Source of the DNA: an uncultured bacterium
GTDB taxonomy: Bacteria; Verrucomicrobiota; Kiritimatiellia; RFP12; UBA1067
DNA: 33,337 nt
NCBI GenBank assembly: GCA_902763655.1
Contig: CACWSW010000009.1
Location: forward strand, 1 to 33,337
Direction: 5' to 3'
Under the pieces are notes generated by a model. The model was given only the letters and a program-made list of their open reading frames with translations, did no database searches and had not been told where the DNA came from. Below are positions 1 to 33,337 of this stretch, piece by piece. The position numbers were made by a program, and so were the translations under genes. Positions within the stretch are counted from its first letter, which is position 1. Each line of letters begins with the position of its first letter.

Positions 1-2399
1 CCCTGCCGCTCGTAAGCGACATCGACGACAAGAACGGCGCCTCCGTGGCGATCGCGTACCGTGCGCCTGCCGACCCCTCCGCGCCGGGGATTGCGCGCGA
101 TGCGATACTCGACCTGACGAAATATTTGAAAGACGATGGCATGTTGGATGCGGTCGCGCAGGAGCGCGACCCTCCCGGTTTGGCGGTCGCAACAAGTTGC
201 GACCCTCCCGAGGCGGGGTGTTGGCGCATCTTGCGCGTGGGCTACACGACCTCCGGCAAGATGTGTGCGCCGGCGCCGGGGAACGTGCGCGGGCTGGAGT
301 GCGACAAGCTCTCGAAGAAGGGACTCGACGCCCACTGGCCGCACATGCCGCACAAGATGATCAACGCGCCCGGCGGGAAGGGGACCGTGGCCGTGGCGAT
401 CATCGACTCGTGGGAGGTCGGCGGACAGAACTGGACCGAGGCGTTTCCCGAGGAGTTCAAGCGGCGGCGCGGCTACGACATCCGTCTGTGGCTGCCCGCG
501 ATGGCGGGCTACACGGTGGGCACGGCGGGCGAGACGGCGAAGTTCCTCTTCGACGTGCAGCGGACGGTGTCCGACCTCATGGCGGAGAACTACTACGACT
601 ACTTCGCCGAACTCTGCCATCGCGAAGGCGTGAAGACCGCCACGGAGAGCTACGGCGGTCCGTTCGACTACCTGCGCTGCTTCGCGTCGACGGACATCCC
701 CACGGGCGAGTTCTGGCTCGGACGTTCGCCGCACGGTTCGCCGCGCATCGCCGCCTCCGCCGGCCACCTGCACGGCCGGAAGCAGATCGCGGCCGAGGCG
801 TTCACCACCGAGGCGAAGGAGGGACGCTGGCAGATCACGCCGCACGAGCTGCGCGTGAACGGCGACCGCGGCTGGCTCGACGGCATCTCGCAGCTGGTGT
901 ACCACTCCTACCTGCAGCAGCCGTTCATGAACGTGCAGCCCGGCTTCTCGCTCGACCGCCACGGCACGCAGTTCAACCGTCACACCACCTGGTGGCCGGA
1001 GGGGAAGTGGTGGGCGGAATACGTCCACCGCGGACAGTTCCTGCTCCAGAGCGGCGAGCCGAAGGCGGACGTGCTGGTCCTTGCTGGCGACAGCGCGCCC
1101 AACCTGCACGAATACCAGGGCGAGCTGGTGGGCGCGGGGTACAACTACGACCGATGCGGCGTGGCGGATATTCAGCGGTTGATTGCGGTCGCAACAAGTT
1201 GCGACCCTCCCGGTTTGGCGGTCGCGCTGGAGCGCGACCCTCCCGGGGGGTGCGGCGTGGCGATGCCGGGGCGGTTGCCGTATGAGGTGCTGTGGCTGGG
1301 TGAGGAGCGGTACCTCACCTGCGCGACGTTGCGCAAGGTGAAGGCGTTGCTGGACGCAGGTGCGCGCGTGGCGGGTGAGCGGCCGAAGGACACGCCGTCG
1401 CTCGCGGACGATCCGGCGGAGTGGCATAGACTCGTTGATACCATCTGGGGCGGGAAGTATCCGAATCTCAAGGCGGCCAACTCCTCGCTGGCGGCGGTGC
1501 GCGCGTTCGGCGTGCGCCCGCCGGTGGAATCGGGCGGCGCGCTCAAGGCGCTACGGCGCGTGATCGAGGGGCGCGACTTCTACTTTGTCGTGAACGGAAA
1601 GACGAATGCGTTTGACGGTACCGTTTCGTTTAAGGGCGTGGGGCATCCCGAGCGGTGGGACGCGAAGAGCGGGAAGATCGAGCCGTTGCCGTGGCTGGAG
1701 GATGAGACAGGGCGCGTGAAGACGCGGGTGATGTTGCGTCCGGACGAATCGATGTTCGTGTCGTTTCGCGAGGCGAGGGGAGGTGAGAAGCCGTTGCGGG
1801 CGCAACAAGTTGCGCCCCTCCCGCATGGGGAGCCGCCGTCTCGGCGGCTCATGGATATTTCGACAGAATGGGCGGCCACCTCCTTCACGGGCAAGAACGC
1901 GCCGGACGCGCCGCGCCTGTTCCCGATGCTGTTGGGATGGAACATGTCCCCGGACGAGAAGCTCAGGTATTTCGCGGGACGCGCCATGTACGAAAAGCGG
2001 ATTGACCTTTCCAACGTCTCGGAACCCTGCGAGCTGGATCTCGGCGACGTGCGCGAGCTCGCGAACGTGTGGGTGGACAGGACGTTCCTTGGCTGCCTGT
2101 GGGAGGCACCGTACCGAGTGGCGTTGCCGAAGTCCGTGCTGGGCAAGAAGGTGACGCTGCGCGTGGAGGTGGTCAACACGTGGCCGAACCGTTTGATTGG
2201 CGACGCGATCGCGCGCAAGCGCGGCGCGGCGGAGCCGAAGAGCAAGTATGGCGTGCCGCAGTGGGTGCTGGACGACAAGCCGGACTCCGGCACGGGCATC
2301 TATACGTGGATGAACTGGATGAAGGGCTGGACGGCGGAAGACAAGCTGCGCCCGGCCGGTCTCCTCGGACCAGTCCGTCTGCTGGGCAATGGAAAATAG
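1..2399 (+). CDS. GH106-type alpha-L-rhamnosidase-like glycoside hydrolase, 5' end missing
   Basis: The reading frame is open from base 3 to the TAG ending at 2399, so the gene begins upstream of the window; the GTG at 45 is only the first internal start-like codon. The visible ~799 residues resemble GH106 rhamnosidases: a W-RILR-GYT-SGK block followed by GLECDKLSKKGLDAHW, a YYDYFAELCHREGVKTATESYGGP segment with a likely catalytic-site Glu (split here as YYDYF, then TESYGGP), an LPYEVLWL-type Rossmann-like strand, and a C-terminal jelly-roll sugar-binding region (DLGDVRELANVWV, then RVEVVNTWPN-RLIGD). Family members usually exceed 900 residues, consistent with a missing N-terminus; signal peptide not visible. 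Three in-frame REP-like hairpin insertions interrupt it (152-210, 1187-1245, 1798-1850), each in a probable surface loop. The likely role is cleavage of rhamnose from plant or pectic glycans, inferred from family. Substrate is unproven. Confidence 0.8.
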   Translation, partial: LPLVSDIDDKNGASVAIAYRAPADPSAPGIARDAILDLTKYLKDDGMLDAVAQERDPPGLAVATSCDPPEAGCWRILRVGYTTSGKMCAPAPGNVRGLECDKLSKKGLDAHWPHMPHKMINAPGGKGTVAVAIIDSWEVGGQNWTEAFPEEFKRRRGYDIRLWLPAMAGYTVGTAGETAKFLFDVQRTVSDLMAENYYDYFAELCHREGVKTATESYGGPFDYLRCFASTDIPTGEFWLGRSPHGSPRIAASAGHLHGRKQIAAEAFTTEAKEGRWQITPHELRVNGDRGWLDGISQLVYHSYLQQPFMNVQPGFSLDRHGTQFNRHTTWWPEGKWWAEYVHRGQFLLQSGEPKADVLVLAGDSAPNLHEYQGELVGAGYNYDRCGVADIQRLIAVATSCDPPGLAVALERDPPGGCGVAMPGRLPYEVLWLGEERYLTCATLRKVKALLDAGARVAGERPKDTPSLADDPAEWHRLVDTIWGGKYPNLKAANSSLAAVRAFGVRPPVESGGALKALRRVIEGRDFYFVVNGKTNAFDGTVSFKGVGHPERWDAKSGKIEPLPWLEDETGRVKTRVMLRPDESMFVSFREARGGEKPLRAQQVAPLPHGEPPSRRLMDISTEWAATSFTGKNAPDAPRLFPMLLGWNMSPDEKLRYFAGRAMYEKRIDLSNVSEPCELDLGDVRELANVWVDRTFLGCLWEAPYRVALPKSVLGKKVTLRVEVVNTWPNRLIGDAIARKRGAAEPKSKYGVPQWVLDDKPDSGTGIYTWMNWMKGWTAEDKLRPAGLLGPVRLLGNGK
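152..210. repeat. REP-like hairpin pair inside the GH106-type gene
   Basis: Two direct units: stem GGTCGCGC, loop AGGA, stem GCGCGACC (152-171) followed by CTCCCG, a GTTTGGC linker, then stem GGTCGCAAC, loop AA, stem GTTGCGACC (185-204) followed by CTCCCG. Read on the minus strand each unit is a GGAG-headed palindrome, the layout of REP elements moved by REP-associated tyrosine transposases. The block is translated in frame as QERDPPGLAVATSCDPPE. Confidence 0.85.
1187..1245. repeat. REP-like hairpin pair inside the GH106-type gene, units in swapped order
   Basis: Same two unit types as at 152-210 and the same GTTTGGC linker, but in the opposite order: the GGTCGCAAC hairpin first (1187-1206), then the GGTCGCGC-TGGA-GCGCGACC hairpin (1220-1239), each followed by CTCCCG. 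It is translated in frame as VATSCDPPGLAVALERDPPG between two conserved structural segments of the enzyme. Confidence 0.85.
1798..1850. repeat. REP-like hairpins, facing pair, inside the GH106-type gene
   Basis: Stem GGGCGCAAC, loop AA, stem GTTGCGCCC (1798-1817) then CTCCCG. After a short gap comes GGGGAG leading into a second hairpin, GAGCCGCCG-TCT-CGGCGGCTC (1830-1850), in the opposite orientation. The first stem differs from the 185-204 copy by matched changes on both sides (T to G and A to C), so pairing is kept. Translated in frame (RAQQVAPLPHGEPPSRRL). Confidence 0.75.
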
Positions 2400-2405
2400 A
2401 AATGA

Positions 2406-2411
2406 TATAAT
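2406..2411 (+). promoter_or_regulatory. -10 box (TATAAT) for the nanA-like gene
   Basis: A perfect TATAAT lies 30 bases before the ATG at 2442, with TGGGCA (4 of 6 to TTGACA) 17 bases upstream. An AAAGGAC ribosome site (2431-2437) follows it. It suggests separate transcription from the glycoside hydrolase gene. Confidence 0.55.
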
Positions 2412-2441
2412 ATTGCCCGTTCGCGGAGCGAAAGGACTGCA

Positions 2442-3362
2442 ATGGACATAAAGCTGACGGAAAAGTGCTTCAAGGGAATGTATGGCGCATATGCTGCCAT
2501 GTTCACGCCTTACGACAAGAAGGGACGCGTCGACGAGGAAACGATCGCGCGGATCATCGAGTATGGGCTGAAGGGCGGGCTGAAGGGCTTCTACCTTACG
2601 GGCACCACCGGCGAATGGTGGCTGCTCTCGGTGGAGGAGCGCAAGCAGCTGATGAACGCGGCCGTGAAGGCGATGCGCGGCCGGGGCAAGCTCATAGCGC
2701 ACGTTGGCGCGAACAACACAGACGACTCGGTGGAGCTTGCGCGGCACGCGGCGGCGATCGGCATCGACTGGGTTAGTTCGGTGGCGCCGCAGCTCTACCG
2801 CACTTCTTTCGACGCCACGATGTACCACTATCGCCGCATATCCTCGGCAACAGACCTGCCGTTCATGATCTACTCGTTCGGCGCGGCGCTCGTGCCGGAA
2901 CGCGACATCCGCTTCTTCGATCTCCCCAACGTGAAGGGCATGAAGTACACGGGCCGCGACTACTATGCCGCCCAGCGTCTCAAGCGGAAGCTCGGCAAGG
3001 AGACCATCTGGTTCGCCGGATGCGACGAGCAGCTCCTGTGCGGACTCGCGCTCGGCAACGTATTCTCCGGCGGCATCGGCACCACGTACAACATCATCCC
3101 CGCGCACTTCTCGAAGATCTGCGCGCTGGCCGCGAAAGGCGACTTCCGCGCTGCCGCCAAGTGGCAGGACGAGGCAAACCGCGTCGTCGAGCTGATGATC
3201 GAGAGCGACAACTGGAGCTACCGAAAGGCCATGATGAAGTTCGTCGGGATCGACTGCGGACCGTACCGTCCGCCGTTCGAGCCGCTGACTTCCGCGCAGT
3301 ATACGGCCTATGCCCGTCGTTTCGCAGCGCTCGGCATAGCGAAGCGCAACCAGGCGCTCTAG
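2442..3362 (+). CDS. N-acetylneuraminate lyase-like class I aldolase (DapA/NanA family)
   Basis: A 306-residue protein of the dihydrodipicolinate synthase/N-acetylneuraminate lyase superfamily, a TIM barrel. GTTGE at residues 54-58 is the substrate carboxylate loop, Tyr144 (MIYSF) is the expected proton-relay tyrosine, and Lys168 (GMKYTG) the Schiff-base lysine. Blocks KLIAHVG, GGIGTTYNI and the C-terminal PFEPL resemble N-acetylneuraminate lyase more than DapA, so cleavage of sialic acid or a related 2-keto sugar acid to pyruvate is more likely than lysine synthesis. No nanK, nanE or sialic-acid transporter is present nearby, so the substrate is uncertain; a keto-deoxy sugar acid aldolase role is the main alternative. 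ATG at 2442 has an AAAGGAC ribosome site and its own -10 box. Confidence 0.82.
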   Translation: MDIKLTEKCFKGMYGAYAAMFTPYDKKGRVDEETIARIIEYGLKGGLKGFYLTGTTGEWWLLSVEERKQLMNAAVKAMRGRGKLIAHVGANNTDDSVELARHAAAIGIDWVSSVAPQLYRTSFDATMYHYRRISSATDLPFMIYSFGAALVPERDIRFFDLPNVKGMKYTGRDYYAAQRLKRKLGKETIWFAGCDEQLLCGLALGNVFSGGIGTTYNIIPAHFSKICALAAKGDFRAAAKWQDEANRVVELMIESDNWSYRKAMMKFVGIDCGPYRPPFEPLTSAQYTAYARRFAALGIAKRNQAL

Positions 3363-3391
3363 CGCCGCGATAGGGAAAAGTTTTTTCACGG

Positions 3392-3421
3392 TTGACGATG
3401 CGGGGGATGGCGTGGTATAAT
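3392..3421 (+). promoter_or_regulatory. sigma-70-type promoter of the trp operon
   Basis: TTGACG at 3392-3397 and TATAAT at 3416-3421 with an 18-base spacer, just upstream of trpF. No attenuator peptide rich in Trp codons and no clear terminator/antiterminator pair is visible in the short leader. Confidence 0.7.
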
Positions 3422-3474
3422 TTCCGTGTTTCTACAAATAGAATCACTTGCGAGACGTGAAAGCAGATGGACAG

Positions 3475-4050
3475 ATGCCGCGGCTTAAGGTTTGCGGAAT
3501 AAACGATGTCGAGTTCGCGCGCGCGGCGGATGCCGCTGGCGTGGAATATCTCGGCTTCATCTTCGAGGTGTCGAGTCCGCGCTGCGTGACTGAGCAGCAG
3601 GCGGCGGCAATCGCAGGCGAGCTGTCTCAGCGCGTACGCAAGGTCGGGGTCTTCGTGCGGCAGCCTGTCGAGGAGATAGTGGAGACTATGCGGCTTGCCG
3701 AGCTTGACGTGGTGCAGCTGCATCGGGTTGCGACGGAGGAAGAGGTGGCTGCCTTGTGGGAGGCTGGTTTCGAGACTTGGACGCTCGACGGCGGCGCCGA
3801 TGGAGATGCGGTGGTGATCGATTCGCCGCGCGGCGGCGGATCTGGGACGCGAAGCGACTGGAGCCGCGTGGCGGCGGCGCACGGGCGCGGCGTGCGGGCC
3901 GTGCTCGCGGGCGGTCTGGGGGCGGACAACCTGGCCGAGGCCGCCGCAACGGGCGCGGACGTGCTGGACGTCAACAGTTCGCTCGAGACGGCGCCGGGCG
4001 TCAAGTCGATCGAAAGGCTCAACGAACTTTTCGCGAGGACAAGGACATGA
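3475..4050 (+). CDS. trpF: phosphoribosylanthranilate isomerase
   Basis: TrpF converts N-(5'-phosphoribosyl)anthranilate to the enol carboxyphenylaminodeoxyribulose phosphate in tryptophan synthesis. The 191 residues from ATG 3475 fit the family size: Cys7 in LKVCGIND is the general base and Asp165 in LDVNSS is in the place of the general acid. LAGGL (144-148) and the ETAPGVKS end form the phosphate-binding region. A TTG at 3448 would add nine residues, but ATG 3475 places the KVCGI strand at the usual distance from the N-terminus. No strong ribosome site precedes either. The stop overlaps the trpB start as ATGA. The usual VDVSSGVE motif reads LDVNSSLE here, a mild divergence. Confidence 0.93.
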
Positions 4051-5231
4051 AAAAAGAAGCACACTACGGAATATACGGCGGACAGTATGTCGCCGAGACG
4101 CTGATGACGCCGCTCCTGGAGCTGGAACGCGCATATGCGGAGGCAAAGGCCGATCCCGCGTTCCAGGCGGAGTTCGCGGAGCTGCTGAGGGACTACGTGG
4201 GGCGGGAGAGTCCGCTCACGTTCGCGCGGCGGCTTTCGGAGCACCTGGGCGGCGCACGCATCCTGCTGAAGCGCGAGGACCTGAACCACACCGGCGCGCA
4301 CAAGGTCAACAACGTGCTTGGCCAGGTGCTGCTGGCGCGGCGGATGGGCAAGAAGCGTCTCATCGCGGAGACTGGCGCGGGCATGCACGGCGTGGCGACG
4401 GCCACGGCCGCCGCGCTCTTCGGGATGCCGTGCGAGGTGTACATGGGCTCCATAGACGTGGCTCGCCAGGAGCCGAACGTGGAGCGCATGAAGATGCTCG
4501 GGGCGACGGTGCATGCCGTAGAGGAGGGGAGCGCCACGCTGAAGGACGCGATGAACGAGGCGATCCGCGACTGGACGAGCCACCCCGAGGAGACATTCTA
4601 CGTGATCGGCACGGTGGCGGGACCGCACCCGTATCCGCTCATGGTAAAGGACTTCCAGAGCGTGATAGGCAAGGAGGCGCGTCGGCAGTGCCTGGAGAAG
4701 TACGGCAAGCTGCCCGACCAGGCGATCGCCTGCGTCGGCGGCGGCTCGAACGCGATGGGCCTGTTCGCGGGGTTCCTCGACGATCCTTCCGTGAAGCTCG
4801 TTGGCGTGGAGGCTGGCGGCAAGGGACTCGCCACGGGCGAGCACGCGGCCTCGATCAACGGCGGCACGGTGGGCGTGTTGCACGGGTCCAAGACATACCT
4901 TCTCCAGACGCCGGACGGACAGATAATCGACACCTACTCGATCTCGGCCGGCCTGGACTATCCGGGAGTCGGCCCGGAACACGCATACCTCGCCGACAGC
5001 GGCCGAGCCGAGTACACGACCATCAACGACGACGAAGCCGTGGCGGCTTTCGATGCGCTATGCCGCTTCGAGGGCATCATCCCCGCGCTGGAATCGAGCC
5101 ATGCCGTAGCCGAGGCGATCAAGCGCGCGCCGTCCCTCCCGACGGACGCCATCCTGCTCGTGAACCTCTCCGGCCGCGGCGACAAGGACCTTCACAGCAT
5201 CTTCAAGTACAAGAAAGAACACGCGCAATGA
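4047..5231 (+). CDS. trpB: tryptophan synthase beta chain
   Basis: A 394-residue PLP enzyme that joins indole and serine to form tryptophan. The PLP lysine is Lys86 in HTGAHKVNN. Glu108 in ETGAGMHG matches the catalytic Glu109 of the Salmonella enzyme, and GGGSNAMG forms the PLP phosphate cup. AGPHPYP and [10 protein letters not shown] are typical of the TrpB1 class, which pairs with TrpA. One oddity: the nearly invariant Gln of ETGAGQHG is Met113. The ATG overlaps the trpF stop and the stop overlaps the trpA ATG, both as ATGA, so translation is probably coupled. Ribosome site AAGGAC lies immediately upstream. Confidence 0.97.
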
Positions 5232-6019
5232 ACCGCATTCAGAAACTCTTCGCAAAGACCCGCGCCGAGGGGCGCGGCGCATTCGTCGCCTATCTCACGA
5301 TGGGCGCGCCCACCCTTGAGGCGAGTGTCGCCGCAGGCGACACGCTACTCTCCAACGGCGCCGACATACTGGAGCTCGGCGTGCCGTTCTCGGATCCGAT
5401 GGCCGATGGACCGGTCATACGCGCTGCTGCGCGCACGGCGCTTGAGAACGGCGTCAATCTGGCTCAGATACTGAAGGCTGTGGGACAGCTTCGAGCGAAA
5501 CATCCTGACGCTCCGCTCGTTGTGTTCTCCTACTACAACATCATCTACAAGTATGGTCTCGAGCGCTTCGCGGCAGATGCGGCGGCGGCTGGGGCGGATG
5601 CTGTGCTGGCGGTGGACGTGCCGCTGGAGGATCGCGAAGAGATTCTGGACGTGCTGCGTCCGCACGGTCTCACGCTCGTGCCGCTAATCGCGCCCACGAC
5701 GGGGTTGGACCGTATCAAGGAGATTGCGGCGGGCATGGAGGATTCCTTCCTCTACGTAGTGACCGTGAAGGGTACGACGGGTGTTCGCAACGAGTTGCCG
5801 CCAGATCTCGCGGCTCGCCTGTCTGCAATCAAGGCGGCGGTGGATGTGCCTATCTGCGCCGGTTTTGGCGTGTCCACGCACGCTCAGGCGGAAATGATCT
5901 CAAAGGCGGCGGACGGCTACATCATCGGTAGCGCGCTGATGCGAGTCCTGACGGACAGCTCCGACCCGGCCGCCGCGCTTGCTGCATTCGCAAAAGAAGT
6001 CACTGGTGCCACAAAGTAG
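5228..6019 (+). CDS. trpA: tryptophan synthase alpha chain
   Basis: A 263-residue TIM-barrel lyase that releases indole from indole-3-glycerol phosphate and passes it to TrpB. Both catalytic residues are present at the Salmonella positions: Glu49 in [10 protein letters not shown] and Asp60 in PMADG. The flexible loop 6 ([10 protein letters not shown]) and the GFGVST phosphate-binding strand are intact. It is the last gene of trpFBA and ends eight bases from the stop of the convergent PAS gene, without an evident hairpin terminator between them. Confidence 0.97.
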
Positions 6020-6027
6020 GGCTTGAA

Positions 6028-6597
6028 TCAAGAGTTGTTTGGCCTGACAATCGCCTTGACGGGAGCACGTTTCTCAATATTGCGAATTGTCAAGACCAAA
6101 TTCTCACCAGTGAGATTGATTAGGCCGGCTCCCACTTCTCCATGGAAGGTGCTGCCGTCCTTGCGGTGGCACCGGGCGGAGATCAGCACGCGGCGGTTGC
6201 CATGGAGGCTGCTTTTCATTTTTGCGAAAATCTGCGGATTTATGCCTGGGATGAGCAAGCCCACGGGTTCGTCCCATAGCTCTTCGCGCGAATGGCCTAG
6301 AATGGACGGTACCCGCTCGTTGCAATCGACCACATGTCCGTTGTCGTCAAGAATCAGCACGGCATCGTAGATCGCGTTCATCATCTGGTAATAGAGCGCT
6401 TTCTGTCCTTGTTTGGGACGCATAGGCACCGAAGGGGCGGCCTGGGCCGGGGCGGCGGCAGGGACGCTCGCGGCTGGTGTGCCGCCAGAAAGAGTTGAGG
6501 GTGCAGCTTCTGCAAGCTGCTCGACGGGTGTGACGGGACCTTCCGCCTTTTCGCTTGCAGCCGCTTCCGTGTTTTGCTTTCTAAACCACAGTTTCAT
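6028..6597 (-). CDS. single PAS-domain protein, divergent from the HU-fusion gene
   Basis: 189 residues: a short basic start (MKLWFRKQ), a Pro/Ala-rich linker to about residue 60, and one PAS domain at about 68-180 (MNAIYDAVLILDDNGHVVDCNE, shown here only as its first part, then ILGHSREEL and CHRKDGSTFHGEV). No kinase, GGDEF or other output domain follows, so it can only sense or bind a partner. AAGGAA is a good ribosome site before ATG. A sigma-54-type promoter (6643-6628) stands upstream, divergent from another in front of the HU-fusion gene. The nearest candidate partner is the NtrC-type regulator at 15774, since no histidine kinase is encoded in the window. That link is inference. Confidence 0.8.
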   Translation of the reverse strand: MKLWFRKQNTEAAASEKAEGPVTPVEQLAEAAPSTLSGGTPAASVPAAAPAQAAPSVPMRPKQGQKALYYQMMNAIYDAVLILDDNGHVVDCNERVPSILGHSREELWDEPVGLLIPGINPQIFAKMKSSLHGNRRVLISARCHRKDGSTFHGEVGAGLINLTGENLVLTIRNIEKRAPVKAIVRPNNS

Positions 6598-6627
6598 GTG
6601 ACAATTCCTTTTGCTAATGAAGATTAC

Positions 6628-6643
6628 AGCAGAATCAATGCCA
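6628..6643 (-). promoter_or_regulatory. sigma-54-type promoter for the PAS gene
   Basis: On the minus strand the sequence is TGGCATTGATTCTGCT: GG (-24) and GC (-12) separated by exactly 10 bases. The expected start of transcription is about 20 bases before the PAS ATG at 6597. Confidence 0.6.
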
Positions 6644-6659
6644 TAACGGTTGTTCCTAT

Positions 6660-6675
6660 TGGCATGGGATTTGCT
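6660..6675 (+). promoter_or_regulatory. sigma-54-type promoter for the HU-fusion gene
   Basis: TGGCATGGGATTTGCT: a strong match to the sigma-54 consensus, GG at 6661-6662 and GC at 6673-6674 with 10 bases between. The predicted start near 6686 leaves a short leader holding the GGGAGAAG ribosome site and excludes the earlier in-frame start at 6650. Confidence 0.75.
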
Positions 6676-6712
6676 TCAATCAATGCTGGCAATTGGACAA
6701 TCTGGGAGAAGA

Positions 6713-8401
6713 ATGATGGAAGAGGCACCAAAGAAGCGGGCATATACAAAGAGTCGGTTGATAAAGGAACTGGCATTTCGGGCTGGGATTTCCCAGCGGC
6801 AGTCGCGTGCGGCGCTAGAGGCGATCATTGAGATCGCGTACCGTGAGGCGCGCACGAACTTTTTCATACTGCCTGGACTTTGCAAGTTTGACGTAGCGCG
6901 ACGGGCGCCACGAACGGTCCGCAATCCCATGACTGGCGAGAAGCTGGTGCTCCCGGAGCGTGACGCTCTGCGCGTAGTGCTGTCGAAGCGCGCGAAGGAA
7001 ACGGTCGCCCCTCGCGTGACACCTTTGACCGAGGCGGCGTATGCGGCGCTTCAAGCCGAGAAGGCCGCCGCCGAGGAGGCGGCTCGCAAGGCGGCTGAAG
7101 AGGCAGCTCGCAAGACCGCCGAGGAAGAGGCGGCCCGTCTGGCTGCAGAGGAGGCTGCTCGTAAGGCGGCCGAGGAGGAAGCGGCGCGCAGGGCGGCGGA
7201 AGAGGCCGCGCGGAAAGCTGCAGAGGAAGCCGCTCGCAAGGCGGCCGAGGAAGCTGCGCGCAAGGCGGCGGAAGAGGCTGCCCGCAAGGCTGCCGAGGAA
7301 GAAGCTGCTCGTCAGGCTGCGATCTTGGCTGCGCAAAAGGCTGCCGAGGAAGAGGCGGCCCGCAAGGCGGCCGAGGAGGCCGCGCGCAAGGCGGCTGAAG
7401 ATGCCGCCCGGCGAGCGGCTGAAGAGGAGGCTGCGCGTAAAGCGGCGGAGGAGGCGGCACGGAAGGCGGCTGAGGAAGAGGCGGCACGGAAGGCGGCCGA
7501 GGAAGCCGCTCGCTTGGCGGCGGAGGAGGCGGCACGGAGGGCCGCCGAAGAAGAGGCGGCCCGTCAGGCGGCCGAGGAAGAGGCTCGCCAGGCGGCTGCG
7601 GAAGCGGCGCGGAAGGCTGCCGAAGAGGCGGCGCGGAGGGCTGCCGAGGAAGAGGCGGCGCGGAAGGCGGCCGAGGAGGCGGCGCGGAAGGCGGCCGAAG
7701 AAGAGGCGGCGCGGAAGGCGGCCGAGGAGGCGGCGCGTCTCGCAGCGGAAGAAGAGGCACGTCGAGCGGCCGAAGAAGCCGCCCGGCGCGAGGCGGAAGA
7801 GGCGTCCAGGCGGTTGGCCGAAGAGGCTGCACGGAAGGTGGCGGAGGCTGAGGCGGCCCGCAAGGCCGCCGAGGAAGAGGCCGCCAGAAAGGCTGCGGAA
7901 GAGGAAGCGACCCGAAAGGCTGCCGAAGAGGCCGCACGAAAAGCTGCTGAGGAAGAAGCCGCGCGGAAGGCTGCCGAGGAAGAGGCGGCCAGGAAGGCCG
8001 CAGAGGCGCAGGAACCTGATGCCGACGGATTCGTCGAGACCGCCATCACCGGCGATAATGCCATTTCGTTCAAGTGCACCACGTGCGGGCAGGAGATCAT
8101 TGCGCCCGGCGAAGCGGTAGGCTACGAGGCCGAATGTCCGGCTTGCGGAGCAATCCTGCTTGTGCCGTCGGCCTCAGAGCCAGGAACTACATATGCTAGC
8201 GACGGCAGCAGCGAGCAGAAGGAAGTTGTCTCAGTTCAGGAAATCGAGGACCTCAACCCGGCCCAGCTCAAGAGCCGCACCATCCGCATCGACGCGCTTA
8301 TGTTCGACGAGGAGGTCAACACGACACCTTCTGTGGACGACAAGCTCTCCGATGCGATGAAGAGCCGCACCATGCGGATCGATCTGCCAGACGAGTTCTG
8401 A
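6713..8401 (+). CDS. HU/IHF-like domain fused to a long Ala/Glu/Lys/Arg coiled coil and a zinc ribbon
   Basis: 562 residues from ATG 6713 (or 6716), preceded by GGGAGAAG. Residues ~14-100 look like a bacterial HU/IHF DNA-binding domain ([26 protein letters not shown], then [12 protein letters not shown]). Residues ~118-432 are repeats of the AARKAAEEE type, predicted to form a very long charged helix like that of TolA or histone-H1-like tails. A zinc ribbon follows with Cys455, 458, 475 and 478 (CTTC, then CPAC), then an acidic tail with two SRT(I/M)RID motifs (~520 and ~549). Codons vary along the repeats while the pattern is kept, which argues for a real protein. It may organise the nucleoid or bridge DNA to something else, but the function is unknown. 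It is controlled by a sigma-54-type promoter shared with pilus genes. Confidence 0.85.
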
Positions 8402-8402
8402 T

Positions 8403-8574
8403 TTAAGGTTAAAAGATTAAAGGGTTAAATGGTTAAAAGATTAGCAAAAGGGCCTCTGTTCATCTTCCAGTACGCAGCGCGGCAGCGAGTTTTTAACCTT
8501 TTAACCCTTCAACCTTCTAACCTTCTAATCCTCTAACCTTTTAATCTTTTAACCCTTTAACCTTTTAACCCTTT
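8403..8574. repeat. TTTTAACC-type array arranged as two inverted arms
   Basis: The left arm (8403-8443) repeats GGTTAAAAGATTAAAG-like units and the right arm (8490-8574) repeats the complement, TTTTAACC/CTTCTAACC units, around a ~45-base unique centre. It fills the gap between the convergent HU-fusion gene and the tail-anchored gene, whose TAA stop lies within the right arm. It could fold as a long hairpin and end transcription from both sides (inference). Confidence 0.75.
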
Positions 8575-8873
8575 CTCTGGCGTAGCCAAAGGATAAACAA
8601 GATTATGACTATTATAGCCACGATCCCAAGGCGGACGTGGCGGAAGGTAGCTTCAGGGTCTGAAGGGGGCTTGACGGGGTCTGGCTGGAGGATTTGAGTT
8701 CCCGTTTCGGCGGCTGGCAGTTCGGTAGAATCCGGAACGTCCGATTGCTGCGCGAGAAGGGCAGGATGTATCTCCCGCCCCTCGGCGATGGCTTTTGCTT
8801 GGGCCTGTCCCTGTTCGACGTCGCGCAACTGCTGCTCCGTCACCAGCGTTATGTCTTCGTTTGCTTCAATCAT
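8565..8873 (-). CDS. small C-tail-anchored membrane protein, last gene of the pseudopilin operon
   Basis: 102 residues: a soluble, Gln/Glu- and Pro-rich N-terminal part without a recognised domain, then one hydrophobic segment at about 80-97 (GIVAIIVIILFILWL) and a basic end (RQRKG). That layout is typical of a tail-anchored inner-membrane protein with the N-terminus in the cytoplasm. Its start overlaps the end of the PilX-like gene by eight bases, so it belongs to that operon and probably serves the pilus machine. I do not recognise the family. The stop codon sits in the TTTTAACC array. Confidence 0.7.
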   Translation of the reverse strand: MIEANEDITLVTEQQLRDVEQGQAQAKAIAEGREIHPALLAQQSDVPDSTELPAAETGTQILQPDPVKPPSDPEATFRHVRLGIVAIIVIILFILWLRQRKG

Positions 8874-10845
8874 TATTGGATATCTCGCGCCAGGAGAGCG
8901 TCTTGGGGGGTTGAGAAGCGTCCATAGGAAGTCCTGTAATTCCTTTGATGCCGCTATAGAGCCGATGATCCCAGTTGATTTTGAGTGCGCCCTCGTAGAT
9001 CATGGCCTCGTTGCGGCAGACGAGCGAACCGTTGATGGTGCAGTTCCCAATGTGGCCAATTATGCCGTGGTTGTTGTACATCACCGCATCAATGCGCGTG
9101 ATGGTGGGCTGGTAGGCACCGCGGGAACTCTGCGAGTCGGCGCAGAGGTGCTGGATGAGCTTTTCGGCACAGACGGATTGATAGTAACGACGTTCTTGCT
9201 TGTCGCTGATGGTTGTGGTGGTTTTCTGCACCCGTCGGCCGTTCTCGTAAACATACTCGGTTTTGGTGCTCACGTCCACCTTCTTGCCGCCGTCCTTCTG
9301 CGTGTAGTCGCCGCAGAACCTTGACTCGTTGGATGTCCAGCCGTATTCTATGGTGCGTGGGTAGCCGATCGTGTTGTCTGACGCGTCGCAGATGTACTGC
9401 TGGACGTATGGGCCGTTCTTCATGTAGTACTGGAGTCCGCTGGAGCTTGAACCAAGCCAAGACGAAAGGGTATAATCGCCCATGACGATGTTTCCCTTTG
9501 CGGCGAGGCCGAGGAAATTCTTCTCCGCATTGATTGCCTCCGTGTTTTTAGGGTTTCTATCGGGATGGCTCCAGGATGGAGGATCGACATACTGGATTGA
9601 GCCGACGATGTGAATGTTGCGTCCTGAGTAGATTGTGCCTTGGCCCTTGACATAGCCACGAATGACGACGTCCGAATCGATGACGACTGGACCCTTTATC
9701 TCTATGGGATTGGCGGCGGTGCCTTCAAGGACTAAGGCTCCCTTGTCTGAAAGATTAGCATCTCCAGATGGACCAACACCATTGTAATGGGCATTGATCG
9801 TGCCAAGAGGGGATTGCGTGACATTGCCGTTCGCATCTAATTTGTAGGAAACTCCACCTTTGAGAGTCCCATCAACTTCTTGTGCGTAGGCGACATAACT
9901 GTCTAGCGCAGAAATATAAGGCATTTTTACTTCATCTTGGTAAGGATTTATTCTGTGCGGTTTGTTTGGATCGTTAGATGGAGCGGTATTGGGCAATGTT
10001 GGATCGTAGCCACGGGCATAATAACCCCCATTTTCTGATTCACTTACATACCAAGTCGGTGTCGTCGGCCTTGCTGAATTTCCACAATTATTCCAGTATG
10101 TATTGCGGTCTTGTTTCTTGCCAGTATTTTGTATTGAACCGATAACCCCAAGTTCTTGATTTCTTGCTCCATACGCACATCCGTTTACAGTACAACCGGA
10201 ATCAAGATAAAGATTGCCATTTGCGCGCACATCGCCATTGGCGGTGATGGCACTGCCTTGGAACCAACCGTAGTTGTTCACGAAATAGGCATTGTCGAAC
10301 ACACCTGAGTGTTCAACGGCGAAGCGGACACGTTCTTCGATTATAGAAGAAGATTCAGTACCTGTTGGATTCGTACACCTTGCTTCTGCACGGATTTTCA
10401 GGGTTGCGGATCTTTTATCATCATTGTCATATTCTACGCCATTTGGTGGAATGAATGGTGTTACCTCACATGTCCTATGATCCATTCTTATATTAGATTT
10501 TACAAGTCTAGCACGATAATCCCCTGTTTCGTCTGATACGCCTAGTTCTGTACTTTTGGATGTGGGATTCCCGAACCATCTACTAAACGTTCTTCCCGTC
10601 AAGAGATCTATTTGTTGATTTGCACTACTAACAGCATAGTTTGAGAAATTTGATTGAATGTTGATTTTTGCTTCTTCAATGGCGGATTGGGCTGCAAGGC
10701 GGCAAATGGTATTTCCTAGATGTATGTCTGTGATTCGTGTTGTAAATGCGGCATAGCTCAAGACGGCGGCAATGACCACCGAAGCGACGAACAGTAAAAT
10801 GATCGCCATCGGTAAGACAAATCCGTTCTTGAAAGTGCATTTCAT
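8866..10845 (-). CDS. PilX-like minor pilin/pilus assembly protein
   Basis: 659 residues. The start (KNGFVLPMAIILLFVASVVIA) is a class III-like leader with Gly before a hydrophobic helix, but the Glu expected at mature position 5 is absent, as in PilX/GspK-type subunits that cap the tip. A large exported region follows, with beta-helix-like stretches (GDVRANGNLYLDSG at ~210, then IEIKGPVVIDSDVVIRG and GRNIHIVGSI at ~385-425) and many Asn/Thr/Gly residues. It lies in an operon with two Glu5-bearing prepilins and overlaps the upstream PilW-like gene by four bases. The DNA of the middle part is visibly richer in A/T than its neighbours. Tip assembly or adhesion is inferred from family and context. 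Confidence 0.7.
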   Translation of the reverse strand: MKCTFKNGFVLPMAIILLFVASVVIAAVLSYAAFTTRITDIHLGNTICRLAAQSAIEEAKINIQSNFSNYAVSSANQQIDLLTGRTFSRWFGNPTSKSTELGVSDETGDYRARLVKSNIRMDHRTCEVTPFIPPNGVEYDNDDKRSATLKIRAEARCTNPTGTESSSIIEERVRFAVEHSGVFDNAYFVNNYGWFQGSAITANGDVRANGNLYLDSGCTVNGCAYGARNQELGVIGSIQNTGKKQDRNTYWNNCGNSARPTTPTWYVSESENGGYYARGYDPTLPNTAPSNDPNKPHRINPYQDEVKMPYISALDSYVAYAQEVDGTLKGGVSYKLDANGNVTQSPLGTINAHYNGVGPSGDANLSDKGALVLEGTAANPIEIKGPVVIDSDVVIRGYVKGQGTIYSGRNIHIVGSIQYVDPPSWSHPDRNPKNTEAINAEKNFLGLAAKGNIVMGDYTLSSWLGSSSSGLQYYMKNGPYVQQYICDASDNTIGYPRTIEYGWTSNESRFCGDYTQKDGGKKVDVSTKTEYVYENGRRVQKTTTTISDKQERRYYQSVCAEKLIQHLCADSQSSRGAYQPTITRIDAVMYNNHGIIGHIGNCTINGSLVCRNEAMIYEGALKINWDHRLYSGIKGITGLPMDASQPPKTLSWREISNND

Positions 10846-11384
10846 TTGGCTTTATCCATGTTAAGTTCTTCGGGGAGGTGAATGTGCATTGAATTTATCA
10901 CATTGCCGATCAAGGGATCCAACAAAGAAATCTTGATGACAGGTGGCTCAAGCACGGCAGACCAATCGTCGCCGATTCTGAAATTTCCTGGGCGAAACCA
11001 TTTGTCGTTTGCCTCGGTATGTGGACATCTCTCATTGAAGAAATAGTTCCCTTTTGCGTCTGAACGCAATATGATTCTAACATTTCCTGGACCATCATCG
11101 GAATCGGCCCAGTTCATTGTAAGCGAGGCCGCGTCGGCTTTCCACTTGCCAGTTAGGAGTCCATCGTTAAGACGGCTACCATTATTCCTGACGCCCGCGT
11201 GAAATAGAAGTTTGTCGCGGATTTCACGCAGTGCCAGAGATGATTCCGCTTCCGCCATTGTCTGGCGGAACATGCGCTGGCAAAACACCATAGTACCAAC
11301 TGTTGCCCCCAATACGATCACCGCAATGGACGAGGCGACCATCGTTTCCACTAGTGTGAACGCACTTTTGGGGGGATTAAACAT
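10842..11384 (-). CDS. PilW/GspJ-like minor prepilin
   Basis: 180 residues with a clear prepilin leader: KSA|FTLVETMVASSIAV, Glu at mature position 5, and a ~20-residue hydrophobic helix. The globular part ends in short beta-rich segments (ISLLDPLIGNVINSMHI). Ala rather than Gly precedes the cleavage site, which prepilin peptidases tolerate. Size and position after the PilV-like gene fit PilW or GspJ. It overlaps the PilX-like gene by ATGA and lies one base from the PilV-like stop. Prepilin peptidase is not in this window. Confidence 0.8.
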   Translation of the reverse strand: MFNPPKSAFTLVETMVASSIAVIVLGATVGTMVFCQRMFRQTMAEAESSLALREIRDKLLFHAGVRNNGSRLNDGLLTGKWKADAASLTMNWADSDDGPGNVRIILRSDAKGNYFFNERCPHTEANDKWFRPGNFRIGDDWSAVLEPPVIKISLLDPLIGNVINSMHIHLPEELNMDKAK

Positions 11385-11385
11385 T

Positions 11386-11769
11386 CTAATCGTCCTTGAT
11401 GGTGAATGATCTTTCTTCCGGGATGTTGGAACGGCGTATCGAAAGTGAATGCTCTTCCCCGTTGACTTGATTTGTATATGTATAGGTGATTTCTAAGATA
11501 CTACTGTTAATGTTCGTTGCGCCATAGTCATTAGTTGTTACGTTATCATTATTGAGTTCGCCATAAGGTTTGTTGAATCTTCCCCACACGACATCAAAGG
11601 CATTGCCATCGGCACGAAGGGCTTCGGCATTTTCGTGAGTTATCTTTCTGGCTACAATAACCCCCTCAAGCATGGCAAGGACGGCAATGACGGTCATCGC
11701 TCCGGCGAGCATGACCTCGAGAAGCGTTACGCCGGCGCGCGCAGCCATTCTGTCGCCGGAGATGCGCAT
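11386..11769 (-). CDS. PilV/GspI-like minor prepilin
   Basis: 127 residues with the leader ARAG|VTLLEVMLAGAMTVIAVLA: Gly at -1, Glu at +5, and the common N-terminal helix. The short C-terminal domain (EITYTYTNQVNGEEHSLSIR) is compatible with PilV/GspI. A second ATG eight codons in would shorten the leader without losing the cleavage site. It directly follows the TPR-MshEN gene, two bases away, in a five-gene minus-strand operon. Confidence 0.78.
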   Translation of the reverse strand: MRISGDRMAARAGVTLLEVMLAGAMTVIAVLAMLEGVIVARKITHENAEALRADGNAFDVVWGRFNKPYGELNNDNVTTNDYGATNINSSILEITYTYTNQVNGEEHSLSIRRSNIPEERSFTIKDD

Positions 11770-11771
11770 GG

Positions 11772-12638
11772 CTAGTCTCCTCCTGGCGCTGGAACGTTGG
11801 CAGGTTCATCAAGCGTCGCCTCCGAAAAGAGGCGGTCAAGCGTCGTCTCCATTGTCCGCGGGTTGGCAATGTAGAAGCGGCAGGGAGCACCGGCGGCAGA
11901 CTCAACCTGCTTCTTGAGGGCATCGTCGAAGGGATTGAGAGTGGCAACAAGCAAGGTGTCGCCTAACTTGGCGAACGGCAGCACGCCGCGAACGCGCACT
12001 ATGGAGTCGGGGAGGTTCAGCGACAGCTCTTCGACGGCGGGGAACGCCTCAAGGGGGATAGGCGGTGCGCCAGTCTCGTCCGCAAGAAATGCGGAGACTG
12101 CCTCGGCGGTGGCAGTGTTCTCTTTCTCTATTTCCGAGAGCGTTGAGACCAGGAAGCATCCTGGCACGTCTGCAAGCGCCGTCAGTCGATCCTGAATCGC
12201 GTCCGCTGTAGCCTCGTCGATAACCTTGCTCTCCGCGAGGTGGCGGGCAAGCTTCTTCTCTGCCTTGATGGCGATATACACGGCTGTGGTGGTCTTGTTG
12301 CCGGTAGCAGGGGTTGCGGCGTCTTCCTTGGGCGGTTCGGCGGCCTGCTTGGGCCGCTGGGCTGCGCGGATTCGCAGGACTGCGGCCCGTGCATCTGGTT
12401 CCGTGTAGTTTTCCAGCTGCTCGATAAGTTTCTCCGCGGCCTCGAAGTCCTTTTCCTTGAGCAGGACTCCGGCATACGAGACAAGCGCTCGACGCTGCTT
12501 GTCCAACTGGCCTATTTGCCCGTATGCAACGCACAGGAACTGCAGAGTGACGCGGTCGTCCGGCGTCAGCTGCAGCATTTTCTCGAAATAGGCGATGCCT
12601 TCTTCGAGTTTCGGGTCAAATTGTTGAGTCTCTGCCAT
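11772..12638 (-). CDS. TPR protein with a GspE N-terminal (MshEN-like) domain, no ATPase
   Basis: 288 residues. Residues ~8-95 look like tetratricopeptide helices (EEGIAYFEKMLQLTPDDRVT, then AYGQIGQLDKQRRALVSYAG). Residues ~120-275 match the N-terminal domain of PilB/GspE ATPases (KKLARHLAESKVID, IPLEAFP, DTLLVATLNPFDD, CRFYIANPRTMETTLDRLF), but no ATPase domain follows. The RLGxxL motif used for cyclic-di-GMP binding by MshEN domains is not intact, so binding of that messenger should not be assumed. It heads the pseudopilin operon and may be an adaptor between pseudopilins and PilB. No ribosome site is evident before ATG; the leader carries TGGTTAG-like repeats. A sigma-54-type promoter lies upstream. 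Confidence 0.75.
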   Translation of the reverse strand: MAETQQFDPKLEEGIAYFEKMLQLTPDDRVTLQFLCVAYGQIGQLDKQRRALVSYAGVLLKEKDFEAAEKLIEQLENYTEPDARAAVLRIRAAQRPKQAAEPPKEDAATPATGNKTTTAVYIAIKAEKKLARHLAESKVIDEATADAIQDRLTALADVPGCFLVSTLSEIEKENTATAEAVSAFLADETGAPPIPLEAFPAVEELSLNLPDSIVRVRGVLPFAKLGDTLLVATLNPFDDALKKQVESAAGAPCRFYIANPRTMETTLDRLFSEATLDEPANVPAPGGD

Positions 12639-12698
12639 GGGTGGTTAGGTGGTTAGTGGTTTGGTGATTTCGGTGGCATTCCTATACGTAACTTATGT

Positions 12699-12714
12699 AG
12701 CAGAAGCCATGCCA
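12699..12714 (-). promoter_or_regulatory. sigma-54-type promoter for the pseudopilin operon
   Basis: The minus strand reads TGGCATGGCTTCTGCT, GG and GC with 10 bases between. Its -24 element faces that of the pilB promoter only five bases away, so CATGCCA-N5-TGGCATG is a perfect inverted repeat made of the two -24 boxes. Confidence 0.7.
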
Positions 12715-12719
12715 ATGCG

Positions 12720-12735
12720 TGGCATGATTTCTGCT
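12720..12735 (+). promoter_or_regulatory. sigma-54-type promoter for pilB/gspE-pilC/gspF
   Basis: TGGCATGATTTCTGCT, GG at 12721-12722 and GC at 12733-12734, spacing exact. The expected transcription start (~12746) falls at the in-frame ATG-ATG at 12745-12750, so the message would be almost leaderless. Confidence 0.7.
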
Positions 12736-12744
12736 AGTCTGCTA

Positions 12745-14496
12745 ATGATGCCAATTATTCTTCCTATAAAGAAATCCCGTGCGCGCTTCGCAAGCTTTTC
12801 GGATGCGTTGCTGAAGTTCAACGTCATTTCGGCTGACAAGCTTACGGTATTCGCCGAGCAGGCGCGTCAGGACAAGCTGCCGCTAGAGCGCTATCTCGTC
12901 CAGAAGAACCTGGTCGATCCTGCCGCTTTCACGCTGGCGGCGGCGGCATACCTGAACATGCCGCCGCTGACGTTGCCGGATAATTTCTCTATCCCGAAGG
13001 AACTGACTGGATCCAAGCCGCTGGACTTCTGGATGAAGGCGAAGGCGGTGCCGGTGATGAAGCTTTGCGGCCGGCTCACGATCGCGTTCGCGGATCCGTT
13101 TGACCTGCCGTCGCAGGAGGAGGTGTCCCGTGCGGCGGGTGGGCGCATCTGGTCGTGCGTGGCACCCGAGAAGGATGTGATGGACGCCCTGGGGCGCCTG
13201 AAAGTCCAGGAAGATGCGGCCAACCCTGCCCTCGCGATGGAAAACATCATGAAGGGGCAGGACACCGAGATCGAGTTCTCGTCCGCAGAGGAGAAGGAGG
13301 ACGCGATCGATGCCTCGGCGGAATCCGCTGGCGAGGCGCCTGTCATACGCATGGTCAACACCATGATGATCGAGGCGCTGAAGACTAAGGCGTCCGACAT
13401 CCACTTCGAGGCCGGCGAGAAGACGTCGCGCCTGCGCTATCGCATCGACGGCGAGCTGGTGGAGCGTCCTGCTCCGCCCAAGGCCCTGCACTCTGCGGTG
13501 GTTTCGCGCATCAAGATCATGTCGAACCTCGACATCGCCGAGCGTCGCAAGCCGCAGGACGGCCGCTTCAAGGTGAAGGCCTTGAAGAAGGAGGTGGACG
13601 TGCGCGTCTCCATACTTCCCACCGTACACGGCGAGAAGGTCGTGATGCGTATCCTCGACAAGGCGAACCTTGCGCCCGGTCTCGCGTCGCTCGGCCTCGA
13701 CGAATACGCCTACAAGGCGATGAAGTTCGCGATCGAGCAGCCGCACGGCATCATCCTCGTGACGGGGCCTACGGGCTCGGGAAAGACGACGACGCTCTAC
13801 TCCTGCCTGCAGGACCTGAACCAGCCGAACGTGAACATCGTCACGGCCGAGGACCCGGTGGAATACGAGCTGGCGGGCGTGAACCAATGCCACGTGAACG
13901 TGGCGCAGGGGTTGACGTTCGCGGGCATCCTGCGAAGCGTGCTGCGTCAGGACCCGGACATCGTGCTCGTGGGCGAAATCCGCGACAACGAGACCGCAGA
14001 CATCGCGGTGAAGGCGGCCTTGACGGGCCACCTGGTGCTGTCCACGCTCCACACCAACGACGCGTGCGGCGTCATTCCGCGACTTATCGACATGGAGGTG
14101 CCGCCGTTCCTGCTGGCCAGCTCGCTCATCCTTGCGCAGGCGCAACGCCTTTTCCGTAAGCTATGTCCGTTATGCCGCCAGCCGGTGGACGTGAACATGG
14201 AGCTTCTGGAGGCGAACCGCGTGGATCCGAAGCCGTTCGAGGGCGTGCAGATCTACGGGCCGGGCGGGTGCCCCAAGTGCCACAATTCCGGGTACAAGGG
14301 ACGTGGGGCGTTCATGGAGGTTCTGCCGATCTCGAACGCGATCCGCGCGATCATCGAGAAGGGCGGCAATGCCGAAAAACTGAAGGAGTTGGCGCTTCAG
14401 GAAGGCATGGTGTCGCTGAAGGAGGCCGGAATGCGCAAGGTCCGCGCCGGAATAACGTCCCTGGAAGCGGCCTTCGAAGTAACTGGCGGAGAATAG
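12745..14496 (+). CDS. type IV pilus/type II secretion assembly ATPase (PilB/GspE)
   Basis: 583 residues from ATG 12745. Residues ~15-150 form the N-terminal domain, with a degenerate version of the cyclic-di-GMP motifs. The ATPase has Walker A GPTGSGKTTTLYS (~342-354), an Asp box (VTAEDPVEYE), Walker B DPDIVLVGEIRDNE (~402-415) and a His box (LSTLHTNDA). A zinc site of CPLC (~473) and CPKC (~508) is typical of PilB/GspE and absent from PilT. The product powers polymerisation of pilin. An in-frame start at 12649 was rejected because it lies upstream of the sigma-54 promoter and would add residues encoded by the promoter itself. pilC/gspF follows after three bases. The N-terminus is the least certain part. 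Confidence 0.93.
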   Translation: MMPIILPIKKSRARFASFSDALLKFNVISADKLTVFAEQARQDKLPLERYLVQKNLVDPAAFTLAAAAYLNMPPLTLPDNFSIPKELTGSKPLDFWMKAKAVPVMKLCGRLTIAFADPFDLPSQEEVSRAAGGRIWSCVAPEKDVMDALGRLKVQEDAANPALAMENIMKGQDTEIEFSSAEEKEDAIDASAESAGEAPVIRMVNTMMIEALKTKASDIHFEAGEKTSRLRYRIDGELVERPAPPKALHSAVVSRIKIMSNLDIAERRKPQDGRFKVKALKKEVDVRVSILPTVHGEKVVMRILDKANLAPGLASLGLDEYAYKAMKFAIEQPHGIILVTGPTGSGKTTTLYSCLQDLNQPNVNIVTAEDPVEYELAGVNQCHVNVAQGLTFAGILRSVLRQDPDIVLVGEIRDNETADIAVKAALTGHLVLSTLHTNDACGVIPRLIDMEVPPFLLASSLILAQAQRLFRKLCPLCRQPVDVNMELLEANRVDPKPFEGVQIYGPGGCPKCHNSGYKGRGAFMEVLPISNAIRAIIEKGGNAEKLKELALQEGMVSLKEAGMRKVRAGITSLEAAFEVTGGE

Positions 14497-14499
14497 GCA

Positions 14500-15570
14500 A
14501 TGGCAGGAAGGACAGTCAAAGTCAGGCACGCCAGGAAGCTTGCGGCGACGCAGGTTATTCCGTTTTCGCGCCAGATCGCGTCGATGCTGGGCGCGGGCAT
14601 GTCGATCCTGGCGTCCATCATGACGCTTGAGGAGCAGTGCGACGAGCCGGAGTTCAAGAAGGTGCTGCGGCATATGCTTGACGTCATCGAGCGCGGCGAG
14701 CCTCTTTCCGCAGGTTTGGCTGATTTTCCGCAGCTTTTCGACGACATGTACGTGAACATGGTGGTCGCCGGCGAGCAGTCCGGACAGTTCGCGCCTGTCA
14801 TGAGGCGACTTGCGCTGATCCTCGCGTCATCCTCGCGCCTACGCAAGAAGGTTAAGAGCGCAATGACGTATCCCGCCGTTATCATGTCTATCGCACTCCT
14901 GTTGGCGGCCGGCCTGATCCAGTTCGTGGTGCCGGTGTTCGCGGAGATGTTTTCCGGATTCGGCAAGGAACTGCCATGGTTGACGCAGCAGCTGGTGGAC
15001 GTGTCCGGATTCGTCAAGGCGTGGTGGTACATTATCCTTCCGATCGTGGTGGCGGCGGTGTGGCTATTCAGGCGGTGGAAGAAGACAGAGTTTGGCCGAC
15101 GGCGGTTCGACGAATGGATGCTGAAGATGCCGGTGTTCGGACAGCTTAACCAAAAGGCCAGCATAGGCCGGTTCTGCCGTCTTCTGGCGCAGATGATCGC
15201 TGCGGGGGTGCCTATCCTCAAGGCATTGAAGGTTGTGTCCGGATCCATAGGCAATACCGTCCTAGAACAGGCCATATTGGCGGCTCGCCTTGAGGTAGAA
15301 CAGGGCAACCAGCTGAGTCCGTCGCTGGAGGGCAAGCCGTACATGCCGACGTTGATGGTGCGAATGATTGCCGCAGGCGAGAAGGCCGGCAAGGTCGAGG
15401 ACATGCTTGACTCGGTGGCGGACGCCTACGACGAGGACGTCGAGGTCATGCTCGGCACGCTCACGTCCCTCATGGAGCCTTTCCTAATGGTGTTTCTCGG
15501 CGTTGTCATCGGCACGATCGTGCTGGCGATGTTCCTGCCGATCTTCAACCTCGGCTCGATAGCTCACTAG
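14500..15570 (+). CDS. inner-membrane platform protein of the pilus/secretion machine (PilC/GspF)
   Basis: 356 residues with the duplicated T2SSF architecture: two cytoplasmic helical domains (FSRQIASMLGAGMSILASI and FCRLLAQMIAAGVPILKAL, both shown in part) each ending in GEQSGQ/GEKAGKVE-type motifs, and three hydrophobic segments (~125-148, ~172-190, ~325-350). It couples the PilB motor to pilin in the inner membrane. The ATG is three bases after the pilB stop, so the two are co-transcribed. No separate promoter is seen. Confidence 0.93.
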   Translation: MAGRTVKVRHARKLAATQVIPFSRQIASMLGAGMSILASIMTLEEQCDEPEFKKVLRHMLDVIERGEPLSAGLADFPQLFDDMYVNMVVAGEQSGQFAPVMRRLALILASSSRLRKKVKSAMTYPAVIMSIALLLAAGLIQFVVPVFAEMFSGFGKELPWLTQQLVDVSGFVKAWWYIILPIVVAAVWLFRRWKKTEFGRRRFDEWMLKMPVFGQLNQKASIGRFCRLLAQMIAAGVPILKALKVVSGSIGNTVLEQAILAARLEVEQGNQLSPSLEGKPYMPTLMVRMIAAGEKAGKVEDMLDSVADAYDEDVEVMLGTLTSLMEPFLMVFLGVVIGTIVLAMFLPIFNLGSIAH

Positions 15571-15588
15571 TGGCTAGTTGTTGGTGGT

Positions 15589-15637
15589 AATTGCAAAACC
15601 ACGAAATACACGAAACACACGAAAAGGTATTCGTCTG
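15589..15637. repeat. CACGAAA-type dispersed element, copy 1
   Basis: This 49-base segment is identical to the reverse complement of 22525-22573, about 7 kb away. It contains CCACGAAATACACGAAACAC and ends in GGTATTCGTCTG. A looser complementary stretch (TACTTTCGTGAG) follows. Its place at the 3' end of the pilB-pilC unit matches the placement of the other two copies. Confidence 0.85.
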
Positions 15638-15736
15638 TTTTTGCGTACTTTCGTGAGGCAATTGTAGAACCACTGAATGCACGGAAAACACGGAAGCGTA
15701 ATTTCTTTCCCAGACTCCTTGACAAAACCCGCGCGC

Positions 15737-15765
15737 TTGTCAAATCCGCACTATGTTGGTATAAT
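15737..15765 (+). promoter_or_regulatory. sigma-70-type promoter giving a leaderless ntrC-type message
   Basis: TTGTCA (15737-15742), 17-base spacer, TATAAT (15760-15765), then only eight bases to ATG 15774. Transcription would begin at or next to the start codon, and no ribosome site exists. Confidence 0.7.
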
Positions 15766-15773
15766 ATCGCCGC

Positions 15774-17156
15774 ATGACCACCATACTCATCGTTGACGAC
15801 GAGGCGGGTACGCTATTGCTTTTGCAGAGCCTGCTTAAGTCGAACGGCTACGCTGTGAAGACAGCGGGTGATGGGGCGTCTGCGCTTGAAATCGTAAAGG
15901 CCGGCGGCATAGACATAACAGTGACGGATCTGCGCATGGCGCCTATGGACGGCATGGCGCTTTTCCACGAGATCCGCAAGATGACGAACGTTATGCCCGT
16001 CATCATCCTTACCGGATACGCAAGCATCGAGACGGCGATTGATGCGATGAAGAGTGGCGTTTTCGACTATCTTACCAAGCCTTTCAAGGTAGACGACATG
16101 CTCGCCTGCCTCAAGCGCGCGGAGGAGCAGATCGCCAAGAACGCGGCATCCGCCAAGATGCTCAACTCGGATGCGAAAATTCCTTATGTGGTCGACAGTT
16201 TCATAGCATCGTCGCCGTCGATGAAGAAGGTGTACGACACGATCCAAAAGGTCGGTCCGACGCCCGCCACAGTGCTGATCAACGGCGAGTCGGGGACGGG
16301 CAAGGAGGTTATAGCTCGCACGATCCACAAGGCATCGACGCGTGCTAACGGCCCGTGGGTCGCGGTCAACTGTGCAGCCTTGCCGGAGAACCTGCTCGAA
16401 AGCGAGATGTTCGGACATGTGAAGGGCGCATTCACGGGTGCCCATGCCGACAAGGAGGGCCTGTTCGAGGCCGCGAACGGCGGTACGCTTTTCCTTGACG
16501 AGATATCGTCCATGCCCCTTGTCCTGCAAGGCAAGCTCTTGCGCGTATTGCAGGAGCACGAGATACGGCGAGTGGGCGGGACTAAGGCGATTCCAGTCGA
16601 CGTGCGCGTGATAGCGGCATCCAACGCAGACCTTGAGAAGGCGGTTGCCAACGGCACGTTCAGGGGCGATTTGTACTATCGTTTCGCGGTGATTACGATT
16701 GACATCCCGCCGCTTCGGTCGCGTCCGGAGGACATTCTGCCCCTCGCGCTGCATTTTATCCGGACAGAGGCCGATGACGACGAGCCTGTTCCGAACATTA
16801 CGCCTGAGGCGGCTCGGGTGCTGACATCCTATGACTGGCCCGGCAACGTCCGCGAGCTGGAGAACGCCATTCGCCACGCGCTCACGTTCCTGCAGGAAGG
16901 CGACATCACGGTGGATCTACTACCCCCTAAGATCCAGAGGCAGGTGCCGACAAGCGGCGGTGCGGCGGTGCCCGGAGCCGTCTCGCTTGGACAGGGCCTC
17001 TCCTCCTCGAACACCTCCCTCAAGAGCTTCCTCAAGCAGCGCGAGCGCGAGTACATCGAATACATCCTCTCCACAACGAACGGCGACAAGGAAAAGGCCG
17101 CCGAAAAGCTCGATGTCAACTTGAGCACATTGTACAGGAAGCTGGCGGATGACTAG
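15774..17156 (+). CDS. NtrC-family sigma-54-dependent response regulator (PilR-like)
   Basis: 460 residues in three domains. The receiver (1-~120) has DDE at 8-10, phospho-acceptor Asp52 (VTDLRM), Thr in ILTGY and Lys in LTKPF. The AAA+ domain (~145-380) has Walker A GESGTGKE, the GAFTGA loop that contacts sigma-54, Walker [10 protein letters not shown] and an arginine-finger region (LRSRPEDI). The C-terminus (~420-460) is a Fis-type helix-turn-helix ([18 protein letters not shown]). It should activate the sigma-54-type promoters found around it at 6628, 6660, 12699, 12720, 17475 and 23268. The cognate sensor kinase is absent from the window; the PAS protein at 6028-6597 is a possible sensor partner. 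Confidence 0.95.
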
Positions 17157-17395
17157 TCGCCAAGCACCAGCCAATAGCCGTTCTTGTCCGCGCCAACGCG
17201 CTTGATTTCTCCAGATGAATTCGCAAAAATGCGAATAGGGTCTTTCGCAAAAATGCGAATCCGCGAAAAAGCAAGAACTGAAGGGCTAGGGCAAGGCGTA
17301 TGACGGGACGATGCGCGAGAAGGATGGTCGCGATACGTGATACGCCAGACGAGATAACAACGTATAGATGTGTTCTGTCCTTTGACACACAACAT
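17153..17395 (-). pseudogene. possible gene remnant with two small hairpins
   Basis: A minus-strand frame ends in [19 protein letters not shown], which looks like a genuine protein tail, its stop overlapping the regulator stop by four bases. Upstream of this tail the frame passes through duplicated hairpins (ATTCGCA-AAAA-TGCGAAT at 17219-17236 and TTTCGCA-AAAA-TGCGAAT at 17243-17260) and loses protein-like character. No ribosome site or conserved N-terminus is seen. It may be a truncated gene or chance. Confidence 0.25.
17219..17260. repeat. two direct copies of a TTCGCA-AAAA-TGCGAA hairpin
   Basis: Perfect stems of six to seven pairs with AAAA loops, 24 bases apart, downstream of the regulator gene. 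They could act together as a weak terminator or be another small repeat family. Confidence 0.7.
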
Positions 17396-17433
17396 CTTCT
17401 CTCATGCAATCGCTCGCCTTGACCTTTAAATCT

Positions 17434-17457
17434 GTAACCTTTTAACCCTTTAACCTT
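17434..17457. repeat. short TTTTAACC-type array
   Basis: TAACCTTTTAACCCTTTAACC, the same unit family as at 8403-8574, about 20 bases upstream of the pilin sigma-54-type promoter. Confidence 0.65.
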
Positions 17458-17474
17458 ACAGTTTGCATAGCTAT

Positions 17475-17490
17475 TGGCATGAGAATTGCA
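17475..17490 (+). promoter_or_regulatory. sigma-54-type promoter for the pilin gene
   Basis: TGGCATGAGAATTGCA, the best match in the window: GG at 17476-17477, GC at 17488-17489, 10 bases between. The predicted start near 17501 leaves a ~46-base leader containing the AAAGGAA ribosome site. Confidence 0.8.
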
Positions 17491-17546
17491 TGTCATTGCA
17501 CTAGCGATTGGCATGGTGCCGATTGCGTCAACAAAGGAACACAACC

Positions 17547-17930
17547 ATGAAAAGAATGAAGAAGGGTTTTACCCTCGTAGAAATCATGATCGTGGTCGCC
17601 ATCATCGCCATCCTGGCAGCTGTTGCGATCCCGAACTTCATCAAGTACCGTCGTTCGTCCCAGGCTACAGCCTGTGTCTCGAACCTCAAGCAGATTATGG
17701 CCGCGAAGGAGCAGTGCCTCTTGGCGGGTGATACGGCTTTTGCCAAGCTCTATGGTTCTACGGGTTACATCAAGGTCGAACCGCGTTGCCCCGCGCAGCC
17801 GGATGTGGCTTACACGACGGGTGATGCGACGACCGATCCGACCTGCACCTACTCCCAGACCGATGCTGACGACACGTCAACGTGGCATAAGCTCGATCGT
17901 AACACTGCGGGCGGCGGCGGCGGAGAGTGA
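17547..17930 (+). CDS. major type IV pilin/pseudopilin (PilA/GspG-like)
   Basis: 127 residues from ATG 17547, with ribosome site AAAGGAA at 17533. MKRMKKG|FTLVEIMIVVAIIAILA is a textbook class III leader: six basic-rich residues, Gly at -1, Phe +1, Glu +5. After the helix, IPNFIKYRRSSQATACVSNLKQI follows, then a small domain with Cys pairs (one in CVSNLK, one in EQCLLAG, later RCPAQ and PTCTY) and a Gly-rich end. It is short, like GspG and other pseudopilins. An in-frame start at 17508 is rejected because it would place 13 extra residues before the leader. Own sigma-54-type promoter upstream and a strong terminator downstream imply high, regulated expression. Confidence 0.93.
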   Translation: MKRMKKGFTLVEIMIVVAIIAILAAVAIPNFIKYRRSSQATACVSNLKQIMAAKEQCLLAGDTAFAKLYGSTGYIKVEPRCPAQPDVAYTTGDATTDPTCTYSQTDADDTSTWHKLDRNTAGGGGGE

Positions 17931-17958
17931 TGTCTGCTTCTGCGTATAGATGAAAAAC

Positions 17959-17989
17959 GGGCGGTCCAAGCTGGGCCGCCCCTGTTTTT
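17959..17989 (+). terminator. rho-independent terminator after the pilin gene
   Basis: Nine-pair stem GGGCGGTCC/GGGCCGCCC (one T-G pair), five-base loop, followed shortly by TTTTT. It separates the pilin from the membrane protein gene. Confidence 0.85.
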
Positions 17990-18014
17990 AATAATAAACG
18001 AAATTTGATCGGCA

Positions 18015-20048
18015 ATGGCACTAGAAGAGGTTTCAAAGAGACGTAACCTTGTTGCTATGGGCATTTGCGTGGCCTTGATACAGATTGCGTTCTATTATCT
18101 TGCGGCTTCTACGATTCGTTCCGATGGTTCGCTTGCGATTGTGCAGCCGGATACGCTTCTCTACTGTCAAGCGGCGCGACGGATAGCGGAAGGATTCCCT
18201 TTTTCCTTTTCCGCGGGAACGGGCGTTTCGACTGGGACGACATCCGTCCTCTACCCTTTTTTTCTTGCGGTTCCTTACCTGATTGGATTTAAGGGCCATT
18301 CGCTCATTGCGGCTGGCTTCTTGCTGAATTCGGCATTTTATATTGTTTTTGTCGTTGGTTGGGTCTTGGTGGCATGTCAGGCTTTTGCCGAACGGCCCAT
18401 TTCACGTTTTGTTTCGACTTTGCTTGTTTCGTTGTTCGGTCCATTTGCCTACTGCGCATTGGCACAGAGCGACATCGGGCTATGGATGGCTGTAAGCGCT
18501 TGGCTGGCCTATGGACTTTTTACCGGGAGAAGGTGCGTATATGTGCCGATTGTTCTAGTCTCACCATGGATTCGACCTGAAGGAATGGTTGTTGCGCTTT
18601 CCATCTTTGTTTTCACTGCCCTTGATATGTTTCGCAAACGCAGGATTGGAGTCGATGCGTTGGTTGCAGCGGCGTCCGTGCTGTCTGTAGCCGGTGTTTT
18701 TGCGCTCAACTTTGCGCTTACAGGCGAATTCCAGTTCTCTTCTGTCGCACAAAAGGGGTATTTCACGAATTTATCTCCTGCTTCTGCGGTCTATATGTCT
18801 GCTATTGACTTCATGCGCATTGTCAAAGCGTACTTTCTTGGAATTCCAAAGGAGACACCGCGCGATTTCTTTTATCTCCCCGTAGTTGGCGCTACATTTC
18901 TTTGGATCGGACTCTTTGTTCGCTCTTGGCGCAAGGTGTCTTGGCGCGAGCTTGCATGGTATCTTGCGATGCTGGGTGGAATCGTTACGGTTTCTACGAG
19001 CGGCTGGCAAAATACGAATCTAGACCGTTACCTTGTGTGGACAATGCCGGCGCTTCTCTTTTACATGGCATTCGGAGCCGAAGTGGTCTCCTCTCGGTTG
19101 ACGCCAGGGCCTGCCCGTATTCTGCCAAGCGCAGCGATTGTCATGTTTGCAGGCGCAATGGCCGTTGTTTTTGTCTTCTTGTTCGGTTTTTCAGCGTCGG
19201 CAGACCGTATACGCGGCGTTGCGGAGAGGTGCGACATGGAAATGCCGAAAGGTGCGTCATTCGGCACCTGGGGAAACTGTGGCATAGTGTATGACATGTC
19301 GGAACGCCGTGTCGCGCACCTGTCGGGGATATATTCGCCGGAGTTCTTTGCGTCTGCCTCGATGTCTTCCAAGTTCGAGACGCTCAAGAACGAGCCCGCG
19401 ACGCGCTTTGACTACTGGTTCTGCCATGCGTCGGACGGCGAGTCGTTTTATTGCGGCAAGCCTGATGTCGCCGTTGGACCAGAGGTTCTCGTAGCTCCTC
19501 CTGACTTAGAGTTGAGGAAGGCCGATTGGTCGGCCTACGATGCCGCCGTCGCGCTTCCAACCGCTCCTGCCGAGGGCGCAATACTTTGCGCACGCGTCGA
19601 TGTCGCATATGATCGGGACGAGAAGGTTTCCAGATACGAGACGCTTACGCGCGATGATTATCCGATCTTCGCGCCATTTCATGCCGTTGGCAAGCTGAAC
19701 GGCACGAATATCGTGGAGGGAGGCAGGTTCCTTCTGGGTGGCGATGCGATGACGATTGCTCTGCAACCCGGGCGAGATTTGCATGTCGTAATGCGGACGG
19801 CGCTTAGGTGCAAGGTGTCGGTAGACCGCGAACTCGGGCATCGGACGAGCGAGTTTTCCTTGAAGAGCCCATTGAAGTTGCGGGTAATAGTTGATGAGAC
19901 CGATGCTGGAGAAGTGGAATTCAAGGTTGCGGAAGGTGATTTCTGCGATGCGCATTTCACGATTCCTGGAAAGTTCATGACCTCGGCTAGCCCGCGTCTA
20001 ACCTTTCTTGGCGAACATATAGCATTCTCCTACTGGTTCTTTCAATAG
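18015..20048 (+). CDS. GT-C-like polytopic membrane protein next to pilin
   Basis: 677 residues. About ten to twelve hydrophobic segments occupy residues ~10-400, followed by a ~270-residue soluble, probably periplasmic domain rich in beta strands. The first loop after TM1 carries an acidic residue in VQPDTLLYCQAARRI, the arrangement seen in GT-C glycosyltransferases that use lipid-linked sugars (ArnT, PMT, TfpW). A segment SPWIRPEGMV and a later NTNLDRYLVWTMP resemble motifs of bacterial GT-39/DUF2029-type proteins. Location right after the pilin recalls pilin glycosyltransferase genes, but the pilin terminator lies between them and no substrate evidence exists. The DNA is visibly richer in A/T than the pilus operons. 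No good ribosome site was found before the ATG. Confidence 0.6.
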   Translation: MALEEVSKRRNLVAMGICVALIQIAFYYLAASTIRSDGSLAIVQPDTLLYCQAARRIAEGFPFSFSAGTGVSTGTTSVLYPFFLAVPYLIGFKGHSLIAAGFLLNSAFYIVFVVGWVLVACQAFAERPISRFVSTLLVSLFGPFAYCALAQSDIGLWMAVSAWLAYGLFTGRRCVYVPIVLVSPWIRPEGMVVALSIFVFTALDMFRKRRIGVDALVAAASVLSVAGVFALNFALTGEFQFSSVAQKGYFTNLSPASAVYMSAIDFMRIVKAYFLGIPKETPRDFFYLPVVGATFLWIGLFVRSWRKVSWRELAWYLAMLGGIVTVSTSGWQNTNLDRYLVWTMPALLFYMAFGAEVVSSRLTPGPARILPSAAIVMFAGAMAVVFVFLFGFSASADRIRGVAERCDMEMPKGASFGTWGNCGIVYDMSERRVAHLSGIYSPEFFASASMSSKFETLKNEPATRFDYWFCHASDGESFYCGKPDVAVGPEVLVAPPDLELRKADWSAYDAAVALPTAPAEGAILCARVDVAYDRDEKVSRYETLTRDDYPIFAPFHAVGKLNGTNIVEGGRFLLGGDAMTIALQPGRDLHVVMRTALRCKVSVDRELGHRTSEFSLKSPLKLRVIVDETDAGEVEFKVAEGDFCDAHFTIPGKFMTSASPRLTFLGEHIAFSYWFFQ

Positions 20049-20075
20049 GTTCGCACTCAAAGTCCTTAAAAGTGC

Positions 20076-20081
20076 TATAAT
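20076..20081 (+). promoter_or_regulatory. -10 box of the ABC transporter operon, probably leaderless
   Basis: TATAAT ends nine bases before ATG 20091, so transcription would start at about the first codon. No good -35 is seen at 17 bases. Confidence 0.5.
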
Positions 20082-20090
20082 ACTCCCGTC

Positions 20091-20822
20091 ATGGATGACA
20101 AGGTTTTTGAAATCAACAGCGTAAGTCGCCTCTTCGGTCACGTGGCGGTCGTCGACGACCTTACTCTCGCGCTTGGGAAAGGCGAGGTGGTGGGTTTCCT
20201 TGGCACGAACGGGGCCGGAAAGACCACGACCATCAAGATGCTGATCGGTCTGCTTCGTCCGACATCCGGCACGATACGCCTGTTCGGCGGAGATCCGCTT
20301 GATGCCTCGACGCGTCGGCGTATCGGCTACATGCCGGAGATTGCATATTATTACCCATTCCTTAACGTTCGCGAGCTGCTTGCTTTCTACGGCGGCATTT
20401 GCGGCATGGAAAAGAAGTTGGTGCGATCCCGCACCGATGAACTCCTCGAGGAAGTTGGGCTTGTCGATGCCGCGAAGCGTCCGCTCAAGGAGTATTCGAA
20501 GGGCATGCTCCAGCGCGCTGGCATCGCACAGGCGCTGTTGAGCGACCCCGACCTGCTGATTCTCGACGAGCCATTTACGGGGCTTGATCCGCTCGCGCGC
20601 ATCCATTTCCGCAACCTGCTGAAGAAGTTGCGCGACAAGGGCAAGTCTATCTTCTTCTCTTCGCACGAACTGGGCGAAACGGAGCTGTTGTGCGACAATA
20701 TTGCCATCATGAAGAAGGGGCGCTGCATCTACCAAGGTCCGGTCAAGCGGCTCGCCGGCGATGGCGGCGGGAACCTTGAACGCTTGTTCCTTGACGTGCT
20801 GGAGAAGGGAGGCGCCGCATGA
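20091..20822 (+). CDS. ABC-2-type transporter ATP-binding protein
   Basis: 243 residues with Walker A GTNGAGKTT (38-46), signature YSKGMLQR (~135), Walker B LLILDEPFTGLD (~155) and the switch His (FSSHEL). The KGM form of the signature is typical of DrrA/NatA/Gld-type exporters. It overlaps the permease gene by ATGA, so the pair forms one transporter. Substrate unknown; the third gene of the operon has a His-rich segment that may bind metal. Confidence 0.93.
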   Translation: MDDKVFEINSVSRLFGHVAVVDDLTLALGKGEVVGFLGTNGAGKTTTIKMLIGLLRPTSGTIRLFGGDPLDASTRRRIGYMPEIAYYYPFLNVRELLAFYGGICGMEKKLVRSRTDELLEEVGLVDAAKRPLKEYSKGMLQRAGIAQALLSDPDLLILDEPFTGLDPLARIHFRNLLKKLRDKGKSIFFSSHELGETELLCDNIAIMKKGRCIYQGPVKRLAGDGGGNLERLFLDVLEKGGAA

Positions 20823-21601
20823 AATGCGTCTTGAGACGAATCGGCGCGCTAGTGAAGCTGTCGCTGCTGGAACTGTGGCGGCGGAACGACATGTTCGCGT
20901 TGCTGGTTCTTGCCCTGGTCCTGCTCGTGCCGCTTTCGCTGGCGAAACCGTTCGGAGCCGTAGGGGCGACGCGTTACTTCGACGAGGCGGCATTGCTTCT
21001 GGTCTGGGGCTATTCGCTCTTCATTTCCCTTGGCATCGGCGGACGTCTCTTTACGAGCGAATTTTCCAATCGGACGATCTATCCGCTTTTGGCGAAACCG
21101 GTTTCCAGAGGGGAGCTTATACTTGGTAAATACCTGGGGGCCGTGGTGGCAGGCTGGTCGGCCCTGCTGTTCTTTTATGCGCTATGGGTGGCCTCTGCGG
21201 CGTTGCGCGGCGGAGACTGGCAGCCCTTGTGTTTCTTTCAGGCGTTCGTCCTGCATGCCCTGTTCGTGGCGCTTGCCACAGCCGCTGCGTTGTGCGGGTC
21301 GTTCGTCTTGACGCCTTCGGCGAGCACGACATTGCTAGCCGTGCTTCTGCCTGCAATGTTTTTCTTTGGGCGGCGCTTGCCGGAATACGCGCAGAACGTC
21401 TCGGGAATCGCGCGGGTGCTTGTGAGTGTGTCTTATTGGACATTCCCGCACGTTGAATTCTTCGATATGCGCCAGCGGCTTGTGCATGGCTGGGGAAATG
21501 TCGATGCATGGGTCTTTCTGGCGGTTGTCGGTTACGGTACGGCATACGTTGTGGCGCTTCTTGCGCTGGCGCACGTTCTCTTCAAGCGGAAGCGGCTATG
21601 A
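20819..21601 (+). CDS. ABC-2-type transporter permease
   Basis: 260 residues with six hydrophobic segments, a basic cytoplasmic N-terminus (LLELWRRNDMFALLVLALVL, in part) and the segment FTSEFSNRTIYPLLAKPVSRGELILGKY (here named by its FSNRT and KPVSRGELILGKY parts) that is typical of ABC2_membrane_2 permeases of the NosY/GldF kind. It is translationally coupled to the ATPase upstream and to the His-rich protein downstream, both through ATGA overlaps. Confidence 0.88.
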   Translation: MKCVLRRIGALVKLSLLELWRRNDMFALLVLALVLLVPLSLAKPFGAVGATRYFDEAALLLVWGYSLFISLGIGGRLFTSEFSNRTIYPLLAKPVSRGELILGKYLGAVVAGWSALLFFYALWVASAALRGGDWQPLCFFQAFVLHALFVALATAAALCGSFVLTPSASTTLLAVLLPAMFFFGRRLPEYAQNVSGIARVLVSVSYWTFPHVEFFDMRQRLVHGWGNVDAWVFLAVVGYGTAYVVALLALAHVLFKRKRL

Positions 21602-22449
21602 AAGCGACGGCATTTTGCGGGATATCGGTCTGTGCCTTGATGCTGGGCTTTCTGGCGGTGCGGCCCGCGTCAGACTTGCCGCAGGCGTTGTCTGGCGGCG
21701 ACTTCCTTTCTGTTCTGCTCGGCGACGCGAAAGCGGAGATGTCGGATGCGTTTGTCCATGCGGCCGACAGCTACTTCCATGGGGGCATAGACATGGATTG
21801 CCATGCGCTCGATGCAGGTGGCGATTCCACGCATCATCATCACGAAGCAGGCTGTTCGTGCGGCCAGCATGGACATGCGAACGAGGCCGAGACGTCACAT
21901 GATGCCGCCTCGGACGAGAGGCATGAGGCGTTAGATCCGTGGAGATGGATCAATTCCCATATCCGCGCCCCAGAGATAGAACGGCATCTGGAAGGTGAGA
22001 AAACGGTAGAGCTGATGCCATGGTTCTGGGCTGCGGTCAAGGCGGACCCTCATAATGTGGAAGCCTGGGGCACGGCCTGGTATGTGGCGTCGCGCATGAT
22101 GAAAGACGATCGGCTTGCACTTAAGATCGCAGAGGATGGCTGGCGGCTGAATGCGACTTCGATGGAGATGGCGTGCGTCGTTGGCCGGGCTTGCAGGGCG
22201 AAGGACACGCTTGACCCTAGGCGCTCGGAAGAGATGTTTAAGGCGGCTTTCGAAATTGGGCTGCGCAAGGGGAAGATGACGGATAAAGAGCAGTTCGCTT
22301 TTGTCGAGTCTGTCGCCTATTTGGCCGATTTTGCAAAAATGAGAAAGGACAAGCCGACGTTGGTCATGATCCTGGAGAAGGCAGAATCGCGGCTACATTC
22401 TCATCCTGTAATTGATTCGATACGCAAGGAGATTGATTTTCTCTATTGA
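21598..22449 (+). CDS. membrane-anchored His/Cys-rich, TPR-like protein of the ABC operon
   Basis: 283 residues from ATG 21598, which overlaps the permease stop. An N-terminal hydrophobic segment (residues ~4-22) acts as signal or anchor. Residues ~60-110 form a His/Cys cluster (MDCHALDAGGDSTHHHHEAG, then CSCGQHGH and SHD, DERHE), likely to bind metal. The rest is helical with TPR-like spacing (WFWAAVKADPHNVEAWGTAWYVASRM in part, LALKIAEDGWRLNATSMEMA). I do not recognise the family. Coupling to an ABC-2 exporter suggests it is an extracytoplasmic accessory factor, possibly metal-linked. Confidence 0.65.
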   Translation: MKATAFCGISVCALMLGFLAVRPASDLPQALSGGDFLSVLLGDAKAEMSDAFVHAADSYFHGGIDMDCHALDAGGDSTHHHHEAGCSCGQHGHANEAETSHDAASDERHEALDPWRWINSHIRAPEIERHLEGEKTVELMPWFWAAVKADPHNVEAWGTAWYVASRMMKDDRLALKIAEDGWRLNATSMEMACVVGRACRAKDTLDPRRSEEMFKAAFEIGLRKGKMTDKEQFAFVESVAYLADFAKMRKDKPTLVMILEKAESRLHSHPVIDSIRKEIDFLY

Positions 22450-22485
22450 GGCAGTTGCAAAACCTCTGGCATATCTTCTTTATGA

Positions 22486-22573
22486 ACCACGAAATACACT
22501 AAATACACGAAAGCGTGTAAAAAGCAGACGAATACCTTTTCGTGTGTTTCGTGTATTTCGTGGTTTTGCAATT
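22486..22573. repeat. CACGAAA-type palindromic element, copy 2
   Basis: Left arm ACCACGAAATACACTAAATA and on, right arm TTTTCGTGTGTTTCGTGTAT and on, so the element can fold into a long hairpin. Bases 22525-22573 are the exact reverse complement of 15589-15637. It lies just after the ABC operon and before the next promoter. Confidence 0.88.
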
Positions 22574-22601
22574 ACCGCTATTGAGCGGTGGGGGATTATG
22601 G

Positions 22602-22607
22602 TATACT
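22602..22607 (+). promoter_or_regulatory. -10 box (TATACT), probably leaderless message
   Basis: TATACT ends seven bases before GTG 22615. TTGAGC at 22581 is a poor -35 at 15 bases. The box lies inside the frame if the earlier GTG at 22588 were used, which favours GTG 22615 as start. Confidence 0.5.
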
Positions 22608-22614
22608 ACTGACC

Positions 22615-23262
22615 GTGCTTTACGCATTGAGAAAATTGATCGCATTCATGTTCCTCGGCGGGATGTTCTGGTTCATCTATCAGGACCTGGGCAACCTCGA
22701 CAAGCCGTGGTTCATGCATGCGCTTGGCTTGATCACTGTCATATTTGCCTTTTTCTGGTTGCTCATTCCCATGATCGTGGTGAAGTTGCGCATTCGTCGA
22801 CGCATTGTGCTGAACAAGGACCGCTACCAGAAGTGGCTTGCCGATGGTGGCGTTGCGGCGATCCGTCCGCGTCCGGCCAAGAAGGTCAGGCTGGAGCCTG
22901 TCGATCCCGACGAGCGGGCATTTTTCCACGAGAAGGGGACGCTCTACGCAAGAGGTGGCGTCACCGGGCTTGACGTCTCCTTGCGTCCCGTAGGGCGACC
23001 GAGCGACGTGGCGTTTCCAGGCCATCGAAGCGAAGGGTACGTGTGCCAGCGCACGCACTGCTATTTTACCGATCGTCGTATTGTGTTTGCGGGAAAGGGT
23101 ATCGACATCAACATTCCTCTCGCCGACTTGAAGAATACCGTCGTAGAACCCGGCGGAATCGTTTTCGAGACGGCCGACGCCAATCGCTTTGCATTTACGT
23201 TCCAGAATCCGCTGATTGCCGCAGACGTGATGGAGCGCGCCAAAACATGTGGTCTAGGCTAG
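22615..23262 (+). CDS. two-helix membrane protein with a PH/GRAM-like C-terminal domain
   Basis: 215 residues from GTG 22615. Two hydrophobic segments (~8-22 and ~33-52) are followed by a basic cytoplasmic stretch (KLRIRRRIVLNKDRYQKW). The C-terminal half reads CYFTDRRIVFAGKGIDINIP, then LADLKNTVVEPGGIVFET, the strand pattern of bacterial PH-like/GRAM domains that bind membranes. The family is not recognised. It stands directly before the pilMNOP-like operon, yet seems to have its own sigma-70-type promoter, so a pilus role is not shown. Confidence 0.6.
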   Translation: MLYALRKLIAFMFLGGMFWFIYQDLGNLDKPWFMHALGLITVIFAFFWLLIPMIVVKLRIRRRIVLNKDRYQKWLADGGVAAIRPRPAKKVRLEPVDPDERAFFHEKGTLYARGGVTGLDVSLRPVGRPSDVAFPGHRSEGYVCQRTHCYFTDRRIVFAGKGIDINIPLADLKNTVVEPGGIVFETADANRFAFTFQNPLIAADVMERAKTCGLG

Positions 23263-23267
23263 ATTTT

Positions 23268-23283
23268 TGGCATGGAATGTGCT
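23268..23283 (+). promoter_or_regulatory. sigma-54-type promoter for the pilMNOP-secretin operon
   Basis: TGGCATGGAATGTGCT with GG at 23269-23270 and GC at 23281-23282, exact 10-base gap. The expected start (~23294) is about three bases before ATG 23297, so the first gene would have almost no leader. Confidence 0.7.
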
Positions 23284-23296
23284 TGTGTTTTCATGG

Positions 23297-24493
23297 ATGA
23301 AACTGCAACTGACAAAGGACAAGACGATTGACGTCAAGATGCCGTGGGAGAAATCTGCGGCAGGGGGATCCTTTGGTCGTCGCGGACCGTCGGACGTGAC
23401 GGGCGTGTTTCTGGATCCTGCCAACCCGCGCGGCTGCCCGGCAGTCCGGCTCCAGCGCCGGAAGGGGACGGTGCAGGTCGCTGCGGTAGGGTACGTGCCT
23501 CCGCCGGAGGGGGATATGCCTACCTCTTGGGACGATCTGCACAATCAGGCGAAGTGGTCGCTTCCGCGCGATTTCCAGGCGCCGCAGGCGGCGTTGGCGG
23601 TCTCTTCGCCCGGCATGTTCATCCGCCAGACGACCGTCGACGCGCTGCTGGCCGACGAAAAGGCGGAGGCTTCTGCCGCCTCGGCCCCGGCAAAGAAGAA
23701 GCTGGGGGTTCGGCGCAACTCCAATCCGGCGCCAGCCCCAGAAAAGAAGCCAGGGAAGCCGAGCGAGGCGCCGGTTCCGTACGTTCCGGCCTCGCATGGC
23801 GGCAACCGGTTCGTCACCGTGCCGCTGGACGAGGCGTCGTTCATCCTGCAGGCTGGCATGCCAGAGTACCAGGTGTTGTGGCTCTCGCGCCTCTTGCCGG
23901 AAGGACATCGCCCGACGGCGTGCTCGGTTCAGGTGGAGCCGTCGGCGCTTCTTGCCTCCCTTCTGCAGCAGCCGGACTTCGTGGCGGCGGACGGCACGGC
24001 GGTGGCGGTGTTCGTCACGCGCACGACCATATATTTTGCCGCCTATCGCAAGGGGGCGCTGCTGCTTTTCCGCGAATGTCCCGGCGCGCTGGGCTACGAG
24101 GTGATGCGCGAGCTGGTGAAATCCGGCCTCAGCGTGACGGACGACCTGGTGGAATCCATTCTTGAAAACTCGCTCATCGATCCGCGCCCGGCCCTAGAGC
24201 CGCTCGTCAGCCCCGTCCTGCAGCAGCTCCAGCTTTCTCTGGACTATCTCGCCCAGCGGTACGACCTGCATGTGGATCGCGTGTTCCTGATGGGGCTTTC
24301 CGCCGGCGCCCGATACTGGAGTTCCTTCGCGGAGGAGACGATCGGCGTGCCGTTCGTCGCTCCGGGTGCTTTTGACGGGTTCGGCAACCTTGCGAAGGGC
24401 GTCCAGCTGCCGGAAGACCTGACGCCCGGCTCTTCGCAGATATACCTGGCCGCGCTCGGAGCGGCGCGAGCCGCGATGGAGGGACATGGATGA
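23297..24493 (+). CDS. PilM-like (actin-fold) pilus assembly protein
   Basis: 398 residues from ATG 23297; an in-frame TTG at 23267 overlaps the promoter and is rejected. The later two thirds follow the PilM/GspL actin-like fold: VEPSALLASLLQ, VFVTRTTIYFAAYRKGALLL in part, ELVKSGLSVTDD, QLSLDYLAQRY, VFLMGLSAG, and the closing IYLAALGAARAAM. The N-terminal phosphate-1 loop of classical PilM (DIGSSS-like) is not evident and a Lys/Pro/Ala-rich linker (~135-160) is inserted, so nucleotide binding is doubtful. Identity rests on fold pattern and on order: it heads a PilN, PilO, PilP, secretin operon and overlaps pilN by ATGA. Confidence 0.7.
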   Translation: MKLQLTKDKTIDVKMPWEKSAAGGSFGRRGPSDVTGVFLDPANPRGCPAVRLQRRKGTVQVAAVGYVPPPEGDMPTSWDDLHNQAKWSLPRDFQAPQAALAVSSPGMFIRQTTVDALLADEKAEASAASAPAKKKLGVRRNSNPAPAPEKKPGKPSEAPVPYVPASHGGNRFVTVPLDEASFILQAGMPEYQVLWLSRLLPEGHRPTACSVQVEPSALLASLLQQPDFVAADGTAVAVFVTRTTIYFAAYRKGALLLFRECPGALGYEVMRELVKSGLSVTDDLVESILENSLIDPRPALEPLVSPVLQQLQLSLDYLAQRYDLHVDRVFLMGLSAGARYWSSFAEETIGVPFVAPGAFDGFGNLAKGVQLPEDLTPGSSQIYLAALGAARAAMEGHG

Positions 24494-25182
24494 AGTCGCC
24501 TAACCTCCACCTGAACCTGCTGCGTCCTGACGAGAAGGCCTCTTCCTCGCCTATTCGTCTGCGCGTGATGATGCCGATACTGGCACTGCTTCTGTGCGTG
24601 GCGTGCCTGATATGGTGGGGCATAGTATTCATGCAGGGAATGCTTGTCAACGGGAGGGTGGCGTCCGTGCGTTCTGACCTTGAAAGGAGGAAGAACGCGC
24701 ACGCGACAATACTTGCCCAGATGGCCGACATGCGCGAGCGCCAGTCTCAGCTGGATCAGCTTGACGCGTACAAGAGCGGATGCCGCAAGTACGGCGACCT
24801 CCTCGCGAAGCTGGCCGAGGTGATTCCTCCCGACGTGCAGGTGACCGCAATGACAATTCCCGAGCCGCCACCGATGGTTCTTTCAGACCCGAAGAATCCC
24901 AAGCTGCCGCCTCTTCTGGGACCCACCAACACCATCGAGAACGTGCAGTTCCGCATTTCAGGCCGGACGGCCGCCACGGCATCGGTGACGGAGCTAATGG
25001 AGGCGATCGAGAACGACGCGTTCGCGAAATGGATAGTTGTCGACAGGAACAAGAAGAACGCCGCCGCGCGCAAGAAAAAGCGCATCCACATCCGGCAGGA
25101 GACGCGAGCGGGGGAGGACGGAGTCCGAATGCTGTCCTTTGACATCGAGTTCCGCTGCAAGGAGAGGAGGTTCGAGAAATGA
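24490..25182 (+). CDS. PilN-like inner-membrane pilus protein
   Basis: 230 residues: short cytoplasmic start with NLHLNLLRPDE (the PilM-binding INLL-like motif of PilN), one transmembrane segment (~29-52), a coiled coil (RSDLERRKNAHATILAQMAD), then a ferredoxin-like periplasmic domain (LAKLAEVIPPDVQVTAMTIP, later VQFRISGRTA and VTELMEAIEND). The pattern matches PilN/Fimbrial assembly proteins. ATGA overlaps at both ends show coupling with the PilM-like and PilO-like genes. Confidence 0.8.
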   Translation: MKSPNLHLNLLRPDEKASSSPIRLRVMMPILALLLCVACLIWWGIVFMQGMLVNGRVASVRSDLERRKNAHATILAQMADMRERQSQLDQLDAYKSGCRKYGDLLAKLAEVIPPDVQVTAMTIPEPPPMVLSDPKNPKLPPLLGPTNTIENVQFRISGRTAATASVTELMEAIENDAFAKWIVVDRNKKNAAARKKKRIHIRQETRAGEDGVRMLSFDIEFRCKERRFEK

Positions 25183-25793
25183 GCGACGCAAACGCAAGTT
25201 CCTCGAAGAACCCGTTCTTCCTCTCCGCGCTGATCCTTGCGGTCGCGGTGGTGATCTACCTTTTCGCCGTGCAGCCGGCTCTTATGTCGATCGACAAGGC
25301 AAAGCGGGATCTGGACGGATTGACAGACCAGTTGAACGTCATGGAGCGTGATCTGAAGGATTCCGCGCGCGTGAAGGGGATGCTGGCCGAGATCGACGAG
25401 AAGCAGAAGCCGTATCTCAACGCGCTGCTCACCCCGCTTCTGGAATCCTGGGCCATGCGCGCGAAGTCGCTGCTCGACCCGATCGCCTCTGACGTGGGAC
25501 TGACCATCGTCGACTACGCCGAGCAGCCGGTGAGGGCGTTGCCGCTCCCGACGCCGCCTCCGCACCAGCTTTTCACGCGCCGCCCGATCCGCGTCGTGTG
25601 CAGGGGCAGCTACGCGGAGATCGCGTCCTTCCTCCTGCGGGTGGAGAAGCTGCTGCCGTACGTGTCTTTGCAGGCGCTCCAGATCAAGGCTCAGAAGGAT
25701 CCAGAGGCGCAGTCCGCGGAGATCGTTCTCGAATGGCCCGCGAAGGGCGAGCTGTCGGTGCCGCCGCCGCCGAAAGGAGGCGCGAAGAAATGA
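25179..25793 (+). CDS. PilO-like inner-membrane pilus protein
   Basis: 204 residues with one transmembrane segment (~12-32), a coiled coil (KAKRDLDGLTDQLNVMERDL) and a small alpha/beta domain ending in SYAEIASFLLRVEKLLPYVS and LQALQIKA, the pattern of PilO/GspM. Its position between PilN and PilP-like genes is the canonical order. It would form a periplasmic heterodimer with PilN aligning platform and secretin. Confidence 0.8.
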   Translation: MSDANASSSKNPFFLSALILAVAVVIYLFAVQPALMSIDKAKRDLDGLTDQLNVMERDLKDSARVKGMLAEIDEKQKPYLNALLTPLLESWAMRAKSLLDPIASDVGLTIVDYAEQPVRALPLPTPPPHQLFTRRPIRVVCRGSYAEIASFLLRVEKLLPYVSLQALQIKAQKDPEAQSAEIVLEWPAKGELSVPPPPKGGAKK

Positions 25794-26413
25794 GGACTTC
25801 CGCAAAAATCCTCCTGCCGCTATTGCTGGCGGCAACGACGGCATCTGCCGCCGTGGGCCTTCGCAACCCGTTCTGGCCGAAGGGCTACGTGGGCGAGATG
25901 ACGCCGATCTCGGCCGAGGCGCGCCCGAAGAAACCCAAGCCGAAGCCCAAGCCCAAGGTGGATCCGAAGGCGGCCGCCGCGGCGAAGGCCGCGCAGGATG
26001 CTGCGGCGAAAGCTGCCGCAGCGAAGGATGCCGCCGCCAAGAAGGAGGCAGCGGCGCGCGATGCCGCCGCGAAAGAAGCAGCAGAGAAGGCTGCAAAGGA
26101 GGCTGCCGCGAAAGCGGCGGCGGAAAAGGCCGCGCGCGAGGCGGCGGAGAAGGCCGAGGCCGAGCGCAAGCGGGAGATCACGCCAGAGGAGTGGAAGAGG
26201 GCAAAGAAGTCGCTCAAGTTCAGCAATCCGGCCGTGGTGAAGACGCAGGACGGGGAAGTGCGGGCTACCATCAGCATAAACGGCAACATATACGGTGACG
26301 GCGACTACATGTCCACGACGCTGGATGGCGTCCGGTTCACCTGGCGTGTCAGGTGGGGGGATGGCGGCCAGAAGCTATTGCTGGAGCATGTCAGGGCTCG
26401 CCGCGTAAAATGA
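25790..26413 (+). CDS. PilP-position exported protein with a Lys-Pro and Ala-Lys repeat linker
   Basis: 207 residues from ATG 25790, with an AAAGGAGG ribosome site and an ATGA overlap with PilO. A signal peptide (residues 1-20, cleavage after TASA) precedes the motif RNPFWPKGY, common in PilP/GspC-like components. Next come KPKPKPKPK (~44-52) and Ala/Lys/Glu repeats (~55-125) that should span the periplasm as a long helix. A small beta domain closes the protein (VRATISINGNIYGDGDYMST in part, RFTWRV). No lipobox is seen, unlike classical PilP. Link between the inner-membrane ring and the secretin is inferred from position. Confidence 0.65.
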   Translation: MRTSAKILLPLLLAATTASAAVGLRNPFWPKGYVGEMTPISAEARPKKPKPKPKPKVDPKAAAAAKAAQDAAAKAAAAKDAAAKKEAAARDAAAKEAAEKAAKEAAAKAAAEKAAREAAEKAEAERKREITPEEWKRAKKSLKFSNPAVVKTQDGEVRATISINGNIYGDGDYMSTTLDGVRFTWRVRWGDGGQKLLLEHVRARRVK

Positions 26414-26455
26414 GGTTTCGAAACAAGGAAAACTGAACGAAAGAGAGGTACAGGT

Positions 26456-28759
26456 ATGGAATTCCGCAAAGAGATCAATGGCGTTCTTCTCGCTGTATGT
26501 GCGGGTGTTTGGGCGACAGTGGCTGTCGGGCAGGGGCAAGGGCCTTCCTTGAGCGACTTGCTGTTGCCAGATGCCGACTCCTCGGCTTCCGCCGCGAAGC
26601 CAGCCGATAAGCCGGCTCCACGGCCCGAGGCGAAACCCGCCGAGAAAACTGTGTCGCAGCCAGTGGCCAAGCCCGCTGAAAAGCCCGTCGAGAGGCCTGT
26701 CGCCAAGCCGGAGGCAAAGCCCGTCGAGAGGCCTGCGGAGAAACCGGTGGCTAAGGCTGCCGAGAAGCCTGCCGTCAAGGAACCGGTGCCGGCTGCAAAG
26801 GCATCTGCTCCAGTGGCGGCGAAAACGGCTGATGAGAAGCCCGCTGAAAAGAAGCAGCCGGAGGCTGGGGAGGCGGACGAGATCAACCTGAGCGAGATCG
26901 ACGATTCAGCAGAGGCGGTGAAGGGACGCCCTGTCGTCAAGCTAGCAGAATCGGCTCCAGCGCCGACACCTGTTCCTGCCGCCGCTCCGTCGTCGACACC
27001 CGCCGCGCCAGCGCCTGCTACCGGGTCGGAGATCGCAGCGCGCTTCCTTGCAAGCGACGAGACTGCGCTTGTGGACATCACGTCAGACAACGCTTCTCTT
27101 ACGGACATTCTTCGCCAGTTCCGCCGCGCCACCGGGGCGAACATCATCTACGCGGAATCCTCAAACCTCCAGCAGCGCGTCTCCGTGTCGCTCAAGCACG
27201 TGCCGTGGCTGCAGGGCATGAAATCGATCCTCAACTCGCGCGGCTTCCGCGTAGAGTCCACCGGCGGCATCCACTTCATCAAGGAGGACAAGGTGGCCGA
27301 GCCGATCTTCACGCGCACGTTCCAGCTGAACCATGCGTCCGTTGACGAGCTGGCCAAGCTCTTCAACGAGTCGTACGGGACAAAGAAGGACGGCAAGCTG
27401 ATCAAGAGCGTCGCCACGCCGTTCCAGGGAGCGAACACGATCGTCGTCACGGCTAGCGATCGCGTCCTCGCGGACTGCGAATCGATCATCAAGTCTGTTG
27501 ACAAGGCCGTGCCGCAGATCTACATTGAAGCACGCTTCATTGAACTCTCCAACCAGGCCATGCACAAGTTGGGCCTGCAGTGGAATCAACTTGAAAGCTG
27601 GGGCGCGTCGGTACACGATCTCAACGCCGGCATGGAATACAGCAATGGCCGGCTCAACAAATTCGCGGCAGGAACAGAGACGAAATACTATTCGGCGAAG
27701 ACATACAATGCAGCTGGAACCGATATTTCCGACGGCCATTCCTCTGTGGACTACGTGGAAAAGAAGTTCCTGGTGCCAGGCGCATCCACTCCGACGAGGC
27801 TTACCGGCGATTCTGATAAAAATCTCGTCTATGACAAGATATTCCATGACCAGGCCCTTGATAAGGAGGCCGATATGGCCTGGCGTAATGCACGCGTATT
27901 TTCCGGCCAGCTCTCGGCGGATGACTTTCGCCTTGCGATGAGCGCGTTTGAGCAGCTGGAAGACACCAAGATATTCTCCAACCCGAAGATCATCGTGTCC
28001 AACGGCAGGGAGGCCCTCTTCGACCGGACGACAAAGTTCCCCAACGTTACGCTCACGTCGCAGCACGATACGCAATCTGGTTATACCAAGAGCGATGCCA
28101 AGCTCGAGGTCATTCCGGGGGAGGATGGATTGTTCTCCAAGACGGCATTCTTCTCGTGGGGCATTACGCTCACTGTCAAGCCGCGCATCTCGCCCGATGG
28201 ACTCATCAGCGTGGAGATCGTGCCGGCCATCAGCGATCTTGACAAGACCGTTACTGAAGACGGGTTCTATCACATCACTGGTGGATCAGATGCGCCGTAC
28301 GGTTCGTATCCGATCCTGCTTTTCAAGCGCCTGACCACTGAATTCACTATGAAGGACGGCGCGACTGCGGTCATTGGCGGTCTCTCGAAAACTGAGGAGG
28401 GGGACATTGATTCCGGGATTCCGTATCTGCGCAAGATTCCGTGGATTGGACCTAAGCTCTTTGGATGGAAGAGCCGCGGGAAGGTGCAGAAAGAGATTCT
28501 TATCTTCGTGACCGTTGGCATTGCAGACCCGGCGAACCTGCCAGAGGACATCGGACTCCCGAAGAACGCGGTCCGTGGCCGCGAGTATGTCGAGAAGCGC
28601 GCGCTCGAGCCTGGCGATCGTCCGAACGCGGCGAATGAACTCCTTACGATAGACACGCGCACGTTGGACGAGCAGCGGACCGAACGCGAGAAGAAAGCCG
28701 CGGAAAAGAAGGATGAAGAAGCTCCTGGCACGGTCACGATAACCCCCGTCGCCAAGTAG
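26456..28759 (+). CDS. secretin of the type IV pilus/type II secretion machine (PilQ/GspD-like)
   Basis: 767 residues: signal peptide (~1-25), a Pro/Ala/Lys linker of KPAEKPV-type repeats (~45-135), an STN-like domain (DITSDNASLTDILRQFRRAT, ~210-275), an N1-type domain (FQLNHASVDELAKLFNESYG and ASDRVLADCESIIKSVDK), then the secretin core with YIEARFIELSNQ, GITLTVKPRISPDGLISVEI (in part), MKDGATAVIGGL and IPYLRKIPWIGPKLFGWKS before EILIFVTVGI. It forms the outer-membrane ring. The ribosome site GAGAGG precedes ATG. It is last in the pilMNOP-like operon, 42 bases from the PilP-like gene. Confidence 0.95.
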   Translation: MEFRKEINGVLLAVCAGVWATVAVGQGQGPSLSDLLLPDADSSASAAKPADKPAPRPEAKPAEKTVSQPVAKPAEKPVERPVAKPEAKPVERPAEKPVAKAAEKPAVKEPVPAAKASAPVAAKTADEKPAEKKQPEAGEADEINLSEIDDSAEAVKGRPVVKLAESAPAPTPVPAAAPSSTPAAPAPATGSEIAARFLASDETALVDITSDNASLTDILRQFRRATGANIIYAESSNLQQRVSVSLKHVPWLQGMKSILNSRGFRVESTGGIHFIKEDKVAEPIFTRTFQLNHASVDELAKLFNESYGTKKDGKLIKSVATPFQGANTIVVTASDRVLADCESIIKSVDKAVPQIYIEARFIELSNQAMHKLGLQWNQLESWGASVHDLNAGMEYSNGRLNKFAAGTETKYYSAKTYNAAGTDISDGHSSVDYVEKKFLVPGASTPTRLTGDSDKNLVYDKIFHDQALDKEADMAWRNARVFSGQLSADDFRLAMSAFEQLEDTKIFSNPKIIVSNGREALFDRTTKFPNVTLTSQHDTQSGYTKSDAKLEVIPGEDGLFSKTAFFSWGITLTVKPRISPDGLISVEIVPAISDLDKTVTEDGFYHITGGSDAPYGSYPILLFKRLTTEFTMKDGATAVIGGLSKTEEGDIDSGIPYLRKIPWIGPKLFGWKSRGKVQKEILIFVTVGIADPANLPEDIGLPKNAVRGREYVEKRALEPGDRPNAANELLTIDTRTLDEQRTEREKKAAEKKDEEAPGTVTITPVAK

Positions 28760-28769
28760 CCAATGGCAG

Positions 28770-28790
28770 GGCGGGTCATCTCGACCCGCC
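28770..28790. terminator. hairpin after the secretin gene
   Basis: Perfect eight-pair stem GGCGGGTC/GACCCGCC with an ATCTC loop, 10 bases after the secretin stop. No T-run follows, so it may need Rho or only protect the mRNA end. Confidence 0.55.
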
Positions 28791-28922
28791 GTCTGCGGCG
28801 CGTCCGTGGGCTCTCCTTACCTGTACGGTGGTTTTAGCCAAATTCGATGTTGCGTGTCAGAAACACTCCTTGAAAAGCCCTAACCGGTTACAGCGACGCA
28901 ATAGGCAGAAAGGAAATCGCAC

Positions 28923-29363
28923 ATGAAGATCATCAGGATTCTCGCAACAGTCGCTATCGCCGCCGGACTCGTCTCGTCAGCAGACGCACAGCCCAACCGC
29001 CAGACCTATTGCGACGCGATGGGCCGCACGCAGTGGTCTGCGACGACGGATAACCACGGCAAGACCACCTACCGCGACGCGATGGGCCGCACGCAGGGGT
29101 CGGCCACCACGGACAACTACGGCAAGACGACGTATCGCGACGCCATGGGGCGCACGCAGGGGTCGGCTTCTACGGACAACTACGGCAAGACCACCTTCCG
29201 CGACGCGATGGGCCGCAACCAAGGCTCTGCGACGACGGACAGCTACGGCAAGACCACCTACCGCGACTCGATGGGACGCATAACGGGCACCTCTACGAAG
29301 GACAGTTCCGGCCGTGTCACCTACCGCGACGCGCAAGGCCGCGTGATCGGCACGAAGAAATAG
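28923..29363 (+). CDS. small exported protein of tandem 21-residue YD-like repeats
   Basis: 146 residues: a signal peptide (~1-22, ending SSADA) and about six tandem units of the form YRDAMGRTQGSATTDNYGKTT. The DNA period is 63 bases and silent differences between units show a retained protein pattern. The units recall YD/RHS repeats and the small RDSxGR-repeat proteins found in many bacteria, but no toxin or core domain is attached. Ribosome site AGAAAGGAAA precedes ATG. Cys at the first unit (TYCDAMG) is the only one. Function unknown; binding of sugars or a surface role would be guesses. Confidence 0.75.
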   Translation: MKIIRILATVAIAAGLVSSADAQPNRQTYCDAMGRTQWSATTDNHGKTTYRDAMGRTQGSATTDNYGKTTYRDAMGRTQGSASTDNYGKTTFRDAMGRNQGSATTDSYGKTTYRDSMGRITGTSTKDSSGRVTYRDAQGRVIGTKK

Positions 29364-29378
29364 GGAATGCTTCATGGC

Positions 29379-29451
29379 AACCACGAAATACACGAAACAC
29401 ACGAAAGGATGGCACAACGCTTTTCGTGTATTTCGCGTGTTTCGTGGTTTT
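29379..29451. repeat. CACGAAA-type palindromic element, copy 3
   Basis: Arms AACCACGAAATACACGAAAC and on (29379-29407) and TTTTCGTGTATTTCGCGTGT and on (29421-29451) pair to form a long hairpin. It follows the 21-residue-repeat gene and ends shortly before the thiE ribosome-site region. Confidence 0.88.
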
Positions 29452-29479
29452 GAATGCCCCCAGAGAGATTGGCGATGAC

Positions 29480-30169
29480 ATGACAGATTTTGGATTTTAT
29501 TTGGTGATGACCAATCCCGTGGTCGGCTACGCCCGTTGCGCGGAGGCGGCCGTCAAGGCAGGGGTGCGCATAATCCAGCTGCGCATGAAGCACGCGGAGC
29601 GCGCGGACATCCTGCGCGAGGCGCGGGAGGTCCGGCGCGTGACGCACGGCACGGACACGCTATTCATCGTGAACGACGATCCTGCAATCGCGGCAGAGGT
29701 GGAGGCGGACGGCGTACACGTGGGACAGGACGACATGCCTGTCGCCGAAGTGCGGCAGAAGTTCCCGTCGCTCAAGATCGTGGGCTTGTCAACGCATAAC
29801 CCGGCACAGGCCCGTGCCGCCGCCGGGACGGCTGCTCTCCATACGGGAGGGCCGCGCTTGGTTCCGGCACCCAATACGGGAGGGCCGCGCTCCTGCGCGG
29901 CCGCAATCCCCGACTACATCGGTGTCGGCCCCGTCTACGCAACCCCTACGAAGGACATCCCTGATCCGACGCTCGGCCTCGCCACGATGGGCGAAATGAT
30001 CGCCTCTGTGCCGTTCCCGGCTGTCGCCATCGGCGGCATCGACGCGGCACGCCTGCCAGACGTGATCGCCGCCGGCGCACGCAACTTCGCTGTTGTCCGC
30101 GCCGTATGCCAGAGCGCCGATCCCTACTCTGCGATAGTCGGCCTGCAGCGCATTGCCAACCTGGCGTAG
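29480..30169 (+). CDS. thiE: thiamine phosphate synthase with an in-frame repeat insertion
   Basis: 229 residues from ATG 29480. An in-frame GTG at 29426 lies within the palindromic repeat and is rejected. ThiE joins HMP-pyrophosphate and thiazole phosphate. Family motifs in order: IQLRMK, FIVNDDPAIA with ADGVHVGQDDM, GLSTHNPAQA, DYIGVGPVYATPTK and AIGGI. Between ARAAAG and DYIGVGP there are roughly 25 extra residues (HTGGPRLVPAPNTGGPRS and neighbours) encoded by two REP-like units. They would sit in a surface loop near, but not in, the phosphate-binding site, so activity may survive. It is the only thiamine gene here; the stop is five bases from the convergent oxidoreductase stop. Confidence 0.9.
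   Translation: MTDFGFYLVMTNPVVGYARCAEAAVKAGVRIIQLRMKHAERADILREAREVRRVTHGTDTLFIVNDDPAIAAEVEADGVHVGQDDMPVAEVRQKFPSLKIVGLSTHNPAQARAAAGTAALHTGGPRLVPAPNTGGPRSCAAAIPDYIGVGPVYATPTKDIPDPTLGLATMGEMIASVPFPAVAIGGIDAARLPDVIAAGARNFAVVRAVCQSADPYSAIVGLQRIANLA
29841..29902. repeat. two REP-like units inside thiE
   Basis: Both units begin ATACGGGAGGGCCGCGC (29841 and 29874). The second is a perfect hairpin, GGCCGCGC-TCCT-GCGCGGCC (29883-29902); the first has lost its right stem. They are the same family as in the GH106-type gene, in the opposite orientation, with the GGAG head at the left. Another frame of this unit reads REGRAPARP. Confidence 0.85.
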
Positions 30170-30174
30170 ATGCG

Positions 30175-31563
30175 TTACGCTCCTAGCGTCCAGCCGTTGT
30201 GGTGCGGGACGACGGTGAGCTTCTGGGCGTCCTCGTTGCCGACGACGCGCTCGGCGACAGGATCCCACTTGAGCCCCTTTATGCGCAGGTGCTCGCAGAT
30301 GTTGGCGAGGTGGCAGAGCGTGGCGGAGCGGTGGCCGGTCGAGCAGGGGGCGGCCACGGGCGTCCCGAGGCAGATGCCGTCGATGAAGTCCGATTCGTGC
30401 GACCCGCGCGATTTGTGCAGGTGGATGTCCGAATCCTTGAGATCCTTTTTCTCTCGCCACTTCTTCAGCTTGGGCGGCAGCTTGATGAAGCCGCGCCGCA
30501 CGAGGAGGTCGCCCTCCGTGCCGTGGAAGAGGACGCCGTTGTGGAACCCGAACACGGGATCCTTCATGTGTCCGTTCGAGACGTGGCAGCGGAAACCGTT
30601 GTCGTAGACGAAGTCGAGGTCGAAGACGTCGGCGAAATCGAACACCTCGTCGTCCTCGGGGAGATTGGTGGTCATGTTCTCCACGGCCACGGGGCCGCTG
30701 TCGTCCTTGCCGAGCGCCCACTGGAGGATGTCGAAGTGGTGTGCGCCCCAGTCGGCGAGCATGCCGTTGCCGGTGCGGGAGTTGAAGCGCCACACCATCG
30801 GCTCGTGGATGCCGGGGATGAAGGCGTTGTCCTCCCAGTGGCGGGCGGGGCCCTGCCAGAGATCCCACATGCCGGTGTCGAAGTAGTCGGGTGCCTTGCG
30901 GCGCTCGCGGTTGAAGGTGTGGCCCCAGCAGCCGCCCCGCTTCGTCTCCACCTTGATCTCGCAGCCCTTCAGCTCGCCGAGATAGCCGTTGCGCACGATC
31001 TCGCACGCCACGCGGAATTCGCTCGCGCTGCGCTGCTGCGAGCCGGTCTGGAACACGACGCCCGTCTCTCGCGCGACGCGCGCCATTTCCTGTCCCTCCG
31101 AGATTCCGAGGGCGAGAGGCTTCTGTCCGTAGACGTGCTTCCCCTTGCGCATGGCGGCAATGCCGACGATGGCGTGCCAGTGGTCGGGCGTCATCACCAC
31201 CACGGCGTCGACGGTAGGGTCGTCCACCACCTTTCGCCAGTCGCTTTCCATGCGGCAGTCGCTGTTGCCGTAGTAGGCGTCGACCTTCGCCTTCAGGACG
31301 GCGCGTCCTGCCTTCGCCTCGGCCTTGTAGCCGTAGCCGGGCGCACGCAGGATGGGATCGCACGCCACGGTGATCTGCACGCGCGGATCGACGAGGAAGG
31401 AGTTGAGGTTGCCGTACGTGGCCTGGTAGCCGCAGCCGATCATTGCCACGGAGACGCGGTTCGACGGCTTTGGCCGCGGCGGGCGCGGCAAGGCCGCAAG
31501 GTCGCCGAAAAGGGCGGGCGTGGCGAGTGCGGCGGACTGGAGAAAGGCTCTGCGGGTCGTCAT
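30175..31563 (-). CDS. Tat-exported Gfo/Idh/MocA-family oxidoreductase
   Basis: 462 residues with a twin-arginine signal (TTRRAFLQSAALATPALF). The Rossmann domain (~35-165) has VAMIGCGYQATYGN, an acidic strand end TVACDP and the VVVMTPDHWHA and VYGQKPLAL segments; the usual EKP is QKP here. The C-terminal alpha/beta domain carries GMLADWGAHHFDILQWALGK, typical of secreted Gfo/Idh proteins of polysaccharide degraders. Such proteins use NAD(P) held tightly and act on sugars; the substrate is unknown. It lies seven bases after the ThuA gene and is last in this minus-strand operon. Confidence 0.88.
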   Translation of the reverse strand: MTTRRAFLQSAALATPALFGDLAALPRPPRPKPSNRVSVAMIGCGYQATYGNLNSFLVDPRVQITVACDPILRAPGYGYKAEAKAGRAVLKAKVDAYYGNSDCRMESDWRKVVDDPTVDAVVVMTPDHWHAIVGIAAMRKGKHVYGQKPLALGISEGQEMARVARETGVVFQTGSQQRSASEFRVACEIVRNGYLGELKGCEIKVETKRGGCWGHTFNRERRKAPDYFDTGMWDLWQGPARHWEDNAFIPGIHEPMVWRFNSRTGNGMLADWGAHHFDILQWALGKDDSGPVAVENMTTNLPEDDEVFDFADVFDLDFVYDNGFRCHVSNGHMKDPVFGFHNGVLFHGTEGDLLVRRGFIKLPPKLKKWREKKDLKDSDIHLHKSRGSHESDFIDGICLGTPVAAPCSTGHRSATLCHLANICEHLRIKGLKWDPVAERVVGNEDAQKLTVVPHHNGWTLGA

Positions 31564-31570
31564 GGCGCGC

Positions 31571-32488
31571 TCACTTCTTGTCGTTGCGCGGGGAGTCGTC
31601 CACCTTTACGTCGCCGGTGGCGTACTGGAGTCCGCCGAGGATGTGGTAGAGGCGCGCGGGGTCGAGCCAGGCGCGCGTGTCGTGGGCGTAGGTGGTGTAG
31701 AACACGCGGCCCTTGCTCCAGCGACGGCACCAGGACACGGCGAAGTCGCGGTCGGCGCGGACCTTGCCCTCGCCGCGCCTCTTGATGAACTTGTTCATCG
31801 CGGCGGCGGTGTTCGCGTCGTCGAGGCAGAGCGAGATGAGCACGCGCACCTTGGAGCGGTCGAAGGGGGGCGTGGGGTGCATGTAGATCTCATCGCCCAG
31901 GTGGAAGACGGTCGGGAGCGACTTGAAGGAGGCCATGAGCGGGTGGTCGGGGTCCTCGTTGCGGAAGCACCAGTCGCCGCCTCCGGCCGTCCAGGGGTGC
32001 GCCCAGAAGAGTCCGCCGTTCATCTCCTGCACGGACGGCGAGTCGTTGAACGCGTCGACGGCGGAGTGGACGAGGAGGAGTCCGCCGCCGTTCGAGACGT
32101 AGGCGAGCAGGTTCTCGGAGACGCCGGGCGCCTCCGCCTCCTGGAAGTTGGTGGTGTTGTTGAGGACGACGGCGTCGTATTCGTCAAGCAGGCCCTTGAT
32201 GGCGAGCTGGCGGATGTCCGTGAAGTCCGCATGGTATCCGCCTTTCACGCTCGCGAGGGCGAATAGGCGCGTGCCGTAGGAGACGGACGGGCCGTGCCAC
32301 TCGCAGCCGCGCAGATAGTTGCACACGAGGATCTTGTGCTTCTTGGCGGCCGGTGCGGCGGGCCAGTCGGCCACTAGCTGCGCGAGCTTTGCCTCGTCGC
32401 TTGGTTTCACTTGCGGGAATACGCGCCCCGGGCCGCCGAACGTGGCGGCGGCAGCAAGGACGCACGACAGCAGAATCGATCTTTTCAC
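31571..32488 (-). CDS. exported ThuA-like protein
   Basis: 305 residues from GTG 32488, chosen because AAGGAG stands five bases before it and a clean signal peptide then follows (MKRSILLSCVLAAAATFG). An ATG nine codons upstream lacks a ribosome site. The body matches the ThuA/trehalose-utilisation fold, a glutamine-amidotransferase-like domain: HKILVCNYLRGCEWHG, YDAVVLNNTTNFQ, VSNGGGLLLVHSAVDAF, GGDWCFRNEDPDHPLM, GRVFYTTYAHDTRAW. ThuA proteins often adjoin Gfo/Idh oxidoreductases in sugar 3-keto pathways, as here. Exact reaction unknown. Confidence 0.85.
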   Translation of the reverse strand: MKRSILLSCVLAAAATFGGPGRVFPQVKPSDEAKLAQLVADWPAAPAAKKHKILVCNYLRGCEWHGPSVSYGTRLFALASVKGGYHADFTDIRQLAIKGLLDEYDAVVLNNTTNFQEAEAPGVSENLLAYVSNGGGLLLVHSAVDAFNDSPSVQEMNGGLFWAHPWTAGGGDWCFRNEDPDHPLMASFKSLPTVFHLGDEIYMHPTPPFDRSKVRVLISLCLDDANTAAAMNKFIKRRGEGKVRADRDFAVSWCRRWSKGRVFYTTYAHDTRAWLDPARLYHILGGLQYATGDVKVDDSPRNDKK

Positions 32489-32536
32489 GGAACTCCTTGT
32501 TAGCGTTGCATTCATTATGGGGTTTTATGGGTGCTG

Positions 32537-33337
32537 TTACTTCATCGGGCAGCCGACATTGTCCTTGAACACGAAGTCCGGCCCGTGGCCGCCCTGGTCC
32601 ACGAGCAGCGTGTCCATGTATCCGGCGGCGAGGGCGTTGTCCTTCACGATCGAGTACGACATCCCCTTGAGGACGAATCCCACCTGCGGCGTGAAGAGAC
32701 CCTTGCCGCCGTCGTCGCGTCCTGCGCGGCAGACGTTGCCCGTGAAGGCGATTCCGCTGCACTTCTCCATGCGCACCTGGCAGGAGCGCTCGCCCTCGGA
32801 GAGCTCGCGCGAGTCCTTGCCGCACCGGCGGAAGAGGTTGCCGGTGAACGTGGAGGCGCTCACGCCCACGGCGCAGAGCCCCGCGCCCCAGTTGCGGTCG
32901 AAGGAGTTGCCGGTCACGTTCCAGGCGTCACCGCCGCAGAGGTAGAGCCCGTAGCCGCGGTTCCACTCCACGCGGTTGGCGGTGAACATCACCGTGGCGC
33001 CGCACTCCTCCGTGCCGAAGCCGTGTCCGCCGTTGCCGGAGAACTGGTTGTCCGTCACGAAACCGTCCCAACCGTGGATCATCACGCCGGAACCGACGTT
33101 GTGGTAGCACTGGCTGTGGCGGATGATGAAGAGCCACACGCGCTTGAGGTAGATGCCGTGCCCGGAGAACTCCTGCACCTTGGTGTCCTCGACCACGAGG
33201 GTGTCTTCGCACGGACTGAACTTCGTGGCGTTGTTGAGGAAGATGCCGTGCACCGGCGCGGGCGTCTTGCGGATGCCCTGCAGGAGGAGTCCGTGCACGT
33301 GCACGCCGTACGCGCCCGTGATGTCGAGCAGGCAGGA
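32537..33337 (-). CDS. right-handed parallel beta-helix protein, 5' end missing
   Basis: About 266 visible residues; the frame stays open to the window edge, so the start lies beyond it. Repeating short strands with Asn ladders (HGIYLKRVWLFIIRHSQCYH in part, SGVMIHGWDGFVTDNQFSGN, TANRVEWNRGYGLYLCGGDA in part, NVTGNSFDRNWGAGLCAVGV, TFTGNLFRRC, AFTGNVCRAG) are diagnostic of the pectate-lyase/NosD-type beta-helix fold. No catalytic set can be assigned. It is first of three visible genes on this strand, 48 bases before the ThuA start, and probably acts on or binds a polysaccharide. Confidence 0.82.
   Translation of the reverse strand, partial: SCLLDITGAYGVHVHGLLLQGIRKTPAPVHGIFLNNATKFSPCEDTLVVEDTKVQEFSGHGIYLKRVWLFIIRHSQCYHNVGSGVMIHGWDGFVTDNQFSGNGGHGFGTEECGATVMFTANRVEWNRGYGLYLCGGDAWNVTGNSFDRNWGAGLCAVGVSASTFTGNLFRRCGKDSRELSEGERSCQVRMEKCSGIAFTGNVCRAGRDDGGKGLFTPQVGFVLKGMSYSIVKDNALAAGYMDTLLVDQGGHGPDFVFKDNVGCPMK

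Follow-up and report, generated by a model that had tools for sequence, protein, structure and literature searches.

Short REP-like palindromes in frame within protein-coding genes of a Kiritimatiellia gut bacterium

Palindromic units in two conserved genes

The window, which is the whole stretch of DNA analyzed (33,337 nt), is contig C9 of a 4.5 Mb assembly (G000, the source genome) that is 92% complete and comprises 465 contigs. Palindromic units are carried by two of its genes, a GH106 alpha-L-rhamnosidase-like gene cut at its 5' end by the contig end and thiE, encoding thiamine phosphate synthase (Table 1). A reading of the sequence alone had placed five hairpins, with a CTCCCG tail or its inverse, inside the intact GH106 frame. 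All five were recovered, on the forward strand and distributed over three sites, while the element taken for the inverse proved to be a different hairpin, GAGCCGCCGTCTCGGCGGCTC, lying tail-to-tail with the fifth unit. The GTTTGGC linker was confirmed to be the same in the first two blocks, with the GC[A/T]GGAGC and AACAAGTT units in swapped order. The second hairpin type (AGCCGCCGTCTCGGCGGCT, often then CTCCCCAT) frequently shares an in-frame block with the main unit, joined to it, and was seen in the window and near positions 1575 and 1985 of stretch L291. In the genome sample described below, a pattern close to it gave 10 strand-wise matches (about five distinct copies), six of them no more than 80 nt from a main unit. 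Elsewhere in the window, an ORF at 6650–8401 has a long Ala/Glu/Arg-rich repeat region (AARKAAEEE...) mid-way.

Table 1. Host genes and palindromic elements in the window
Feature	Position	Strand	Remark
GH106 alpha-L-rhamnosidase-like ORF, 5' end cut by contig end	3–2399	+	Pfam PF17132, E 3e-101
GH106 site 1, unit 1, GGTCGCGCAGGAGCGCGACC + CTCCCG	152–177	+	reads VAQERDPP
GH106 site 1, unit 2, GGTCGCAACAAGTTGCGACC + CTCCCG	185–210	+	reads VATSCDPP; 33-nt gain in window species
GH106 site 2, unit 1, AACAAGTT type	1187–1212	+	
GH106 site 2, unit 2, GCTGGAGC type	1220–1245	+	GTTTGGC linker as in site 1
GH106 site 3 unit, GGGCGCAACAAGTTGCGCCC + CTCCCG	1798–1823	+	different codon phase (RAQQVAPLP)
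Second hairpin type, GAGCCGCCGTCTCGGCGGCTC	1830–1850	.	tail-to-tail with site 3 unit; fold z-score of the pair −4.2
thiE, thiamine phosphate synthase	29480–30169	+	Pfam PF02581, E 2.6e-51
Decayed third thiE hairpin, GCCGCCGGGACGGC..CTCTCC	29819–29840	+	perfect in G007
Decayed thiE unit, CTCCCG tail kept, pairing lost	29844–29871	-	33 nt longer than in G007/UBA3624
Intact thiE unit, GGCCGCGCAGGAGCGCGGCC + CTCCCG	29877–29902	-	reads TGGPRSCAA; missing from relatives' ThiE

The GH106 gene was compared with orthologues of 62–88% identity, and its dN/dS against four of them is 0.18–0.25. At site 1, G006, G003, G004, and G014 each have one unit or a degenerate copy, and G021, G049, and G001 have none; the second unit is the 33-nt length difference of the window gene to G006 and G004. 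Site 2 is empty in G014, G004, G021, G049, and G001; G006 carries a single unit there, the window gene two, and G003 about four to five. At the exact position of site 3, GC-type units (GCAGCAGC and GCAGGAGC) occur in G006 and G003, the stem variant differing among the three species. The GH106 structure model has low-confidence segments that take in the three blocks (residues 56–69, 400–414, and 601–612), together with others elsewhere. In the G003 orthologue (L068, around 533–538), a change of frame near query residues 715–733 is either a frameshift or an assembly error.

The thiE gene, absent from the earlier reading, carries one intact and two decayed units, and its dN/dS is 0.08–0.11. The ThiE model matches 1xi3 and 2tps, and its best solved match is a thiamine phosphate synthase. 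The named relatives in the ThiE comparison are Kiritimatiellia and Verrucomicrobia MAGs, mostly from the ruminant gut. In thiE, G003 has one unit and G007 has two; the insert is absent from ThiE homologues of other genera and phyla. AlphaFold gives pLDDT mostly above 90 for the barrel and below 50 for residues 119–138, so that the insert is modelled as a disordered loop in a confident barrel.

The unit and its distribution

The unit has the form C-GG[N]CGC-N8-GCG[N']CC-CTCCC-G, an 8-bp hairpin followed by a CTCCCG tail, in which stem changes are compensated. With its conserved edge bases it measures 27 nt, so gains add whole codons. In single units, the edge C at −1 is present in 96% and the edge G at +1 in 88%, and these two are the only bases that mark the flanks. 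A G at −2 is found in 69%. A search of 404 kb detected 84 units, all with CTCCC as the search required and 71 with the full CTCCCG (CGGGAG on the other strand), against zero or one for six control tails. A sample of 61 stretches (1.14 Mb), fetched by place and partly picked because they bore units, yielded 159 units in 91 blocks of one to six units, and nine control tails gave 0–7. In the whole 4.5 Mb genome, 387 pattern matches with at most one mismatch were counted, compared with one for the reversed control. The matched stem changes first remarked on in the GH106 gene are borne out by stem covariation. At 243 sites chosen without using the variable stem pairs, pairs 3, 7, and 8 are Watson-Crick in 230, 238, and 241 sites (95–99%), against shuffled means of 96, 119, and 103 (40–49%). 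Frequent stem types are AACAAGTT, AATAAATT, AGCAAGCT, and GC[ATG]GGAGC, which combine with T-A, A-T, C-G, or G-C at pair 3.

In-frame units are not special to the GH106 gene, as 70 of the 91 sample blocks lie inside predicted genes, 17 between genes, and 4 at edges. These assignments are predictions of a purpose-built dicodon gene caller that ignored the unit bases. Random positions in the sample fall inside genes in 86% of cases and between them in 5%; per kb, units are thus about three times scarcer in genes, which nevertheless contain most copies. A stricter test of the flanking codons, which loses some true cases including two of the window's own four blocks, placed 46 of the 91 blocks in frame and found none frameshifted or stop-bearing. 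In G006, 40 of 54 blocks lie inside genes. Pfam matches were obtained for 18 of the 20 host ORFs that were scanned, in 17 cases above the curated cut-off; they include GH92, GH20, PfkB, Era, a PFL-like enzyme, and an ABC ATPase. The insert is located near the protein middle in two transporters and in the linker of a BioW-BioF fusion. Era is generally an essential gene, and presumably so here, where the source genome has one full-length copy, with the insert; the Era loop is too variable between species for an exact empty site to be defined. A third palindrome, AACGGGCG...CGCCCGTT, is also present in the sample of the source genome, and Era of G009, G011, and G013 (L327, L329, and L325) has TTGVSPV/TTGILPV motifs in the loop that holds the unit here; this palindrome and these motifs may be one element.

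Orthologous sites hold zero, one, two, or about four to five units, and in 43 of 43 pairwise comparisons across genes, not all of them independent, the length difference is a multiple of three. The presence/absence polymorphism at orthologous sites (GH106 site 2 and ThiE) is between species only, and no clean young empty site with exact target boundaries was found among the orthologue comparisons. Within the genus, pattern matches range from 2 (G010, about background) to 580 (G006). In G023, of another genus, most units are of stem type GAC.G.GC, and 39 of 50 blocks in the fetched stretches are intergenic. Its A[AG].AA..T units, few in number, lie for the most part in genes and in the usual phase (7 of 11). 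In the same genus (g9; G023, L271–L290), the hairpin occurs in arrays whose period is about 79, 97, or 120 nt. Related hairpins with a CTCCAG rather than a CTCCCG tail were seen in G030, G033, and G024, from other genera of the family.

A RAYT gene with a GGAG-type REP alongside had been suggested as something to look for, but no conserved association of this kind emerged. The only Y1 transposase match of the source genome (92% complete) is associated with its own unrelated palindrome, not the main unit; this gene (L031 1390–2560, contig C278) has a AAAACAGGTC[AT]GACCTGTTTT-like palindrome on both sides. None of 30 matched loci of relatives has adjoining units. A RAYT-like gene of G003 (L317 2073–3314), weakly matching NF047646 below the cut-off, has units on both sides, within about 200 nt downstream and 350 nt upstream. 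These lie in direct orientation, and the related genes of other genomes are without nearby units. In the genomes examined, no RAYT gene flanked by two inverted cognate REPs was found, which for the source genome, at 92% completeness, does not prove absence. The RAYT-like gene of G003 (locus L317 2073–3674) also encodes KARRSDMG peptides repeated within its product, and CTCCGATACAGGCATGCCGATGCTGC repeats form an array upstream of it.

Reading frame and origin of the inserts

A single codon phase is common to 92 of 114 in-gene units and 58 of 70 blocks (P = 2e-17), or to 45 of 55 when counted by gene. Both orientations enter genes at this one phase, NCG...GNN, encoding A-[VD]-A-xxx-[DV]-P-P or, from the other strand, G-G-[STAP]-xxx-A-[TSA]. 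The second species, G006, has 60 of 72 units in the preferred phase (32 of 40 blocks), a replication that is only partly independent because some of its sites are orthologous to those of the source genome. Away from gene ends, the bias strengthens (72 of 80 and 50 of 58 units). Stop codons can be ruled out as the cause, since the GC-type variants, stop-free in every frame, are equally biased when taken alone (34 of 41 and 52 of 63). The codon phase of the target site is also insufficient, as the three codon positions have almost equal shares of GC dinucleotides (33/33/35%), and neither TGC nor GGC prefers the position needed. Frame-by-frame codon usage of the unit fails to predict the preferred phase; its other frames are often, though not all, Arg-rich. 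As neither stops nor the phase of GC targets explain the bias, selection on the encoded peptide is the leading reason for it. Peptide selection alone, however, does not obviously account for the shared entry phase of both orientations or for the rarity of frame opp-0, whose charge is close to neutral.

The units are best read as non-autonomous REP-like mobile palindromes that are retained in genes as short translated inserts, which is probable on the comparative sequence evidence. Since the repeats lie in genes in frame without breaking them, they encode short extra loops in conserved enzymes. The palindrome would spread through the genome by transposition, possibly driven by a putative HUH/RAYT-like enzyme, and copies at one site may then multiply or swap stem variants by slippage or inter-repeat recombination. 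Selection on the peptide would remove most insertions in the other two frames, leaving small turn-forming loops that may be tolerated as neutral in the host proteins. The sequence-only reading had likewise favored tolerated loop insertion, and the empty or differently filled orthologue sites, length differences in multiples of three, predicted disorder, and purifying selection bear it out. It is further conceivable, though tentative, that the element is adapted to coding DNA, its main habitat, by having a unit of whole codons and one phase for both orientations, either through the insertion mechanism or through peptides that are benign from both strands.

A rival account of the entry phase is an insertion mechanism bound to one codon position, for instance beside an in-frame target; the frame lock would then be mechanistic and not due to selection. 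A phase that is the same for both orientations belongs to the site, not to the encoded peptide, and the codon usage and charge of the unit predict it incompletely. Such a mechanism is nevertheless unlikely, given that GC, the best conserved flank, is even over codon positions, TGC and GGC do no better, and the edge bases can equally well be part of the element; to our knowledge, no mechanism reads codon phase in DNA. Domesticated inserts would be kept for a benefit to protein or mRNA, as new loops, for surface variation, or as hairpins that tune translation or mRNA decay, or else for useful variation by in-frame repeat gain and loss. They would fit the fast turnover, always in frame, of unit numbers and stem types between orthologues. 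They would also fit the seven or eight of eight stem pairs kept in all in-gene units detected, although the search required as much. The functions of the host genes are unrelated, many sites are empty in sister species, and an RNA role would need no codon phase; the density of units in genes, about one third of the intergenic density per kb, is that of tolerated and not of sought insertion. Domestication is thus considered improbable.

Repeats promote misassembly, the source genome is a MAG of 465 contigs, and a few phase-0/1 blocks lie near ORF ends or in short ORFs, so chimeric assembly or spurious ORFs had to be considered. This explanation is largely contradicted by the existing evidence and very improbable: in-frame units recur at the same orthologous places in separately assembled MAGs, most scanned hosts belong to Pfam families, flanks are under purifying selection, and the phase bias is stronger away from ORF ends. 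The view that the residues are ancestral to the enzymes, with palindromes arising by coincidence of codon usage, deserves almost no credence. The unit or degenerate copy at GH106 site 1 is common to five species of the genus, as ancestry would have it. The sequence-only reading had named the same residues in homologues from unrelated phyla as the finding that would assign them to the enzyme; the distant GH106 orthologues (G021, G049, and G001) lack those of sites 1 and 2, and ThiE of other phyla lacks the insert. The same DNA also turns up between genes and, in either orientation, in unrelated genes, and its stems covary. The system is one in which the addition of protein loops by mobile DNA can be measured. 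With hundreds of copies that lie mainly in genes, one of them in single-copy Era, and sister sites of zero to about five units, the frames, peptides, and positions in which insertion is tolerated are directly accessible. Repeat-derived segments in proteins of such MAGs can also mislead alignments and family models.

Comparison with known palindromic repeats

Like the GTAG/CGTC REPs, which are palindromes of 20–40 bp in hundreds of copies, single, dimeric, or grouped, with a tag at one end and covarying stems (PMC3733652), the present units are short tagged hairpins, but their tag is CTCCCG. The surveyed REPs are mostly intergenic (PMC3733652), while most copies here are in genes (70 of 91 blocks in G000 and 40 of 54 in G006), unlike in G023. 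Many REPs of Opitutus terrae, a member of Verrucomicrobiota in the wide sense, lie in ORFs (PMC3733652). In-frame palindromes are known from Rickettsia, as stated earlier, but intragenic REPs also occur outside it. No report of a codon-phase preference was found in the O. terrae survey (PMC3733652), and the open-access papers yielded nothing relevant on palindromes in Kiritimatiellia. RAYT-associated REPs and REPINs share the head plus palindrome, the inverted pairs, and the arrays, and the GGGAG core is similar to that of some Pseudomonas REPs (GTGGGAG...); RAYT genes elsewhere are flanked by two inverted cognate REPs, with no conserved equivalent found here (PMC2817692, PMC3116915). In the 107-bp form of Correia/NEMIS elements, a stop-free subfamily is fused to ORFs and another subfamily is intergenic (PMC2229807). 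The stem subfamilies here also differ in location, between G000/G006 and G023, but the mainly intergenic stem type is open in frame as well, so stops are not the explanation for its location.

A close parallel is the Rickettsia RPE and Wolbachia WPE, palindromic repeats found in frame in conserved but otherwise unrelated genes, where they are modelled as exposed insertions (PMC3767692, PMC10969869, PMC2229807); an RPE-bearing guanylate kinase has been reported to be translated and active (PMC2229807). For the present hosts, the signs of translated and active products are indirect, namely purifying selection and the single-copy Era. As in those genomes, the palindromes here lie in frame in conserved protein genes. 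According to the RPE descriptions, RPE-1/2/3 are set apart by their length, about 100–150 bp against the 27-nt unit. They also differ in their tag, CGTC against CTCCCG (CGGGAG), and in phylum, and RPE hosts are obligate intracellular, whereas the present hosts are gut bacteria with 4–6 Mb genomes. So far, in-frame palindromes have mostly been regarded as peculiar to Rickettsia and Wolbachia, and the present units are an independent case in gut bacteria. As far as open-access papers show, the tag, the host lineage, the predominance in genes, the phase shared by both orientations, and the graded unit numbers at orthologous sites are new.
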